DNA of 64,000 nucleotides, taken from NCBI RefSeq assembly GCF_005943945.1, contig NZ_CP040710.1:124001-188000 (forward strand), in the 5' to 3' direction. Position numbers and translations under genes: made by a program. The notes beneath the pieces were generated by a model, which did no database searches, was not told the DNA's origin, and saw only the letters and a program-made list of their open reading frames with translations. Within the stretch, counting starts at the first letter, position 1. Each line of letters starts with the position of its first letter. Positions 1-64,000 of this stretch are shown one piece after another. This DNA comes from Aggregatimonas sangjinii (lineage in GTDB: Bacteria; Bacteroidota; Bacteroidia; Flavobacteriales; Flavobacteriaceae).

Positions 1-2
1 CG

Positions 3-101
3 GATTTGTATGAAATCGTACAAGAAGTCTATAAAGCATCCCCTCGAAAGAAGGCTCAAAAAGATGATACGAAAATACTTGCGGGCAGCAATTTTGAGTG
101 A
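3..101 (+). CDS. 3' end of an unidentified gene entering from upstream
   Basis: An open frame with no start in the window runs from base 3 to a TGA at 99-101 and encodes 32 residues, beginning DLYEIVQEVYKASPRKK and ending ILAGSNFE. The charged, amphipathic composition looks like a genuine C-terminus. The longer overlapping frame that starts at base 10 looks worse and runs into the antisense of the next gene. The ending faintly recalls M19 membrane dipeptidases, but this is too short for a call. The gene converges with the minus-strand lipoprotein gene. Confidence 0.45.
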   Translation, partial: DLYEIVQEVYKASPRKKAQKDDTKILAGSNFE

Positions 102-142
102 TTTGGATATTGAATTCTATTCGCGAAGACGGGACTTTGAGC

Positions 143-685
143 CTAGTCACAAAGGGCCTGTGTTATTTTGTTCCTCCATTGAATCCAATATTCCTGCAAG
201 CCCTCGGGGGTTGTTTTTAAGGCACTAATATGTAACGAATCGTCTGGCATTAGCGCTGGACCTAGTTGCGCTTTTCTTGCTGATAAGGCCGGGGCATGAT
301 TCCACCCTCCCACATGATCAAAAGAGGTAAAGGCATCGCATTTTTTAGTCACTGAAACGAAAGGAATAAACAGTTGATATACCACCTGCCCTGATCCCAT
401 GCCTTTGGTAGACATCCGTATTTTGGAAAAATCAACTTGGCTGTAGGCACCCTTAATGAATAAGTCTTTCAATTGGTCTCCTACTTTGGCCGACATGGCA
501 TTCGAAAACTGGTGCGCAACGTCGGAACCATTTACAAATTCAGGTCCTTCGTAGATGCCCTCACAGGCGCTGTCCGAACAAACAATTTCATTCCCAGTTG
601 TCTTTTTATCAGAAATTTTTTTAGTTGTGTCTTTACAATTGAGAAAACAAAACACAAGAATTGATACAATCAATATACTTCGCAT
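143..685 (-). CDS. hypothetical lipoprotein
   Basis: 180 residues. The N-terminus MRSILIVSILVFCFLNC is a lipoprotein signal peptide with a lipobox ending at Cys17, so the mature protein should be tethered to a membrane facing the periplasm or surface. A short Lys/Thr linker follows and then a mixed globular domain of about 145 residues, with Cys residues near 36 and 41 and a Cys just before the C-terminal Asp that could form disulfides. I recognise no family. It is transcribed alone, converging with the incoming gene at the left edge and in the same direction as argH, 74 bp downstream of the argH stop. Function unknown. Confidence 0.7.
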   Translation of the reverse strand: MRSILIVSILVFCFLNCKDTTKKISDKKTTGNEIVCSDSACEGIYEGPEFVNGSDVAHQFSNAMSAKVGDQLKDLFIKGAYSQVDFSKIRMSTKGMGSGQVVYQLFIPFVSVTKKCDAFTSFDHVGGWNHAPALSARKAQLGPALMPDDSLHISALKTTPEGLQEYWIQWRNKITQALCD

Positions 686-759
686 CGTATGGTATTTTCA
701 ACGTATTCGGGAAATAAGCAGAAGAGGTTAGAGATTATAGCCACCGAGCAAGGATGATT

Positions 760-2040
760 CTAAGTGATTTTATGCATCTTTTTCCGAATCCCATCCAAAC
801 ACAGATCGCCCAAACTGCCCTCATGGGTATGGGTAATATCACGTTTGGGGATAAAGGTGCCTTTTTGAATTTCCATCCCCATTTTTTTATAGGCATCTCG
901 AAACGGTATTCCTTGCTGCACCAATTCGTTCAAAGTATCGACGCTGAAGAGGTAGTCGTATTTCGGGTCATCTAAAATAGTGTCATTCACGCTAATTTTC
1001 TCGAGACTGAACGTTAGGATTTCCAAACAGGCTTTCATGTCCTGGATGGCGGGAACAATAATTTCTTTGACCAATTGCAGATCACGGTGGTAGCCGCTCG
1101 GTAGGTTGTTGATGACCAAGGTCAATTGATTGGGTACGGCTTGAAGCTTGTTGCATTTTCCGCGGACCAGCTCGAAAACATCGGGATTCTTTTTGTGGGG
1201 CATGATACTACTGCCTGTGGTCAATTCATCGGGGAAGGAAATAAAATTGAAGTTTTGGCTCATGTACAAACAGATGTCCATCGCCAGTTTCGAGAGCGTT
1301 GCGGCGATGTTCGCCATGCCGAAAGCTGTTGCTTTTTCAACCTTGCCCCGTCCCATTTGTGCGGCTACGACGTTATACTTCATGGTCTCAAAATCCATTT
1401 CCTCGGTGGTGTACGTCCGGTCGATCGGAAAAGAGCTGCCATAGCCCGCGGCGCTTCCTAATGGGTTTTGATCAGCGATTTTAAAGGCCGCATCGATAAA
1501 GTAGAGGTCGTCTATCAAACTCTCGGCATAGGCAGAGAACCATAACCCAAAGGAGGAGGGCATCGCTATCTGTAAATGGGTATAGCCGGGCAGCAACACT
1601 TCTTTATGGGTTTCGGCAAGGCGCAAAAGCAAATCGAACAAGACCTTGGTCTGGCTTTTGATTTCCGTAAGTTCATCCTTCAGATACAAATGCATGGCGA
1701 CCAGAATCTGGTCGTTTCGGGAACGCGCGGTATGGATTTTCTTGCCGGTATCCCCCAATTTCTCGGTCAATACATACTCGATTTTAGAGTGCATATCCTC
1801 GAAGGCGTCTTCGATGACAAATTTGCCCTTTTCGACTGTGTCAGCGATATGGTCAAGCTCTCTGACCAAATCGTCCGTTTCTTCCCCTGTCAGCAGCCCA
1901 ATTTTACCCAACATTTTCGCATGTGCCTTCGACGCGATTACATCATATTTTGCCAAATGCAAATCGAGCTCGCGGTCATCGCCCACGGTAAAATGGTCTA
2001 TCTTTTTATCTGTACTAAATCCTTTATCCCAGAGTCGCAT
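760..2040 (-). CDS. argH: argininosuccinate lyase
   Basis: 426 residues. It cleaves argininosuccinate to arginine and fumarate, the last step of arginine synthesis, in the cytoplasm. The fumarase/aspartase-superfamily signature GSSIMPHKKNPD is visible near residue 270, with the catalytic Ser in the GSS loop, and the conserved GYTHLQIAMPSSFG block near residue 150 carries the active-site His. The N-terminus (MRLWDKGF) and the length, slightly short of the usual 450-460, fit the Bacteroidetes form. It is the last gene of the arg/pro cluster, 143 bp after the argE-like gene. That gap contains a short direct repeat (TTCGCTATTCGCTATTCGG) and no gene. Confidence 0.95.
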   Translation of the reverse strand: MRLWDKGFSTDKKIDHFTVGDDRELDLHLAKYDVIASKAHAKMLGKIGLLTGEETDDLVRELDHIADTVEKGKFVIEDAFEDMHSKIEYVLTEKLGDTGKKIHTARSRNDQILVAMHLYLKDELTEIKSQTKVLFDLLLRLAETHKEVLLPGYTHLQIAMPSSFGLWFSAYAESLIDDLYFIDAAFKIADQNPLGSAAGYGSSFPIDRTYTTEEMDFETMKYNVVAAQMGRGKVEKATAFGMANIAATLSKLAMDICLYMSQNFNFISFPDELTTGSSIMPHKKNPDVFELVRGKCNKLQAVPNQLTLVINNLPSGYHRDLQLVKEIIVPAIQDMKACLEILTFSLEKISVNDTILDDPKYDYLFSVDTLNELVQQGIPFRDAYKKMGMEIQKGTFIPKRDITHTHEGSLGDLCLDGIRKKMHKIT

Positions 2041-2183
2041 GAAAATTGCTTTATTGTCTTCCCCACGAATGCGAGGAAGGGTTTAGATTATTTCTTTTTA
2101 TTCGCTATTCGCTATTCGGTGTGCCTTGGCTGGGGTGCTCTTAACAGCGCCCTATGCATCGAAAGGGATCTTCTCATTCAACT

Positions 2184-3251
2184 TTAAGCAAAAAGGAAGC
2201 CGTTAAGTATCTTAATATACAAATCGATTCCTTCTTCGATTTCACGAACGTAAATATACTCATCTGCCGAATGGGAACGGGTGCTATCACCTGGCCCGAG
2301 TTTGAGTGATTGACAATTTAGAGCCGCTTGGTCCGAAAGGGTAGGAGAGCCGTAGGTTTTTCGTCCCAAAGCAATTCCCGATTGCACCAAGGGGTGATTC
2401 TTATCGATTTTGGAGGAGTTGAGTTTTAGTCCGCGCTCCTGTAGCTTGCAAGGGGCTTCCGCTTTTAACAAATCGGCGATTTCCTTATTGGTATAGGCAT
2501 CGTTCACACGTACATCAACAACCAAATCTACCTGAGAGGGAACCACATTGTGCTGGCTTCCCGCATTGATTTGCGTAACCGTCATTTTTACATCACCCAA
2601 GGCCTCTGAACTCTTTTTGAATTTGTAATTTTTGAACCATTCCAACACTTCGATGGTATTGTAAATGGCATTATTGTCATTCGGATGTGCCGCATGGCTA
2701 GGGGTTCCTTTGACCACCGCATCGAATACCACCAGGCCTTTTTCCGCGATGGCCAAATCCATTAAAGTTGGTTCGCCGACGATGGCCACATCGATTTTGG
2801 GCAAACTGGGAAGCAATCCCCTCAAACTATGTTCTCCTGCATTCTCTTCTTCCATAGAGGCGACCATTAGCATATTATGGTTGAGGTTTTCGGTCGCATA
2901 AAAATGGGCGAATGTGGCCAATAGCGAAACCAGACAACCTCCGGCATCATTGCTACCCAAACCATACAGTTTCCCATCTTCGATATGCGGATGAAACGGG
3001 TCTTTGGTATAGGCCTTGTTCGGTTTTACCGTGTCATGATGGGAGTTTAACAATAATGTGGGTTTGCCCTCGTCCCAGAATTTATTCTTGGCAAACACAT
3101 TATTATGGATGCGTTCAAAGGGAATGTCAAGTGCTTTCAACCAATTTTGAATAGCATCTGCGGTTTGATCCTCTTCTGAGGAAAAGGATTGTATTGAAAT
3201 AAGCTGCTTCAATAAATCCAGCGCTTTTATCGTAAGTTGTTCCTGTGTCAT
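2184..3251 (-). CDS. argE: M20-family N-acyl-ornithine/citrulline deacylase (ArgE-like)
   Basis: 355 residues. A zinc metallopeptidase-fold deacylase that should remove the acyl group from N-acylcitrulline (or N-acylornithine) in the arginine pathway. Metal ligands of the M20 family are visible: HHDT in LLLNSHHDTVKP near residue 70, the Asp in GLGSNDAGG near 100, the Glu pair in MEEENAGEHS near 130, GEP near 160, and a late His in SHSADEY. It begins 1 bp after argB stops, so the two are certainly co-transcribed. Because the cluster encodes an N-succinylornithine-transcarbamylase-like enzyme, the natural substrate is probably N-succinylcitrulline. That is inferred from context, not visible in this protein. 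Confidence 0.88.
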   Translation of the reverse strand: MTQEQLTIKALDLLKQLISIQSFSSEEDQTADAIQNWLKALDIPFERIHNNVFAKNKFWDEGKPTLLLNSHHDTVKPNKAYTKDPFHPHIEDGKLYGLGSNDAGGCLVSLLATFAHFYATENLNHNMLMVASMEEENAGEHSLRGLLPSLPKIDVAIVGEPTLMDLAIAEKGLVVFDAVVKGTPSHAAHPNDNNAIYNTIEVLEWFKNYKFKKSSEALGDVKMTVTQINAGSQHNVVPSQVDLVVDVRVNDAYTNKEIADLLKAEAPCKLQERGLKLNSSKIDKNHPLVQSGIALGRKTYGSPTLSDQAALNCQSLKLGPGDSTRSHSADEYIYVREIEEGIDLYIKILNGFLFA

Positions 3252-3252
3252 G

Positions 3253-4029
3253 CTATAGGGTAATCGTGGTAAAAAGTTCGTTTTCCGAGGCGAGCATCGA
3301 AGGATGACCGATACATACTTTGCCGACGTTTTTGTTTAAGACGCGAAAGCAATTTTCCAACTTGGGGAGCATGCCATCCGCGATTACGCCGTCTGCCAAT
3401 AGCTGTCGGTAAGTTGCACTATTCAGGTGTTCCACCAGGGAATTATCGTCCTCGACATTTTTTAGAACCCCTTTCTTTTCAAAGCAATAATATAAAATGG
3501 TTTCGAATACGTTGCTTAAACCGATCGCCAGTTCGGCGGCAATGGTGTCTGCGTTCGTATTCAATAGTTGTCCATTTCCGTCGTGTGTCATGGCACAAAA
3601 TACCGGTGTAAGTCCTGTTTCTAAAAATTTGGTGACGAGTGTACTGTTTATGCCATCTACATCACCGGCAAAACCGTAGTCAATAGATTCGACCGGGCGT
3701 TTATGCGCCTGAATGGTATCTCCATCCGCACCGCTAAGACCTAGTGCATTGCACCTACGGGCTTGTAATTGCGCAACGATGTTCTTATTGGTCAGGCCAG
3801 CGTACACCATGGTAATTACCTGTAAAGTTTCGGCATCGGTAATTCTTCGCCCTCCCACCATCTTCGACTCTATACCAAGTTTGGAAGCCAATTGCGTAGC
3901 CATTTTTCCACCGCCGTGGACTAAGATTTTGAGTCCGTCCAGACTTGCGAAAAGGTCTAGGAATTTCCCTAGCGCTACTTCATCTTCGATGACATTACCA
4001 CCGATTTTTACAATTGACACTTTATCCAT
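3253..4029 (-). CDS. argB: N-acylglutamate kinase
   Basis: 258 residues from the ATG at 4029 (MDKVSIVKIGG). A longer frame opens at 4059, but the 4029 start puts the phosphate-binding KIGGNVI at the N-terminus as in the family, and it overlaps the stop of the upstream small membrane gene. It phosphorylates N-acetyl- or, in Bacteroidetes, probably N-succinylglutamate. Amino-acid-kinase motifs: LVHGGGK near 40, GRRITDAETL near 60, LGLSGADGDT near 100, NTNADTIAAELA near 155, and the lysine of GMLPKLEN near 220. It lacks the N-terminal helix linked to arginine inhibition in hexameric NAGKs, so strong feedback control here is doubtful (inference). Confidence 0.92.
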   Translation of the reverse strand: MDKVSIVKIGGNVIEDEVALGKFLDLFASLDGLKILVHGGGKMATQLASKLGIESKMVGGRRITDAETLQVITMVYAGLTNKNIVAQLQARRCNALGLSGADGDTIQAHKRPVESIDYGFAGDVDGINSTLVTKFLETGLTPVFCAMTHDGNGQLLNTNADTIAAELAIGLSNVFETILYYCFEKKGVLKNVEDDNSLVEHLNSATYRQLLADGVIADGMLPKLENCFRVLNKNVGKVCIGHPSMLASENELFTTITL

Positions 4030-4201
4030 CACTTTTTCCGGAGTTTTTAATTGATACAATCATCGCTAAAATCAAAAGGATATTAGAAAACGGACCAAAC
4101 AAGTCTTTATAGGTGAATTGTTCAAAGTCTATCAGCCAGATGTTTGCGATAAGCAGTATTGCTGAAATCAAAATTAATAGATATTGAAATTTGTACTTCA
4201 T
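4022..4201 (-). CDS. 59-residue two-helix membrane protein inside the arg operon
   Basis: A short frame between argF' and argB. Its ATG at 4201 overlaps the argF' stop by one base (TAATG). Its TAA at 4024-4022 lies inside the argB start region, so it overlaps argB by 8 bp. It encodes MKYKFQYLLILISAILL then a linker with DFEQFTYKD, a second hydrophobic segment (NILLILAMIVSI) and a polar tail NSGKSDG. Two transmembrane helices are predicted. Overlapping junctions at both ends make translational coupling likely and argue strongly that it is a real gene. I recognise no family. Possible roles are a membrane anchor, a small regulator, or an unrelated passenger. Confidence 0.7.
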   Translation of the reverse strand: MKYKFQYLLILISAILLIANIWLIDFEQFTYKDLFGPFSNILLILAMIVSIKNSGKSDG

Positions 4202-5148
4202 TACTTCTGATTTGACCCCTCCAATATTTTTTTCAATACCACTTGGACCGCATAGGTTCTGTTATTCGCTTGTTCGATGACCAGCGACTGTCCTCCATCT
4301 AAAACCGCATCTGCAACGACCACATTTCTTCGTACGGGCAGGCAATGCATGAATTTGGCTTTCCCCAACTTTTTGGAAGTCATCATCCAATCGGGATCTT
4401 GGTGCAATACCTTGCCATAATCGGTGTAGCTGCTCCAATTTTTTACATATACGAAATCCGCATTTTCAAGGGCTCGTTCCTGGTCGTACTCTAAGGGAAT
4501 ACCCTTGGTCAATTCCGGATTCAGTTCATAACCTATCGGGTGGGTGATTACAAACTCCGCGTCCTGCAAGCGCATCATCGCTACAAAAGAATTGGCGACC
4601 GCATGCGGCAAGGCCTTCGGATGTGGAGCCCAGGATAAAACAATTTTGGGTCTTGGCTTGCTGTTTTGCTCGGCAAGGGTTATTGCATCGGCAAGGGCCT
4701 GTAGTGGATGCCCAACGGAACTCTCCATATTCACTACCGGGACAGAGGCATACTTTTTAAAGCCGTTCAAGACCATTTCGGCTTCGTCCGTCAGCTTGTC
4801 TTTCAGTCCGGCGAAAGCCCTAATAGCGACGATATCGCAGTATTGGGAAACCACTTGAGCGGCCTCTTTAATGTGTTCAGATTTACCTTGGTCCATGACC
4901 TTTCCATCTTCGAATTCCAACTGCCAACCCTCGCTTCCAAAGTTCATGACCATAACGTCCATACCCAAGTTCATTGCTGCCTTCTGGGTACTCAGACGCG
5001 TGCGTAGGCTGTTATTGAAGAACAATAGGCAAAGGATTTTTCCCGAGCCTAAATTTTTATAGGCTGTTGGCTTTTCCTTTAATTGTCGTGCTTCGGACAC
5101 CCAATCGGGGAGGGAATCAATGTCTTTTAAGGATAAGTAGTGCTTCAT
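4201..5148 (-). CDS. argF': N-succinylornithine/N-acetylornithine carbamoyltransferase
   Basis: 315 residues. It transfers a carbamoyl group to an N-acylated ornithine rather than free ornithine. The carbamoyl-phosphate loop is FFNNSLRTRLSTQKAA (residues 43-58). WAPHPKALPHAVANSF near 170 and HCLPVRRN near 270 match the Bacteroides/Xanthomonas acylornithine enzymes, not classical OTCase. Residue 90, which separates the succinyl (Pro) and acetyl (Glu) enzymes, is Ser here (DQGKSEH). The start overlaps the proB stop (ATGA at 5145-5148), and the stop overlaps the start of the small membrane gene. Cluster context and overall resemblance to the Bacteroides enzyme favour succinylornithine as substrate. 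Confidence 0.93.
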   Translation of the reverse strand: MKHYLSLKDIDSLPDWVSEARQLKEKPTAYKNLGSGKILCLLFFNNSLRTRLSTQKAAMNLGMDVMVMNFGSEGWQLEFEDGKVMDQGKSEHIKEAAQVVSQYCDIVAIRAFAGLKDKLTDEAEMVLNGFKKYASVPVVNMESSVGHPLQALADAITLAEQNSKPRPKIVLSWAPHPKALPHAVANSFVAMMRLQDAEFVITHPIGYELNPELTKGIPLEYDQERALENADFVYVKNWSSYTDYGKVLHQDPDWMMTSKKLGKAKFMHCLPVRRNVVVADAVLDGGQSLVIEQANNRTYAVQVVLKKILEGSNQK

Positions 5149-5909
5149 GCCTTGATTTTGGTATGGTTCGAGATATTATTTAGCGCGTCGGTGATAAAAT
5201 TGTCTTTCAGGCCGTTTACGATCCATGTTTCGATGGAGGCATGCTGCGCTATGGTTGCAGCCTCTATTTTTGATTGCATTCCTCCGGTACCGTGGGAAGA
5301 TTTTTTCGAGCTGATCTCCTTTTTTATATCCGCAATATCGGAAACCTCAAGAATGGTGCTCCGCATACCGTTTGCTATGGATGTTTTGGTGTAAATACCA
5401 TCGGTATTGGTCGCTATCAACAGCAGGTCTACTTGCAATAGTGCTGCGGTCAGAGCGGCCAATTTGTCATTGTCACCGAATTGAATTTCATCCGTGGAAA
5501 CGGTATCATTTTCATTAATAATCGGAATAAAATTGTTGGCCACAAGCACATTGATGGTACTTTTAATGTTTTCTTGGGACTCTATCTTCTCAAAATCGGA
5601 ATAAGACAATAAACACTGGGCAGTAAACAAGCCGAGCTCCCTGAAATTCTCTTGAAAAATTCGCATCAAATGTGGTTGGCCGATGGCTGCAAGTGCCTGT
5701 TTTACATTAATCTCCTCGCCATTATGCTCCAATTTCACGAATTGTTTGGCCGCCGCAATGGCCCCTGAACTTACGATGATAAATTCATGATCGTCTTTCA
5801 GTTTGGCGATTTGGCGTCCGATGTCCTCGATTTTCCCCCTGGAAATCTGATCGGTTTCCTTGGTCAAGGTATTGGTGCCGATTTTTAATAAGATACGTTT
5901 TTTATTCAT
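5145..5909 (-). CDS. proB: glutamate 5-kinase without PUA domain
   Basis: 254 residues. The first step of proline synthesis, phosphorylating the gamma-carboxylate of glutamate. Amino-acid-kinase fold: LLKIGTNTL at 7-15, IIVSSGAIAAAK near 44-55, NENDTVSTDEIQFGDNDKLA near 135-154 (glutamate and Mg binding), and GTGGMQSKIEAA near 207. The enzyme stops after the kinase domain. The E. coli type is about 367 residues with a C-terminal PUA domain, which is missing here, as in other short ProB proteins. It overlaps argF' by 4 bp, so proline and arginine synthesis are linked in expression. A 90-bp gap separates it from proA. Confidence 0.94.
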   Translation of the reverse strand: MNKKRILLKIGTNTLTKETDQISRGKIEDIGRQIAKLKDDHEFIIVSSGAIAAAKQFVKLEHNGEEINVKQALAAIGQPHLMRIFQENFRELGLFTAQCLLSYSDFEKIESQENIKSTINVLVANNFIPIINENDTVSTDEIQFGDNDKLAALTAALLQVDLLLIATNTDGIYTKTSIANGMRSTILEVSDIADIKKEISSKKSSHGTGGMQSKIEAATIAQHASIETWIVNGLKDNFITDALNNISNHTKIKA

Positions 5910-5999
5910 TTTCGACTTCGCTTTAGGTCTCGACTGCTATTGACCTACCAGTTTTTTATTCATTTCTAGCACCTGCGTCTTGGCGGGCGGGCTCCTTAT

Positions 6000-7199
6000 C
6001 TAATTTCGTAGCTGTCCATTTCCTTTCACATACCATTTATTGGTCACCAGATGCTGTAGGCCAATGGGGCCTCTTTGATGTAATTTATCGGTGCTAATGG
6101 CCAACTCCCCACCCAATCCGAACTGACCGCCATCGGTAAAGCGGGTAGAGGCATTGTGATACACCGCAGCCGAATCCACAGCTTCCATAAAGGCATCGGC
6201 TTTTTCGGTATTGGCGGTGATGATCGATGCGGAATGCCCGCCTCCGTAGGTATTGATTTTGGCAATGGCATCCTCTAAATCCGATGCTTGTCCGATGACG
6301 ATTTTATGGTCAAGAAATTCTTCGTGCCAAATATTTTCATCTGCAATAGGATGTGTTCCCTCTAGGCTCGCGAAGGCTTTATCGGTCAAAATCATCACCT
6401 CGCTCTTTTGTAATTCCAAAATGAGGTGTTGTAAAAAATGATGCTTTCGGGCCAAGTCGGAAGCCACTAGAACCTTATCCAACGCATTGCAGGCCGATAT
6501 TTTAGTAGTCTTTGCATTTATGATGATATCCACCGCCATTTGCAGATCGGCTTCCGAATCAACAAATACAAAATTATTTCCGCGGCCACTTACGATTACC
6601 GGGCATGTTGCATGTTTTTTAACAAAGGCGATCAGTCGCTCACCCCCACGCGGCACAATCAAATCCAGTTTTTGTGAAGGTCGTTCCAAAAAGGCTTGGG
6701 TCTCGTTTCTATCGAACTTTAGGTAGTTGACCCAATCGGTGGCGCAACCATTTTCCTGAAGGGCCTTGTGCCACAAATCGACCAAAACCAGGTTGCTGTT
6801 CAGCGATTCTTTTCCACCCTTTAATAGAATTTTATTCCCTGACTTAAAAGCAATTCCCGCCGCTTCGATGGTGACGTCGGGCCTTGATTCATAAATGATG
6901 AGAATGGTGCCGAACGGGGCGGTTTTATTACTAATATGCATCCCGTTTTCGTGGGTGGTTGCAAATCGTTCGATACCTAGCGGGTCAGGTTCCGAGGCTA
7001 GTTGCTCCAATGATATAATCATACCATCAATTTTGCCTTGGTCGACTTTTAGTCGGTCCAGCATAGCAATATCCTCTCCTGTATAGCTTTCCAGATCGAT
7101 CTGATTGGCATTCAATAGGGTCTCTCTACTTGTGGCGATGCTTTTGGCCATCGTGTTTAAAACCGAATTGCGCTGCGTTATATTCAGTTGCTTGCTCAC
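6000..7199 (-). CDS. proA: gamma-glutamyl phosphate reductase
   Basis: 399 residues. An NADPH-dependent reductase making glutamate semialdehyde from gamma-glutamyl phosphate for proline. The aldehyde-dehydrogenase-fold catalytic Cys is in ISACNALDKVLVA near residue 240. The nucleotide-binding block IIYESRPDVTIEAAG lies near 104-118, GRGNNFVFVD near 210, and a C-terminal RFTDGGQFGLGGELAIST near 350. The start overlaps the stop of argD by 4 bp (ATGA at 7196-7199). The product is shared chemically with the argD substrate pool, which fits the joint arrangement of arginine and proline genes. Confidence 0.95.
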   Translation of the reverse strand: MSKQLNITQRNSVLNTMAKSIATSRETLLNANQIDLESYTGEDIAMLDRLKVDQGKIDGMIISLEQLASEPDPLGIERFATTHENGMHISNKTAPFGTILIIYESRPDVTIEAAGIAFKSGNKILLKGGKESLNSNLVLVDLWHKALQENGCATDWVNYLKFDRNETQAFLERPSQKLDLIVPRGGERLIAFVKKHATCPVIVSGRGNNFVFVDSEADLQMAVDIIINAKTTKISACNALDKVLVASDLARKHHFLQHLILELQKSEVMILTDKAFASLEGTHPIADENIWHEEFLDHKIVIGQASDLEDAIAKINTYGGGHSASIITANTEKADAFMEAVDSAAVYHNASTRFTDGGQFGLGGELAISTDKLHQRGPIGLQHLVTNKWYVKGNGQLRN

Positions 7200-8341
7200 T
7201 GTAATTCAGCTTTTAGGGCGTTGAAAAATATATCGATGTGTTCTTTAGTAATGTTTAATGCGGGTAGGATTCTAAGTACGTGTTTATCTTTTGCGCCCCC
7301 TGTAAATAGGTGACGATCATAAATCAATTTTTTGCGCAACTCGGCCACTTCAAAATCAAATTCCAACCCGAGCATCAATCCACGGCCCTTCACCCTTTTT
7401 ACCTGCGGTATTTCGGCGGCTTTTTCACTAAAATAGATTCCCAAGGCTGTGGCATTTTCCATGAGATTTTCTTTTTCCAAAACCTCCAAAACCGCCAGGG
7501 TCGCCACACAGGCCAGGTGATTACCGCCAAAAGTTGTACCCAAGAGGCCGTAGGACGCTTTAATGCTTTCATGGATTAAGATTCCACCTACAGGAAAGCC
7601 GTTGCCCATACCTTTGGCGATACTTATGATATCGGGCCTTACACTACGCGCTGGCGAGATGTCATGATGTTGAAATCCGAAAAATTTACCACTTCGTCCA
7701 AAACCCGATTGTACCTCGTCGGCGATAAGTACAACAGCGTTCTGCCGGCATAATTTCGCAATTTCTTGATAGAAAGCTGTAGTTGGCTCGTCCAATCCTC
7801 CTACACCTTGAATGGCCTCAATAATTACTCCGCATACATCACCCTTGCTTATTTCCTGTTCGAAAGCGACGCTATCGTTCAAAGGTAAAATCGTCACCTT
7901 TTGTTGTTTGTTCAGTGGAGCGTTTATTTTTTCGTTGTCGGTGGCCGCAACTGCTGCGGAAGTTCTCCCGTGAAACCCATTTTTAAAGGCGATTACCCTG
8001 GTTTTTCCAGTATGGAAAGAGGCCATCTTCAAGGCATTTTCATTGGCCTCGGCACCGGAATTGCAGAGGAAAAGATTGTAATCGCCGCAATCGGAAAGTT
8101 GCCCGAGTTTGTTCGCCAGTTCCAGCTGCAAAGGGTTTTGAACTGCATTACTGTAAAATCCGATTTTATCCAATTGGTCTTTCAATCGCTTTACGTAATG
8201 CGGATGCGAATGCCCGATGGATATAACCGCGTGACCTCCGTAAAAATCGAGGTACTCCTGTCCTTTGTCATCGGTAACCACAATGCCCTCTGCCGAAACC
8301 GGAGTTACATCGTATAGTGGGTAAACGTCGAATAAGTTCAT
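7196..8341 (-). CDS. argD: N-acylornithine aminotransferase
   Basis: 381 residues. A class III PLP aminotransferase converting N-acylglutamate semialdehyde to N-acylornithine. The cofactor Lys is in ISIAKGMGNGFPVGG near 235-250, ADEVQSGFGRSGKFFGF near 195 contributes the PLP-ring Asp, and GFHGRTSAAVAAT near 120 is the usual phosphate-binding region. Length and motifs match ArgD/AstC. Since ArgF' is of the acylornithine type, the substrate is probably the succinyl form. It is followed with a 4-bp overlap by proA and preceded by proC across 87 bp. Confidence 0.94.
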   Translation of the reverse strand: MNLFDVYPLYDVTPVSAEGIVVTDDKGQEYLDFYGGHAVISIGHSHPHYVKRLKDQLDKIGFYSNAVQNPLQLELANKLGQLSDCGDYNLFLCNSGAEANENALKMASFHTGKTRVIAFKNGFHGRTSAAVAATDNEKINAPLNKQQKVTILPLNDSVAFEQEISKGDVCGVIIEAIQGVGGLDEPTTAFYQEIAKLCRQNAVVLIADEVQSGFGRSGKFFGFQHHDISPARSVRPDIISIAKGMGNGFPVGGILIHESIKASYGLLGTTFGGNHLACVATLAVLEVLEKENLMENATALGIYFSEKAAEIPQVKRVKGRGLMLGLEFDFEVAELRKKLIYDRHLFTGGAKDKHVLRILPALNITKEHIDIFFNALKAELQ

Positions 8342-8428
8342 GTTTCTTTTGCTTTGCGCCAGTCGCTACGCGAGATACGCTATTATCTTATTTCTGCGCT
8401 TCGCATAAAGCGACGTGCGCACGGACTT

Positions 8429-9229
8429 TTACAATTGTCCTTCTTTAATCCTACTTATTTTCTCGAAGGATGCAACAATGCCCTGTATCAGCGAGGAACT
8501 CAAACCTTGATGCTCCATTTCGTTCAGGCCTTGAATTGTACAGCCTTTGGGGGTAGTGACCCTGTCTATTTCCGCTTCCGGGTGGCTGCCCGATGCTATG
8601 AGCAGTCCGGCCGCGCCATTGCAGGTATGCATGGCCAACTCCTGTGCTTCTTTTGCGTCAAAACCGAGTTGTATCGCCCCTTGGGTCGTAGCGCGGATCA
8701 AACGCATCCAAAAAGCGATTCCGCTGGCACAGATGACCGTGGCCGCCTGCATTTGTTCTTCAGGGATTTCTAGGGTATGTCCCATACGATTGAAAATAGC
8801 CTTGGCCAAGTCTATACGGCTTTTTCCCTTTCCATTTGCACAAATACAAGTCATCGATTTGCCTACTGAGATGGCCGTATTGGGCATGCTTCTGATAATA
8901 TGATTGTCTTTGCCGATGATGCCCTCGATATTCGCTATCGAAAAGCCCGTGATGGTCGAAATGACCACATGGTTATCGGTTAATAGATCTTTGGTGTCCC
9001 GTAGAATGGCCTCGAATTGACTGGGCTGTACGGCAAATATTAAAATATCGCTGTTCTTTACGGCCACGCGATTATCGGCAGTAACACTAACGTCTCCATA
9101 CTTTTCGAATTCGGAAATTTCCGCAGGCTTGCGCTTGGTCAGGTACATGGTAGTCGCACCGTTGGAATTTAAAATGCCTTTTGCAATGGACAATCCAAGA
9201 TTTCCTGCCCCTATAATGGCTATTTTCAT
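8429..9229 (-). CDS. proC: pyrroline-5-carboxylate reductase
   Basis: 266 residues. It reduces pyrroline-5-carboxylate to proline with NAD(P)H. The Rossmann motif IIGAGNLGLSIAKG is at residues 4-17, RSMPNTAISVGKSMT near 113-127, and the family signature region RVTTPKGCTIQGLNEMEHQG near 228-247. Length is typical. With proA and proB it completes proline synthesis from glutamate within the arg cluster. The 102-bp gap upstream towards argC contains the small palindrome TTCCGCC-AA-GGCGGAA at about 9254-9270. Confidence 0.95.
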   Translation of the reverse strand: MKIAIIGAGNLGLSIAKGILNSNGATTMYLTKRKPAEISEFEKYGDVSVTADNRVAVKNSDILIFAVQPSQFEAILRDTKDLLTDNHVVISTITGFSIANIEGIIGKDNHIIRSMPNTAISVGKSMTCICANGKGKSRIDLAKAIFNRMGHTLEIPEEQMQAATVICASGIAFWMRLIRATTQGAIQLGFDAKEAQELAMHTCNGAAGLLIASGSHPEAEIDRVTTPKGCTIQGLNEMEHQGLSSSLIQGIVASFEKISRIKEGQL

Positions 9230-9331
9230 GAATGCTTATTTTTTAATGTGACTTCCGCCAAGGCGGAAATCTGTTTTATATTCTTTTCGCGGCCTTGCGC
9301 AGCGCATAATAATTACACTCGGCAGCATATA

Positions 9332-10306
9332 TTAAAATACTCCAGCCTTTAAATTCAGCCCGGTACTTTCCTCGAACCTGAATATCAAATTCATATTCTG
9401 GACGGCCTGCCCCGAAGCTCCTTTTAAAAGATTGTCTATGGCCGAGGTTATCAGCAGGGTATCTTTATGTTTGTGCAAATGAATGTGGCACTGATTCGTA
9501 TTGACGACCTGTTTCAAATGAATCGGCTCTTCCGCTATTTGGGTGAATACGGCTTCCGCATAAAAATCCTTGTACAATTGCAAGGCATCGGTTTCGTCAC
9601 CTTCAAATCGGGTGTAGGCTGTTGCCAAAATACCCCTGGTAAAATTACCTCGATTCGGAAGAAAGAAAAGCTCGCCGATATTTTCTTGTAGCGATTTCAG
9701 ACTTTCATTGATTTCCCCCAAGTGTTGATGGGTAAAGGGCTTGTACCAACTCGCATTATTGTTCCGCCAACTGAAGTGGGTAGTTCCCGACGGACTCACG
9801 CCTGCTCCCGTGCTGCCCGTTACGGCATTTACATGAACGTCCTTGTCGAGGATTCCCGCTTTAGCCAATGGGAGAAGTCCAAGCTGAATAGCGGTGGCAA
9901 AACATCCCGGATTGGCAATGTGCTGTGCTTTTTGAATTTTCGATTTGTATAATTCGGGCAAGCCGTAAATAAATTCTCTGCCTTTTAGAGTCGCATCTGC
10001 CAGCAGCCTAAAATCATTGCTTAGGTCGATGATCTTCGTGTGCTCCGAAAATTCATTTTCATTTAGGAATTTAGTGGAGTTCCCATGTCCTAAACATAAG
10101 AACACGACATCAGTACTTGAATCCACGGTACCAGTGAAATAGAGGTCCGTTGAACCCAATAAATCGGGGTGTGCTGAGGAAACAGCTTTCCCTGCCCTAG
10201 TAGTGCTGAAAACAAAATCGATTTCGACCTCAGAGTGGTGAAGTAGAATCCGAATCAATTCACCACCCGTATATCCTGAACCGCCGATTATACCTGCTTT
10301 TACCAT
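9332..10306 (-). CDS. argC: N-acyl-gamma-glutamyl-phosphate reductase
   Basis: 324 residues. NADPH-dependent reduction of N-acylglutamyl phosphate to the semialdehyde. Motifs: IIGGSGYTGGELIRILLHH at 6-24 (nucleotide binding), the catalytic Cys in NPGCFATAIQLGLLPL near 130-145, GSTGAGVSPSGTTHFSWRNN near 165-184, and the conserved His in HQHLGEI near 198. Length matches the short ArgC class. It lies between argG (151 bp upstream) and proC (102 bp downstream), the standard position in Bacteroidetes arg operons. Acetyl versus succinyl specificity cannot be read from the sequence. Confidence 0.94.
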   Translation of the reverse strand: MVKAGIIGGSGYTGGELIRILLHHSEVEIDFVFSTTRAGKAVSSAHPDLLGSTDLYFTGTVDSSTDVVFLCLGHGNSTKFLNENEFSEHTKIIDLSNDFRLLADATLKGREFIYGLPELYKSKIQKAQHIANPGCFATAIQLGLLPLAKAGILDKDVHVNAVTGSTGAGVSPSGTTHFSWRNNNASWYKPFTHQHLGEINESLKSLQENIGELFFLPNRGNFTRGILATAYTRFEGDETDALQLYKDFYAEAVFTQIAEEPIHLKQVVNTNQCHIHLHKHKDTLLITSAIDNLLKGASGQAVQNMNLIFRFEESTGLNLKAGVF

Positions 10307-10457
10307 AGTTTTAATTTCATTCCGATATATTACGGAATCTGTTTCGTGTGGGTTGTATTTCCAATAGATACCGGGATTTTTATATTCCCATAATCCATTT
10401 CACAAGAAAATTTTGCTACGACTTCTTTATATTCATATCATCCGTTGTCCTTCATCA

Positions 10458-11645
10458 TCACCCTTTTTCATTCACATGGTTGTAAATCTTGCCTGAATTG
10501 GATAAAATCTTGATAAATCCCTTCGCGTCATCAGCCGACCAACCCTTGTTTATTTCGCCGTAACTACCAAACGAAGCATTCATTAAATCGTGTTTGGAAG
10601 AAATACCGTTCAATCGAAATTGAAAAGGATACAAGCCTACGAATACGTCTCCCGAAACGGTTTTTTGCGTGTCGGTCAAGAAGGCCTCGATATTCCGCAT
10701 TACCGCATCCAAATAATTGCCCTCGTGTAATAACATTCCATAAAAATTACCTTGCTGTTCTTTCTGATATTGCTGCCATTTGGTGAGTGTGTGCTTCTCT
10801 AAAAGGTGGTGCGCCTTAATGACGATCAAGGATGCCGGTGCCTCGAACCCCACTCTTCCCTTAATCCCGATTATGGTATCGCCCACATGAATATCGCGTC
10901 CGATGGCGTATTTTGAGGCCAGTGCCTCCAGTTTTTCAATATTCGCTACGGGACTGTCTGTAATTCCATCTAGGGCCACCAATTCCCCCTTTTCAAAGGT
11001 CAGTTTTACTTCAGAGGGCTCTTTTTCCTGTAATTGACTCGGATAGGCCGAATCCGGTAACGGCTTATCGGAGGTCAGGGTTTCTTCCCCGCCAACGGAA
11101 GTGCCCCAGAGACCTCTATTGATAGAGTATTTTGCCTTCTCCCAAGGATAATCGACACCATTTTGCTTCAGGTATTCGATTTCGTCTTCCCGGGCTAGCG
11201 TATTATCGCGAATAGGGGTAATTATTTCGATTTCTGGTGCGATAATTTGAAAAATCATATCAAAACGTACCTGATCGTTTCCCGCACCCGTACTGCCATG
11301 CGCAATGTGCTTGGCCCCCACTTTTTTGGCATAGTTAACGATTTCAATGGACTGCACGATCCGTTCGGCGCTAACCGAGAGCGGATAGGTATTGTTTTTC
11401 AGCACATTGCCGAAAATAAGATACTTCACCACTTTTTCGTAGAAGGTTTGAACTGCGTCAATTGAGGTATAGGAGGTGGCTCCCAGCTGTAACGCTTTCT
11501 GCTCGATAGTAGCTATCTCCGCTTTGGAAAATCCGCCTGTGTTAACGCTAACGGCATGCACTTCGTATCCTTTTTCCTTACTCAAATATTTGGCGCAGTA
11601 AGAAGTATCCAATCCGCCGCTGTATGCTAAAACTAATTTGCTCAT
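10458..11645 (-). CDS. argG: argininosuccinate synthase
   Basis: 395 residues. ATP-dependent condensation of citrulline and aspartate. The PP-loop is LAYSGGLDTSYCAKYLSKE at residues 5-23, and HGSTGAGNDQVRFD near 115-128 binds ATP and citrulline. GLWGTSVGGEET near 180 is also recognisable. It follows the GNAT gene across a 113-bp gap that carries a heptanucleotide tandem array ending about 80 bp before the argG start. It is the second gene of the cluster. Confidence 0.95.
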   Translation of the reverse strand: MSKLVLAYSGGLDTSYCAKYLSKEKGYEVHAVSVNTGGFSKAEIATIEQKALQLGATSYTSIDAVQTFYEKVVKYLIFGNVLKNNTYPLSVSAERIVQSIEIVNYAKKVGAKHIAHGSTGAGNDQVRFDMIFQIIAPEIEIITPIRDNTLAREDEIEYLKQNGVDYPWEKAKYSINRGLWGTSVGGEETLTSDKPLPDSAYPSQLQEKEPSEVKLTFEKGELVALDGITDSPVANIEKLEALASKYAIGRDIHVGDTIIGIKGRVGFEAPASLIVIKAHHLLEKHTLTKWQQYQKEQQGNFYGMLLHEGNYLDAVMRNIEAFLTDTQKTVSGDVFVGLYPFQFRLNGISSKHDLMNASFGSYGEINKGWSADDAKGFIKILSNSGKIYNHVNEKG

Positions 11646-11726
11646 AACACTATTTTTTATTCCCCTAATTACAGGAACTTTTGGTATCTGTTTAAAATTT
11701 TAAAGGAGAACAATGATTTTCATATC

Positions 11727-11760
11727 TTCTCTCTTCTCTCTTCTCTCTTCTCTCTTCTCT
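11727..11760. repeat. heptanucleotide tandem repeat between GNAT and argG
   Basis: Four full TTCTCTC units and a fifth of six bases, without mismatch, occupy these positions. On the transcribed minus strand this is a purine-rich GAGAGAA array. It begins at the GNAT stop codon, whose TAG is formed by the last two repeat bases plus the next base, and ends about 80 bp before argG. Copy-number change would alter spacing or mRNA structure but not the reading frame of either gene, apart from the GNAT stop boundary. Confidence 0.85.
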
Positions 11761-12379
11761 ATGTTCGCTTTACCTTTTTTTTCAAAAACAAACTTTCCTT
11801 TATACTCTTTAGCCGTTTGAATGCCCTGCTATTCACTTTTTTATCTTCCTTTGGTTTTGTGGCCGGATCATAGAGCATGCCGGTGCAAAGGCACATTTTT
11901 TGATCGGTTCGTGTCAATACATCAAAATTCTTACAGGTCTGGCAGCCCTTCCAAAACTCAGGGTCATCGGTAAGTTCCGAGAACGTTACGGGCTTGTATC
12001 CTAGTTCGTAGTTGATTTTCATTACTGGAAGTCCCGTCGTTATACCAAATATTTTGGCCTCAGGAAATTTCTCTCGCGACAGTTTGAATATAGTCGCCTT
12101 TATTTTTTTGGCCAGTCCCATCGACCTGTAATTCGGATGTACGATAAGTCCCGAGTTAGCCACGTATTTCTCATGTCCCCAAACTTCAATATAACAGAAG
12201 CCCGCGAAAGTATCCCCATCCAAGGCGATTACGGCATTTCCATTTTCAAGTTTTTTTCGAATATAATCTGGGGTGCGCTTGGCAATACCCGTACCGCGAA
12301 CCTTGGCCGATTCGGCGATGGTGTCGCAAATAATCTGCGCGTACTTGAAATGTGATGTGGTAGCAACAATAATGTTCAT
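11759..12379 (-). CDS. GNAT N-acyltransferase, probable N-acylglutamate synthase
   Basis: 206 residues. GNAT fold: the acyl-CoA binding stretch NSGLIVHPNYRSMGLAKKIK is near residues 75-94, preceded by AVIALDGDTFAGFCYIEVWG. The C-terminal part has clustered Cys residues (CQTCKNFDVL and KMCLCTGM, residues about 152-175). Leading an arg operon that has no argA or argJ, this is the expected enzyme for the first step, acylation of glutamate. From memory, distant GNAT proteins in Bacteroides and Echinicola fill this role. Whether acetyl- or succinyl-CoA is used is not visible. The roughly 240 bp upstream should contain the promoter of the cluster, but I see no convincing box. Confidence 0.8.
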   Translation of the reverse strand: MNIIVATTSHFKYAQIICDTIAESAKVRGTGIAKRTPDYIRKKLENGNAVIALDGDTFAGFCYIEVWGHEKYVANSGLIVHPNYRSMGLAKKIKATIFKLSREKFPEAKIFGITTGLPVMKINYELGYKPVTFSELTDDPEFWKGCQTCKNFDVLTRTDQKMCLCTGMLYDPATKPKEDKKVNSRAFKRLKSIKESLFLKKKVKRT

Positions 12380-12617
12380 TGCTATGGAAGTTTTAAAGAG
12401 TAAATAAGAAAAGTGTAGTGTGCTTGTGCGGAAATGGACTCACCTAATTCCATAGAATATATCGTACCCTTACGGGCGGCGACGGCGGGGAGCGAACGGA
12501 CGTACCGGAGCAGTGATGCTTAGAGTAGATGGAATGTAATTTTGAACGTTCATTATGGAGTAAATGTACAAATTATCCTGAACTAACCTAAAGCAGCTCA
12601 TTTTTTTTACAAAAAGG
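12380..12617. other. intergenic region upstream of the arg cluster, with a GC-rich block
   Basis: No gene is visible. Bases about 12470-12520 are far richer in G and C than the AT-rich flanks and contain short G/C runs (GGCGGCGACGGCGGGG). The flanks carry ATTCCAT and ATGGAAT in opposite orientation. It should contain the promoter for the GNAT-argH cluster on the minus strand and the 3' end of the GT-C gene transcript. Confidence 0.4.
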
Positions 12618-13961
12618 TCACGTTTTGTTACGATGCATGATGATTTCGTAAATCATTACAGCATAAACCGAAATATACTCAATAGCCAGCAACCAGCCAT
12701 TCTCCTTGAAATCCGCTCGGGAATAAGCGTAATAACTTAAAATAATCACCATCGACCAAAAGAGTGGAAATCGGAATTCGGTGAATAGCGCTAGTACGAC
12801 CAAGAAGATTATATACCACGGATGTACGGTTGCAGACATACAATAATATAGCGTAAGCACCCAGAGCATCGAGCTGAGCAAAACGGGTAGTTTCTGATTT
12901 TTTCGAAGAATGGTGAAAAGCAAAACAACTATGATTGTAATGATGGGAGTGATTTTACCATAGCTTTTGATAAATTCCCAAGGTTTGGCATCGAACTGAA
13001 CGGCAATTTGTTCGATGGCCCCATACAAGCCTGCATTAAATCGGAAGTTGGAAAACCAAAGCCCTATGGTCTTAGAATAATTCGAAACAAATTCGGAGTC
13101 GTAAAATGGGGTTAAGAACAAAAGGCAGGTCGCACCGACTATCGCGTAGAAAGCAATGGCGCTCCGCAATTTAAAATGTTTTAAAAACAAGGGCAGGAAC
13201 AACAGGGGAACCAATTTGATGGCGATGGAACATGAATAAACCACTGCGGCCCACTGCCATTTGTGTACGGACAGTAGGTACAAGGCCCAGATAAAAAAGA
13301 AGAGCATGACTCCTTCGAAATGAAGGTTGCCGGTCAATTCGATAAGCACCAAAGGATTTAGAAAATACCAAAAAATCAAATGTGGAGACCGATTGATGTT
13401 TTTCAGAAGCTTTCGGCCAAAATAGAAAATTCCGATATCGGCACCGATGATTAGCACCCGCATTACCACTATTGATCCAAGAATACTTTTACCCCCTAAG
13501 AATGCCGTCAGGGCAAAAATAATTTGGTTCAAGGGCGGGTAGTTGCTAAAATGACGGGCACTTAAACCGCCCATGCCTTGGTGCAATTCTTTCGCATTTG
13601 CAATAACCAAGTCCGGCTGTTCGATAAGCGTGTTCGGCACCTGCAAATAGGGGTTGATAAAATGACGTGCCAGCTCACCGTCCCAAATAAAGCGATAAAA
13701 ATCCTGTGAAAGATTTGGTTCGGCGTAAAGAAAAATCAGTCGAAAAAAAATACCCGTGATAAGCAAAAATTTAAAATTCCATTTTTCGAATTGTATCAAT
13801 TTGAAACAAATAAAAAACAGCGCTATAAAAAGGGTCAGGAGTTTAATGAAATCCGTTCGGTCAAGATGGTAGGCGAAAGTGTAATATAACGGCAAACTCA
13901 GCAATGCCAATAGAATAGGCAGCTTATGTAGCTTAATGTATGTGCTGAACTGGTCTGGCAT
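12618..13961 (-). CDS. GT-C membrane mannosyltransferase-like protein
   Basis: 447 residues, almost entirely hydrophobic with roughly eleven transmembrane segments. The first periplasmic loop contains LSQDFYRFIWDGELARHFINPYLQ near residues 103-126, matching the GT-C pattern D-x-Y/F-R-x-x-W-D-G...NPY of polyprenol-phosphate-dependent mannosyltransferases, where the first Asp is catalytic. It should use a lipid-linked mannose donor at the inner membrane. A dolichyl-phosphate-mannose-synthase-like GT2 3.4 kb away could supply the donor. Acceptor unknown. It is separated from the next plus-strand gene by a divergent intergenic region of about 195 bp. Confidence 0.75.
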   Translation of the reverse strand: MPDQFSTYIKLHKLPILLALLSLPLYYTFAYHLDRTDFIKLLTLFIALFFICFKLIQFEKWNFKFLLITGIFFRLIFLYAEPNLSQDFYRFIWDGELARHFINPYLQVPNTLIEQPDLVIANAKELHQGMGGLSARHFSNYPPLNQIIFALTAFLGGKSILGSIVVMRVLIIGADIGIFYFGRKLLKNINRSPHLIFWYFLNPLVLIELTGNLHFEGVMLFFFIWALYLLSVHKWQWAAVVYSCSIAIKLVPLLFLPLFLKHFKLRSAIAFYAIVGATCLLFLTPFYDSEFVSNYSKTIGLWFSNFRFNAGLYGAIEQIAVQFDAKPWEFIKSYGKITPIITIIVVLLFTILRKNQKLPVLLSSMLWVLTLYYCMSATVHPWYIIFLVVLALFTEFRFPLFWSMVIILSYYAYSRADFKENGWLLAIEYISVYAVMIYEIIMHRNKT

Positions 13962-14157
13962 TGGTGGTCAGGTTATACTAGCTGACTAAAATAGGTTTTT
14001 TGAGGGAGAAATAAATATTAGGATTTTTCGGCCTAAGCACAGTTTGAAACTAATGATGATTCATATCGACCGTATGGGTAGTATTGAGAAGGCCGGTGCT
14101 ATTAATTGCATTGGGAGTTTGAAAAGGCTAATTTAAGTGCTGCTTAATAAAACACTT

Positions 14158-15207
14158 ATGAGATTATTGAAGAAAATAGTCGGCTACACCTTGTTTGCCT
14201 TGCTTATTTATGTGGGATATGTAATTGTTTCCACAGGATATTTTAGAACCGTCGAAAATATCTTTGACGGTGAAATTGTAAAGAAGATTAAGCTTGCCGG
14301 AGCAGAAGACATCACCGTGATTTCTGAAAGTGGGATGGCATTGGTTTCCGCATCTCCTCGAAAAAGTGATTTGGCCGTACAACAAAAGCAGGGCGGATTG
14401 TACTTGCTCGATTTGAATTCCAGAACCCATGCACTTAAGAAACTGACCGCTGATTTGAACATCCCTTTCGCGCCACACGGTATATCGATCTACAAATCGG
14501 ATAGCACTTATACCGTGATGGCTGTAAACCATACGTTAAAAGGCCATTCCTTTGAAGTTTTTCAACTACGGGACACCACATTGACTTTTGTAAGATCGAT
14601 AACCGATCCCACTTTAATCAGCCCCAATGATGTGGTAATGCTTGATGAAAACCGCTTTTATTTCACCAATGACCATAAATACGAAGAGGGTTTCGGTAGG
14701 TTTTTAGAGGATTATGGAGGCTTGGGTTTATCGAACGTGATGTACTTTGACGGTAAAGACTTTAGAGAAGTAGCGAAGGGCATCGCCTATGCCAACGGTA
14801 TTAATTATGATGCGGCACGCAAATTGCTTTTTGTCGCATCGCCTAGAAATTTTAAAGTGAAGGTATATCGTGCGGATGACGATGGCTCGTTGAATTTTAT
14901 CGAAGACATCGATTGCGATACGGGTGTTGACAATATCGAATTTGATTCGGAAGGGCATTTATGGATAGGCGCACACCCTAATTTGTTGGCGTTTTCTTCC
15001 TATGCGAGTGGTGGAAATACAATCGCGCCATCCGAAATCATAACAATCGATTATCGCGGTACAAACGATTATACCATTGATGCGATATACTTGAACGATG
15101 GCACCGAAATGTCGGGTGCTACGGTAGCCGCACCATATAAAGATGTGATTTTAGCGGGTAATGTGATGGATGCGCATTTTTTGGTTTTGAAACCGAACAA
15201 AAAGTGA
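14158..15207 (+). CDS. paraoxonase/arylesterase (PON)-like beta-propeller hydrolase
   Basis: 349 residues from the ATG at 14158. A GTG seven codons upstream is less likely. An N-terminal hydrophobic segment (IVGYTLFALLIYVGYVIV) is a membrane anchor or signal. The body resembles animal paraoxonases more than generic SMP-30: HGIS with a following VNH corresponds to the PON1 catalytic His115 and His134, and the calcium ligands appear as PNDV, TNDH, ANGIN and VDNIEF in the right order. The C-terminus SGATVAAPYKDVILAGNVM also aligns. Expected activity is hydrolysis of lactones or esters in the periplasm. It sits divergently between envelope glycosyltransferase genes, which gives no clue to the substrate. 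Confidence 0.75.
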   Translation: MRLLKKIVGYTLFALLIYVGYVIVSTGYFRTVENIFDGEIVKKIKLAGAEDITVISESGMALVSASPRKSDLAVQQKQGGLYLLDLNSRTHALKKLTADLNIPFAPHGISIYKSDSTYTVMAVNHTLKGHSFEVFQLRDTTLTFVRSITDPTLISPNDVVMLDENRFYFTNDHKYEEGFGRFLEDYGGLGLSNVMYFDGKDFREVAKGIAYANGINYDAARKLLFVASPRNFKVKVYRADDDGSLNFIEDIDCDTGVDNIEFDSEGHLWIGAHPNLLAFSSYASGGNTIAPSEIITIDYRGTNDYTIDAIYLNDGTEMSGATVAAPYKDVILAGNVMDAHFLVLKPNKK

Positions 15208-15211
15208 CTCA

Positions 15212-16696
15212 CTAGGCCCTTGCGGTCAAGGACTTAAAAAAGACATACCCGAAGCCTAAGAACAACATGAAATGAAACGGAAAGAGTCCGAAATCATTCA
15301 GGGGTATGGCACTGTACATTCCAAAAAGGAAATAGCCCATCAGGCCAAATTCGAGAATCATATTCGGTGACAATTTTTTGGCCAAATACTTATTGCCTTT
15401 CCAGCTTTCGGTAAGGCTATTGATATTGAATTTCGGCGTTCTTACGAACTCGCTACGTTTGCCCATATGCCCCTCTAAAACGGCAATGGAGTTGTGCAAT
15501 GAAAATCCTAGGGCGACCGAAAAGAACGTAAAGAAAATCTTGATGTAGTCCACAAAGTTGTCAAAGCTGCTGCCCTGAATACTTTTATAGGTAAACCAAT
15601 AACACACAAAAAGGATTATCGTACTTAATACAAAAAAGCTAAGGGTCGAGAAAACCCAGTCCAGTTGTGGGAAAATCGCTTTGATGTACATCGCCGGAAT
15701 ACTCAACAGAGCCACCATGAAGACGCATAGGAACATTGAGCTGTTCAATAAATGCATCACTCCATGAAATTTGGTTTTAAAGCTGATATTTTTTGCGGTA
15801 ACGACACTCCATACCGTCTTTCTAAAGTTTTCGGCACCGCCCTTGTTCCAGCGGAACTGCTGGGAACGTGCCGCACTGATGACCACAGGAAGTTCGGCTG
15901 GAGTTTCCACATCTTCCAAATACTTGAATTTCCAGTCTTTCAATTGGGCACGGTAGCTCAAGTCAAGATCTTCGGTGAGGGTGTCACCTTCCCAATTTCC
16001 GGCATCGAGGATACACTCTTTCCGCCAGATACCTGCCGTTCCGTTAAAATTGATAAAATGGCCTTTAGAGTTTCTGCCTACTTGCTCCAATGTAAAATGG
16101 GCGTCCAAGGCAAAAGCTTGAATTTTGGTAAGCGTAGAATAGTCCCTATTGATGTGACCCCATCTGGTCTGTACCACCCCGATTTCGGGATCTTTAAAAT
16201 AAACCACGGTCTTTTTCAACCAATCGCTATCCGGAAGAAAATCCGCATCGAAAATTGCTACGAATTCCCCTTTGGCGATTTCCAAACCTTCTTTAAGTGC
16301 GCCTGCTTTAAAGCCTTGACGGTTTTCACGTCGAATGTGGGTAATATCCAGGCCGGTTTCCCGTAGCATCTCTACATGTTTGGCCGTATCGATAACCGTA
16401 TTGTCGGTAGAATCGTCTAAAACCTGAATCTCAAGCTTGCTTTTGGGATATTCTATTTTGGCAATGTTTTCCAAAAGGCGTTCCATAACATACTCTTCGT
16501 TATAAACGGGAAGCTGAATGGTTACAAAGGGAATCTCCTTGGCGTCCAAAAGGTTGAATTTTGGGGCGGTCTGGTTTTGTCGTTTATTGCTGAGGTAATT
16601 GACCAAAAGGTTGAGCTGAGCCAAGCTATAGAAGAAAATCAACAATAGTGCGATACTGTAAATTGCCAAGATGACGTAAGCGATTATTAAGCCCAT
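15212..16696 (-). CDS. processive family 2 glycosyltransferase, cellulose-synthase-like
   Basis: 494 residues. An N-terminal membrane helix is followed by a cytoplasmic GT-A domain and about four C-terminal helices. Catalytic motifs in order: VLDDSTDNT near 93, the DxD in AIFDADFLP near 147, TLTEDLDLSYRA near 243 (TED) and the QxxRW motif in QQFRWNKGG near 276. QxxRW marks processive or membrane-embedded GT2 enzymes such as those making beta-glucans or glycolipids. The gene starts 1 bp after the DPM-like GT2 stops, so they are one transcription unit. Donor and product are unknown. Confidence 0.85.
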   Translation of the reverse strand: MGLIIAYVILAIYSIALLLIFFYSLAQLNLLVNYLSNKRQNQTAPKFNLLDAKEIPFVTIQLPVYNEEYVMERLLENIAKIEYPKSKLEIQVLDDSTDNTVIDTAKHVEMLRETGLDITHIRRENRQGFKAGALKEGLEIAKGEFVAIFDADFLPDSDWLKKTVVYFKDPEIGVVQTRWGHINRDYSTLTKIQAFALDAHFTLEQVGRNSKGHFINFNGTAGIWRKECILDAGNWEGDTLTEDLDLSYRAQLKDWKFKYLEDVETPAELPVVISAARSQQFRWNKGGAENFRKTVWSVVTAKNISFKTKFHGVMHLLNSSMFLCVFMVALLSIPAMYIKAIFPQLDWVFSTLSFFVLSTIILFVCYWFTYKSIQGSSFDNFVDYIKIFFTFFSVALGFSLHNSIAVLEGHMGKRSEFVRTPKFNINSLTESWKGNKYLAKKLSPNMILEFGLMGYFLFGMYSAIPLNDFGLFPFHFMLFLGFGYVFFKSLTARA

Positions 16697-16697
16697 A

Positions 16698-17408
16698 TTA
16701 CTTTAAACTATATTTAAAAATCCAACCAAGAATTTTTATGCCTGCAAAGATACTACCTTTTACCGTTCCCGACACTTTAGAAATACCAATTCTTTTTTTG
16801 TAACGTACTGGTACTTCGGTATATGTCATTTTTTGTTTAAGTACTTTTAGCTGCATTTCCACGGTCCACCCATAGGTTTTGTCCTGCATTTGCAAGGCGA
16901 GCAATTTGTCGTACTTCATAGCCCTAAACGGCCCAAGGTCTGTAAATGTTGCCCTAAATAACCATTTCATTAAACTTGTCGCGAGCCAATTCCCGAAAAT
17001 TTGTTGCGGCGTCATACTGCCTTCTTCACGTAATGCCTTCACCCTGGCGCCGATTACCATATCAATGTCATCATTGATAATCGGGGCGACCACTTTATCG
17101 AGTTCTTCCGGATAATCGGAATAGTCTCCATCGATAAATACGATAATATTTGGTAGGATGGATTGTTGCGCTACATGATTCAATCCACAAAGACAGGCGT
17201 AACCATAACCTTTTCTGATTTCGGTAAGTACGGTAGCCCCCGCCGTTTGGGCATTTTGAACTGTTTTGTCGGTAGAGTTGTTGTTAACAACTATTATTTC
17301 GGTAACCGAAGCCGGCAATTCGGCAACGACCTTCGCAATCGAATCGGCCTCATTGAATGCGGGAATAATTACCTTGATGATAGGAGTTGATAGTTGAGGG
17401 GATGCCAT
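16698..17408 (-). CDS. family 2 glycosyltransferase, dolichyl-phosphate-mannose-synthase-like
   Basis: 236 residues. GT-A fold: VIIPAFNEADSIAKVVAELP at 13-32, VVNNNSTDKTVQNA near 39, and the metal-binding VFIDGDYSDYPEEL near 91. The C-terminus (RYKKRIGISKVSGTVKGS) matches DPM1-like enzymes, and the last hydrophobic stretch is too short for a full membrane domain. It probably transfers a sugar to polyprenyl phosphate or another lipid. It begins at the last base of the MORN gene stop codon (overlap at 17408) and runs directly into the processive GT2. Confidence 0.82.
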   Translation of the reverse strand: MASPQLSTPIIKVIIPAFNEADSIAKVVAELPASVTEIIVVNNNSTDKTVQNAQTAGATVLTEIRKGYGYACLCGLNHVAQQSILPNIIVFIDGDYSDYPEELDKVVAPIINDDIDMVIGARVKALREEGSMTPQQIFGNWLATSLMKWLFRATFTDLGPFRAMKYDKLLALQMQDKTYGWTVEMQLKVLKQKMTYTEVPVRYKKRIGISKVSGTVKGSIFAGIKILGWIFKYSLK

Positions 17409-17890
17409 TAGCGTAAATCGGATAATTTGTTTTCCCTTCTAAAACTACTGAAGCTAGACCAGGATTTGATCTTTTTCCCGTTTCGGTATTTTTCGGCTTT
17501 TACGATATCGTCGTTCTTGTACATCAGGCAATACCCATTTTTAATTCCCTCGCTCAATTGACATTTGTGATTGACGTTGCCCAAGGCATCATAAAATAGC
17601 CACCAATCGGCTTTTTCGTTGTTTTCAAAATGACCTTCTTCCCGAAGGCCCCCTGTTGCGGAATAAAAATACCAGTAGCCGGAACGTTTTCCTTTTGTAA
17701 AATGTCCTTTTTCAGAAAGTTTTCCGTTCGAATGGTAGAAGCGCCAGTATCCCGTTTTATTATTGTTTCTTATCCAACCTTCTGATTTGACCTCGCCGCT
17801 TTCGTAGTATTCCCTGTGGTACTCGTTCCCCGACTCGGAGGCATTTCCAAGAGATAAAAAAAACGTAAAGAAGAGAACTATTTTAATCAA
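17408..17890 (-). CDS. exported MORN-repeat protein
   Basis: 160 residues with a signal peptide (MIKIVLFFTFFLSLGNASES). Four or five repeats of about 23 residues follow the pattern YYxxGxxKxEGxxxNxxKxGxWxFY, for example YHSNGKLSEKGHFTKGKRSG, as in the YwqK/MORN_2 family. These form beta-hairpin stacks and are common in exported Bacteroidetes proteins of unknown role. The stop overlaps the start of the downstream GT2 gene by one base, placing it first in a three-gene unit with the two glycosyltransferases. Confidence 0.8.
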   Translation of the reverse strand: MIKIVLFFTFFLSLGNASESGNEYHREYYESGEVKSEGWIRNNNKTGYWRFYHSNGKLSEKGHFTKGKRSGYWYFYSATGGLREEGHFENNEKADWWLFYDALGNVNHKCQLSEGIKNGYCLMYKNDDIVKAEKYRNGKKIKSWSSFSSFRRENKLSDLR

Positions 17891-18004
17891 AGTAAAGACA
17901 TTTTACGATTAGTCGAAGTTACGGAAGCTTACTAACATATCTCTCTATTTAGAATTTTGGGTAATTTTTTTACAAAGTATCTATTTGCCGAATTAATTTC
18001 GCTC

Positions 18005-18089
18005 TGTCAGTCCGAGCCTGTCGAGGAACTTTTCTCATATGGCAGCGCTTCGACGAGCCTGCCTGCCGTCAGGCAGGCTCAGCGTGACA
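18005..18089. repeat. palindromic repeat unit 1, with nested hairpin
   Basis: Left arm TGTCAGTCCGAGCCTGTCGA, a short loop, then a right arm ending GGCTCAGCGTGACA. The arms pair imperfectly (TGTCA/TGACA, GAGCC/GGCTC, GTCGA/TCGAC). The right arm is split by a second inverted repeat at 18057-18078 with 9-bp arms GCCTGCCTG and CAGGCAGGC around CCGT. A spacer of about 41 bp containing GTGTTCCGAATTGGC and GGCCAAATC follows. Confidence 0.9.
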
Positions 18090-18130
18090 GTGGTGTTCCG
18101 AATTGGCTATGGGCCAAATCGGTTCTAGTT

Positions 18131-18195
18131 TGTCAGTCCGAGCCTGTCGAGGATCTCTCTCCAAATAGTGGCGCTTCGACGGGCTCAGCGTGACA
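18131..18195. repeat. palindromic repeat unit 2
   Basis: The same left and right arms as unit 1 without the nested hairpin, giving the basic 65-bp palindrome and a 106-bp period to the next unit. The spacer again carries TTGGC...GCCAA, itself able to pair. Confidence 0.9.
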
Positions 18196-18236
18196 ATGGT
18201 GTTCCGAATTGGCTATGGGCCAAATCAATTTTAATT

Positions 18237-18321
18237 TGTCAGTCCGAGCTTGTCGAGGACCTTTCTTCAGGGGGCAGCGCTTCGACAGGCCTGCCTGCCG
18301 TCAGGCAGGCTCAGCGTGACA
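18237..18321. repeat. palindromic repeat unit 3, with nested hairpin
   Basis: Arms as in the other units, with the nested GCCTGCCTG/CAGGCAGGC hairpin at 18289-18310 in the right arm, at the same position as in unit 1. Confidence 0.9.
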
Positions 18322-18363
18322 GTCGTGTTTCGAATTTGCTTTGCGGCCAAATCAGTTCCGGTT

Positions 18364-18448
18364 TGTCAGTCCGAGCCAGTCGAGGACCTTTTCTCATATG
18401 GCAGCGCTTCGACAGGCCTGCCTACCGTCAGGAAGGCTCAGCGTGACA
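18364..18448. repeat. palindromic repeat unit 4, with degenerate nested hairpin
   Basis: Arms as in the other units. The nested hairpin at 18416-18437 has one change in each arm (CCTA, GGAAGG), and the two changed positions do not compensate each other, so this copy is decaying. Confidence 0.88.
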
Positions 18449-18490
18449 ATCGTGTTCCAAATTGGCTTTGCTGTCAAATCAGTTCTGGTT

Positions 18491-18882
18491 TGTCAGTCCG
18501 ATCCTGTCGAGGACCTATCTCTATCTTTAGGATGCCTGTGTTCCGAATAGTTTTTAGAGAATTCAACGAGATCTTTCCAATTTTCCTCGATCAAGGCCAT
18601 CTTCTTCTGATGCGACCATCCTTTGATTTGCTTTTCAATTGCAATGGCCTCCGATGGGCTGGTGCACTGCAAGTACCATTTCAGGAGTACGGGTCGCCTG
18701 AAATAGGTGTAGCTATCTTTTCTATGGCCAGACTGATGTTGCGCAAGCCTTCTTTCCAAATCGTTGGTCATGCCCGTATAGTAAGTTCCGTCTGAACAAA
18801 ATAAGATGTACACGAAATAGAACTTCATCACTTTATTAAAGATTTATCATTGTGAGCACGCTTCGACGGGCTCAGCATGACA
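18491..18882. mobile_element. repeat unit with a GIY-YIG gene between its arms (putative autonomous element)
   Basis: A left arm (18491 to about 18516, TGTCAGTCCGATCCTGTCGA) and a right arm (18859-18882, CGCTTCGACGGGCTCAGCAT then GACA) are separated by 342 bp holding a complete GIY-YIG gene, instead of the roughly 20-bp loop of neighbouring units. The element is 392 bp and keeps the same orientation and spacing as the array. The left arm supplies the last codons and stop of the gene. The layout is what is expected if the short units are gene-less derivatives of this one. Confidence 0.65.
18493..18831 (-). CDS. GIY-YIG domain nuclease
   Basis: 112 residues. A stand-alone GIY-YIG domain of the UPF0213/YhbQ type: FYFVYILFCSDGTYYTGMTN at 4-23 holds both core motifs (VYI and YTG), the catalytic Arg is in ERRLAQHQSG near 26-35, and the metal-binding Glu in AIAIEKQIKGW near 62-72. 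The C-terminal tail EHRHPKDRDRSSTGSD is encoded by the left repeat arm, which also provides the TGA stop. The start is MMKF (the second Met, at 18828, is equally likely). Single-domain proteins of this family cut or nick DNA in the few characterised cases; the substrate here is unknown. The gene lies wholly inside a repeat unit. Confidence 0.85.
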   Translation of the reverse strand: MMKFYFVYILFCSDGTYYTGMTNDLERRLAQHQSGHRKDSYTYFRRPVLLKWYLQCTSPSEAIAIEKQIKGWSHQKKMALIEENWKDLVEFSKNYSEHRHPKDRDRSSTGSD

Positions 18883-18924
18883 TTGGTGTTCCGAATTGGC
18901 TTTGCGGCCAAATCAGTTCCGGTT

Positions 18925-18989
18925 TGTCAGTCCGAGCTTGTCGAGGACCTTTCTTCAGGGGGCAGCGCTTCGACGGGCTCAGCGCGACA
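18925..18989. repeat. palindromic repeat unit 6
   Basis: Basic 65-bp palindrome without nested hairpin. The right arm carries one change (GCGCGACA instead of GCGTGACA). Confidence 0.88.
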
Positions 18990-19031
18990 GTGGTGTTCCG
19001 AATTGGCTTTGCGGCCAAATCAGTTCTAGTT

Positions 19032-19097
19032 TGTCAGTCCGAGCCTGTCGAGGACCTTTCTCCAGATAGTGGCGCTTCGACGGGGCTCAGCGTGACA
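19032..19097. repeat. palindromic repeat unit 7
   Basis: Basic palindrome with one extra G in the right arm (CGGGGCTCAG). The period to the next unit is 107 bp. Confidence 0.88.
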
Positions 19098-19138
19098 TTG
19101 GTATTCCGAATTGGCATTGGGCCAAATCAGTTCTAGTT

Positions 19139-19204
19139 TGTCAGTCCGAGCCTGTCGAGGACCTCTCTCCAGATAGTGGCGCTTCGACGGGGCTCAGCGT
19201 GACA
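19139..19204. repeat. palindromic repeat unit 8
   Basis: Nearly identical to unit 7 including the extra G and the loop, which points to a recent tandem duplication of unit plus spacer. Confidence 0.88.
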
Positions 19205-19246
19205 TTGGTGTTCCGAATTGGCTTTGCGGCCAAATCGGTTCTAGTT

Positions 19247-19259
19247 TGTCAGCGTGACA
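19247..19259. repeat. collapsed repeat unit 9
   Basis: Only the outer ends remain (TGTCA joined to GCGTGACA) at the position where the next palindrome is expected, 108 bp after unit 8. This is consistent with precise loss of the hairpin. Confidence 0.7.
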
Positions 19260-19290
19260 GTATGAACCTCATTGCCATTCTATGAGCGGA

Positions 19291-20871
19291 TTATTTCTTG
19301 TTCACCAACTCCATCAAATCCACATCATTACCTAGTAGTACCTGTGTGGGGTTGATGCGGCCTTCCTCGGGGCCATTTTCCAATTTCAATACCCCTCTGG
19401 GACAAACTGCGGAACAAACGCCGCAACCTACGCAGCTTGAACGTACGATATTTTCACCTTTTTGAGCGTAGGCGCGCACATCAATACCCATTTCGCAGTA
19501 GGTAGAACAGTTACCGCATGAGATGCATTGTCCGCCATTGGTCGTAATTCTAAACCTGCTTTTAAACCTTTGTACGAAGCCTAGATAGGCCGCCAATGGA
19601 CATCCAAAACGGCACCAGACCCGATTTCCGAATATTGGGTAGAAGCCCGTGCCGATCACCCCCGCAAAAACAGAGCCGATGGCAAGACTGTAGGTATTCT
19701 GAACTGAAGAAGTTTTAATGCCCAGTACCGTTCCTGATTCAGTAAAGAAACTGTACAGGGTCATACCGGTCATGACGATCGCAAAGACCAGTACCCCGTG
19801 TACCAACCATCGCTCCACTTTCCAAGAGAATAGCGATTTGCTGGAATGTTGCCGATAGGGGTCTCCCAGGGTTTCAGCCAGTCCACCGCAGCCGCACACC
19901 CAGGAGCAGTACCATCTTTTTCCAAAAAAATAGACCATGACGGGTACCATTACCACGGTCAATACAATTCCCCAAACGAGTATGAAAATACCTATACCGC
20001 CACTGGAGGTGAGTTCTTTTAAATTCCAGCTAAAAAAGAAATCATAATCCAAAGGGAAGGCATTCTTAAAATCGTAGTACGGCATTTGCAAGCGCACCAT
20101 TATTTCGGGAATCAGGAAAGCGAATACGATTTGAAAGAAGAGTACCGAAGTGGTTCGTACCATCTGATACACATTATGACGGTATTTGATATACATGCGA
20201 ACGGCCATAACGGTCATGACTACGCAATACATAAAGCCATACACGAACCAATGTCCGGCGGGTTTACCACTAAGGCTTTCACTGATGGGGTCGACCAGAT
20301 AGGTCCAGTTTACGGCGTACTGCGGCCGGAAATACAGGAGCAGGTAAAAGCCGATCAAGAAAACGAACACGAGCCAAGCGATCCATCCTCGATTGGTCGA
20401 ACTTTGATGGTAGATACCATCATTTTTTATCCCCTTTTTTCCTAAGGTTACTACCTGGGGCACTATGAACATCAGGGCTCCTAGAATACCGAGACCAAAG
20501 GTCAAAAACCACATCAAGCCTTTGTTTTCGACTATGAAACCGCTGCCTGATTTCTTGCCGAGAAGGGCCGCCATATCTATCGAACCGGGATAGACAACTT
20601 TGTTCCATTCCTTATTTTTCCGATGTTCTTTGTTTACCCCTGATTGCGCTTCATCGATTGTTGAAGAAAAATCCGGCATGCCGTTAAATTCTTTACCGAC
20701 AACGTTCTTTTGCATTTCAGAAACAAAAAGTTCGCTTTTAAATTTCTTTTCAGCGACTATTTCCTCAAAGTCCTTTCGGTCTAGCGTGAAGGTGCCAATC
20801 ACGGGTAGGGCGGTGAAAATGCCCAAGCCTACTAGAAAAATTGCAATGCCTATGTTTTGTATTGTCTTCAT
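19291..20871 (-). CDS. membrane polyferredoxin (NapH/NosR-C/CcoG-like 4Fe-4S protein)
   Basis: 526 residues. About six transmembrane helices. The family's membrane-embedded Cys motifs are WYCSWVCGCGG near 330 and WCRFGCPLAAYLG near 425. A C-terminal cytoplasmic ferredoxin domain has two clusters, CISCGNCSTYC near 455 and CVGCGVCSAVCPRG near 485. A large loop lies after the first helix (residues 30-130). It should move electrons between the quinone pool or a soluble donor and a partner at the membrane. The FAD oxidoreductase 121 bp upstream on the same strand is the obvious partner. No nitrate or nitrous-oxide reductase genes are nearby, so the terminal reaction is unknown. Confidence 0.8.
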   Translation of the reverse strand: MKTIQNIGIAIFLVGLGIFTALPVIGTFTLDRKDFEEIVAEKKFKSELFVSEMQKNVVGKEFNGMPDFSSTIDEAQSGVNKEHRKNKEWNKVVYPGSIDMAALLGKKSGSGFIVENKGLMWFLTFGLGILGALMFIVPQVVTLGKKGIKNDGIYHQSSTNRGWIAWLVFVFLIGFYLLLYFRPQYAVNWTYLVDPISESLSGKPAGHWFVYGFMYCVVMTVMAVRMYIKYRHNVYQMVRTTSVLFFQIVFAFLIPEIMVRLQMPYYDFKNAFPLDYDFFFSWNLKELTSSGGIGIFILVWGIVLTVVMVPVMVYFFGKRWYCSWVCGCGGLAETLGDPYRQHSSKSLFSWKVERWLVHGVLVFAIVMTGMTLYSFFTESGTVLGIKTSSVQNTYSLAIGSVFAGVIGTGFYPIFGNRVWCRFGCPLAAYLGFVQRFKSRFRITTNGGQCISCGNCSTYCEMGIDVRAYAQKGENIVRSSCVGCGVCSAVCPRGVLKLENGPEEGRINPTQVLLGNDVDLMELVNKK

Positions 20872-20892
20872 TGATAGGTTGATTTATGTTCG

Positions 20893-20912
20893 ATTTCCCT
20901 GAGCGGGGAAAT
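20893..20912. promoter_or_regulatory. inverted repeat between the FAD oxidoreductase and polyferredoxin genes
   Basis: ATTTCCC, a 6-base loop, then GGGAAAT, lying 22 bp upstream of the polyferredoxin start. No T-run follows on the minus strand, so it is more likely an RNA structure or operator than a terminator. Confidence 0.3.
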
Positions 20913-20992
20913 ATTCTTACTCTTAGAGCCCATATAAACTTCCGCTGTGCTTGACTGAACTTTACACAGATATCATTATAGATAAATGTAAT

Positions 20993-22342
20993 TTAACTCG
21001 CAGCAAAAATTCGTTTCCAGCTTTTTTTCTTGGGCTGTATAGTAGTTCCGTGGTCCGAATTGAATTTCCTTACGATTTCCGCTTCATACTGCGCATAGAA
21101 TTCAGGGTCGAAATTGGCGTCCTTTAAATATTCCATGACATGATGTACATCGCGTTCCTCGCTTAACCAGCGATCGAATATTTCGTGTCGCATGCGAATG
21201 CCGAAGGTATTGATGCCCAAGAACAGCTTGGTTTCTTTATGAAAAGCTACGGTAATACAGATATTTTCCTCGGAATGCCTCCAGTGAAAATGCTGCTCAT
21301 GGTCTTTCATGTTGCGTTCACTGAATACCCATCCATAGGTCTGGTATTCGATATCCAAGAATTTGGCGGAGTTGAACCAATGCCCGGGTTGGTATGCGAA
21401 TTTGTTGCCACAGATGGTCTGTGCAATGGTCTCACCCATCATTCTTCCAGTATACCAGACAGCCTCTATAGGCCTTCGCTGCCCAATACCTTCATGCTGC
21501 TCAGCACAATCGCCGATGGCATATACATCGATAATATTCGTCTCGAGGTAGCGATTAACCTTCACACCCTTGCCCGTTTCGATGTCCGAATCCTTTAGGA
21601 AATCGATATTTGGAGTAACCCCGGCCGTGAGTCCGACCACATCACAGGCAATTTCCTCTCCAGTCTCTTTAATCTTCACTGCTCTGGCGCGACCGTTTTC
21701 ATCTGAAATGATTTCCTCTAGATTGGTGCCCAAGCGAAGGTCGATGTGATGCTCCAAAATATGCTCATTGATCATCTGTGATTCGCCTTTGGGCAACACA
21801 CCATTCCAAAAACTGTCTTCCCGAACCAAGAAAGTAACCGGGATTTTTCTCGTGCGCAGCATTTCCGCCATTTCAATACCGATTAATCCACCGCCCACGA
21901 TGACCGCTCTCTTACAGGTTTCCTTGTCGGGTGCATTCGCTTCCAATTGTTCCAGATCTTGTTTTGAATACAGGCCTTGTACACCCTTAAGGTCTTGTCC
22001 CCGCCACCCGAACTTATTCGGTTTGGAACCGGTTGCGATAATCAATTTGTCGTAAGCGATTTCTTTTCCGCTCCTTAAAAGCACCTTCTTATCGGTATGC
22101 ACTACTTCGGTTACGTAGTCTGTTATCAAATCGATACGGTTCTTTTTCCAAAACCAATTTTCATAAGGCTGGGTATGCTCGAATTTCATATGCCCCATAT
22201 ACACGTACATTAAAGCGGTACGCGAAAAGAAGTATTCACTCTCAGCGGAAATGATGGTGATACGTTTATCGGAAAGCTTTCGAATGTGTCTGGCCGCCGT
22301 TACACCGGCGATTCCATTACCAATAATAACGATATGTTCCAT
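20993..22342 (-). CDS. NAD(P)/FAD-dependent oxidoreductase
   Basis: 449 residues. A pyridine-nucleotide-disulfide-type reductase without a redox Cys pair: an FAD-binding GNGIAGVTAARHIRK at residues 7-21, an NAD(P)-binding VIVGGGLIGIEMAEMLRTR near 150-168, and the second FAD motif VYAIGDCAEQ near 274. A C-terminal extension of about 130 residues (GHWFNSAKFLDIEYQTYGWV) has no name I know. It resembles NirB N-terminal or rubredoxin/ferredoxin reductase proteins. It precedes the polyferredoxin gene and probably reduces it with NAD(P)H. Confidence 0.82.
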   Translation of the reverse strand: MEHIVIIGNGIAGVTAARHIRKLSDKRITIISAESEYFFSRTALMYVYMGHMKFEHTQPYENWFWKKNRIDLITDYVTEVVHTDKKVLLRSGKEIAYDKLIIATGSKPNKFGWRGQDLKGVQGLYSKQDLEQLEANAPDKETCKRAVIVGGGLIGIEMAEMLRTRKIPVTFLVREDSFWNGVLPKGESQMINEHILEHHIDLRLGTNLEEIISDENGRARAVKIKETGEEIACDVVGLTAGVTPNIDFLKDSDIETGKGVKVNRYLETNIIDVYAIGDCAEQHEGIGQRRPIEAVWYTGRMMGETIAQTICGNKFAYQPGHWFNSAKFLDIEYQTYGWVFSERNMKDHEQHFHWRHSEENICITVAFHKETKLFLGINTFGIRMRHEIFDRWLSEERDVHHVMEYLKDANFDPEFYAQYEAEIVRKFNSDHGTTIQPKKKSWKRIFAAS

Positions 22343-22569
22343 AGTTCTTTGTTGGTAGTTAGGCGATAGGTCGCCTTTAAATGTAAGAACTTAAATTGAT
22401 TTGTATAATTTAGAAAGAAATTAAATTGGAACATGTTTTGTAAGGATGGTGTCGAATTTGCGTACGCATTCGAGCTTTCTTAAAGAAAGCATAAAACTCG
22501 ATTTTTTTTGTAGGGTTCTAAAAATTTGCCCGACAGATGGTGCAGTTTTGGAAGACTAAATTAGCTATT
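22343..22569. other. divergent intergenic region
   Basis: A 227-bp region between the minus-strand oxidoreductase and the plus-strand DUF547 gene. It contains the short palindrome GCGTACGC (about 22460-22467) and an inverted repeat GCTTTC-TTAAA-GAAAGC at 22474-22490, either of which could be an operator. No short gene is convincing. Confidence 0.35.
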
Positions 22570-23286
22570 ATGAAGAATTACACAATAACCATCCTCATAT
22601 TTTTCTTGACCTCATCAATTGCTTCCGCGCAAGGTACATCCGATTTTTTCTCAAAGACCGATGCCTTTCTCAAAGCGAATGTGAAAAACGGCTTGGTCGA
22701 CTATAAAACAATACACGATGATCCATCGGAATTGGACACTTTGCTTGAAATGGCCAAGACCATAACAGTTTCTACGGACAAGGCGAAGGCGTACCAATCC
22801 TTTTGGATAAATGCCTATAATCTCGCCGTGATAAAGGGCGTGACGAACAACTATCCGCTTAAATCGCCATTGGATGTGAATGGGTTTTTCGATAAGACCA
22901 CCTACAATTTGGGCGGCATAGCCATCACCCTGAACGATATTGAAAACAAAATGCTACGTGCCAAATTTCCAAAAGAAGCCAGATTCCACTTCGTGCTCGT
23001 TTGCGGCGGATTGGGATGTCCCCCTATAATCGACTCGGCTTACAAACCGGCTACTTTAGAGGAACAACTTACACGTCAAACGACAAAAGCATTAAACAAT
23101 CCCGCTTTTATTCAAGTCAATAAGAACAAGGTCAAAATTTCCCAGATTTTTGAATGGTACAAAGGCGATTTCGAACATGGCGGAAATGTGGTCGACTTTA
23201 TCAATACCTACAAATCCGAAAAACTTCCAGAAAAGGCCAAGGTATCGTATTACCCGTACGATTGGACCTTGAACGAAATCAAATAA
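22570..23286 (+). CDS. DUF547 exported protein
   Basis: 238 residues from the ATG at 22570. This start places a clean signal peptide (MKNYTITILIFFLTSSIASAQ) at the N-terminus, while the longer frame from 22537 buries it. The DUF547 core is visible: YQSFWINAYNLAVIKGV near 76-92, FHFVLVCGGLGCPPI near 140-154 and the C-terminal SYYPYDWTLN. The Cys and His residues of this core suggest a papain/transglutaminase-like fold, but the family activity is not established. It is followed by a beta-barrel gene in the same direction. Confidence 0.85.
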   Translation: MKNYTITILIFFLTSSIASAQGTSDFFSKTDAFLKANVKNGLVDYKTIHDDPSELDTLLEMAKTITVSTDKAKAYQSFWINAYNLAVIKGVTNNYPLKSPLDVNGFFDKTTYNLGGIAITLNDIENKMLRAKFPKEARFHFVLVCGGLGCPPIIDSAYKPATLEEQLTRQTTKALNNPAFIQVNKNKVKISQIFEWYKGDFEHGGNVVDFINTYKSEKLPEKAKVSYYPYDWTLNEIK

Positions 23287-23377
23287 CGAAAATCATTATC
23301 AAAAGCAGCGATTATCCTAAATTTTTTGTTTGGGCTTGACTCGTATTGCCATAACAGCCAATATAAATATGAATATC

Positions 23378-24271
23378 ATGAAATCAGTAAAAAAGTATAT
23401 CGCACTCACGGGGCTCATCCTAACGACCGGAATCGGTCTGGCACAGGACGATAATGTAAATGATCAACCCGCTCAAGAACAGAGCAATATTCAACAGTAC
23501 ACCCCATCAAAATTGATCGGGAAGGGGCAGGTCGATTTAAAGTGGTTCAATAACTTGTACACGCAGACCAAAAGCACGTTTAGCGATGGGAGGGAACCAA
23601 GACAAACCTTTTTTACGTCTACCTTAGAGGCGTACACGGGTATTGGGGAGAATAAACGATGGAATATCGGTGCCATTCTAGAGTTTCGTTCCAATGTGGT
23701 CAACGATAGAAAAGCGTTGGACGTTTTTAAGTTCGATGGGGAGGATGCCTCGGCCCGTTCGGGTTTGACGTCCATAGCCCCTTCGGTTAAATTTGTTCCG
23801 TTTCGGTCGGTCAGCAATTTTAGTATTCAGAGCTCTTTTTTCTTTCCATTGGTCGATAACGAGGTTGAAAACGGGGTGTTTTTAGATCAGAATGGCTATA
23901 TCTGGCAAAACCGCTTGTTTTATGATTACACTTTTCCAAGCGGTGACTGGCAGCTTTTTACCGAACTGAATTCGGAATTGAATTTTGGCGAGGAGGAAGA
24001 TAGTTTTGCCAACAATAGCCTAAACCTTACTCCAGGGGTGTTTTTAAGCTATTTCCCGAGCTCTAAGTTTACGGTTTTAGCATTGGTGCAGCACTCGCAA
24101 CGTCTTAACCTTGGTAATGATTTCACTCAAAATTTTACCGCTGTTGGTGGTGGCGCAAAATACCAACTCACCAAGGCCTTGAATCTTGAACTTTTATATA
24201 CCAATTTCGTTCGGGGAACAGACACGGGTCTGGGCCAAACATTTAACCTGGGTCTAAGAGGAATTTTTTAA
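23378..24271 (+). CDS. outer membrane beta-barrel protein of unknown function
   Basis: 297 residues from the ATG at 23378 (MKSVKKYIALTGLILTTGIG then LAQ). An equally possible ATG lies at 23369. A Gln/Asn-rich linker follows the signal peptide. Then come alternating hydrophobic strands (KGQVDLKWFNNLYTQ, RWNIGAILEFRS, NFSIQSSFFFPL) and a C-terminal aromatic strand ending NLGLRGIF, the usual outer-membrane insertion signature. I recognise no specific porin family. It lies 92 bp after the DUF547 gene and may be co-transcribed. Confidence 0.7.
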   Translation: MKSVKKYIALTGLILTTGIGLAQDDNVNDQPAQEQSNIQQYTPSKLIGKGQVDLKWFNNLYTQTKSTFSDGREPRQTFFTSTLEAYTGIGENKRWNIGAILEFRSNVVNDRKALDVFKFDGEDASARSGLTSIAPSVKFVPFRSVSNFSIQSSFFFPLVDNEVENGVFLDQNGYIWQNRLFYDYTFPSGDWQLFTELNSELNFGEEEDSFANNSLNLTPGVFLSYFPSSKFTVLALVQHSQRLNLGNDFTQNFTAVGGGAKYQLTKALNLELLYTNFVRGTDTGLGQTFNLGLRGIF

Positions 24272-24295
24272 GCAATAGGTATAAATACCCTATTT

Positions 24296-24314
24296 TAGCT
24301 ATTCTAAATAGCTA
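24296..24314. promoter_or_regulatory. inverted repeat just before the GH113-like gene
   Basis: TAGCTATT-CTA-AATAGCTA, a perfect 8-bp inverted repeat ending four bases before the start codon at 24318. A weaker hairpin (AATAGGTA...TACCCTATT, about 24273-24294) precedes it and may end the barrel transcript. The position suggests an operator or a structure covering the start codon. Confidence 0.4.
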
Positions 24315-24317
24315 TGA

Positions 24318-25319
24318 ATGAAAAAATTGGGCCTTGCCATACTCTGTTTACTGCAGTTTTCATGTAGTAGTCAAGCCACCAAAAAAATCAACGGGGTCAG
24401 CTTTGTAGCATCGAGGGAAGAAGTGGCCCAAGAGCATGTCGATGCGGTTTTGGCGGTGCATGCGAACCATGCGGCCGTAATGCCTTTCGGGTTCATAAGA
24501 AATATTTCTTCGCCCCAAATCATTCACAACACCGATCGGCAATGGTTCGGCGAGACCAAAAAGGGAGCGCAGCAGTACGTTGATATGTTGCACAAAAATG
24601 GTATTTCCGTTTTGATAAAGCCCCAAATCTGGATTTCGCAGGGGGAATTTACGGGTACACTCAAAATGGATTCGGAGGAAGACTGGAAATTGCTCGAGGC
24701 GTCTTACGAAGATTTTATCATAACCTATGCCGAATTGGCCGAAGAAACGCAAGCCGATATTTTTTGTATCGGTACGGAGCTGGAGCAATTCGTAAAGAAC
24801 AGACCCCGATTTTGGTCCGAACTTATCGCTAAAATCAGAAAAGTATATGACGGCAAATTGACCTATGCGGCCAACTGGGACGAGTATACAAGAACACCGT
24901 TTTGGGGCGAAATCGATTATATTGGTATTGATGCCTATTTTCCCTTATCAGAGGATAAGAATCCCACGAAGGATGGCTTGAAGAAGGGCTGGCAAAAATG
25001 GAAGCCGGCCATTGCGGAACTCTCAAAGAAAAAAGGAAAACCGGTGCTTTTTACCGAATTCGGTTACCGCAGTATGAATTTTACGGCCAAAAAACCTTGG
25101 CTGGTCGACCGGCATGAGGCGGAGGTAAACCTAGATGCCCAAGTGAACGCCACTCAGGCCATTTTCGAGGAATTCTGGACTGAAGACTGGTTTGCTGGAG
25201 GCTACGTTTGGAAATGGTTTATCGCACATGAGGAAGTTGGCGGAGCGGACGATAATCGATTTACACCGCAAAACAAACCCGCCGAGAAGACCCTTAAGGA
25301 ATGGTATCAAAAATCATAG
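24318..25319 (+). CDS. GH113-like glycoside hydrolase lipoprotein
   Basis: 333 residues. MKKLGLAILCLLQFSCSS is a lipoprotein signal with lipobox Cys16. The mature part is a TIM barrel resembling beta-mannanases of family GH113: the acid/base is in FCIGTELEQFV near 152-162 and the nucleophile in VLFTEFGYRS near 241-250, with IDYIGIDAYFPL near 200 and a final YVWKWF strand. It would hydrolyse beta-mannan or a related glycan at the cell surface or in the periplasm. No SusC/SusD or other polysaccharide-utilisation genes are adjacent. Confidence 0.78.
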   Translation: MKKLGLAILCLLQFSCSSQATKKINGVSFVASREEVAQEHVDAVLAVHANHAAVMPFGFIRNISSPQIIHNTDRQWFGETKKGAQQYVDMLHKNGISVLIKPQIWISQGEFTGTLKMDSEEDWKLLEASYEDFIITYAELAEETQADIFCIGTELEQFVKNRPRFWSELIAKIRKVYDGKLTYAANWDEYTRTPFWGEIDYIGIDAYFPLSEDKNPTKDGLKKGWQKWKPAIAELSKKKGKPVLFTEFGYRSMNFTAKKPWLVDRHEAEVNLDAQVNATQAIFEEFWTEDWFAGGYVWKWFIAHEEVGGADDNRFTPQNKPAEKTLKEWYQKS

Positions 25320-25357
25320 GATGATGGCCCGAAATTGAGGTTAATAAAAAATTATAT

Positions 25358-26083
25358 ATGAGGCATATTTCCCCCGTATTATCGTTGTTTTTGATTTTAA
25401 GCTGTTCCACTGACCAATTAGACGGTGAAGGAACATTAGACGCTTTCACCGACGATATCGAGGTAGTGCCCGACAATGTAATCGCCTGTGCCGCCAGCAA
25501 CGAAAATGATGATTTGATTAGTGTTTTTCTCTATCCGAGGGATGGTGCCGCCAACATTCAATATTTTGAAACTGAAACCACCGACGTAGATAAAAATGAT
25601 TTAAAGGAATACCGGCCAAAATCCGCACCCATAAAAGACGTGTTCAACGGCTATTTAAAAAAATTCGAGGTGTCGCTCGCCACCGACAGATGGGTGATCA
25701 TCGCCTTCGACGAAGGAGGAAAAAGACACCTCTCGAACCCGATCAGAATCAAGCAGCAAACCAAACCAACGGAGTACTTGCCGCAAAACATTAGTGTCGA
25801 TTCCAGTTCTACAATGCCGAATTTCACTTGGCAAGATGGAGCCTATTCGGATACCAAGATTTATTTCCAGGTAGTTTCGGACTCCGCAGAAAATCTGTTA
25901 TCGGGCACCTACACTTTCGAAAGAAATTTTCAATATTACGATTTGGAAAATGTAGTACTTAACATCACCAAAAACAATCCCTCGGCCCTTAAATCGGGTA
26001 ATTCATACGGGTTTTCGCTCTTGGCGGTAAGTGAAGACAATTGGGTCAATCAATTTTCATCGGTTTCCTTTACGATTGAGTAG
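25358..26083 (+). CDS. hypothetical lipoprotein
   Basis: 241 residues. MRHISPVLSLFLILSCS is a lipoprotein signal with the Cys at 16. The remainder has an immunoglobulin-like beta-rich look (strands such as SYGFSLLAVSEDNWVNQF near the end), but no family is recognised. It lies 38 bp after the GH113-like gene and 53 bp before the Omp85-like gene, all on the plus strand, so co-expression is likely. Confidence 0.72.
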   Translation: MRHISPVLSLFLILSCSTDQLDGEGTLDAFTDDIEVVPDNVIACAASNENDDLISVFLYPRDGAANIQYFETETTDVDKNDLKEYRPKSAPIKDVFNGYLKKFEVSLATDRWVIIAFDEGGKRHLSNPIRIKQQTKPTEYLPQNISVDSSSTMPNFTWQDGAYSDTKIYFQVVSDSAENLLSGTYTFERNFQYYDLENVVLNITKNNPSALKSGNSYGFSLLAVSEDNWVNQFSSVSFTIE

Positions 26084-26136
26084 GTGTACAAAACCTGCAA
26101 AATCTTTAGTAAACACACAAAACATCAAATTGCGCA

Positions 26137-27408
26137 ATGAGAGCTTTGTTTCTCTTTTTTTTATGTCTATTCCCAGCGCATCTGGCATTGGCCCAAGAGG
26201 GGATGGTAGCCGATGTAAAGATTCAGGGAAATAAAAAGACCAAGTCCGACTTTATCCGAAAACTTCTTGTTCAGCAAACCAAGGCACCGTTAGATTCGGT
26301 CCTAATGGACAAGGATATCAACCGTCTCAAGCGACTTCCCTCTATATCCCATGCCTATTACCAGGTCTTTACGGCCGAAAATGGTCAATACAACGTGTAT
26401 TATACCATTGAGGAGAATTTTACACTGATTCCTTTTGCCAACCTCTACACCTCTACAAATGATGATTTTGCCTTTCGGGTAGGCCTTCAGGAATTTAATT
26501 TGCTCGGCCGGAATATCAACGTCGGTGGCTTCTATCAGTTCGATATTTTTAACTCTTACGGAGTGCTGTTCAGGGCCCCATATCTTTTTTCCAGAAAGTT
26601 GGGACTCGGATTCAATTACAAAGACCTGACCACACAGGAGCCCGTTTTCTTTGACGATAGCGTAGGGGAAGATGCCTTATACCGATACAATAATACAGGG
26701 TATGAGTTATCGGGACTGTACGAGTTTAATTTCAAAAACCGCATTGAACTTGGTTTCAGTCTGTTTACCGAAGATTATCAATATCAATCGGGGGCCACTA
26801 GTCCTGATGTACCGCAAGCCCTGAACGTGAAAAAGCATCTTTTTAAGTTGATCTACAACCACGACAATCTAAAATACGACTATCAATATCTCGAGGGGTT
26901 CAGAAGTACGTTGAATTTTCAGTATGTGGGCAGTACCGACGAACAATTACCTGAATTTGTAATTGGCTTTAACGATTTCGCCTATTTTCACAGGATAGGC
27001 GAACGGGGCAATTGGGCCAGTCGCTTGCGTTTGGGACTTGCCAGTAATGTCGATAGTCCGTTCGCGCCCTTCACTGTAGACAACAACCTTAACATTAGGG
27101 GCGTTGGGAATACGATCGACAGGGGCACCGGAGCCATCGTATTCAATACGGAGTACCGGCATACGCTGGTCGATAGGAATTGGTTCGTTATGCAGGGCAA
27201 TGTTTTTCTTGATGGCGGATCATGGCGAAACCCCGGCGGTCCGTTAAGTGATTTCGGTCAAAACCAGAACATTCGCATCTTTCCCGGATTAGGCGTAAGG
27301 TTCATGCACAAACGTATTTTCAATGCTATTTTTCGAATCGACTATGGCTATGGTTTGACGAATGGTGACGGTCGTGGCTTTGTTTTCGGTATTGGGCAAT
27401 ACTTTTGA
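26137..27408 (+). CDS. Omp85-like outer membrane protein with a short POTRA region
   Basis: 423 residues. A signal peptide (MRALFLFFLCLFPAHLALAQ) is followed by a POTRA-like segment (VADVKIQGNKKTKSDFIRKL) over residues 23-95 and a C-terminal beta-barrel related to BamA/surface antigen D15, closing with FRIDYGYGLTNGDGRGFVF. Only one clear POTRA repeat is present, far fewer than in BamA (about five), so it is not the main assembly factor. Single-POTRA members are often TamA-like or accessory insertases. Function unproven. Confidence 0.75.
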   Translation: MRALFLFFLCLFPAHLALAQEGMVADVKIQGNKKTKSDFIRKLLVQQTKAPLDSVLMDKDINRLKRLPSISHAYYQVFTAENGQYNVYYTIEENFTLIPFANLYTSTNDDFAFRVGLQEFNLLGRNINVGGFYQFDIFNSYGVLFRAPYLFSRKLGLGFNYKDLTTQEPVFFDDSVGEDALYRYNNTGYELSGLYEFNFKNRIELGFSLFTEDYQYQSGATSPDVPQALNVKKHLFKLIYNHDNLKYDYQYLEGFRSTLNFQYVGSTDEQLPEFVIGFNDFAYFHRIGERGNWASRLRLGLASNVDSPFAPFTVDNNLNIRGVGNTIDRGTGAIVFNTEYRHTLVDRNWFVMQGNVFLDGGSWRNPGGPLSDFGQNQNIRIFPGLGVRFMHKRIFNAIFRIDYGYGLTNGDGRGFVFGIGQYF

Positions 27409-27438
27409 TTTTAGCATACGATGCTATGGGACAACGGA

Positions 27439-28404
27439 CTAATCCCTTGAAATGTGTAGCACTCCATCTCCCTGATTGACAATGGGGGATTCGTTGATGC
27501 AGATGACATAGCCTGGAAATCTTGCTTTAACGTTTCGTTCGAAATAGCCGAAAGGATCGGAAATGCTGCCCAGAACGTCCCCTTTACTCACTTTGCTACC
27601 CAATTTCACAAAAGGGTGAAACATTCCGGAATAAGTAGCACGGATCCAACTCGAGCTCTTTACGACCTTTGGCTTTTTGATTTTAGCATCCATCGATTCC
27701 AACTCTTTGCTAAAATCCCGAATACCTAAATGCTGCATAACTCGAAGCGCTCCCGAAACCCCTGCTTTGGAAACCGCATCATCTATATGCAACGATTTAC
27801 CTCCCTCGAACAGCAGAACTTTTTTATCGAGTTTATGAAGGGTATGCCGAAACGATTTGTCGCGATGCCCCGTTTGTACGATAAATTCCGGTGCGAACAC
27901 TTTGGCGAGTTGCAAGGTCTCTTCATCCCCTTCGTTAATACGTATTTGTGGAATATTAAATCGCCCATCGCCACCGGTATGAAAATCGATACAATAATCA
28001 ACTAAAGGCACAATCTCTTTTATGATGTGATACGCAAACCTACTGGCTAAGGAGCCCCTTGGACTCCCGGGAAATACCCTATTCAGGTCGCGGCCATCGG
28101 GAAATTGTCGTTTTTGATTCAAAAAGCCGAATACATTGACCACTGGGATGCAAATGACCATTCCACATTCAGGCTTGTTGTATTTTTTGGAAACCAGCTG
28201 GCGCACAATTTCAACTCCATTGATCTCATTGCCATGAATGCCGGCTGTAATGAGTATCGTTGGCCCCTCCTTTTTGGCCCGCTCTACGATAATCGGTACC
28301 TGTATTTTGGTTCGGGTATGTAGTTTGGCAATGTCCAAGTTGAGCTGTACACCTTTTCCGTTGGAAATGGCATGCCCCAATACTTCAATTTGATTAGTCG
28401 GCAT
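27439..28404 (-). CDS. succinylglutamate desuccinylase/aspartoacylase family zinc hydrolase
   Basis: 321 residues. An M14-like zinc hydrolase: the first ligand pair is in [19 protein letters not shown] near 50-68 (His and Glu), followed by [10 protein letters not shown] near 107 and [10 protein letters not shown] near 135 carrying the second His. A biotinyl-like C-terminal extension ([20 protein letters not shown]) is typical of the AstE/aspA branch. It overlaps the rimK-like gene by 11 bp. Pairs of RimK ligases with such deacylases occur widely, suggesting the enzyme removes something made or modified by the ligase, but the substrate is unknown. Confidence 0.8.
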
Positions 28405-29269
28405 TTCGTTCTATATACTTAATAATTCGTCCGGCGATATCCTTCCCGGTCGCCGCCTCGATGCCTTCCAATCCGGGGGAGGAATTCACTTCAAGAATCA
28501 AAGGTCCGCGAGCCGATTGCAGCAAATCAACTCCCGCCACACCCAGTCCCATGGCCTTGGCAGCTTTTAAGGCCGCGTTTTCCTCTTCATCGGAAAGTTG
28601 AATGATATCGGCCGAACCACCTCGGTGCAGGTTGGATCGAAACTCACCTTCCTTACCTTGTCTTTTCATGGCCCCCACGACGACACCATCTACGACAAAG
28701 ACCCTGATATCGGCACCCATGGCCTCCTTGATGAATTCCTGAACGATCACCCGCGCTTGCAACCCGTTAAAGGCTTCAAGAATTGATTCTGCGGAGTTTT
28801 GGTTGTCCGCCAAAACTACACCTAGCCCCTGAGTACCTTCAAGTAGCTTTATGACCACCGGTGCCCCGCCAGCCTTTTCTATGATGGCACCCACATTCTT
28901 GGAATAGTTGCTAAATACTGTCTTGGGAAGTCCCAACCCGGCCCTGGATAAGATTTGTAGACTTCTCAACTTATCCCTAGATCGCACTAATGCTTGTGAT
29001 TCAACGGCACTAAAGACTTTCATCATTTCGAACTGCCGCACTACGGCGGTCCCATAGAAAGTAATCGATGCCCCGATCCTCGGAATTACCCCGTCCACAT
29101 CGGTAATCTCCTTGCCCTGGTAGATAAGTCCGGGTTTTTTCTTTTCAATGATCAGGTCGCATTTCGAATGGTCTATTACTTGCATGGTATGCCCCTTTTT
29201 TTCACCAGCCTCTATGAGGCGCTTTGTGGAATATAAATTGGGGTTCTGTGATAGGATAACTATTTTCAT
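28394..29269 (-). CDS. rimK: RimK-family ATP-grasp ligase
   Basis: 291 residues from the ATG at 29269 ([18 protein letters not shown]). The upstream start at 29320 adds a non-homologous tail. ATP-grasp motifs: [20 protein letters not shown] near 133-152, [21 protein letters not shown] near 170-190, and [20 protein letters not shown] with the Mg-binding Glu/Asn near 250-269. In E. coli RimK adds glutamate residues to ribosomal protein S6, while other members ligate small molecules. Coupling to the AstE-like gene favours a small-molecule or peptide substrate (inference). Confidence 0.85.
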
Positions 29270-29648
29270 AAATTTAAAATTTGTTGCTCCCGAAAATTGT
29301 ACGATCGAATCTTTACGCATTCAGGAATTTGCGCAGGTTCGACTTTCTTTTGATAAGAGTATGCTTAAAATGGGTGAAGATAAATCTGTCTACCGGTCAA
29401 GAGCAGGAATACCAAAGGGTTAAGCTCCAAGATACATCAATTAATCCATAGCGGTTCCTTTTTGAAATAAAAAGGTAGGTCGTGCGAGGAATGATGGTCC
29501 TTTTTGAAAAATGATTTTTAGGCTCTCGGTATCTGAAATCGGTATCTGAAATAGGAAGGCGTATTTTGGCGCAATGCTTTGTAAAGGGAATAGTCGATGG
29601 GTTGCTATCTGCTTTACCGTAGGATGTGCGATACAGGCTACAGCATTT
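29270..29648. other. intergenic region without recognisable gene
   Basis: About 380 bp upstream of the rimK-like gene. A 13-bp direct repeat CGGTATCTGAAAT occurs twice in tandem near 29527-29552. Open frames here are short and lack family resemblance. The promoter of the rimK-like gene should lie here. Confidence 0.4.
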
Positions 29649-30161
29649 TTAATTCATTGTTTCAATGGCGTGGTAATAGGTCTTAGAGCGTTCATGCATT
29701 AATGTGTCAATGATCAATGCCGAGATTGCCAAAAAAAGAATTCCCAAGGCAAGCCCTTTACAATACAGTCTATTCGTTAAGAAAAAGAATATCAGGCCGC
29801 CCATGAGCACGATGGCCCACGCGATATAGTATTTGGAGTAAGCGTTCTGATTCTTAAAGGCACGGGCTCTTTCTTTTTCGAAAACTTCCCGTTGATTAGT
29901 ACGAGAGGCTATTACAAGCTTTTGAAGGTGTTTGGGTCTTGTCGTCATGAGCATTGTGCCAAAACCGACAGTAATCAAAACGACTAGTAAAATGGGGATG
30001 AGCATCCCTTTCAAAAGTTCATTACCGTTCCGCCAAATAAAAAAGCAGCAAAGTAACAATACCATTCCCAATAATGTCATTACTTTTCCGTGCAGTACTT
30101 CACCTTTGACCCAAATGGCGGTATGTTCCAAAAATCCCATAGGATTAAATATAATTTCCAA
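29649..30161 (-). CDS. four-helix membrane protein
   Basis: 170 residues with four hydrophobic segments (about 26-43, 51-70, 110-128, 134-153) and a charged loop between the second and third (KLVIASRTNQREVFEKERAR). The start at 30161 follows the molybdoenzyme gene stop by 6 bp; an ATG at 30140 is an alternative. I do not recognise the family. It is the last gene of the molybdoenzyme unit and could be an assembly or anchoring factor, but only position supports that. Confidence 0.7.
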   Translation of the reverse strand: MEIIFNPMGFLEHTAIWVKGEVLHGKVMTLLGMVLLLCCFFIWRNGNELLKGMLIPILLVVLITVGFGTMLMTTRPKHLQKLVIASRTNQREVFEKERARAFKNQNAYSKYYIAWAIVLMGGLIFFFLTNRLYCKGLALGILFLAISALIIDTLMHERSKTYYHAIETMN

Positions 30162-30167
30162 AGAGGT

Positions 30168-32333
30168 CTAAGTTAGCGTTAGCGGCATGCTTCTGAGCCG
30201 TTCCTTGGTCAATCGAAATACGGCGTTCGCGATGGCGGCCCCAATAGGGCCTAAAGGTGGCTCGCCCACGGCCCCGGGAGTATCGCTGTTCTGTAAAAGC
30301 ACCACATTTATTTCCTTTGGTGCATGCTTCATCAATGCCATCTGATAAGGCCCGTATATGGTCGGTGTCAATTGGCCATCTTCAACATCCATTTTCTCGA
30401 ATAGGGCCGCACTCATTCCCATTATTATGGCACCCTCACACTGGGCCCTCACCTGATCCGGGTTTACGACCAAACCGGGATCCATGGCGCAGGTTACCTT
30501 GTGCACCTTGATTTCATTGTTCTCAATGGATAGTTCAACGACCTGCGCACAAGGCGTATTGGCGTCGGTAGATGCCGCAAACCCCATTGCCCTGCCGTTT
30601 ACCACTTCATCTTTATACCCTGATTTTTCGGCTGCTACCTTGATTACTTCTTTTAACCGAAAACCCCTATCGTCGTCTTGAATCTGTGCCAGACGAAACT
30701 CCACGGGATCCTTTTCGGCCGTAACGGCCAATTCATCTATAAAACTCTCTATGGCGAAGGTGTTGGCCAGCAGCCCTAAACTGCGCCACCAACTGGTTGC
30801 AAAGGGCAGTTTTTGACGCCAAGAAACAGCCCTGTAGTTCGGAATACCCCCGTATTGGATCATACCGCCACGCCAAGCACCCAAATCGGCACCCAGGAGA
30901 GGAGCCGCAATGCCGGGCACCATTGGAGAACCAAAGGCAACGTCACCGCTCGAAACATTGTGTTCCAGAGCTTCGATCATGCCATTGATATTTAATTTCG
31001 CTTTGAGTACATGATGGGTAGGTGGTCGAAAGGTATCGTTTTGGAATTCTTCTTTACGGGTAAAGAAACACTTTACGGGTTTGCCGACCGCTTTTGACAA
31101 TACTGCGGCTTGAACGGCATTGGGCGTATGCAGACGCCGGCCGAAGCCTCCTCCCAAAAAAGTAGGAACGATATTTACTTGGTCATCGTCTAAATCTAGT
31201 CTTTTGGCAATTTCATCGCGCGTAATTTTTACGACTTGGGTCGAAATCATAATCGTGGCCTTGTCAGCTTCTACGTATGCTAAAGCGCCATTGGGCTCGA
31301 GCTGGGCATGGGCTCCGATGGGGCTTTTGTATTCGGCTGTGATGATGCCATCTTCGGTATCAAGCATGTCCGCCGCATCTCCTTCTTTTTGAATGACGAA
31401 GGGTTCACCCTGGCCAACCGCAATCATGGCTTCGATATCGGCGGTTTGCCAATTACGGCCTACTTCCCATTTGGCGTCAATGACATTTTTTGCATTCTCC
31501 GCTTCAACGAGGGAATTGGCTACGACCCCCACAAAATCCTTTTCTTGAACGATTTTAACCACCCCGGGCATACCTTGTGCTTTGGAGATATCCGCACCCG
31601 TATATGTCGCTCCGATGGCATTGGGGCGCACGACGGCACCGTATAGCATATCCGGCATGGTGGCGTCCATACCGAAAATGGGCGCACCAAAAACCTTATC
31701 CTTTAAATCCACCCGCGGAACAGCTTTCCCCACGAACTTGTAATCACTGACATTTTTTAAAGTGGGTGTATCGGGAACATCCCATTCGGTTATATCTTTG
31801 GCAGCTTCGGCATAGGTCATTGTCTTTCCACCTGCCGAGACTACTCCATTTTCGGTACTGGCGTCCGAAGGGGAGATACCCATCTTCGCAGCGGCCTCTT
31901 TTTTGATCATCTCACGCATCGTGGCAGCCAGTTCCCTCAAGGGAATCCATAAGGAGGATATCGAGGTACTCCCGCCAGTTGCAAAGCCATCCATATTACC
32001 TGAAATCGAATTGGCATGTACCACTTTTATCTGGTCCATCGATACGTCCAGTTCATCGGCCGCCATTTGCGCTAGGCCGGTGAACGTGCCCTGACCCATT
32101 TCTACCTTGGGACTATGTATGATGATTTCATTATCCGAAGTAACCTCGAACCAAATGACAGGGGTACTGGTGTTGCCGACGTAGGGTGCGTCTGCAGTAT
32201 TTATGGCATCGGCCATGGCCCTGCGAATCGGGCTTCTAAACAAATACGTGCCCACAGCCAGGACACCAACGGTGCCCAGTCCACCACGAACCAAGAATTT
32301 TCTCCTGGAAATCCTCTTTTTCTTTTCAGCCAT
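30168..32333 (-). CDS. molybdopterin-binding subunit of an isoquinoline-oxidoreductase-type dehydrogenase (IorB-like)
   Basis: 721 residues. The N-terminus has a Tat signal ([12 protein letters not shown], then [13 protein letters not shown]), so the folded enzyme is exported to the periplasm. The Mo-binding domain follows: [20 protein letters not shown] near 395-414, a duplicated [AS]-rich dehydrogenase body, and the C-terminal [20 protein letters not shown] near 692-711 with the catalytic Glu of the xanthine-oxidase family. It overlaps the 2Fe-2S subunit by 8 bp and lies beside a dihaem cytochrome c, matching three-component aldehyde or N-heterocycle dehydrogenases. The substrate cannot be read. 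Confidence 0.88.
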
Positions 32334-32808
32334 TTTCTTCGGTATTTATTTGCGATATTTCGGCAGCGCGGTGAATCGCTTTGCGCATGCGATAATAGGT
32401 GGCGCAACGGCAAACATTAATGATATTTTTGTCGATATCCGTATCCGACGGATTTGGAATCTTATCCAGTAACGCAGCAGTAGCCATCATAAACCCGGGT
32501 TGACAATAGCCACATTGGGGTACGATTTCCTCGATCCAAGCCTGTTGTACGGGATGTGGGTTTTTTTCATCACCCAAACCTTCAATGGTAGTCACTTCCT
32601 TGCCCTCCGCAAATTTGATAGCATAAGAGCAGGAGCGAACCGCTTCCCTATCGACATGCAAGGTGCAAGCACCACAGGCCGCTTTCCCGCATCCGAATTT
32701 GGTGCCTTTTAGGCCAAGCAAATCGCGAACCACCCAAAGTAGGGGCGTATTTGCGTCGGCAATATCTATGGATGTTGCAGTTCCATTAATATTGAAATTT
32801 ATTTTCAT
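32326..32808 (-). CDS. [2Fe-2S] subunit of the IorAB-type dehydrogenase
   Basis: 160 residues, the usual length. The plant-type cluster is [14 protein letters not shown] (residues 40-53) with a fourth Cys in VRSCSYA near 60. The second cluster comes from [16 protein letters not shown] near 98-113 and [14 protein letters not shown] near 132-145. It receives electrons from the molybdenum centre and passes them to the cytochrome. It has no signal peptide and is presumably co-exported with the Tat-bearing large subunit. Translationally coupled to it by an 8-bp overlap. Confidence 0.93.
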
Positions 32809-32882
32809 GGTATGTATTTAAAATCTTTTCCCGGGTCTATTGTAACTAGGAAATTTCTGTTCGTTTGTATTTGATGCGCTAT

Positions 32883-33497
32883 TCATTCTTCTGGAATGAT
32901 GGCCCCGTTCGCAAACCACGCTTTCACCGCCGCCTTATATTCCGCCTCTGAAACCGGAGGTTTTGTTCTAGGCTGCCCTTCATGGTCTACCCCGGGGTCA
33001 AATGCCCACAGCACCAACTCATCTTCTGTCAAATGGTGTATCAGATCTTCATGCGAACGATTCCCATTTTTCGATGTATCCAACATGTTCGCCGCAATTT
33101 CAGCTGCCGTACGTCCTTCCCAAGCCATACTTTTCGGAGCCAACGCCCAGTGCGGCGCTCCAGGTACTCCTGAATAGCTGTTGTTTTCCTTTTGATGGCA
33201 GGTGGCACATTTCGTTGCTGCAAAACCCTTGTCTTCCTCACCACCGGACATGCCAAAATAATGCGGATGGCTCTGGTCTCCCTGTTTCGGAACGTTGTCA
33301 TTCGGATGGCAATTGAGACAGCGTTCGTGCGTCAATACCTGCATCATGGTATGGTATGGCGTTTCGGCTACGGATTTATTCGAATGACTTTTTATGGTGA
33401 GGTACTCCGATGTGGACCGGCTAGCACTCAATACATTCCATGCTAAAATCGATACGCAGAAAAAAATTGCCGAATAGATAAGTGCAGAACGCTTCAT
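32883..33497 (-). CDS. dihaem cytochrome c
   Basis: 204 residues. An N-terminal hydrophobic helix (ALIYSAIFFCVSILAWNVL) is a signal anchor. Two CxxCH haem-binding sites are visible: CLNCHPND near 59 and CATCHQKE near 97, each with plausible distal Met or His residues (Met in GMSGG, Met in SMAWEG). Leading the molybdoenzyme unit, it should carry electrons from the [2Fe-2S] subunit to the respiratory chain in the periplasm. The C-terminal part (HEGQPRTKPPVSEAEYKAAV) is typical of this small family. Confidence 0.85.
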   Translation of the reverse strand: MKRSALIYSAIFFCVSILAWNVLSASRSTSEYLTIKSHSNKSVAETPYHTMMQVLTHERCLNCHPNDNVPKQGDQSHPHYFGMSGGEEDKGFAATKCATCHQKENNSYSGVPGAPHWALAPKSMAWEGRTAAEIAANMLDTSKNGNRSHEDLIHHLTEDELVLWAFDPGVDHEGQPRTKPPVSEAEYKAAVKAWFANGAIIPEE

Positions 33498-33835
33498 AAA
33501 GTAGGATTTTATGCGATCGCGTAGGGTGATATCTTTTTCTTGATGTGAAAATTATTTTTCACCACGAATCGCCGCATTTGGTTAAAGTACGATAAAGTTG
33601 CGAAAAGTTAGGGTTTAGGCAAGCCGCAAATAATAGCTATTTTGTGCGCTATCGATATTCTATTAGTCCAAACCAAATACAGTACTGCATATTGTTGAAT
33701 AAATCGTTAACTAAATTTTCATTTCACCTTTTTCCGCGTACCGGACTTTTATAATTTTGTTACTGTTCAGATACAACTTAGGCATTATTTTTGGTTTGGT
33801 CTTACACAACGTATCCGGAATTAAATTCAGCATAA
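33498..33835. promoter_or_regulatory. divergent intergenic region with two TAnnTTTG boxes
   Basis: A 338-bp region between the cytochrome gene (minus) and the amidase gene (plus). No short gene is visible. TAATTTTG at 33752-33759 and TATTTTTG at 33786-33793 match the Bacteroidetes -7 consensus TAnnTTTG on the plus strand and would give leaders of about 70 and 37 bases for the amidase. Neither has a clear TTTG at the -33 position. Confidence 0.35.
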
Positions 33836-34906
33836 ATGAAAAAAAAGCATTTCTATAACAGTTGCTTTCTTATCAGCGCCATTCTCCTTTGCATGGGTTC
33901 TGGACTGTTCGCCCAGGATTCCTTGGTTACCGTTACGGCTAAGAGAGGGGATGGTATACTTTCGTTATTGCGCGACCAAGGTGTAAATCCGTACGACCTC
34001 TATGACGATTTTATCGCGATGAACATTCAAGACCTTCGCGATAGCGTTCACCTCTATGAGGGCCGCACCTATCGTATTCCACCACTAAAGGAGGAAGAGG
34101 TGGAATTGACTACGCAAGCGGACAAACAATCTACGGAAATCAAAAAAATCACTTCCGAGGAATTCGCTATTTTCGGAAAAGACCATGAAGATGTCATTCT
34201 CAAAAGCGAGAAACTAAAGGACGCCGTCTATTACTTGGTGTCCGGCCATGGCGGTCCCGATCCGGGGGCTATGGCCGTTTACGCCGGCAAGTCGATCGCC
34301 GAGGATGAATATGCCTACGACATCACTCTGCGGTTGGCCAAAGAGCTATTGGCGCACAGTGCTACCGTTTACATCATAATTCAGGACAAGAATGACGGGA
34401 TACGTGATGAGCGCATTTTAAAAATCGATCATGATGAGGTCGCTTATGGGGATAAGACCATTCCATTAAATCAAGTAAAGCGGCTAAGACAGCGTGTCGA
34501 TATCGTGAACGAACTGCATAGAAAGAACCGTGGTAAATACCAGCGATTGATTGTCACCCATGTCGATAGTCGAAGTAAGGGTCAGAACATCGATGTGTTT
34601 TTCTACCATCACGAGAAGAGCAAGAACGGAAAGCAACTGGCGCAGAGTATTCACAATACGTTTCAGAAAAAGTATAAAAAATACCAGCCGAACCGTACCT
34701 ACTCCGGAACTTTTGAAGACCGTACCTCTTTATACCTGGTCAAAAAGACGCATCCTGCCATGACCTTTATCGAAATCGGAAACATTCGCAACAAAAAAGA
34801 CCAGCGGCGAATTCTTGATCCGGAAAATCGACAGGCGCTTGCCAAATGGATAAGCGAGGGAGTCTTGTTGGATTTTGAAAAAGGGGAAATCGGCCCTATT
34901 CGTTAG
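33836..34906 (+). CDS. N-acetylmuramoyl-L-alanine amidase-like exported protein
   Basis: 356 residues. A signal peptide (CFLISAILLCMGSGLFAQ) is followed by a LysM-like segment (VTAKRGDGILSLLRDQGVNP to YRIPPL, residues 32-85). An amidase_3-type domain then carries SGHGGPDPGA near 139-148 and Glu in AEDEYAYDI near 160 as zinc ligands. The usual zinc His further on is probably the H of THVDSRSKG near 242, and the catalytic Glu that of IEIGNIRNKK near 312. The usual HAN/HAD motif is replaced by HVD, so activity is not certain. It would cleave peptidoglycan cross-link stems in the periplasm. Confidence 0.72.
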   Translation: MKKKHFYNSCFLISAILLCMGSGLFAQDSLVTVTAKRGDGILSLLRDQGVNPYDLYDDFIAMNIQDLRDSVHLYEGRTYRIPPLKEEEVELTTQADKQSTEIKKITSEEFAIFGKDHEDVILKSEKLKDAVYYLVSGHGGPDPGAMAVYAGKSIAEDEYAYDITLRLAKELLAHSATVYIIIQDKNDGIRDERILKIDHDEVAYGDKTIPLNQVKRLRQRVDIVNELHRKNRGKYQRLIVTHVDSRSKGQNIDVFFYHHEKSKNGKQLAQSIHNTFQKKYKKYQPNRTYSGTFEDRTSLYLVKKTHPAMTFIEIGNIRNKKDQRRILDPENRQALAKWISEGVLLDFEKGEIGPIR

Positions 34907-34923
34907 GAATTGTTTTCACAGCT

Positions 34924-35196
34924 ATGAAATCCGTCAACAATAGAGAACATTTAGAGCTACTGGAAACGTCGATACTTCATAGGAATGTCTTGGTATTGCA
35001 GTACCGCTCTCCAGCGAACGGTAACCGTTCGGACCGGAACATTGAACCTTTGGGCATTTACTTTACACAGGACAAATGGATGCTTGTGGCGTTTTGTAGG
35101 TTACGAAGCGCCAAACGTGAGTTCAGATTGGACGGAGTACTAGCTTTGGAAGAGACCGGCGAGCAATTTCCTCCCCATCAATTTACGTTTCGATAA
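34924..35196 (+). CDS. solo WYL-domain protein
   Basis: 90 residues. The sequence LQYRSPANGNRSDRNIEPLG followed by IYFTQDKWMLVAFCRLRSAK and REFRLDGV matches the WYL domain normally found at the C-terminus of YafY/DeoR-type regulators. Here there is no DNA-binding domain: the upstream gene ends 17 bp before this start and shows no helix-turn-helix remnant. It may be a stand-alone ligand-binding module or a truncated regulator. It lies directly before the propionyl-CoA carboxylase genes. Confidence 0.75.
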   Translation: MKSVNNREHLELLETSILHRNVLVLQYRSPANGNRSDRNIEPLGIYFTQDKWMLVAFCRLRSAKREFRLDGVLALEETGEQFPPHQFTFR

Positions 35197-35286
35197 AAAC
35201 ATATCTTGGAATGCGATAATTCTAAAATTAGTTGCCTAATTTTAGAGACACTTCAATCGAGCGATTCCAAAACCGAACAGAGCTAT

Positions 35287-35766
35287 ATGAGCGAATTTAC
35301 AGTACATGTTGACGATGAGCACTTTGAGCTAAGTGCAACATCTATTCAATCCCTCGACCTACAGCAAATTACCTACGATCGATACCATTTACTTCACGAT
35401 TTTCAGGCATTTGATGTACAGGTGCATCGCATGAACGTTTTGTCTAAGACGGCGACTATTTCGGTAAACGGTAATCGCTACGATGTAAAAATCGATGATG
35501 TTTACGACCGAATGGTTGAAAAAATGGGCTTGTTGGCACATACGTCTCAAAAAGTGGGCAATATTAAGGCACCGATGCCCGGTCTTATTCTTGATATCAT
35601 GGTGCAATCGGGCGATGCTATAGAAGAAGGTACGCCCCTCTTGGTACTCTCAGCAATGAAGATGGAAAATGTACTGCTCGCCGAAGGGGAAGGCGTCATC
35701 AAATCAATTGAAGTAGAAAAAGGTGATGCTGTCGATAAGGGGCAGTTGATTATTGAAATGGAGTAA
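35287..35766 (+). CDS. biotin carboxyl carrier protein
   Basis: 159 residues from the ATG at 35287 (MSEFTVHVDDEHFEL). The longer frame from 35206 has a poor N-terminus. The C-terminal biotinyl domain begins KAPMPGLILDIMVQSGDAI and carries the biotinylated Lys in AMKMENV near residue 124. The N-terminal half (MNVLSKTATISVNGNRYDVK) is the small domain typical of stand-alone carriers of acyl-CoA carboxylases. It serves the biotin carboxylase and carboxyltransferase encoded next to it. Confidence 0.92.
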   Translation: MSEFTVHVDDEHFELSATSIQSLDLQQITYDRYHLLHDFQAFDVQVHRMNVLSKTATISVNGNRYDVKIDDVYDRMVEKMGLLAHTSQKVGNIKAPMPGLILDIMVQSGDAIEEGTPLLVLSAMKMENVLLAEGEGVIKSIEVEKGDAVDKGQLIIEME

Positions 35767-35814
35767 AAGCAAAGCGATTCCTGTCTAAGCGGGAATGAAA
35801 AAAAAGAATTGTTT

Positions 35815-37242
35815 ATGCGAAAAATACTGGTCGCCAATCGGGGTGAGATTGCCTTACGTGTAATGCGTACGGCACAGAAAATGGGAATCAAAACTGTAGC
35901 CGTTTGTTCCGAGGCAGACCGCAATGCACCCCATGTCCGTTTTGCGGGCGAAGCTGTTCTGCTGGGACCGGCACCTTCCTCGGAATCCTATCTAGCGATG
36001 GAAAAGGTATTGCAAGCTGCGAAAGATACGGGAGCCGATGGTATACATCCAGGATACGGTTTTTTAAGCGAAAATGCCGTTTTCGCCCAAATGGTCGAGG
36101 ATCACCATATCACCTTCATAGGTCCAAGGCCCCACGCGATTAAAGTGATGGGGAACAAATTGGCCGCCAAGGAGGCGGTTCGCGATTACGATATTCCTAT
36201 GGTTCCTGGTATTGAAGAGTCAATCACCGATATAAAACTGGCCGAAAAAACAGCAAAAGAAATCGGCTTCCCTATTTTAATTAAGGCTTCTGCCGGTGGT
36301 GGGGGCAAAGGAATGCGGGTGGTAGCGTCTCTGGAAGAACTACCTGAGCAAATGAATCGGGCCATTAGCGAAGCCGAGGCCGCTTTTGGTGATGGAGCTG
36401 TGTTCATCGAAAAGTATGTAAGTTCCCCGCGCCATATTGAGATTCAAGTGCTAGCCGATACCCATGGGAATGTGGTGCATCTTTTTGAACGGGAATGCAG
36501 CGTACAACGAAGGCACCAAAAAGTGGTCGAGGAGGCACCGTCGGCGGTGCTTACACCCGAAATTAGAAAAGCCATGGGTGAAGCTGCGATTAAGGTGGCC
36601 AAGGCTTGTGATTATGTAGGGGCAGGGACGGTCGAGTTTCTTTTGGACGAGCACAAAAATTTCTATTTTTTGGAAATGAACACCCGCTTGCAGGTCGAGC
36701 ATCCTGTTACGGAACTAATTTGCGGTTTGGATTTGGTGGAACAACAGATCAAGGTGGCGCGAGGGGAAAAACTCGGGTTCGCCCAAGAAGATTTGAAAAT
36801 ACAAGGCCATGCGTTGGAAGTACGTGTTTATGCCGAAGACCCCTTGGACAATTTCAACCCCAGTATCGGAACCTTATCTACCTACCAAATACCAAATGGT
36901 GAAGGAGTACGGGTAGATGATGGCTTTGAGGAAGGTATGCCAATTCCCATTTATTATGACCCAATGATTGCAAAGTTGATTACCTATGGAAAAACCCGCG
37001 ATGAGGCGATACAATTAATGGTCAAAGCGATTGGCGATTATCATATCGAAGGGGTAGCTACGACCTTACCCTTCGGCCAATTCGTTTGCGAACATGAAGC
37101 CTTTCGAACAGGAAATTTTGACACGCATTTTGTAAAACAATACTACAGTCCTGAAGCACTGCAAAAAAAATATGCCGAAGAAAAGGAAATTGCCGCCAAG
37201 GTAGGCTTGTTTTTATTTCTGGAACAACAACAAAAATTATAA
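35815..37242 (+). CDS. acyl-CoA carboxylase biotin carboxylase subunit
   Basis: 475 residues from the ATG at 35815. MRKILVANRGEIALRVMRTA is the standard N-terminus; the in-frame TTG two codons earlier is not needed. ATP-grasp motifs: KASAGGGGKGMRVV near 158-171, HIEIQVLADTHGNVVHLFER near 205-224, ECSVQRRHQKVVEEAPS near 225-241, and the catalytic FLEMNTRLQVEHPVTE near 284-299. It carboxylates the biotin carrier with ATP and bicarbonate. The setting with PCC beta and mutases points to propionyl-CoA carboxylation rather than fatty-acid synthesis. Confidence 0.93.
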   Translation: MRKILVANRGEIALRVMRTAQKMGIKTVAVCSEADRNAPHVRFAGEAVLLGPAPSSESYLAMEKVLQAAKDTGADGIHPGYGFLSENAVFAQMVEDHHITFIGPRPHAIKVMGNKLAAKEAVRDYDIPMVPGIEESITDIKLAEKTAKEIGFPILIKASAGGGGKGMRVVASLEELPEQMNRAISEAEAAFGDGAVFIEKYVSSPRHIEIQVLADTHGNVVHLFERECSVQRRHQKVVEEAPSAVLTPEIRKAMGEAAIKVAKACDYVGAGTVEFLLDEHKNFYFLEMNTRLQVEHPVTELICGLDLVEQQIKVARGEKLGFAQEDLKIQGHALEVRVYAEDPLDNFNPSIGTLSTYQIPNGEGVRVDDGFEEGMPIPIYYDPMIAKLITYGKTRDEAIQLMVKAIGDYHIEGVATTLPFGQFVCEHEAFRTGNFDTHFVKQYYSPEALQKKYAEEKEIAAKVGLFLFLEQQQKL

Positions 37243-37304
37243 GTACCGACCGAACAGCGCTCAGGTTGGAAAAAGAATCGGGTGTAGATCAAGGATCAAT
37301 TTGA

Positions 37305-38846
37305 ATGAAAGAGAACGAGAAAATATTGCGCGACAAACTGGCACAATCGCAATTGGGCGGAGGCCAAACACGTATCGATAAACAACATGCCAAGGGAAAA
37401 CTGACCGCTAGGGAACGGATTCATTTTTTATTGGACGACGGGTCTTTTGAGGAGTTGGGCGCATTAGTGACACACCGAACGAAAGACTTCGGTATGGAAA
37501 AGCAGAAATTTTACGGCGACGGGGTCGTTACCGGCTACGGGACGATAAACGGACGACAGGTTTGCGTTTTTGCTCAGGATTTTACCGTTTTCGGAGGCGC
37601 ACTTTCGGAAACCCATGCCGAAAAAATTTGTAAGATTATGGATATGGCCATGAACATTGGCGTACCCTTGATCGGATTGAACGACAGTGGCGGTGCCCGT
37701 ATTCAGGAAGGGGTCCGCTCGTTGGGCGGCTATGCCGATATCTTTCATCGCAATGTAATGGCATCAGGAGTTATCCCCCAAATTTCAGCTATTATGGGCC
37801 CTTGTGCCGGGGGTGCAGTATACTCACCGGCGATGACGGATTTTACACTTATGGTCGAAAACTCAAGTTATATGTTCGTTACCGGGCCGAATGTGGTCAA
37901 GACTGTGACAAATGAAGAAGTCACTTCCGAGGAACTGGGTGGTGCCCTTACGCATGCGACCAAATCTGGGGTCACTCATTTGACCGCTGGCAATGACATT
38001 CAGTGTATCGATCAAATCAAGCGAATGATAGGCTATATGCCACAGAATTGCGAAGATACCCCCGTAGATTTGCCTTATGAGATGGGTGATGAAATCCGCG
38101 AGGTTTTGGAAAGCATCGTACCTGAAAATGCCCAGCAACCCTATGACATGCGCCATGTCATTAAAGGAATCATAGATGAGGAAAGCTTCTTTGAAATACA
38201 CAAACAGTACGCAGAGAACATCGTTGTCGGCTTTGCGAGAATTGCTGGGAAGAGTATCGGAATCGTTGCGAATCAACCGATGAGCCTTGCCGGTGTTCTG
38301 GATGTGGATGCCTCGAAAAAAGCAGCACGTTTTACACGCTTTTGCGATTGTTTCAATATTCCTTTGTTGGTATTGGTGGATGTGCCGGGCTTTTTACCGG
38401 GTACGGACCAGGAGTGGAACGGTATTATCACGAATGGGGCTAAATTACTTTACGCTTTAAGCGAGGCGACGGTACCGAAGGTAACCGTAATTACTAGAAA
38501 AGCCTATGGTGGCGCTTATGATGTAATGAATTCAAAGCATATAGGGGCCGATATGAACTATGCTTGGCCAGGTGCCGAAATTGCCGTAATGGGAGCAAAG
38601 GGGGCTAGCGAGATTATCTTCCGCAAGGAAATTGCCGCCGCCAATGACCCGGCTGCAAAACTGGTCGAGAAAGAACAAGAGTACGCAGCACTTTTCGCAA
38701 ATCCGTATAGCGCCGCAGAACGCGGATTTATCGATGAAGTAATCTTGCCGAAAAACACCAGAAGAAAATTGATAAAGGCATTTACTATGTTAGAAAATAA
38801 AGCGGTTGCCTTGCCCAAGAAAAAACATGGGAATATACCCTTGTAG
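37305..38846 (+). CDS. pccB: propionyl-CoA carboxylase beta subunit (carboxyltransferase)
   Basis: 513 residues. Transfers the carboxyl group from biotin to propionyl-CoA, giving methylmalonyl-CoA. Crotonase-fold halves: [20 protein letters not shown] near 125-144 with the first oxyanion hole, [16 protein letters not shown] near 165, and in the second half [18 protein letters not shown] near 360 and [19 protein letters not shown] near 398. The length and the paired GG motifs match PccB and other acyl-CoA carboxylase beta chains. It follows the biotin carboxylase by 62 bp. Confidence 0.92.
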
Positions 38847-38982
38847 ATAGCGTTTATTAGCTGATGAGTTTAGGAGTTGATGATCAGCTTGAACGTAGGT
38901 AATAAACAATATTACCATAAACGAATATCCTTTAAGCACAAAACGATAGGTTACTGACAATATACTTGGTTAACTTGAACTA

Positions 38983-40359
38983 ATGACTAAAACGAAGCTA
39001 TTTAAAGACTTCCTACCCGTATCTTCCAAAGAATGGAAGCAAAAAATACAGTACGACCTGAAGGGTGCCGACTATAATGAAAAACTGGTTTGGGAATCTC
39101 CGGAGGGAATAAGAGTCAAGCCCTTTTATCATCAGGATGAGGGGATTTATACAGCTTCCGTTAAACGGGCCAAGGGTCATTGGAACATCGCACAATCGAT
39201 TTATGCCGGCGATGCGAAAAAAGCGAATGTAAAAGCAAAAGAATTTTTGGCCAAGGGAGCGGAAAGTCTTTTCATCACCATACCTTCCGATGCGGTCGCA
39301 ATTGCTGTTTTGTTGGATGAAATCGATGTTTCCACAACCAAAATTTACTGTAATTTTGAGTTTTTATCCCCGGACTATATCAAAAAGGTATTGGATTTTG
39401 TGGGAGATGCCAGCGATTCGATATACTTGAACATCGACATTATCGGAAAGCTAGCTAAAACCGGGAATTGGTTCCAGAACCTTGAGGACGACCATCGCAA
39501 GTTCGACCTCATTGCACAGATGGGAGCGACACATACGGTGAGTATCGATGTAGGACATTACCAAAACGCAGGGGCAAATATGACACAGCAATTGGCCTAT
39601 GGACTTGCCCATGCCAACGAGTATTTGCATCACCTTGCCAACAGCAAGTCTGTTCGGAAAGGACAAACCTTTGTCTTTCAAATGGCGGCAGGTTCAAATT
39701 ATTTCTTTGAAATCGGCAAGTTGCGGGCGCTACGCATCTTATGGCAAACCCTTGCGAGGGAATATGGAGTAAACGAAAAGTGCCATATCATAGCCACGCC
39801 AACACGGCGCAATAAAACCTTGTACGATTACAATACCAATATGTTACGCACGACAACGGAAACTATGTCCGCTATTCTAGGTGGAGCGGATACCGTGATG
39901 AATATGCCGTATGACGCCATTTACCACAAGAACAATGAATTTGGCGACCGAATCGCGATGAATCAACTGCTGCTGCTGAAAGAAGAAAGCTATTTCACTA
40001 AAGTGGAAAATCCTGCCGAAGGATCGTACTATATAGAGTCATTGACCAGTCAGCTGGCCCAGAAAGCACTAGCTTTATTTAAGGATATTGAAAGAAACGG
40101 AGGTCTACTGAAACAATTAAAGGCAGGTATTATTCAAAAGAAAATCAAGGAAAGCGCCGCAAAAGAGCAGGCCATGTTCAATGGGCAGAAAATCGTTTTG
40201 GTAGGTACCAATAAATATCAAAACGAAATGGATAATATGACGGAGACCATGCAATTGTATCCTTTTGTAAAGACGAATCCTCAAAAAACATTGTTAGAAC
40301 CCATCATCGCCAAACGCTTTGCGGAAACGATTGAGCAAAACCGTTTGAAAGATGAGTAG
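38983..40359 (+). CDS. mutA: methylmalonyl-CoA mutase small (beta) subunit
   Basis: 458 residues. Homologous to the barrel of the large subunit but lacking the cobalamin-binding domain: it stops after the barrel, and no DxHxxG motif is present. Recognisable blocks are [20 protein letters not shown] at the N-terminus, [20 protein letters not shown] near 226 and [16 protein letters not shown] near 295. It forms the non-catalytic partner of MutB in the heterodimeric mutase. It overlaps mutB by 8 bp, so the two are translationally coupled. Confidence 0.93.
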
Positions 40360-42529
40360 AAAAGATGTACAGCAACTGCAATTGAAATACCGGGCACAAG
40401 GTGCGGCAAACCAGGTCGAAGATGAACGAGAAAAAGTTTCCAGCTCCGAACTGCAAAGCACTGGTTTCGATACCGCCGAAGGTATTCCAATCAAACAAAT
40501 TTTTACGGAGCAGGATATCAGCGATACGGAGCATTTGAATTTCGCCGCCGGCATCCCACCTTATTTGAGAGGGCCCTATTCTACGATGTACGTCAGACGC
40601 CCTTGGACGATTCGGCAATATGCAGGTTTTTCAACAGCGGAAGAGAGCAACGCCTTTTACCGTCGGAATTTGAAAGGAGGTCAAAAAGGCTTATCGGTGG
40701 CCTTTGATTTGCCTACGCATCGCGGATACGACAGCGACCATGAAAGAGTGGTCGGTGATGTGGGTAAGGCAGGGGTAGCGATTGATTCCGTAGAGGATAT
40801 GAAAATTCTTTTTGATAGCATTCCGTTGGATAAGATGTCGGTTTCCATGACGATGAACGGTGCAGTGCTTCCGATTATGGCGTTTTATATCGTTGCGGCC
40901 GAGGAACAGGGCGTGGCTCCGGAGTCATTGGCAGGCACCATACAAAACGATATTTTAAAAGAGTTTATGGTGCGCAACACCTACATCTACCCGCCCGAAC
41001 CATCAATGCGCATTGTGGCCGATATCTTCAAATATACCAGCAAGCACATGCCAAAATTCAATAGTATAAGTATTTCGGGCTATCATATGCATGAGGCCGG
41101 AGCTACAGCGGATATCGAATTGGCCTATACACTGGCAGACGGACTCGAATACATTAAAACAGGACTTACGGCCGGACTCGACATAGACGATTTTGCTCCT
41201 AGACTGTCTTTCTTCTGGGGTATTGGCATGAACCACTTTATGGAGATTGCCAAACTGCGCGCGGCCCGCATGTTGTGGGCGAAGATGGTTAAACAATTCA
41301 ATCCCAAGAACGATAAGTCTTTGGCACTACGTACACATTGCCAAACCAGCGGGTGGAGTCTCACCGAGCAAGACCCGTTCAACAATGTGGCGCGAACGAC
41401 CATTGAAGCCAGTGCGGCGATATTGGGAGGAACACAGAGTCTGCACACCAATGCCTTGGACGAAGCCATTGCACTGCCTACCGATTTCTCGGCCCGAATT
41501 GCCCGAGAGACCCAGTTATACCTTCTTGAGGAAACCTTCATCACGAAGACGGTCGATCCTTGGGCCGGTAGCTATTATGTTGAGTATCTGACCAAAGAGT
41601 TGGCCGAAAAGGCATGGGCACTGATAATGGAAGTCGAGGAATTGGGCGGAATGACCAAGGCCATCGAAGCGGGTATTCCCAAAATGCGAATTGAAGAGGC
41701 TGCGGCTAGAAAACAGGCGCGCATTGATAGTGTTCAGGATGTGCTTGTCGGTGTGAACAAATATCGATTGGATGAAGAAGAACAACTGCAAATCCTTGAA
41801 GTCGATAACCAGGAAGTGCGTCGCCAACAACTAAAGCGATTGGCCACACTGCGGGAGAATCGAAACGAACTTGCCGTAAAAAACATATTAAAGCAGCTTA
41901 CTGAAGCGGCCAAAAAGACCCAAAACGATAATAAAGCGGATAATTTACTAGCTTTAGCGGTAACCGCTGCAAGAGAGCGGGCCACTCTAGGTGAGATAAG
42001 CGACGCACTCGAAGTCGCATTCGGGCGTCACAAGGCAGTCATAAAATCATTTTCAGGCGTGTATTCCAAAGAAATCAAAGACGACGAAAGTTTTAAAAAA
42101 GCGCGGGGGTTGACCGACAAGTTCGCCGAGCAAGATGGCCGTCGACCCCGAATCATGATCGCTAAAATGGGTCAGGACGGGCACGATCGCGGGGCAAAGG
42201 TTGTAGCCACCGGCTATGCCGATCTAGGCTTTGATGTGGATATCGGGCCTTTGTTTCAAACCCCCGAAGAGGCGGCCAAACAAGCAGTTGAAAACGATGT
42301 GCATATCTTGGGAGTTTCTTCTTTGGCCGGGGGCCACAAAACGTTAGTACCGGCCGTAATCAAAGCGCTTAAAACATATGGCCGCGATGATATTATGGTC
42401 ATCGTAGGCGGTGTGGTACCCAAACAAGATTATCCATTTTTGTTCGATGCCGGGGCGGTAGCTGTTTTTGGCCCTGGCACAAAGATTAGCGATGCCGCCA
42501 TTCAAATACTGGAAATTTTATTGGATTGA
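40352..42529 (+). CDS. mutB: methylmalonyl-CoA mutase large (alpha) subunit
   Basis: 725 residues. Adenosylcobalamin-dependent isomerisation of methylmalonyl-CoA to succinyl-CoA. The substrate barrel has [20 protein letters not shown] near 70 and [14 protein letters not shown] near 170. The C-terminal B12 domain contains [18 protein letters not shown] near 607 (the DxHxxG-type cobalamin His), [11 protein letters not shown] near 655 and [11 protein letters not shown] near 685. Succinyl-CoA made here could also feed the succinylated arginine route (inference). No epimerase or MeaB chaperone gene lies in the window. Confidence 0.96.
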
Positions 42530-42588
42530 TTGAAATTCGTAAAAAAGACTGGCCAAATGCCCGATTGTGCAACGGTTAAATAGGTGCC

Positions 42589-43290
42589 CTAGGCAATGTG
42601 CTGCCTATAGTATTGGTACAATTGGTCCGGCCCAGCTCCCAAACGGCTTTTTAAATGAATCATCCCAAAATGGTATTGCAATTTTATTTTACCATGTTTT
42701 TCATATCTGCGGGCAGATGTCTTAACGCGCTGCGGTAGAATCTTGAACGGCGTGTGCTTGTATAGTCGACCAATAAATTCATTGTCTTCGTAAATGTGAT
42801 AGTCTTCATTGAATCCGTTAAGAGCTTGAAACAACTTTTTCGTAATGAAGAGCGATTGGTCTCCGCCCCTACAAAGCCTAATATTCAAGCGGGAAAACCA
42901 AGCGAAAAATTCTAGAAAACGACTATCGCTGTCGAAAATCATTTGAAAACAACCTGCTTGGTGGTCATGTAGCACAGCCTCTACAATAGATTTGCCGAAA
43001 TCCTTTGGCGGGAGAGTATCGGCATGGAGAAAATATAAAATACTGCCCTTCGCCTTTGCGGCTCCATAATTCATTTGCACTGCCCTTCCCTTTGGTGCGT
43101 TCAAAACGGTTGCTCCAGTATTTTTCAAAACTGACAAGGTATTGTCGGTACTGCCCCCGTCTACAATCAGGATTTCCTCAATATAATCGTTTGCGCAAAA
43201 TTTCTGGAGGTGCCGCACTGTCGCAACGATATGGGCCTCCTCATTAAAAACTGGGATGATTACACTGATGCGGTAGGGACTACGAATCAT
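42589..43290 (-). CDS. family 2 glycosyltransferase of the TIGR04283 (arsenosugar-associated) type
   Basis: 233 residues. A short GT2: SVIIPVFNEEAHIVATVRHL at 9-28, ILIVDGGSTDNTLSVLKNTG near 40-59, and the metal-binding LYFLHADTLPPKDF near 86-99. The pattern (HADT rather than DAD, and FNEDYHIYEDNEFIGRL near 160) matches TIGR04283 proteins found with the arsenosugar genes. It is the last gene of the unit. The three genes before it are a purine nucleoside phosphorylase, a DUF2064 transferase and a rhodanese. Confidence 0.8.
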   Translation of the reverse strand: MIRSPYRISVIIPVFNEEAHIVATVRHLQKFCANDYIEEILIVDGGSTDNTLSVLKNTGATVLNAPKGRAVQMNYGAAKAKGSILYFLHADTLPPKDFGKSIVEAVLHDHQAGCFQMIFDSDSRFLEFFAWFSRLNIRLCRGGDQSLFITKKLFQALNGFNEDYHIYEDNEFIGRLYKHTPFKILPQRVKTSARRYEKHGKIKLQYHFGMIHLKSRLGAGPDQLYQYYRQHIA

Positions 43291-43365
43291 GAATGGTGCT
43301 AATTTCCTAAAAGTAGTAGCGCAATTACATGGAACCTTACAGGAACTTTAGGCTAATGCTATCTC

Positions 43366-44181
43366 CTAAATTTCTTTGATCAGTTCCTTGAACAGCTTAA
43401 CCATTTTTGGTTCCGTTTTTCCGGCAATAGCGATAATTTCTTCGATATTAACTGGTTGCAGGTTATCAGGGTCACATTCATCGGTTAATACGGAAACGGC
43501 TACTATTGGCAATCGTAAATGATTGGCCACGATTACCTCGGGCACCGTACTCATACCCACGGCATCGGCTCCTAGAATTTTTAACATGCGATATTCCGCA
43601 CGCGTTTCCAATTGCGGACCGACTACCGAGGCGTAAACCCCTTCCCGCAAAGTAATTTTTTCCCTTTGGGCGATTGCCGTCAATTTCGTACGCATTTCTT
43701 TATCGTAGGGCTCGGCCATATCGGTAAATCGATCTCCGAATTTGGCGACGTTTTTAAAGGCCAAGGGCGAACCACCTTGCAGATTTATATGATCTTCAAT
43801 GAGCATGATATCCCCCTTTTTAAAGTCCAAATTAATAGCGCCTGCTGCGTTGGAGATGAAGAGTTTTTTGATGCCCAGTTGATGCATGACGCGAATGGGG
43901 TAGGTAACATCCATCAGGTCGTATCCCTCATAAAGATGAAAACGCCCCTGCATGACCACTACCTTCTTACCTTGAAAAGTACCGTAAAGTAATTTTCCGC
44001 TATGAAACTCCACCGTGGCCAACGGAAAAAAGGGAATGTGGTTGTAATGTGCTTCTATAGGCTCCTCTATATCGTCGACCAATTTTCCAAGGCCGGTGCC
44101 AAGCACGATACCGATTTCGGGTTGCTCGAAACCTTTTCCGATAAGGTAGGCGGTAGATTCATCCAATTGTTTTTGTGTCAT
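43366..44181 (-). CDS. purine nucleoside phosphorylase
   Basis: 271 residues. Trimeric PNP class: GIVLGTGLGKLVDDI near 24-38 (phosphate loop), HFHLYEGYD-type stretch GRFHLYEGYDLMDV near 79-92, SNAAGAINLDFKKGDIMLIE near 111-130, and the catalytic region DAVGMSTVPEVIVANHL near 204-220. Phosphorolysis of purine nucleosides. PNP genes recur in arsenosugar clusters, where methylthioadenosine-like or arsenical nucleosides need their base removed. In this setting it may act on a modified nucleoside rather than in ordinary salvage (inference). Confidence 0.9.
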   Translation of the reverse strand: MTQKQLDESTAYLIGKGFEQPEIGIVLGTGLGKLVDDIEEPIEAHYNHIPFFPLATVEFHSGKLLYGTFQGKKVVVMQGRFHLYEGYDLMDVTYPIRVMHQLGIKKLFISNAAGAINLDFKKGDIMLIEDHINLQGGSPLAFKNVAKFGDRFTDMAEPYDKEMRTKLTAIAQREKITLREGVYASVVGPQLETRAEYRMLKILGADAVGMSTVPEVIVANHLRLPIVAVSVLTDECDPDNLQPVNIEEIIAIAGKTEPKMVKLFKELIKEI

Positions 44182-44855
44182 TATTTCATGTGTTTTAGAT
44201 AGGGTTCAAAAGCTTTTTCCTGGGCGATATCCGTATAAACGTCAACGTCATTTCTAACGGGTAACAAATGTACTTTTTCGTTCGCTAAATCGGTTATTGT
44301 CGCGCTTAAAACACTATCGTTACCCCAATTTTTATCCTGAAATAGCTCATTCTTAAAGCGGGTCATCCCCAAGAGATAATACCCACCGTCTTCCGCAGGG
44401 CCGATGACAAAGTCGTTTTCGCTTAAAACGGCAAACGCATGTGCTATATCCTGCTGCTTGAGGTCGTACATATCGCTTCCGATGATGCATATTTTTTCAA
44501 AGCCGGCTGCGAATCCCTCGGTGAACGCGTTCGCCATGCGAACCCCTAAATCACTACCTCCCTGTCGTTTTTTATCATAGGTCGGGTTATCCCATACATC
44601 ATCCCTCCAAATTTCTTCGGAATACCAGACCTGTTTCGCCATATCCAAATTTTTGGTAATGTTCACGGTATGCTCCAAAAGGAATTTATAGATATCCAAC
44701 GCACTTTCGTCACCTACGGTGGCCGCAAGCCGCGTTTTGCATTTTCCCAATTCGGGATTACGAGTAAAAATAAGAAGTAGGTTCTTGGGCAGTGCTTTGG
44801 TGTACTGTACCGTTTTCTTATCGAATTCTTTTTTAAAGGGGTTGAGGATACCCAT
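44181..44855 (-). CDS. DUF2064/TIGR04282 (arsenosugar-associated) transferase
   Basis: 224 residues. A nucleotidyl/glycosyltransferase-like fold: LLIFTRNPELGKCKTRLAAT near 28-47 resembles the nucleotide-binding start of MobA-type proteins, and IIGSDMYDLKQQDIAHAFAV near 123 and FVIGPAEDGGYYLLGMT near 148-164 complete the DUF2064 signature. It overlaps the PNP gene by one base. Family members are found in arsenosugar loci with TIGR04283; the exact reaction is unproven. Confidence 0.8.
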   Translation of the reverse strand: MGILNPFKKEFDKKTVQYTKALPKNLLLIFTRNPELGKCKTRLAATVGDESALDIYKFLLEHTVNITKNLDMAKQVWYSEEIWRDDVWDNPTYDKKRQGGSDLGVRMANAFTEGFAAGFEKICIIGSDMYDLKQQDIAHAFAVLSENDFVIGPAEDGGYYLLGMTRFKNELFQDKNWGNDSVLSATITDLANEKVHLLPVRNDVDVYTDIAQEKAFEPYLKHMK

Positions 44856-44906
44856 TGGCTTTTGACTTTGTTTTAAGAAATATAAAAGGAAATTTTCGGG
44901 GCGTCG

Positions 44907-45431
44907 TTATTCTTCTTTAGCAGGAGCGGAATCTTGCGCATCATATACTTTGATGCCTTTTGTAAGCAGTTTACCCCAATGCTTGTTAAAGGCATGAACG
45001 CTGTCGGTTTCTGTTGTTTCGGAACTGTATACGGGATTACCGTGGTTCTTCCATTCGAAAATACCACCATAAAGATTCTTAACATTGGTGTACCCCGCAT
45101 TTTGCAGTTGCTCCCCAATATTTTCGGAGCGGACCCCGATAGAACAGTATACTACAATCGGTGTATTTTTATCGGGGACATACCGGTTTACGGAATCTTG
45201 TTCAAACTTTTTATGTCCTACCCAAATGGCATTTTGTAGGTGGCTTACGGCGTATTCCTCTTTTTTTCTAGTATCCAATAAAACGATATTATCGGTCTCC
45301 GTCAGTTCCTCCACATAGATGTAGGGAACACTTTCCTTATTGAACCTTTTAAGGGTTCTGTCAAGTTTACCCTGGGCCAGTGTGGTTTGACCAAAAGCAA
45401 ATAAAAGGATAACGGATAATAGAAAACGCAT
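44907..45431 (-). CDS. exported rhodanese-domain protein
   Basis: 174 residues. A signal peptide (MRFLLSVILLFAFGQTTLAQ) precedes one rhodanese domain with the catalytic Cys in VYCSIGVRSENIG near 108-120 and the usual DTRKKEEYAVSHLQNAIWVG near 53-72. It is periplasmic and transfers sulfur from thiosulfate or another persulfide donor, or acts as a phosphatase-like fold. It leads the minus-strand unit with the DUF2064, PNP and TIGR04283 genes. A good TAnnTTTG promoter lies just upstream. Confidence 0.85.
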   Translation of the reverse strand: MRFLLSVILLFAFGQTTLAQGKLDRTLKRFNKESVPYIYVEELTETDNIVLLDTRKKEEYAVSHLQNAIWVGHKKFEQDSVNRYVPDKNTPIVVYCSIGVRSENIGEQLQNAGYTNVKNLYGGIFEWKNHGNPVYSSETTETDSVHAFNKHWGKLLTKGIKVYDAQDSAPAKEE

Positions 45432-45452
45432 AGAAAATGTTCATTTTGCAAA

Positions 45453-45485
45453 CAAAGATACTATTTTAGAGGTGTCCGGGACAAT
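45453..45485 (-). promoter_or_regulatory. Bacteroidetes-type promoter of the rhodanese gene unit
   Basis: On the minus strand, TATCTTTG (45460-45453) matches the -7 consensus TAnnTTTG. ATTG at 45485-45482 lies 21 bp upstream, within the usual range for the -33 TTTG/TTG element. Transcription should begin close to 45446, giving a short leader before the start at 45431. The divergent GH32 gene starts at 45519. Confidence 0.5.
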
Positions 45486-45518
45486 AGAATGCCCATATCG
45501 CAAGTTAAAAGCACCATC

Positions 45519-47114
45519 ATGAACATTTATAGGAAAGGGATATGTATTTTGATTTTAGGAATGCTTATTTCCTGCAATTCAAAAACCCAGAAACAGGAAG
45601 CGACTCAAGAGACAGCGCAATCGGAATACTATTCGGAACCTTTTAGGCCGCAATATCATTTCAGTCCGGAGGAAAAGTGGATGAACGACCCCAACGGTAT
45701 GGTGTATCACAAGGGTGTTTATCATTTTTTTTATCAATATTACCCAGAAGATATCGTTTGGGGTCCAATGCATTGGGGGCATGCTACGAGTAAAGACCTG
45801 GTTACTTGGGAACACAAACCGATCGCTCTTTATCCAGATAAGCACGGACTAATTTTTTCTGGAAGTGCGGTGGTCGATTTTGGGAACACCTCAGGATTTG
45901 GCACGACCGACAATCCTCCTTTGGTCGCCATTTTCACCTATCACCTAATGGCAGGGGAAAAGGCCGGTAGAAAAGACTTCCAGACGCAGGGCATCGCCTA
46001 TAGTCTGGATAATGGGGATACTTGGACAAAGTATGAGGGAAACCCTGTAATCGGAAACGACGGTATCAAGGATTTTAGGGACCCCAAGGTATTTTGGGAC
46101 ACCGAGAACAGTACATGGATAATGAGTTTGGTCGCTGGCGATCATCTGCAAATATGGAGTTCGGACGACTTGAAATCATGGTCGAAGCGAAGTGAATTCG
46201 GTAGGGATAAAGGTGCCCACGGGGGTGTTTGGGAATGTCCTGATTTATTTAAATTGAAAGTTGGCGATACGGAGGAAGAAAAATGGGTTTTGCTCATCAG
46301 CATAAATCCCGGGGCTCCGAACGGTGGAAGCGGTACCCAGTATTTTGTGGGTGAATTTGACGGAGAACAATTCACGACCGAGCAGGAAGACATTAAATGG
46401 CTCGATTGGGGTACGGACAACTATGCAGGGGTAACCTACAATGTGCTACCCGAAGATTACTATGGCGATACCTACGCCAATGACCCCAAAGACGAACGAA
46501 TCTTTATAGGCTGGATGAGCAACTGGACCTATGCTCGGGATACCCCTACGGAGAAATGGCGAAGCGCGATGACCGTGCCCAGAACACTTTCTTTGGAAAA
46601 GAACGGGGAAGCTTATGAACTATATAACTATCCTATTAAGGCAATAAACAAGCTTTTGAAACCAAGTGAGAAAAAAAACCTAACAATTACGGCAGAGGGT
46701 TCTGAAACGATTTCCCATGATCATTTTAATCAGGCGGAGATTCGCTTTGTCAGCAGTGCAAATGATTTTGGTTTAACCTTTGGGAACGAGGTAAACGAAA
46801 CGCTTGTATTGAAGATGGATAGTGCTACCCAAACGTTTACCCTGGACCGTACAAAGTCTGGTAAAACCGATTTTCAGGAAGACTTCGCATCCGTTCAAGA
46901 AATGCCTGTACCCCAATTGCCGGAAGAAGAATTTGAAGTACGTATTTTAATGGACCATTCTTCAATAGAACTTTTTTTAAATGGAGGCCAGTATGTAATG
47001 ACCGCACAGATTTTCCCAAATGAGTTCTACGACAGTCTCAAAATAGAAAATTTTTCGGGTTCGGAAATGTTGCTGAAAGATTTTAAAGTAAGTAAAATAA
47101 GACGTGTATGGTAG
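45519..47114 (+). CDS. GH32 fructan hydrolase, lipoprotein
   Basis: 531 residues from the ATG at 45519 (MNIYRKGICILILGMLISCN, lipobox Cys19). The upstream start at 45489 would bury the signal. The five-bladed propeller carries the family motifs WMNDPNGMV near 62 (nucleophile Asp), DFRDPKVFW near 190 (transition-state Asp) and WECPDLFKL near 240 (acid/base Glu). A C-terminal beta-sandwich with SIELFLNGGQYVMT near 492 follows. The closest types are exo-fructanases (levanase/inulinase). It is surface-attached or periplasmic, with no SusCD pair nearby. Confidence 0.9.
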   Translation: MNIYRKGICILILGMLISCNSKTQKQEATQETAQSEYYSEPFRPQYHFSPEEKWMNDPNGMVYHKGVYHFFYQYYPEDIVWGPMHWGHATSKDLVTWEHKPIALYPDKHGLIFSGSAVVDFGNTSGFGTTDNPPLVAIFTYHLMAGEKAGRKDFQTQGIAYSLDNGDTWTKYEGNPVIGNDGIKDFRDPKVFWDTENSTWIMSLVAGDHLQIWSSDDLKSWSKRSEFGRDKGAHGGVWECPDLFKLKVGDTEEEKWVLLISINPGAPNGGSGTQYFVGEFDGEQFTTEQEDIKWLDWGTDNYAGVTYNVLPEDYYGDTYANDPKDERIFIGWMSNWTYARDTPTEKWRSAMTVPRTLSLEKNGEAYELYNYPIKAINKLLKPSEKKNLTITAEGSETISHDHFNQAEIRFVSSANDFGLTFGNEVNETLVLKMDSATQTFTLDRTKSGKTDFQEDFASVQEMPVPQLPEEEFEVRILMDHSSIELFLNGGQYVMTAQIFPNEFYDSLKIENFSGSEMLLKDFKVSKIRRVW

Positions 47115-47234
47115 GTCTCTACATTGAAGCTATAAGTATTGATGCGATTCATCGATGAGACGCAATAAAATGGTAGTTTTTGAGTTATCAATAGGCGAAT
47201 ACCGAATTAATAACAAAACCAACGACCAGCCATT

Positions 47235-49370
47235 ATGATTGCAAATCACAACAAGCTCGATTTGGGCAAGTATGTGCTTTCTATTCTCAAAGACTGCAGC
47301 CATAGAAAGGTGGTTCTGACGGTTCTTGTATTGCTCTCTGTGGCTACACTCTTTTCGCAACGAATTGTATTTCCCGGACAGGGATTATTGGTTCCACACC
47401 TGAACGACCCTTCCTATATAGGCGTTGAAAACAGAGTGAAAGTAACGGGCATCCTACAAGTGTCCGACTCCGAAAGAAGACAACACACACAATTTATATA
47501 CGCGCAAATTCCTGTTTCCGAAAAACTTTCCTTTGGAGCGGATTATTTTAAAGACGCATTGGAACTGTATAGCTATTCGACCGCCATGGTGAGCGCCAAC
47601 TCGAAATTCGAGTTTGGAGGGGAAAATAGTTATTTAAGACTTGGTGTTTCCGCAGGTATCGATTCTAGAAGGCAAACGGGTTTTCCGGTTACCGAGATTC
47701 CGAATATGGAGCCGTTTGTGCCCAGACTAAATGAGGGTGATACCAGTTTTACGTACCGGTTCGGAATACACTACACGTACAATGCCCTTTCGGTTGGCGG
47801 AACCTACAACAAATTACCCATTCAAAGCACCCTAGCCCGCGAAAATCAAGAAGATTTGATCGGCTATTGGATCAAGGATGGCTTTACGGCCCAAATTCGC
47901 TACAGTCTATATGTGTCGGACAACATTCGCCTTACCCCCATAGTCAGCTATTTGAGCTATGCCAATGATCCTATTTATGAGGGTGCCGTATTGGTTGATG
48001 TGGGCGATCGGTTCAGTGCCAGTATTTCTTATAAAAATGATTATTCGATTAATCCAGCCGTACGATATGAATTTTTAGAGACTTTTCAGGTCGGCTACTC
48101 CTATGAAAAATCTTTTGGCGACGTTACTTTCGAAGATGTACATTCTTTAAGCCTCTCCTACAAGTTCAAGGGAGATGGTCCTGACGAGTCCGATTGGAAA
48201 AAAGCGGCAGTAGCGAACAATAGAAAAATAGCGGCGATTAAACGTAAAAAACCCAAGAAGGAGAAAAATGAAGTCCCCGAAACGGATGTTGACAAGCAAG
48301 TGACGGACGAAGCAGTCCAAAAAGAAGCCGCTGAGCAGGAAGAGCCCAAGAAAGCGGCTGCCGAACGGGAAGCTCAGGAGAAAGAAACAGCGGAAAAAGA
48401 AGCTGCAGCACGTGAAGTTACACAGAAGGAGGCGCTTGCAAAGGAAACTGCTGAGAAGGAAGCTGCCCAAAAAGAGGCTGCGGAAAGACAGGCCGCCCAA
48501 GAAGCTGCCGAACGGGAAGCGGCAGAAAAAGAAGCTGCTCAAAAAGAAGCAACCAAAAGAAAGGCCGCCCGGGAAGCAGCAGCGCAAGAAGCTGCACAAA
48601 AAGAAGCACTTGCCAAGGAGGCTGCAGAAAAAGAAGCTGCCCAAAAAGAGGCTGCGGAAAGACAGGCCGCCCAAGAAGCTGCTGAACGCGAAGCCGCGGA
48701 GCAAGAAGCAGCCAAAAAAGAGGCGGAACAGCGAGCAGCCGAACGAAGAGCCGCAGAACTGCAGGAAGCAGCTCAAAAAGAGGCAACCGAAAGAAAGGCC
48801 GCCCAAGAAGCTGCCGAACGGCAAGAAGCGGAACGAAAAGCAGTCGAATTGCAGGAGGCAGCTCAAAAGGAAGCTGTAGAACAGAAAGCTGCCCAAGAAG
48901 CAGCAGAGAAAGAAGCCGAGCAACGAGAAGCGGAACGAAAAGCAGTCGAATTGCAGGAAGCAGCAGCTCAAAAAGCTGCACAGGAAGCAGCCGCAGAGAA
49001 AGTGGCTACCGAAAGGGAAGTCCAAGAAAAAATTGTGCAAGAGGGGGAACCGGTTACAGAAAACGAGGCTGAAAAAATAGAAGCTGTCGACCTGGCTCCG
49101 CTACCCCCGAGGTTTGCAAAAGACGGTTCCGTCATGAAGGCCGGATATTACGTCATCGTGGGTACGTTCAATACAATGGCCCAGGCAGAAGCGGAAAAAG
49201 CGCGATTAAGCAACCTCGAGTATTATACCGCAATAGGCCTGAAGGAGGGCGACGATACGTTCTATCTCTACGTAGACTACGACGATGTAAACGACGACGC
49301 CAAAAAGCGATTGCGAGCGCATAACTTAGACCCGAACTTTAGAAAGGCTTACCTGTTGGAGGTCGATTAA
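47235..49370 (+). CDS. PorP/SprF-type T9SS membrane protein fused to a long charged helix and a SPOR-like domain
   Basis: 711 residues. A hydrophobic signal (about 26-43, VVLTVLVLLSVATLFSQ) precedes a PorP/SprF beta-barrel over about 44-312 (HLNDPSYIGVENRVKV, GADYFKDALELYSY, closing SLSLSYKFKGDG). Residues about 330-620 are Ala/Glu/Lys/Gln-rich and should form an extended single helix or coiled coil, partly built from a 58-residue repeat. The C-terminus from about 635 (MKAGYYVIVGTFNTMAQAEA and following) looks like a SPOR peptidoglycan-binding domain. The architecture would tie an outer-membrane T9SS protein to the cell wall. Gliding or secretion roles are inferred from PorP/SprF homologues. 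Confidence 0.85.
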   Translation: MIANHNKLDLGKYVLSILKDCSHRKVVLTVLVLLSVATLFSQRIVFPGQGLLVPHLNDPSYIGVENRVKVTGILQVSDSERRQHTQFIYAQIPVSEKLSFGADYFKDALELYSYSTAMVSANSKFEFGGENSYLRLGVSAGIDSRRQTGFPVTEIPNMEPFVPRLNEGDTSFTYRFGIHYTYNALSVGGTYNKLPIQSTLARENQEDLIGYWIKDGFTAQIRYSLYVSDNIRLTPIVSYLSYANDPIYEGAVLVDVGDRFSASISYKNDYSINPAVRYEFLETFQVGYSYEKSFGDVTFEDVHSLSLSYKFKGDGPDESDWKKAAVANNRKIAAIKRKKPKKEKNEVPETDVDKQVTDEAVQKEAAEQEEPKKAAAEREAQEKETAEKEAAAREVTQKEALAKETAEKEAAQKEAAERQAAQEAAEREAAEKEAAQKEATKRKAAREAAAQEAAQKEALAKEAAEKEAAQKEAAERQAAQEAAEREAAEQEAAKKEAEQRAAERRAAELQEAAQKEATERKAAQEAAERQEAERKAVELQEAAQKEAVEQKAAQEAAEKEAEQREAERKAVELQEAAAQKAAQEAAAEKVATEREVQEKIVQEGEPVTENEAEKIEAVDLAPLPPRFAKDGSVMKAGYYVIVGTFNTMAQAEAEKARLSNLEYYTAIGLKEGDDTFYLYVDYDDVNDDAKKRLRAHNLDPNFRKAYLLEVD
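48429..48776 (+). repeat. 174-bp direct duplication in the charged helix of the PorP fusion
   Basis: A block beginning with the codons for KEALAKE occurs twice in tandem, about 174 bp (58 codons) apart. The core at 48459-48510 recurs at 48633-48684 nearly base for base, and the copies diverge towards their ends. In-frame duplication explains the protein repeat and allows length change by recombination. Confidence 0.8.
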
Positions 49371-49399
49371 TTACGAAAATTTAAAATAAATCAAGAAAC

Positions 49400-49428
49400 C
49401 CCTGCCACTCTGGCGGGGATTTTTGTTT
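49400..49428 (+). terminator. rho-independent terminator after the PorP fusion gene
   Basis: CCCTGCC, loop ACTCT, GGCGGGG (one G-T pair) followed by ATTTTTGTTT. It lies 30 bp after the stop codon and marks the end of the conserved backbone before the remnant island. Confidence 0.75.
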
Positions 49429-49467
49429 AGGGGTATTTGAGTGAGAAAAGAGATATAAACTTTTTAA

Positions 49468-49611
49468 AATTGGAAGTATTATTCGGTTACGAGCGTGTTG
49501 CTTGCACCAGCAGGTGAACTCTATAGCCCAAAATTCAAAGACAAGGATTCGCCCATAGCTGTTACCAAAGTGGACTACCCGGAACTAAACGAACAAGGGA
49601 GTCTGTTTTAA
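49468..49611 (+). pseudogene. possible 3' remnant of a protein gene
   Basis: An open stretch between stops, without a start codon, encodes 47 residues that read like protein (VLLAPAGELYSPKFKDKDSP, then IAVTKVDYPELNEQGSLF and TAA). I do not recognise the source. Because it has no start and lies just after a terminator, it is probably the tail of a lost gene. Confidence 0.3.
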
Positions 49612-49765
49612 AATTATCTACTACTTCCTTACCCTCATTACATAATTACCGTGTATTTATAACTTAGTGTATAACAATTTGTTAAGCGCTAATATTAGCC
49701 AGTACATGGGAAACTTCGTTATATGTGTATGATATTATACTATATCAATTATAAGAACATATAAA

Positions 49766-49945
49766 ATGGGTGAAATTAAAGTAATAGTTATTGCGGCGTT
49801 TATCTTTATCGTAGTGCAAACTCTAATCTCAAATCTTTTGGAAATGGAGAGGATTCCAATGATGACCAACTTTTTTAAGATTGTAATTCCGACAATTTTG
49901 ATTATGGAAATTTTTAGAATGGAGCAAAGAGGGCGACGCAAATAG
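49766..49945 (+). CDS. 59-residue membrane protein
   Basis: MGEIKVIVIAAFIFIVVQTL, then a polar break (NLLEMERIPMM), a second hydrophobic segment (FKIVIPTILIMEIF) and a basic tail RMEQRGRRK. Two transmembrane helices predicted. It is AT-rich and lies in the island next to other small genes. It could be a lone small protein or a holin-like or toxin-like peptide. No family recognised. Confidence 0.5.
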   Translation: MGEIKVIVIAAFIFIVVQTLISNLLEMERIPMMTNFFKIVIPTILIMEIFRMEQRGRRK

Positions 49946-49997
49946 TAGAGGTAGACTTCCGAAAAGTGTGTTCAAAACTATTTTAGCAGTATGAAGA

Positions 49998-50309
49998 GTG
50001 TATAGGATATATTCCATAAGTTTGGATTATATCCAATATTTGATGATCCTATATCGAAATTACGATCTGAAAATAATCCGGCTACTGCTAAAGGAAATAG
50101 GTGCGCATAGGTACGAGCAAGCATTAAAGAATATGCAGGTCAAGAACCAAAAGCCGCTAGGTATGAAGGGTTTCTACTTGGAGGCTAACGAATACTATTT
50201 GAAATTGTGCTATATGTACCCTAGTAGGTACGTAATAAAGATTATGGATGTAGACCGCTTCGAGAATGTACCCGTGCAGGGTTGGGAACGCGTGAAGGTG
50301 GAGCGTTGA
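49998..50309 (+). CDS. hypothetical small protein in the island
   Basis: 103 residues, N-terminus MYRIYSISLDYIQYLMILYR and a C-terminal half of normal look (MKGFYLEANEYYLKLCYMYP to FENVPVQGWERVKVER). The true start may be the internal Met (MILYR or MQVKN). AT-rich codon use unlike the surrounding backbone. No family recognised. It is followed after 33 bp by a membrane protein gene. Confidence 0.5.
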   Translation: MYRIYSISLDYIQYLMILYRNYDLKIIRLLLKEIGAHRYEQALKNMQVKNQKPLGMKGFYLEANEYYLKLCYMYPSRYVIKIMDVDRFENVPVQGWERVKVER

Positions 50310-50342
50310 AACTATATCGTTGGATTAATTATATTTGATGCT

Positions 50343-50840
50343 ATGGATATAGAATCGATTGAAGCATTTTTCAAAACCTCGGTATATGGTCAAATAATCA
50401 TCGGTGCATTAGGAAGCGGCATTATAGTAATAATTGAAAATATTGTAAAATCGATTAGAAAAACCGGGAAAAGGTCTAATGGCTTTGGAGGAAATAGAAA
50501 AATGTTTGTAGAAATGATGGTCTTAAATCCTAAATTTTTAGAATATTCGAAATTTATGGCTACCATAAAGATTATCGTAGCCATAGGGGTGTACATAGTA
50601 TCTATGTTGGAAAGAAACTCTTTTTACTTTACCTTATTCATATCAGTATCATCTTTCTATCTTCTCTATGGAGCAATCCTGGAAACACACAGTTGTCATA
50701 TAGCAATGCTAAGGTTAGTGGGTATATATAATGATGAAAATAAGGAAAAGTTTGTCGGGACAATGCTAGATGATTTGAGTGAATTAAATGATAAGGAAAG
50801 AACAGATTTAGAGACTCATCGCAAAGAATCCGACTCGTAG
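50343..50840 (+). CDS. hypothetical membrane protein in the island
   Basis: 165 residues. Three hydrophobic segments: about 17-34 (IIIGALGSGIIVIIENIV), 75-91 (IKIIVAIGVYIVSML) and 96-112. A basic loop with KTGKRSNGFGGNRKMF lies between the first and second, and the C-terminus is acidic and soluble. No family recognised. The last 25 bp overlap the 3' end of the convergent minus-strand coiled-coil gene. Confidence 0.65.
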   Translation: MDIESIEAFFKTSVYGQIIIGALGSGIIVIIENIVKSIRKTGKRSNGFGGNRKMFVEMMVLNPKFLEYSKFMATIKIIVAIGVYIVSMLERNSFYFTLFISVSSFYLLYGAILETHSCHIAMLRLVGIYNDENKEKFVGTMLDDLSELNDKERTDLETHRKESDS

Positions 50841-51313
50841 ACGGCTATCATCATCTCGGCCTCGTAAAGCCTTTCCTTTAGATCGTCGTTCTCTTTTTTA
50901 AAGTCCATCCTTAGCCGTTCGACCTCATCCCTTACCTTTTGTAGTTCATCTTGCGTTACGTCCGTAGACGGCGTGAAAAGGGAATAGGCGGCAAGGCATA
51001 GACTGATTACGGATACGGCTATCGGTATCCAATGGGTTTTTAACCGTTGCCTATTAAGTTCGTTGGATAGGGCTAGGTTCTCTTCTTGTAGCTTGCTTTT
51101 CCTTTGTTCTTGCCGGGCTAACCTTTCGGCTTCTACGTCCGCTTCTAAATCGCTTTCATACATGTTGACGAAGCCGCCGGCATCAATTAAGTCCTTTGTA
51201 AAATCTGTTGAACTCCATATAGGCGAAGGTTTTACCTGACTAAATTGTATATGTCGTAGAATTTCCCATACCATTTCATCTAGCACGTCTCTAAAATGAG
51301 CCCTTGACGGCAT
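50816..51313 (-). CDS. coiled-coil protein with one membrane helix, in the island
   Basis: 165 residues. The N-terminal soluble part starts MPSRAHFRDVLDEMVWEILR, a charged coiled coil follows (EAERLARQEQRKSKLQEENL, about 81-100), a single membrane helix (WIPIAVSVISLCLAAYSLF, about 111-129) and a second coiled coil (KVRDEVERLRMDFKKENDDL). No family recognised. It converges with the upstream membrane gene and follows a short start-less frame on the same strand. Confidence 0.65.
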   Translation of the reverse strand: MPSRAHFRDVLDEMVWEILRHIQFSQVKPSPIWSSTDFTKDLIDAGGFVNMYESDLEADVEAERLARQEQRKSKLQEENLALSNELNRQRLKTHWIPIAVSVISLCLAAYSLFTPSTDVTQDELQKVRDEVERLRMDFKKENDDLKERLYEAEMMIAVYESDSLR

Positions 51314-51329
51314 ATCACGACCGAATGAA

Positions 51330-51482
51330 TCAAATAGTTGGTTGAAGTCTAAAATTTGGAAATACAGTCCAAATATATTTTAGTACACTATCCTTCGACT
51401 TAGCCCTTTCGAATGCTTCAATAGTGTTCTTTAATTCCAAGTCAAAGATAACAATGAAATAGGGGTCGTATAACTCGCTCAC
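51330..51482 (-). CDS. short frame without ATG, gene remnant or GTG/TTG-started peptide
   Basis: 50 codons from a GTG at 51482 encode (V)SELYDPYFIVIFDLELKN and continue to TVFPNFRLQPTI before TGA at 51332-51330. The composition is protein-like. The frame is open a few codons further upstream to a stop. The perfect 18-bp palindrome CTCACCAAATTTGGTGAG covers the start. It precedes the coiled-coil gene by 16 bp on the same strand. It may be the 3' end of a truncated gene. Confidence 0.35.
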   Translation of the reverse strand: MSELYDPYFIVIFDLELKNTIEAFERAKSKDSVLKYIWTVFPNFRLQPTI

Positions 51483-51495
51483 CAAATTTGGTGAG
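51478..51495. promoter_or_regulatory. perfect 18-bp palindrome
   Basis: CTCACCAAATTTGGTGAG is its own reverse complement, the kind of site bound by dimeric regulators. It lies between divergent island genes, 108 bp before the 51603 gene. A second weaker symmetric motif (TTGATT...AATCAA, near 51577-51593) lies just before that gene. Confidence 0.45.
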
Positions 51496-51602
51496 TCTGA
51501 TTATCAGTAGGTTAATAGCGTTGAATAGGTATCAGTTTAGAAAAATTATAATATCAATAATATTTATAGTAAATTTGATTTTAATAATCAAAAACTATAA
51601 TT

Positions 51603-51839
51603 ATGAATTTAGCTAGTAATTTACAACATGGAACGGATTACATTGAGAAAATGAACGCCTTTAAAACTAAGATTGACGAATTACAAGAAAGAAGCGAATA
51701 CGCTTTCGATGTAGATTCAGTCTTTTTCCTGCACACGTTTAGAGGTAATAATCGGGTTAATCTAGAATTACGGGATAAGCACTTGCCGGATGTGGTAAGG
51801 AAAGAGATTATTGCAGTATTTACCGAAGTGTGGAATTAA
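51603..51839 (+). CDS. hypothetical small acidic protein in the island
   Basis: 78 residues, MNLASNLQHGTDYIEKMNAF at the N-terminus, then helical charged sequence ending VRKEIIAVFTEVWN. No membrane segment and no family recognised. It converges with the recombinase remnant, overlapping its 3' end by 4 bp. The 289-bp region upstream of it is AT-rich and contains symmetric motifs that could regulate it. Confidence 0.55.
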   Translation: MNLASNLQHGTDYIEKMNAFKTKIDELQERSEYAFDVDSVFFLHTFRGNNRVNLELRDKHLPDVVRKEIIAVFTEVWN

Positions 51840-52066
51840 GCCTTACGAACCTTTTGAACCGTAGATAGTCCAACTCCTGTTAGCTTCATCGTATTGTGTA
51901 GAGATTGCCTTTTTTTAAGGTGCTTACCTACATCGGGGTATTTGGATAGGAAATCCGCCGTTGATTCCTTTGAGCCCTGTACACGGCCTTTAATTGCACC
52001 TTTGGCCTTCGCTAACGCTATGCCATCCCTTCGCCTATCTAGCATGCTAGCCCGTGAGCGGATATA
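51836..52066 (-). pseudogene. C-terminal remnant of a serine recombinase (resolvase/invertase)
   Basis: The frame after a TGA at 52069-52067 reads YIRSRASMLDRRRDGIALAK then AKGAIKGRVQGSKESTADFL and ends with a helix-turn-helix (MKLTGVGLSTVQKVRKA). This is the E-helix end plus Hin/resolvase-type DNA-binding domain of a serine recombinase. The catalytic N-terminal domain with its Ser is absent, and no upstream frame supplies it. An internal ATG gives 69 residues that could bind DNA, but as a recombinase it is dead. Confidence 0.75.
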
Positions 52067-52284
52067 TCAGCTATAACGGAAATGATGTGCTTAAAGGCCC
52101 GATTTATCTTTAAATTTATTATAGACTTTTTACCCAACCTATCAACCTTCAATATGATACTTACATAGTCACGTCTCCAAGAGCTACGTGGAATTTTCAA
52201 AGTAGAATATTTTCGAATCGTACAATCCCAAAACAGAAAAAGAGCTAAACACCTTATCTTGAAGGGTTTAACTCTTTGCATCTG
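52067..52284. other. AT-rich spacer between the recombinase remnant and tRNA-Phe
   Basis: No gene supported. If the island was inserted at tRNA-Phe, the old attachment site should be at its right end, but I see no second copy of the tRNA 3' sequence near 49430-49700. Confidence 0.35.
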
Positions 52285-52357
52285 TGGTGCCTCCAGGAAT
52301 CGAACCAGGGACACATGGATTTTCAGTCCATTGCTCTACCAACTGAGCTAAGGCACC
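52285..52357 (-). tRNA. tRNA-Phe (GAA)
   Basis: 73 nt, 5' end at 52357. The acceptor stem GGTGCCT pairs with AGGCACC, followed by discriminator A. The D-arm is AGCTCAGTTGGTAGAGC, the anticodon arm is ATGGA-CTGAAAA-TCCAT with anticodon GAA, and the T-arm contains GGTTCGATTCC. CCA is not encoded (CAGA follows). All stems pair cleanly, so this is the functional copy. The 3' end faces the remnant island, the usual orientation for tRNA-targeted integration. Confidence 0.95.
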
Positions 52358-52383
52358 AATACTTCACTATTTTAATTTTTTCC

Positions 52384-52498
52384 GCGCCTCCAGCCCTACT
52401 TCGACTTCGCTCAGTACAAGCTACTTCGAGAGAACCAGGGACACATGGATTTTCAGTCTCCCGACACTTCGGGACTCTACCAACTGAGCTAAGGCACC
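52384..52498 (-). pseudogene. tRNA-Phe copy disrupted by two palindromic insertions
   Basis: From 52498 the sequence matches tRNA-Phe through the D-arm (GGTGCCTTAGCTCAGTTGG). Then the 5' strand of the anticodon stem is replaced by TCCCGAAGTGTCGGGAG, a hairpin. The tRNA sequence resumes (ACTGAAAATCCATGTGTCCC up to GGTTC). Next a segment of about 40 bases containing GTACTGAGCGAAGTCGAAGT replaces the T-loop. Finally CTGGAGGCGC resembles the 3' acceptor strand with changes. The anticodon and T arms cannot form, so it should not be a working tRNA. Confidence 0.8.
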
Positions 52499-52584
52499 AG
52501 CCCTTAAAGGGGTGCAAATATAATTTCAAATTTAGGATATCCAAACAAAAACAGATAAAAAAGCATGGGTTTCTTTTTCAATTT

Positions 52585-52594
52585 ATAATCTTTG
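52585..52594 (+). promoter_or_regulatory. TAnnTTTG-like box directly before coaX
   Basis: ATAATCTTTG ends four bases before the coaX ATG and resembles the Bacteroidetes -7 box with one extra base. If used, transcription would begin at or beside the ATG, giving a leaderless mRNA. No clear -33 element is visible. Confidence 0.3.
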
Positions 52595-52598
52595 TACC

Positions 52599-53327
52599 AT
52601 GAACTTAATTATCGATGCAGGAAATACTTTGGTCAAGTACGCGGTGTTTGACAAAGAAGACCTAGTCTTTAGGCAGCAAACCAGCATGGAAGAGGTGCTG
52701 TTGACGGCAAAAAAAATATGCGATGACCACCCTAGAATAGAATGGTGTATCGTCTCTTCGGTAAACACCTTGGATGAGAAGATCCTACTGCTGCTATCCG
52801 TTTTTTGTGAGGTTATTCATTTGAACGCAACTACGCCGACGCCTTTCAAGAATTCGTATGCGAGTCCGCATACACTTGGTGTCGATCGCATAGCCTTGGC
52901 CACCGCGGCTTTCTACCATAATCCCAATGGCAATACCTTGGTCATCGATGCCGGTACCTGCGTCACCTATGACATGGTCAACGATTATGGCGAGTATTTG
53001 GGAGGCGCGATATCCATGGGGTTACGAATGCGCTATCGGGCACTTCACGAGCAGACGGCTCGATTACCGTTATTGGAACCGGGAGAACTCTTTGATTTTA
53101 TCGGCAATACCTCCGAAACCAGTATACAGAGCGGCGTCTTGAATGGCCTACAACATGAGATAGATGGGTTTATCAACCAATATAAATCGCGGTTCGTAGA
53201 TTTAACAGTTATTTTAACAGGTGGCGACGCCCAATTTTTGTCTAAACGACTAAAAAATACCATATTTGCGGATTCCAATTTTCTCCTGAAAGGACTGAAT
53301 TATTTACTGGAATACAACAAACATTAA
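52599..53327 (+). CDS. coaX: type III pantothenate kinase
   Basis: 242 residues. First step of coenzyme A synthesis. ASKHA-fold motifs: LIIDAGNTLVKYAVF at 3-17 (phosphate 1), GVDRIALATAAFYH near 89-102, LVIDAGTCVTYDMV near 114-127 (phosphate 2 and catalytic Asp) and GGAISMGLRMRYRALHEQT near 133-151. Length typical. It leads a plus-strand unit whose next gene begins immediately after its stop codon (53328). This order coaX, outer membrane protein, TPR, lptC is common in flavobacteria. Confidence 0.95.
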   Translation: MNLIIDAGNTLVKYAVFDKEDLVFRQQTSMEEVLLTAKKICDDHPRIEWCIVSSVNTLDEKILLLLSVFCEVIHLNATTPTPFKNSYASPHTLGVDRIALATAAFYHNPNGNTLVIDAGTCVTYDMVNDYGEYLGGAISMGLRMRYRALHEQTARLPLLEPGELFDFIGNTSETSIQSGVLNGLQHEIDGFINQYKSRFVDLTVILTGGDAQFLSKRLKNTIFADSNFLLKGLNYLLEYNKH

Positions 53328-54617
53328 ATGGTAAAAAATTTCATACTCGCTGTACTGAGCCTAGCAGCCACAGGTCTTTATGCTCAAGATGGTACAGGTT
53401 CCCCATATTCATATTTCGGTATTGGCGAGAATAGAGCAACAGGAGCTATAGAGAATCAAATGATGGGCGGTATCGGTGTCTACACCGATAGTATTCACGT
53501 AAATCTTCAAAACCCGGCATCCTATGGTATGTTGGGACTTAAAAGTGTTGAAAACGGCAGGCTTTCAGTCTACACCGGTGCCTTATCCCGAAATGAAGTC
53601 CGTTTAGAGAGCTTCACGGACACCCAGAGCAGTTCCTCCACAAATTTAGAGTACCTAGCGCTAGGTTTTAATTTAACCAAAGGCCTCGGAATCGGTTTCG
53701 GAATCATGCCGCTTTCTTCGGTGGGGTATAACATTGTCTCCGAAAGTACAAATGGCAGTGGCGCTACGGTTAGGGATGTATATCAAGGTGAAGGAGGAAT
53801 AAATAGGGTCTTCTTTTCGGCGGGATACGAAGTATTTCGGGATTTTAGTGTAGGGGTGACCGCTAATTTTAATTTTGGCAGGATAGTGAATGAAAACGTT
53901 CAAAGCGTCGAAGATGTTCAGTTCGGGACACGGGATATCAAAGAATCGGAAATAAACGGATTGGACTTCAATTATGCGATACAGTATAATCCCATGGTTA
54001 CCGAGAAACATAGACTATTTGCTTCGGTAAGAGTTAATACACAGGGAAATTTAACCTCTGAAAACAGTAGGGAAATCAGTTCTTTGTTAATATCGGAAGG
54101 CAGGACCATAGAATCGATTGACGTAAATTTGGATGCCGCAGGATTGCGAAATACCGGCATCAAGATACCGACCACGACTACCTTAGGCGTTGGTTTTGGG
54201 GAGGATAAGAAGTGGTTTTTGGTAACCGAATACAGTTTTCAGGGTTTCAAGGATTTTTCCAACGAATTTTTGGAAGATGATAATGTAGCTTATCAAAACG
54301 CCAGTACCGTCTCCTTGGGCGGCTTTTATATTCCGGATTATGACGCTTTCAATGGGTATCTAAAACGGGTGACCTACAGGGCCGGGATGCGTTTTGGCAA
54401 TACTGGAATGGTCGTGAATACCAAGGAAATTAAAAATCTTGGCATAACTTTTGGAGTTGGACTACCACTCGGTAGAAGTTTGCCCAACATCAATATCGGT
54501 TTCGAATTGGGGAGAAGGGGAACATCCACCGCAGACTTGGTCGAAGAAAATTATGCGAAAATCAATGTAGGATTCTCATTTAATGATCTTTGGTTCCGAA
54601 AAAGAAAAATAAATTAG
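53328..54617 (+). CDS. outer membrane protein of the coaX-lptC cluster
   Basis: 429 residues. A signal peptide (MVKNFILAVLSLAATGLYAQ) is followed by PYSYFGIGENRATGAIENQM, the typical start of a Bacteroidetes outer-membrane barrel related to the OmpP1/FadL region, with many amphipathic strands and a C-terminal aromatic strand (AKINVGFSFNDLWF). It begins directly after the coaX stop. The substrate is unknown; its constant neighbourhood with lptC suggests an envelope role. Confidence 0.8.
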   Translation: MVKNFILAVLSLAATGLYAQDGTGSPYSYFGIGENRATGAIENQMMGGIGVYTDSIHVNLQNPASYGMLGLKSVENGRLSVYTGALSRNEVRLESFTDTQSSSSTNLEYLALGFNLTKGLGIGFGIMPLSSVGYNIVSESTNGSGATVRDVYQGEGGINRVFFSAGYEVFRDFSVGVTANFNFGRIVNENVQSVEDVQFGTRDIKESEINGLDFNYAIQYNPMVTEKHRLFASVRVNTQGNLTSENSREISSLLISEGRTIESIDVNLDAAGLRNTGIKIPTTTTLGVGFGEDKKWFLVTEYSFQGFKDFSNEFLEDDNVAYQNASTVSLGGFYIPDYDAFNGYLKRVTYRAGMRFGNTGMVVNTKEIKNLGITFGVGLPLGRSLPNINIGFELGRRGTSTADLVEENYAKINVGFSFNDLWFRKRKIN

Positions 54618-54643
54618 TATTTTAACCCCCTAAAACAAAACAG

Positions 54644-56017
54644 ATGAAAACGAAATTTTACTTCGCCGCGATAATGATCGTGGGTCTTATTGGAGTAAGC
54701 GGTGCACAAGCTCCGAACCCGGAATGTAACACGAACCTTTCTATTTTTGTAGAACACGCAAAGGTTAAAAACTACGATGCGGCCTATACGCCCTGGAAAA
54801 TGGTTTATGATCAATGCCCAACGCTCAATTGGGCGACTTTCGCCTACGGAGAACGTATCCTGAAAGACAAAATTAAAAAATCATCGGGTGCTGAAAAAGA
54901 TGGCTTTATCAAAGATTTGTTAGCGCTTTACGAGGCGAGTCCGAAAACATTTCCTAAAAAGGCCAAATTAGCTCCGAATATTATCGATGTTGTAATGCTC
55001 AAGCGTGAAAACGATATGATTTCCGACGAGGAGATTTACAGTGAGTTGGGTAGGGCCTTCAAAGAGGATGAGCCGAACTTTAAAGATCCAAGAGCTTTAT
55101 ACCTTTATTTTTCTACGTTAGTTGACCTCAATAAGGCTGGTAAAAAAGATTTGCAGGAAGTATTTGATGTGTATGACGAGGTAACGGATAAGATAACCGT
55201 CGAGAATGAGAAGTTGACGGCTAAAATTGCCGAGCTGTTGCCAAAGGAAGAGGCCGGTACCTTAACCGCCAAAGAGAAAAAAATCTTGAGTGCGGCGAAT
55301 ACGAATTCCGGTTCTTTCGGTAAAATCGAAGGTAGCATTGATGCCAAACTCGGTCCTCTCGCCGATTGTAGCAACTTGATTCCACTTTACGAAAAGACTT
55401 TTGAACAAAACAAGGACAATGTTAAATGGGTAAAGAGAGCTGTAGGCCTCATGTTCAACAAAGAATGTACAGACGACCCTATGTTTAGTAAAATGGTGGA
55501 AGTACAGGCGCAATTAGATCCATCGGCAGATGCTTATGTGTATCTAGGTACGTTGAAAATGAAGAATGGCGATACAAGTGGAGCACTGGCTGATTTCGAT
55601 AAGGCGTTGGAACTGGAAACCGACGGTAAGAAAAAATCTAAAATTGCTTACAAGGTTGCCGTTACCAATAGAAGAAAGGGTAGCAATGCAACTGCGAACA
55701 AGTATGCACAGAAAGCGATTGCCGCTAATCCGGCTAATGGTAGGGCATATCTATTGATCGCAGGGCTTTATGCCAATAGTGCCAACCAATGTGGTAGTAC
55801 TACATTTGAAAAGCGTGCCATTTATTGGAGAGCTGCCGATATGGCCCGTAAGGCCGGTAGGGTAGATCCTTCAATCGGTAGTTCGGCGAACAAGGCCGTT
55901 TCCAGTTATAACGAACGGGCTCCTAGTAAAGAAATGATTTTCGAAGCTGGTATGGCCGGTAAAACCGTATCCTTTAGTTGTTGGGTAGGTGGTAGCGTAA
56001 AAGTGCCCAATCTATAA
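54644..56017 (+). CDS. exported tetratricopeptide-repeat protein
   Basis: 457 residues. A signal peptide (MKTKFYFAAIMIVGLIGVSG then AQA) precedes alpha-helical repeats; TPR-like pairs are clearest at AYVYLGTLKMKNGDTSGALA near 300 and ANKYAQKAIAANPANGRAYL near 355. A Cys-containing C-terminus ends KEMIFEAGMAGKTVSFSCWV. Probably a periplasmic scaffold. The stop is followed after 1 bp by the lptC start, so lptC translation is likely coupled. Confidence 0.82.
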   Translation: MKTKFYFAAIMIVGLIGVSGAQAPNPECNTNLSIFVEHAKVKNYDAAYTPWKMVYDQCPTLNWATFAYGERILKDKIKKSSGAEKDGFIKDLLALYEASPKTFPKKAKLAPNIIDVVMLKRENDMISDEEIYSELGRAFKEDEPNFKDPRALYLYFSTLVDLNKAGKKDLQEVFDVYDEVTDKITVENEKLTAKIAELLPKEEAGTLTAKEKKILSAANTNSGSFGKIEGSIDAKLGPLADCSNLIPLYEKTFEQNKDNVKWVKRAVGLMFNKECTDDPMFSKMVEVQAQLDPSADAYVYLGTLKMKNGDTSGALADFDKALELETDGKKKSKIAYKVAVTNRRKGSNATANKYAQKAIAANPANGRAYLLIAGLYANSANQCGSTTFEKRAIYWRAADMARKAGRVDPSIGSSANKAVSSYNERAPSKEMIFEAGMAGKTVSFSCWVGGSVKVPNL

Positions 56018-56018
56018 G

Positions 56019-56636
56019 ATGTACAATAAAATAAATAATTACAAGAGCATTGCCTTATTCTGTACGGCAATGCTCTTTTTTTCTTGTCAAGATCAGTATG
56101 TGAGGGTAGGCGATGAAGCCATACCCACTATTTATCCCCAAGGTATTGCAGAGAACTTTGAACTTACGTATACGGAGTCTAAGGAGCCGCTCACGGCAGA
56201 GGCGGTAGACTCATCAGAGGTCATTGCCGTGCTTTCGAGTGTGTTGAGTAAGAATTTTGACAACCTCCAATTTCCGTATAAGACCTTTCCCAAAGGCCTC
56301 ACGGTAGACCTGTTTGACGACCAAGGAAACAAAAATACCATCGTCGCCGATTACGGTATTATTTATTCTGCAACGAATTTGATAGATTTACAGGGTAATG
56401 TGGTGGTGTTGACCAATGATGGGAAAAAACTGGAAGCCCCACAATTGTACTACGATCAGACGAACGAGTGGATTTTTACCCAGCAAAAGTTCAAGTTTAC
56501 CAACCCCGAAGATGGCACCATTATGGACGGCGAGGGCATGGATTTTGCGAAGGATATGAGTATTTTTAATGCCCACAGAACCTATGGCCTAATGACCATC
56601 AAGGAAGAAACCAAAGAGACGAAAGCCGATGATTAA
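56019..56636 (+). CDS. lptC: LPS export protein LptC
   Basis: 205 residues. A lipoprotein-like signal (YKSIALFCTAMLFFSC) with Cys at residue 23, then the LptC/OstA-type beta-jellyroll: LFDDQGNKNTIVADYGIIYS near 93-112 and LIDLQGNVVVLTNDGKKLEA near 115-134, with the TNEWIFTQQKFKFTN strand. It bridges the LptBFG transporter and LptA/LptD in carrying lipopolysaccharide. Bases 56043-56082 encoding the signal peptide also form a perfect terminator-like hairpin. The 3' end overlaps the next small gene by 8 bp. Confidence 0.85.
   Translation: MYNKINNYKSIALFCTAMLFFSCQDQYVRVGDEAIPTIYPQGIAENFELTYTESKEPLTAEAVDSSEVIAVLSSVLSKNFDNLQFPYKTFPKGLTVDLFDDQGNKNTIVADYGIIYSATNLIDLQGNVVVLTNDGKKLEAPQLYYDQTNEWIFTQQKFKFTNPEDGTIMDGEGMDFAKDMSIFNAHRTYGLMTIKEETKETKADD
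56043..56082 (+). terminator. terminator-like hairpin inside the lptC signal-peptide codons
   Basis: A perfect 12-bp stem AAGAGCATTGCC / GGCAATGCTCTT with an 11-base loop is followed by a T-run (seven T in total at 56076-56082). It begins 24 bases after the lptC start codon. By sequence it is a textbook rho-independent terminator, yet it lies within a gene that reads through it. Translating ribosomes could keep it from forming, which would make it an attenuator. Confidence 0.6.
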
Positions 56637-56832
56637 AATTTTACGTTATACCGAATATGTTTACCTCATTATCGCGGGCTTTTCTTTATACCGAATTTTC
56701 ACCGATTGGAGCGTAGATCGCAACAATGCATACCTATTTCTTTTTTTTGCCGTAGTATCTATAGGGATGTTTCTTTTCAGGAGAAATTACCGAAGAAAGT
56801 TCGAGCAACGCAAACGCGATAACGAACAATAA
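56629..56832 (+). CDS. small two-helix membrane protein
   Basis: 67 residues. Hydrophobic segments YVYLIIAGFSLYRIF (about 10-24) and NAYLFLFFAVVSIGMFLF (about 33-50), then a strongly basic tail RRNYRRKFEQRKRDNEQ. It overlaps lptC by 8 bp and ends 2 bp before the CNNM-type gene, so it is translationally linked to both. Family unnamed to me but conserved in position in flavobacteria as I recall. Confidence 0.75.
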   Translation: MIKILRYTEYVYLIIAGFSLYRIFTDWSVDRNNAYLFLFFAVVSIGMFLFRRNYRRKFEQRKRDNEQ

Positions 56833-56834
56833 CC

Positions 56835-58124
56835 GTGGACCCATCCATCATCATCATCGTTTTGTCATTGGTCTTTTCGGCCTTTTTTTCCGGCATGGAA
56901 ATCGCTTTTATTTCCGCGAATAAAATCCATATCGAAATAGAGAAAAAGCAGGACGGCTTCTTGGCTAAAGTACTATCGCGTTTAACGAAAAAACCGTCTA
57001 AATTCATCGCGACCATGTTAATCGGCAATAATATTGCCTTGGTGATTTACGGGTTTTTTATGGGGGAGTTGCTCATGAACTTCTTTAATGACATGGGACC
57101 ATCCTCTAACAGTTTCGTTCAGCTGTTGCTTACCGATTTTAGTTTATTGACCCAGACTATTATTTCTACCTTGATCATACTTTTTACAGCGGAATTTCTT
57201 CCAAAGGTGCTGTTTCAAATCTATTCGAACACGCTTTTAAAAGTACTGGCGGTGCCGGCCTACCTCTTTTATATCCTGTTTTCCTTTATTTCCGATTTTA
57301 TTATTAAAATCTCGGATATCATCCTGAAGGCCTTTTTTAGGACCGAGGGCGACGAGGTACAATTGGCCTTTAGCAAGATAGAACTGGGCGATTACATTAC
57401 CGAACAAATGGAAACCATCGAAGAGGAAGATGAGGTGGATTCGGAAATACAGATTTTTCAGAATGCGTTGGAATTCGCCGAGGTAAAAGCAAGGGAAGTC
57501 ATGATTCCCAGAATTGAGATTACCGCCGTAGAGTTGCACGAAACTCCGAAAAACCTGACCAAACTGTTCTCCGATACCGGCTATTCCAAGATATTGATCT
57601 ATAAGGATACCATTGATGATATCATCGGCTATGTGCATTCGTACGAGCTCTTTAAAAAACCGAAGACCATTAAGAGCATCTTGTTACCGGTCGAGTTCGT
57701 TCCCGAAACCATGCTGATACAGGACTGTCTGAACCTATTGGCAAAAAAACGAAAAAGTATTGCCGTAGTGTTGGATGAATACGGAGGTACTTCCGGAATC
57801 ATGACGGTCGAGGACATTATCGAGGAATTGTTCGGTGAAATCGAGGATGAGCACGATAGTACCGATCTTGTTGAGGAGCAATTGGCTGAAAATAAGTACC
57901 GGCTTTCGGCCAGATTGGAAGTAGATTACCTCAATGAGACCTATAAGTGGGAGCTCCCCGAAAGCGATGAATATGAAACCTTGGGCGGACTCATAGTAGG
58001 TGAAACCGGTGAGATTCCTGAACAGGAAACAGAAATTACCATCGATAAGTTCAAATTCAAGGTTTTGGAGGTCTCCAGTACTAAAATCGATTTGGTATCC
58101 GTTGAAATCATAGACAACGAATAG
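56835..58124 (+). CDS. CNNM/CorC-type transporter (hemolysin C family)
   Basis: 429 residues with a GTG start (GTG GAC CCA TCC), the only start that keeps the first helix and fits the 2-bp spacing from the previous gene. A DUF21/CNNM membrane domain spans about 1-190 (helices near 5-28, 62-82, 96-115, 130-155; KPSKFIATMLIGNNIALVIY). Two CBS domains span about 205-330 (VMIPRIEITAVEL, VLDEYGGTSGIMTVEDIIEE). A CorC_HlyC domain closes the protein (about 345-425). Members bind Mg-ATP in the CBS pair and are linked to Mg or Co efflux. Confidence 0.92.
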   Translation: MDPSIIIIVLSLVFSAFFSGMEIAFISANKIHIEIEKKQDGFLAKVLSRLTKKPSKFIATMLIGNNIALVIYGFFMGELLMNFFNDMGPSSNSFVQLLLTDFSLLTQTIISTLIILFTAEFLPKVLFQIYSNTLLKVLAVPAYLFYILFSFISDFIIKISDIILKAFFRTEGDEVQLAFSKIELGDYITEQMETIEEEDEVDSEIQIFQNALEFAEVKAREVMIPRIEITAVELHETPKNLTKLFSDTGYSKILIYKDTIDDIIGYVHSYELFKKPKTIKSILLPVEFVPETMLIQDCLNLLAKKRKSIAVVLDEYGGTSGIMTVEDIIEELFGEIEDEHDSTDLVEEQLAENKYRLSARLEVDYLNETYKWELPESDEYETLGGLIVGETGEIPEQETEITIDKFKFKVLEVSSTKIDLVSVEIIDNE

Positions 58125-58321
58125 CTGTAAAATTTGAGGTTAAGGCTGCCGATAAGGCACCTATCTTCTGCATATCGCTCTCTCAGATCACGCCATTTCA
58201 TCCCAACTTCCCTCTCAAGCCCTGAACGTGGTGTATCCATCACATATAAGCAGGTGGTAAAGCCTTTATTAATTGAAAAGAAAGTAGTAATTTCGCAAAC
58301 TGATTTTAAACATACCATACC
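58125..58321. other. intergenic region before ppiD
   Basis: 197 bp. No gene is convincing on either strand. TAATTTCG at 58288-58295 resembles the -7 box TAnnTTTG and would give a short leader for ppiD. Confidence 0.35.
58288..58295 (+). promoter_or_regulatory. TAnnTTTG-like box upstream of ppiD
   Basis: TAATTTCG, one mismatch to TAnnTTTG, lies 26 bp before the ATG at 58322, a usual distance. No good -33 motif is seen. Confidence 0.3.
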
Positions 58322-60439
58322 ATGGCAATTTTAGAGAATATTAGAAAGCGCACCACCGTATTGATTTTGATTATCGGCTTGGCGCTTTTCGCATTCGTAA
58401 TTTCAGGCGTTTTCACTGCCGATGGGCTTTCGGGACAAAAGGTGGGGTCGACGGTGGCAGAGATCAACGGCGAGGAAATTCCGATCGATGCATTTCGCCA
58501 AAAAGTCGATAACCAACAGCGTAATTCCGCTCCAGGCACCTCTACCATGCAGGTCGTGAACCAAGTGTACGACCAAGAAGTCAAAAATGCCATTTTAGGA
58601 CAGCAGTTCGAAGATCTTGGTGTGAATATCGAAGAGGATCAGATCATCAATTTTCTGAAAACTACCGGATATGCCCAAAGCCCTGAATTTCAAAATTCGA
58701 ATGGTGTTTTTGATGAAAACGTTTTCCGTAATGCCGTAGCCTCATGGAAGGCTAGCGAACCGCTGCGTTATGACAGTTGGTTACAGACCGAAAAAGCCAT
58801 TATTCAAGCGGCCAAAGAGCAGACTTATTACAATTTGATCAAAGCTGGTGTTGGCGCCACGCTCAAGGAAGGGGAATTGGATTACCGCTTGGCGAACGAG
58901 AAGATGGATATTAAATATGTGCGTGTGCCCTATACCTCTATTCCGGATAGTACCGTTACCGTTACCAAGGAAGAGATTGCAGCCTACATCGACGCCCATA
59001 AAGACGAATACGAACAGGAAGAGGCCAGGGACATTCAGTTCGTCTATTTTGAAGAGAAGCCATCTGAGACCGATGTAAAAGCCGTAGAGGACGAGATTGC
59101 CAAATTATTGGATGATACCGTCGAGTACAATTCGAACACAAGTCAAAACGATACGATCAGCGGATTTAGAAATGCTACGGATATCGCAGCATTCATCGAT
59201 AGACATTCCGATATTAAATTCGATACCATCTACAAGCCCAAAAATCAACTGTCTCCGCTTTATGCCGATACCTTAATGACCTTACAACCTGGTGAAATGT
59301 ACGGACCGTATCGCGATGGCGATTACTTTAAGGTTTCGAAAATGGTGGCGCGAAAGCCCAATGGCTCCGTAAAGGCGAGTCATATCTTGTTAGGTTATGA
59401 AGGTGCACAAAGTGCAAATCCAGATGTAAAACGAACGAAGGAAGAGGCCGAGGCAAGAGCCAAGGAACTTTTAAGAACCGCGAAAAAAGGGGATACTACC
59501 TTTATCGAGCTGGCAAGGAAACATTCCGATGGACCTTCTGCTGCTAACGGAGGGGATTTAGGGTATTTTCAGGAAGGTGCGATGGTACCTACTTTCAATG
59601 ATTTCGCATTCGGAAACCCAAAGGACGCCGTAGGAATGGTCGAGACCGATTTTGGGTTTCATGTTATCAAGATAGACGACAAGCAGGACATCGTTCAAAT
59701 CGCCACTTTGGCAAGAGAGGTTGAGACCTCGGAAGAAACGAGCAATAAACTGTTTACCGATGCTACGAACTTCGAGCTTCAATCCATTGAAACCGAAACG
59801 CCGTTTTCCGACTTCGCAAAAGAGAAGGAGTACACCATTCGTCCCGTGAACAAAATCAAGGCCATGGACGAAAATCTCCCGGGCCTATCCGCACAACGTA
59901 ATATTGTACAATGGGCATTTAACCCAGAAACCGAATTAGGCGAAATCAAGCGTTTTAACATCAATAATGGCTATGCGGTAGCTCAGTTGACCGGTGTATA
60001 TGAAAAGGGCGTTATGGGTGTTGAGGATGCCTCGGCCAGCGTGCTTCCTAAAATCAGAAAAGAGCGTAAGGCTGCGCAGATCATCGGGGCGAATCAAGGC
60101 AAGTCTTTGGAAGATTTTGCAAAGGATAATAATGTTTCCGTTTCCAACGCCTCGGCACTTACCGTTAAATCTCCAACGATTCCAGGTGCCGGTAGCGAGC
60201 CTGCTGTCGTAGGTACGGCTTTCGCTATGAACGAAGGAGATACTTCGGGCTTGATCGAAGGGTCTACAGGTGTGTTTATGTTGACTGTGACCAAAAAGGA
60301 GGCTCCCGTACCTTTGGAGAACTACAGTACCTATGCCAACGCAATTAAAACAGCCAACGTCGGAAAAGTAAATACCGCTGTTTATCAAGCGCTAAAAGAA
60401 AATGCGACTATCGAGGATAAAAGAAAAACCTTTTACTAG
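58322..60439 (+). CDS. ppiD: periplasmic folding chaperone / peptidyl-prolyl isomerase (PpiD-like)
   Basis: 705 residues. A single N-terminal membrane helix (TVLILIIGLALFAFVISGVF, about 11-30) anchors a periplasmic protein. A SurA-N-like chaperone region spans about 35-200 (EINGEEIPIDAFRQKVDNQQ). A parvulin domain spans about 350-450 (KASHILLGYEGAQ, FIELARKHSDGPSAANGGDL, FGFHVIKI). It helps outer membrane proteins fold after Sec translocation. The gene ends 9 bp before the convergent GHMP kinase stop; its terminator is embedded in that gene. Confidence 0.9.
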   Translation: MAILENIRKRTTVLILIIGLALFAFVISGVFTADGLSGQKVGSTVAEINGEEIPIDAFRQKVDNQQRNSAPGTSTMQVVNQVYDQEVKNAILGQQFEDLGVNIEEDQIINFLKTTGYAQSPEFQNSNGVFDENVFRNAVASWKASEPLRYDSWLQTEKAIIQAAKEQTYYNLIKAGVGATLKEGELDYRLANEKMDIKYVRVPYTSIPDSTVTVTKEEIAAYIDAHKDEYEQEEARDIQFVYFEEKPSETDVKAVEDEIAKLLDDTVEYNSNTSQNDTISGFRNATDIAAFIDRHSDIKFDTIYKPKNQLSPLYADTLMTLQPGEMYGPYRDGDYFKVSKMVARKPNGSVKASHILLGYEGAQSANPDVKRTKEEAEARAKELLRTAKKGDTTFIELARKHSDGPSAANGGDLGYFQEGAMVPTFNDFAFGNPKDAVGMVETDFGFHVIKIDDKQDIVQIATLAREVETSEETSNKLFTDATNFELQSIETETPFSDFAKEKEYTIRPVNKIKAMDENLPGLSAQRNIVQWAFNPETELGEIKRFNINNGYAVAQLTGVYEKGVMGVEDASASVLPKIRKERKAAQIIGANQGKSLEDFAKDNNVSVSNASALTVKSPTIPGAGSEPAVVGTAFAMNEGDTSGLIEGSTGVFMLTVTKKEAPVPLENYSTYANAIKTANVGKVNTAVYQALKENATIEDKRKTFY

Positions 60440-60447
60440 AGGTATTG

Positions 60448-61371
60448 TTATAAGATCATTTTGGAATAGGGTACGACATCGTCGTACCCTTTCTTTTTAA
60501 AGTAGTTTGGCGTATCTGAATTCCCGGCCGCCAGTACGAAGTCCCCGCCCCAGGCACCTAGGCTTTTGATCGCCCCAGGAAAATCAGGGAATAATCGTTC
60601 CTTCACCATCGGAAGATCCAAAGTTTTGCCGATCAATAGCTCATGTCGCGTCATGAGGTTTTCAAATTCAGCCATCTCCGTACAGGACAGCAAGGCTATG
60701 GTAAGATCGGAAACGGTTTTTACCAACTCGGTTTTCACGAAATTGCGGCTACGATAGCGTGCAATGCCTTCTCTGCTGTTCTGTTTTTGATTTAAATGGA
60801 TAAAGTATAGTTCGTTTTTAAACGGAGGATCGAAAACAACTTCCTTGACTTCTGGTCGGTCGTTTTTCAATCGGTATAGAATAGGTGCGTCGTGTTTTGC
60901 GCAAGCAATATCGTAGCCACTTCCGGAAAAGGAATTCCATAACAGTGAATACGCGTCAATTTGTGCCCATTGTGCGATATTATTGATAAGGGTAGAGGAG
61001 GAGCCAAGGCCCCAGTCTTGTGGGAAATCCAAATGTGTTTCTACGCGATAGCCTTTTCCGTCATTCAAAAATGATGGGTTCAGTTTTTGCGCTTCGAAAA
61101 GAATTTTACCCAAGGTTCCCGCCGTAGCATCTGCTTTTTGAGTTGAAGAACTCCCCGTTGATCGAAACGTGTTCAAATCAAAATCAGCTTCAAACCATAC
61201 GCTGCCAGCGTGATCAAAACTCCTCCAGTTTACTCTTGATTTTGACTGCTCCGTAACAGTCAACGATTGCCCGTAGGTCGTTGGTAGGGCAAGGCCATAG
61301 GCACCATCCAGAATGGCATATTCGGCAGTGAGCAAGAGTTTGCCGTTGCTATAGAGCTCTTTTGACTTCAT
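60448..61371 (-). CDS. GYDIA-family GHMP kinase
   Basis: 307 residues. GHMP-superfamily kinase: the N-terminal YSNGKLLLTAEYAILDGAYG (residues 6-25), the ATP loop WGLGSSSTLINNIAQW near 119-134, and the family-defining SGSGYDIACAKHDAP near 148-162. The C-terminus has LGAWGGDFVLAAGN near 275. Class II HMG-CoA reductase is encoded about 700 bp upstream on the same strand, so a role in mevalonate phosphorylation is plausible; I know of no proof. The start overlaps the stop of the DUF5615 gene by 4 bp (ATGA). Confidence 0.85.
   Translation of the reverse strand: MKSKELYSNGKLLLTAEYAILDGAYGLALPTTYGQSLTVTEQSKSRVNWRSFDHAGSVWFEADFDLNTFRSTGSSSTQKADATAGTLGKILFEAQKLNPSFLNDGKGYRVETHLDFPQDWGLGSSSTLINNIAQWAQIDAYSLLWNSFSGSGYDIACAKHDAPILYRLKNDRPEVKEVVFDPPFKNELYFIHLNQKQNSREGIARYRSRNFVKTELVKTVSDLTIALLSCTEMAEFENLMTRHELLIGKTLDLPMVKERLFPDFPGAIKSLGAWGGDFVLAAGNSDTPNYFKKKGYDDVVPYSKMIL
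60468..60498 (+). terminator. ppiD terminator embedded in the convergent GHMP kinase gene
   Basis: On the plus strand, AGGGTACGAC-ATC-GTCGTACCCT followed by TTCTTTTT is a perfect 10-bp hairpin with a T-run, 29 bp after the ppiD stop. The same bases encode GYDDVVPYSK in the C-terminal part of the kinase on the other strand. Confidence 0.7.
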
Positions 61372-61598
61372 TCCTCAATATGGGTCTGTAAAATCTCTCT
61401 TGATGAATCCTCAAGGAAAGCTCGAATCAATTTACGTCGATGAATAATCAGCTCAGCAAGGTGCTTCGTGGTCAAATTACCGGTACGCAGCCAAATAATT
61501 TTTGGCGGGCTTCCGTAAAGCGTATTGAACTCTAAAAAATCGCGAGCTATTTTCTTAATAAGCCGGAAAGAGATATTTTGATCGAACAATAATTTCAA
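61368..61598 (-). CDS. DUF5615 PIN-like toxin with a missing centre
   Basis: 76 residues, against about 110-120 for intact members. It begins as expected (MKLLFDQNISFRLIKKIARD), then jumps from position about 20 straight to the C-terminal motif LYGSPPKIIWLRTGN, followed by HRRKLIRAFLE. The central part with the second conserved acidic cluster (the usual TxDxDF stretch) is absent while the frame stays open. PIN-like RNase activity is therefore unlikely. It overlaps the DUF433 antitoxin gene by 4 bp and the kinase gene by 4 bp. Confidence 0.75.
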   Translation of the reverse strand: MKLLFDQNISFRLIKKIARDFLEFNTLYGSPPKIIWLRTGNLTTKHLAELIIHRRKLIRAFLEDSSREILQTHIEE

Positions 61599-61819
61599 GA
61601 GGCAATATTTATTTTGAATTCCCGCATTGCCGCATAAGTCAAACAGGCATTGATTTGATTTTCGTTCAGTACGGGAAAATCTTTGATTATCGCCTCTTTG
61701 TCCATACCGTTGGCCATCCAGTTCAAAATGTCATAAACAGATATGCGAGTTCCTTTAATTACAGGTTTTCCGAATCTTTTTTCCAGATTGATTTCGATGT
61801 ATTTTTCTATCTGATTCAT
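61595..61819 (-). CDS. DUF433 antitoxin
   Basis: 74 residues. The DUF433 helix-turn-helix is intact: FGKPVIKGTRISVYDILNWM (residues 15-34), then AIIKDFPVLNENQINACLTY with AAMREFK at the end. DUF433 proteins act as antitoxins to DUF5615 PIN-like toxins and repress their own operon. It overlaps the toxin gene by 4 bp (ATGA). The partner toxin here is internally deleted, so the protein may now be only a regulator of the kinase downstream. Confidence 0.8.
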   Translation of the reverse strand: MNQIEKYIEINLEKRFGKPVIKGTRISVYDILNWMANGMDKEAIIKDFPVLNENQINACLTYAAMREFKINIAS

Positions 61820-61891
61820 GAAAGATGAATAACTGATTCAAGTAAAGGTACAAAATTGTCAAACAGCTTAATGTAGGGATATGAAAGCTTA

Positions 61892-62079
61892 GAGACTGTT
61901 TAGAAATATCTCGCTTATTTTCTTAGGGCCTCTTTTTGCGCCTTATTTCGTTAACCCCGAGCCTTCGGGGTTGACCGTCCGCCAAGGGCGGATGCTCAAA
62001 AATTTTGCCTCATAATGCATCAAAAATAGACCATAACTCCCGATGCTTCGGGACTAACGACATATTTCCAAACAGTCTC
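61892..62079. mobile_element. 188-bp MITE with TTA target duplication
   Basis: Terminal inverted repeats GAGACTGTTTAGAAATAT at 61892-61909 and its near-complement ATATTTCCAAACAGTCTC at 62062-62079 (17 of 18 paired) are flanked on both sides by TTA (61889-61891 and 62080-62082). Three internal hairpins lie at about 61953-61972 (AACCCCGA/TTCGGGGTT type), 61977-61993 (TCCGCC/GGGCGGA type) and 62039-62054 (TCCCGA/TCGGGA type). There is no coding frame. This is a miniature inverted-repeat element moved by a transposase not present in the window. Confidence 0.75.
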
Positions 62080-63396
62080 TTAATTATTACGTAAATTTTC
62101 AAAAGCAGCGACCACCGAACTATGCGTCACGGTGTTTTTCTTGAAGTAATTGGTCAACTCCTTTTTTTCGACTTCCGTTGCACCCAGTTGGTTTAGAATA
62201 TTCAACAAGTGCATTTTCATATGCCCTTCCTGTATTCCGGTAGTGACCAGTGAGCGAAGAGCGGCAAAATTTTGCGCCAAACCTGCCACGGCGACGATTT
62301 GCATCAATTCGGGTGCCGAGGGTTTTCCTAAAATTTCCAGGGCAACTTTCACCAAAGGGTGCAGACTCGTGAGACCACCAACAGTGCCGAGGGCAAGTGG
62401 TATTTCCATCCAAAAGTAAAATTGGCCATTTTCGATTCTCGCATGGGTTAGGCTGGTATATTTTCCATCTTTGGAAGCATAGGCATGAATTCCCGCCTCA
62501 ACGGCCCGAAAATCGTTACCCGTGGCCAACACAACGGCATCTATCCCGTTCATGATTCCTTTGTTGTGCGTTACGGCTCGATGCGGCTCCGCTTGTGCGA
62601 TTTGAACGGCACGGACCATCTTTTGAGCAAATTCCTCCGGTGAGACCGCACTACTTTTGAGCTCGGATACCGGACAGCTTACTTCTGCCCGTACCAGGCA
62701 ATTGGGCACATAATTACTGAGGATACTCATGACAACCTCAATATTCCTCTCTGCCTCTGTGAAAGGGGTATAGTGCTGTGCCTCATTTTTTAAGGTCTTG
62801 GCAAACTGCTCTAAGCAGGAGTTGATAAAATTGGCGCCCATGGCATCCAAAGTCTCGAAGGTACAATGCAATTGGTAGTACCCTTGCACATCATTTGTTT
62901 TGTCCCTAAGCTCGATATTGGTTATCCCACCGCCACGCTTGACCATGTTCGCGGTAAGTTCGCTAGCATCTTCTCCTAACCGGGGTTTGATCTTTGTAAA
63001 AAATTCCCATAGTTTACTGCTATCCCCGTCAAAAATAAAATGGACTTGCCCTATTTTTTCGGTGCCGAGAATGGTTGTTTTAAATCCGCCCCGATCTTTC
63101 CAGAATTTGGCAGCCTTACTGGCCGCCGCGACCACCGAACTTTCTTCGATGGTCATAGGTATCGTATACAGTTGGTCGTTGATCAGAAAATTCGGGGCGA
63201 CTCCGAAGGGCAAATAATGGTTGGTAAGGGTGTTTTCGATAAATTCATCATGCAAGCGCTGTAGCTTCGAATCGGAGTTCCAATAGCTTTTGAGAAGCGC
63301 CTTGGCGGCATTCGGGTCTTGGGTGAAATTAGTAGTTACCCACTCTATTTTTTCGTCTTTGGTCAGCTTGGAAAATCCTTGAACGGACTTGCTCAT
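62080..63396 (-). CDS. hydroxymethylglutaryl-CoA reductase, class II
   Basis: 438 residues. Reduces HMG-CoA to mevalonate. Class II features: IENTLTNHYLPFGVAPNFLI near 50-69 (the ENxxG/PxGVA region), the catalytic Lys near 274 in THNKGIMNGID, and the catalytic Asp in LATGNDFRAVEAG near 285-297; a late VGGLTSLHPLV strand follows, and a His before the C-terminus (VTHSSVVAAF) fits the C-terminal flap. The stop codon TAA is the TTA of the MITE duplication, so the element ends exactly at the gene end. The nearby GHMP kinase suggests a mevalonate pathway. Confidence 0.92.
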   Translation of the reverse strand: MSKSVQGFSKLTKDEKIEWVTTNFTQDPNAAKALLKSYWNSDSKLQRLHDEFIENTLTNHYLPFGVAPNFLINDQLYTIPMTIEESSVVAAASKAAKFWKDRGGFKTTILGTEKIGQVHFIFDGDSSKLWEFFTKIKPRLGEDASELTANMVKRGGGITNIELRDKTNDVQGYYQLHCTFETLDAMGANFINSCLEQFAKTLKNEAQHYTPFTEAERNIEVVMSILSNYVPNCLVRAEVSCPVSELKSSAVSPEEFAQKMVRAVQIAQAEPHRAVTHNKGIMNGIDAVVLATGNDFRAVEAGIHAYASKDGKYTSLTHARIENGQFYFWMEIPLALGTVGGLTSLHPLVKVALEILGKPSAPELMQIVAVAGLAQNFAALRSLVTTGIQEGHMKMHLLNILNQLGATEVEKKELTNYFKKNTVTHSSVVAAFENLRNN

Positions 63397-63417
63397 CGGG
63401 AGTTGGTTTTTGAACCG

Positions 63418-63425
63418 TAAAGATA
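63418..63425 (-). promoter_or_regulatory. TAnnTTTG-like box upstream of the HMG-CoA reductase gene
   Basis: On the minus strand TATCTTTA, one mismatch from TAnnTTTG, lies 22 bp before the start at 63396. No clear -33 element. Confidence 0.3.
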
Positions 63426-63528
63426 ATGATTCGCGTGAATTTCATGATATGCTCTTGATTTCTGGTTATGGCAAGGATTTTGACGATAAAGTTTAATTAT
63501 TCGTAAAATAATCAGTAAACTTGAAAGA

Positions 63529-64000
63529 ATGAACCAATATGTATCATTAATGAGAAAGACACTGCTTCCCCTACTATGTATAGTCGCTTTTATTTCCTTT
63601 GCGACAGCGCAAAAAAAGCAAATTACGGTCGAGGAAATCTACAACGGAGCGTTCCGAACCGAAGGTATGGATGCTTTACGATCCTTAAAAAACGGGAAAC
63701 AGTACACCATACTTAATCGCAATAGATCTGATCGCACCACTGCAATCGATAAATACGATTACAAAACGCAGAAAAAGGTCGAGACGGTGCTTTCGTCGGC
63801 CGATTTAGAGGCAATCGACAACTTTGAATCCTATGCGTTCAATGCCGATGAAACCAAGATTTTATTGGCCACGGAACTGGAGGATATCTACCGGCGTTCC
63901 AAACTGGGAGTCTATTATGTGTACGATATCGCTACAAAGACCTTGACCAAAATATCCGATTCCAAAATTCAGGAACCCACTTTATCACCTGATGGAAAAC
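63529..64000 (+). CDS. dipeptidyl-peptidase IV-type S9 peptidase, 5' part
   Basis: The first 157 codons are in the window; the gene runs off the right edge. The signal peptide is clearest from the in-frame ATG at 63550 (MRKTLLPLLCIVAFISFATA then Q), and the ATG at 63529 is an alternative. The mature start KKQITVEEIYNGAFRTEGMD and then VYYVYDIATKTLTKISDSKI match the beta-propeller domain of Bacteroidetes DPP-IV enzymes, which cut X-Pro and X-Ala dipeptides from peptide ends in the periplasm. The catalytic Ser/Asp/His domain is outside the window. Confidence 0.85.
   Translation, partial: MNQYVSLMRKTLLPLLCIVAFISFATAQKKQITVEEIYNGAFRTEGMDALRSLKNGKQYTILNRNRSDRTTAIDKYDYKTQKKVETVLSSADLEAIDNFESYAFNADETKILLATELEDIYRRSKLGVYYVYDIATKTLTKISDSKIQEPTLSPDGK

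Follow-up and report, generated by a model that had tools for sequence, protein, structure and literature searches.

Introduction

REP sequences with their RAYT enzymes, and the related REPINs, are characterised by many short imperfect palindromes in intergenic DNA, by one nuclease gene that is itself flanked by palindromes and by gene-less derivatives, all of them tied to the enzyme; the RAYTs are included in the Y1_Tnp family. Free-standing homing endonuclease genes, for example those of the Seg type in phage T4, encode enzymes of the GIY-YIG family. GIY-YIG enzymes hydrolyse DNA and, to our knowledge, do not join DNA ends, and GIY-YIG domains are also found in structure-specific repair nucleases. 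One-domain GIY-YIG proteins have been named UPF0213, which we take to be the same as COG2827.

Three small genes with a COG2827 endonuclease domain are mentioned for Caulobacter in one paper (PMC1839093). The literature searched, mainly openly readable journal papers, gave in titles and opening lines of abstracts no description of bacterial GIY-YIG genes inside palindromic repeats, and a sequence-only reading of the DNA described here knew of no system of this kind. The window that we analysed is a stretch of 64,000 nucleotides from Aggregatimonas sangjinii (NZ_CP040710.1, positions 124,001 to 188,000).

Results

A GIY-YIG nuclease gene occupies the loop of a repeat unit in the window

The features of the repeat array are listed in Table 1. 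It can be seen that a GIY-YIG nuclease gene fills the loop of an imperfect palindrome, as the sequence-only reading had it, and that the arms enclose 344 bp by their coordinates rather than the 342 bp given there. The minus-strand gene has possible starts at 18831 (GTG) and 18828 (ATG), and at its other end the 3′ arm, translated in frame, supplies the SSTGSD codons and the TGA stop, again as had been proposed. The two ends of the unit can be told apart, since in the direction of the gene the 5′ arm starts TGTCA-TG/CG-CTGAG and the 3′ arm finishes GGACTGACA.

Table 1. Coordinates of the repeat units, the nuclease gene and their insertion site in the window.
Feature	Position	Strand	Basis or remark
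Intergenic insertion site, MORN-repeat gene / 4Fe-4S membrane protein gene	17891..19290	.	Empty in 8 congeners
Gene-less unit 1	18005..18089	minus	Arm search
Gene-less unit 2	18131..18195	minus	Arm search, DNA folding
Gene-less unit 3	18237..18321	minus	Arm search, DNA folding
Gene-less unit 4	18364..18448	minus	Arm search
3′ arm of filled unit (gene orientation; left arm)	18491..18514	minus	TGTCAGTCCGATCCTGTCGAGGAC; TGTCAGTCC type end
GIY-YIG nuclease gene	18493..18831	minus	112 aa/codons; C-terminal SSTGSD and stop encoded by arm
5′ arm of filled unit (gene orientation; right arm)	18859..18882	minus	CGCTTCGACGGGCTCAGCATGACA; TGTCATGCTGAG type end
Gene-less unit 5	18925..18989	minus	Arm search
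Gene-less unit 6	19032..19097	minus	Arm search
Gene-less unit 7	19139..19204	minus	Arm search, DNA folding
Collapsed remnant TGTCAGCGTGACA	19247..19259	.	Two ends joined, inside lost; read from sequence

The encoded protein belongs to the GIY-YIG nuclease superfamily (PF01541; E 2.5e-17, 63.4 bits against a curated cut-off of 22.6) and is related to the UPF0213-named structures 1zg2 (E 1.9e-11) and 1ywl (E 5.2e-9). It matched no NCBIfam family and none of the PADLOC families, that is, no known anti-phage defence protein. The GIY-YIG frame is the sole family-matched ORF between the arms, and family searches of the ORFs of the element gave no DDE, DEDD or HUH transposase. Allowing up to two mismatches, the left arm has 12 copies in the 4.72-Mb, single-contig genome (reversed control 0) and the general arm pattern 27 (control 0), so the copies of the window arms are not due to chance. 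A comparison of the repeats with Rfam gave one match, of 22.5 bits, under its gathering score of 40. Among the named loci, the one most identical to the window gene (81%; L179:6001-6336) has an in-frame stop within the gene. A second GIY-YIG gene of the same genome (L002, 528887-529195) lies between arms of another sequence (CTTCGRCTACGCTCAGCCACCGGG).

Between 18005 and 19204 there are eight left and eight right arms, which make up seven gene-less units and the filled one; eight neighbouring units had been counted from the sequence alone, and while gene-less units are indeed present, their number is seven plus one collapsed remnant. All seven are oriented like the GIY-YIG gene. When three of them were folded as DNA, two formed a stem in which the closing TGTCA/TGACA leads into a 2 x 2 mismatch, then seven pairs, one further mismatch and finally some five pairs; closure by TGTCA/TGACA was also seen in the third. 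The folding energies were slightly better than those of shuffled sequences (z -0.85 to -1.78), and because they barely exceed the shuffles our case is built on comparison and not on energy. Elsewhere, tandem rows of single arms without a partner were seen at spacings of 52-89 bp in L033 (same genome, 2964738-2965022), L139 and L143.

The MORN gene was present in eight of the nine congeneric genomes searched, and the 4Fe-4S gene adjoins it in all eight. Neither the array nor a GIY-YIG gene was seen in the printed DNA between these two genes in any of the eight. By eye, a stretch of L081 at this site may be a decayed unit. A GIY-YIG gene lies in the same junction in six loci of other genomes; both neighbours were detected in four of these (L185, L192, L226 and L232), and in L183 and L205 the MORN gene was sub-threshold, with both flanks matching the others. 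L185 is a single filled unit without an array.

Arms flank GIY-YIG genes in many genomes

The loci compared numbered 140, of which the family sample described below contributed 60 and a further search 80; 127 of them yielded 135 GIY-YIG ORFs. With a length of 80-160 amino acids and sufficient flanking sequence required, and identical proteins counted once, 121 genes were kept; 1030 ORFs of the same loci served as controls, from which duplicated places (L132 and L221, for example) had not been removed. An TGTCANNYYGAG end was found within 200 bp on both sides of 57 of the 121 GIY-YIG genes as against 2 of the 1030 control ORFs, and likewise the inverted-repeat score was above the control 99th percentile for 62/121 genes and 11/1030 controls. 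Among the 49 closest relatives, 46 had at least one arm within 200 bp and 37 had both, so that this clade does not usually lie away from the repeats.

We also considered neighbouring arms that converge on each other across 200-1500 bp. Of 43 distinct pairs of this kind, 41 had a GIY-YIG gene inside (44 of 46 before near-copies were merged), although the loci had been picked via the GIY-YIG gene and 41/43 is therefore not a genome-wide rate. One of the two exceptional pairs holds an IS110-family ORF and the other no frame longer than 43 amino acids, so unrelated genes between arms are rare in loci chosen in this way. The IS110-family transposase gene that is enclosed by two arms (L217, 542-1519) may belong to an IS110 element whose target is the palindrome. 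A candidate for another gene between arms, on contig 1 of G039, turned out to be a row of gene-less units. In L096 (G085) and L110 (G131) the GIY-YIG frame does not stop at its usual place but continues, so that the open frames reach 411 and 417 amino acids.

Arms and gene co-occur in genomes of the family

The sample comprised 149 genomes of the family, 51 of which had a GIY-YIG match at E 1e-15 or better. Arms were counted with two patterns, T1 and T2, for which reversed-pattern controls gave 0 hits (T1) and 5 hits in total (T2). At least five arms were present in 34 of the 51 genomes with the gene as against 10 of the 98 without it (odds ratio 17.6, p 1.7e-12), so that the repeats are not common where the gene is lacking; 17 of the 51 gene-bearing genomes had fewer than five arms of the two searched types. 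A RAYT was considered as the mover of the repeats and rejected: over the 149 genomes Y1_Tnp was not associated with the pooled T1 and T2 arms (20/59 versus 24/90, p 0.36), and T1 arms alone were weakly associated with it at low thresholds (p 0.009 at one or more arms, p 0.002 at three or more).

All ten repeat-bearing genomes without a close gene have some PF01541 protein, and six of them have other small GIY-YIG genes; in G015, G070 and G093 the PF01541 matches lie only in frames of 385-608 amino acids. No T1 or T2 arms were found within 1.5 kb of the 15 other small or medium GIY-YIG loci that we checked in gene-negative, repeat-bearing genomes. In our reading, the repeats in genomes without a close gene may be relics. 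G127, which has no intact close relative at E 1e-15 and holds 13 T1 arms, has a GIY-YIG copy with stops (L174; contig 20, 113042-113554) that is preceded at 124 bp by a T1 arm and followed immediately, as seen by eye, by a degenerate one, with a further T1 arm in the same orientation downstream.

Arm type, polarity and selection

We distinguished three arm types, A (CTGAGC-NN-GTCGARG), B (CTGAGC-NNN-GTCGA) and C (TCGAGTG...TATCGAGA), and mapped them onto a nuclease tree of 102 proteins that has few columns and many unresolved forks. Labels were available for 89 rows (46 A, 26 B and 17 C; 72 labelled from both sides and 17 from one), and these required three changes where two is the minimum, the extra change being due to an arm of type A that occurs in a fourth clade, and with the 13 unlabelled rows scored as a fourth state nine changes were required (least possible 3, shuffled mean 49.0); since the arms adjoin the gene, shared descent alone would yield this agreement. 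A more independent comparison is provided by whole genomes, with clades assigned for 49 of the 51 (G088 and G124 left out). T2 arms outnumbered T1 arms in 11 and were fewer in 3 of the 14 genomes that have clade C and neither A nor B, and in the 26 genomes with A or B and without C there were more T1 arms in 16, more T2 arms in 7 and a tie in 3 (contrast between the two groups, p 0.007). Taken singly, T2 differed between the clade groups (p 0.006) and T1 did not differ significantly (p 0.06).

Type A units have a polarity, in that a GT follows TGTCA (TGTCAGT) in 31 of 37 3′ arms and in none of 35 5′ arms. Of 37 type A genes, 15 have their stop codon inside the arm. All 14 complete gene-less units within 3 kb, which come from 9 of 43 type A loci, share the orientation of the gene (15 units and 44 type A genes before copies were merged).

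Values of dN/dS were 0.04-0.17 in 11 of the 12 pairs of smallest dS and 0.49 in the twelfth, and the median was 0.17 over 248 pairs with dS below 2, the window gene being too diverged to be in any of these. Judged by this ratio, the comparison shows the GIY-YIG genes to be under purifying selection. The proteins also group according to where the gene is inserted, with 7 changes of site on the tree (minimum 5, mean of shuffles 18.2), and much of the present distribution may thus be old residence with loss.

Empty and filled alleles at one junction in Winogradskyella

We searched 60 Winogradskyella genomes for the ketoacyl-synthase gene, which matched in 35, and 30 loci were read. By our own reading, the junction between the FabA-like gene and the synthase gene was empty in 17 genomes, filled in 6, occupied by a short unit in 2 and by other sequence in 5. 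At the window site, eight congeners are likewise empty. In the empty junctions the stop and start codons overlap as ATGA. The two short units are those of L269, which is degenerate, and L274, in which the stretch folds into a hairpin (z -1.66); neither L274 versus L281 nor L283 versus L280 gave clean precise boundaries. On the synthase tree the filled state required six changes for six genomes, at least five of them forced by well-supported branches, which may be gains or losses alike, as direct repeats ease precise loss and the two are not separable at this junction.

In L212, 67 bp of the start of the synthase gene (66 of them identical) flank the insert on both sides, outside both arms. The left copy retains the ATGA overlap with the FabA-like gene and the right copy begins an intact synthase gene. 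Since the duplication lies outside both arms, arms and gene would have entered together, and L212, one case, is the strongest single sign of such a joint entry. The single difference between the copies (L212:5866-5932 versus 6396-6462) is CGTCA in the intact gene and TGTCA in the left copy, the latter matching the end letters of the element.

L212 was the only locus in which a target duplication was recognised with confidence, by a screen that took the best direct repeat per locus and whose arm-motif filter would hide even L212, so that others were possibly missed. Direct-repeat scores of at least 34 also occurred around 43 of 937 control ORFs. In L145 (G034) an 82-bp direct repeat without the arm motif flanks a clade B GIY-YIG gene, and is perhaps another target duplication.

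Related genes beyond the family and a possible tRNA-associated lineage

In loci titled as other phyla, TGTCA-ended arms flank related genes: a 35-bp inverted pair does so in a Pirellula genome (L240), and a Chloroflexi locus (L245) likewise has an inverted pair. The L245 protein matched in 131 of 296 Bacteroidota genomes searched, and 30 loci were taken, 25 of them uncut by contig ends. In 23 of the 25 at least one flank carried a TGTCAT-type end, in either orientation, at a distance of up to 250-300 bp, and in 15 both flanks did; the corresponding figure for control placements, which overlapped and had the same geometry but lay farther out, was 22 of 150. The inverted-repeat score was above the earlier control threshold in 9 of 28 L245-type loci, at least one of which (L320) was misplaced. 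As far as its flanks can be compared, this distant GIY-YIG clade shows the same arrangement of a gene between arms. Five Clostridia loci with relatives had no arms of the searched types.

Other GIY-YIG genes adjoin tRNA genes and have a partial tRNA copy on the opposite side (L006, L008 and L009 (genome of the window, 3617177-3618015), L010 (4472102) and L011 (4036834), and also L149, L152, L154, L161, L162 and L178). The copies measure 24 bp in L006, 36 bp in L010, 57 bp in L161 and 64 bp in L162, and the shortest (13-17 bp, L149 and L011) may be due to chance. In places gene and fragment form tandem copies. These loci look like a second GIY-YIG lineage, as if inserting into tRNA genes with target duplication.

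Discussion

The comparison of loci leads us to regard as likely that the window holds a small selfish element, in which a one-domain GIY-YIG gene and palindromic arms insert jointly in a homing-type manner, with REP-like gene-less derivatives. Linkage, co-occurrence, polarity and one bounded insertion, all taken from sequence comparison, show gene and arms to behave as one unit, which supports the sequence-only reading in its view of gene and repeats as one element with short gene-less units; that the nuclease recognises the arms or the target and drives insertion, or moves the units at all, is what we infer. The ends of such an element would be imperfect-palindrome arms, typically starting TGTCA and finishing TGACA, and gene and arms would enter intergenic or gene-start sites together. 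The nuclease would cut the target, and host repair or replication would probably copy the unit in; at least once, insertion appears to have left a long target duplication that restored the gene that was hit. Because GIY-YIG enzymes hydrolyse DNA without joining ends, strand joining would have to be the work of the host, and we therefore prefer homing-type insertion to transposition. The short units would be gene-less relatives that arose by internal loss or by mobilisation in trans and then multiplied into tandem arrays. Weighing against this reading are the 17 gene-bearing genomes with few arms, the ten repeat-bearing genomes without a close gene, the weak tie of T1 arms to Y1_Tnp, the grouping of the proteins by insertion site and the restriction of a confidently recognised target duplication to one locus.

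A rival explanation is that the palindromes are host or foreign repeats which spread by other means, the nuclease being a homing endonuclease that targets existing units. In the window, as in many genomes, there are indeed more gene-less units than genes, ten of 98 genomes have repeats and no close gene, one pair of arms encloses an IS110-family ORF instead and T1 arms alone show their weak association with Y1_Tnp. We nevertheless consider the explanation unlikely, because the synthase junction is free of repeats in 17 of 30 relatives and its filled sites have arms as well as gene, because the L212 duplication encloses both, as though they had arrived together, because arm type tracks nuclease clade, and because the pooled arms are not associated with Y1_Tnp (p 0.36).

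A role in the host is less probable still. A structure-specific nuclease might process repeat hairpins in repair or maintenance, its gene having come to lie in a repeat accidentally or because this serves its regulation; GIY-YIG domains include nucleases of that type, the gene is under purifying selection, and relatives occur in the five Clostridia loci without arms of the searched types. Against this stand the patchy presence of the gene (51 of 149 genomes), the stop-bearing copy in G127, the alternation of empty and filled states at one site and the fact that each of several arm types has a nuclease clade of its own. Tandem duplication alone, in which a functionally unrelated gene was trapped by a repeat array on one occasion and then copied with it, seems to us hardly credible: the single filled unit of L185 has no array, the arrangement recurs in distant clades with unlike arm sequences, and the co-occurrence and tree tests disfavour it, even though a tandem arrangement with repeated spacers is seen in the window array and in several others.

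A wider proposal, which we hold more tentatively, is that such elements form a separate class of mobile palindromes in Bacteroidota and several other phyla, possibly defined by a one-domain GIY-YIG nuclease as sole product, which would recognise hairpins of its own type with TGTCA ends, insert itself with long duplications of the target and mobilise gene-less units in trans. If true, this class would explain a large share of the bacterial CTTCGAC...GCTCAG...TGACA and TGTCATTCTGAGCGAAG hairpins. A likely engine would then be named for common bacterial hairpin repeats, for which the literature searched gave none. Direct tests are made possible by the pairing of each arm type with a nuclease clade, and by the occurrence of empty, short and filled states at a single site within one genus.

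Comparison with known systems

The window protein belongs to the same family as the UPF0213/COG2827 one-domain GIY-YIG proteins, members of which in five Clostridia loci differ in having no arms of the searched types. With IS/MITE pairs the element has in common distinguishable ends, autonomous and non-autonomous forms and, in one insert, a target duplication; it differs in that there is no transposase in the unit, the duplication is 67 bp and a fixed length of target duplication is not established.

The likeness to REP/RAYT systems comprises short imperfect palindromes in many intergenic copies, the same palindromes flanking one nuclease gene, gene-less derivatives and a presence tied to the enzyme gene. 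The enzyme is, however, a GIY-YIG protein and not a Y1 HUH tyrosine transposase; its gene sits in the loop of one unit; and Y1_Tnp is unassociated with the pooled repeats and weakly associated with one type. The logic of REP/RAYT or IS/MITE pairs, which the sequence-only reading had invoked, is comparable, whereas recurrence at conserved sites and the long duplication favour homing-type insertion over RAYT-like transposition. Our findings suggest that an arrangement with the logic of REP/RAYT can also come about around an enzyme unrelated to RAYTs.

With free-standing GIY-YIG homing genes the element shares a lone one-domain gene of a homing nuclease family, a patchy distribution and occupied and unoccupied alleles at a conserved junction beside a conserved gene. 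Unlike them it has terminal palindromes, gene-less satellites and one 67-bp target duplication. The findings also suggest that a GIY-YIG nuclease, a hydrolytic enzyme, can by itself carry an element whose ends are defined.
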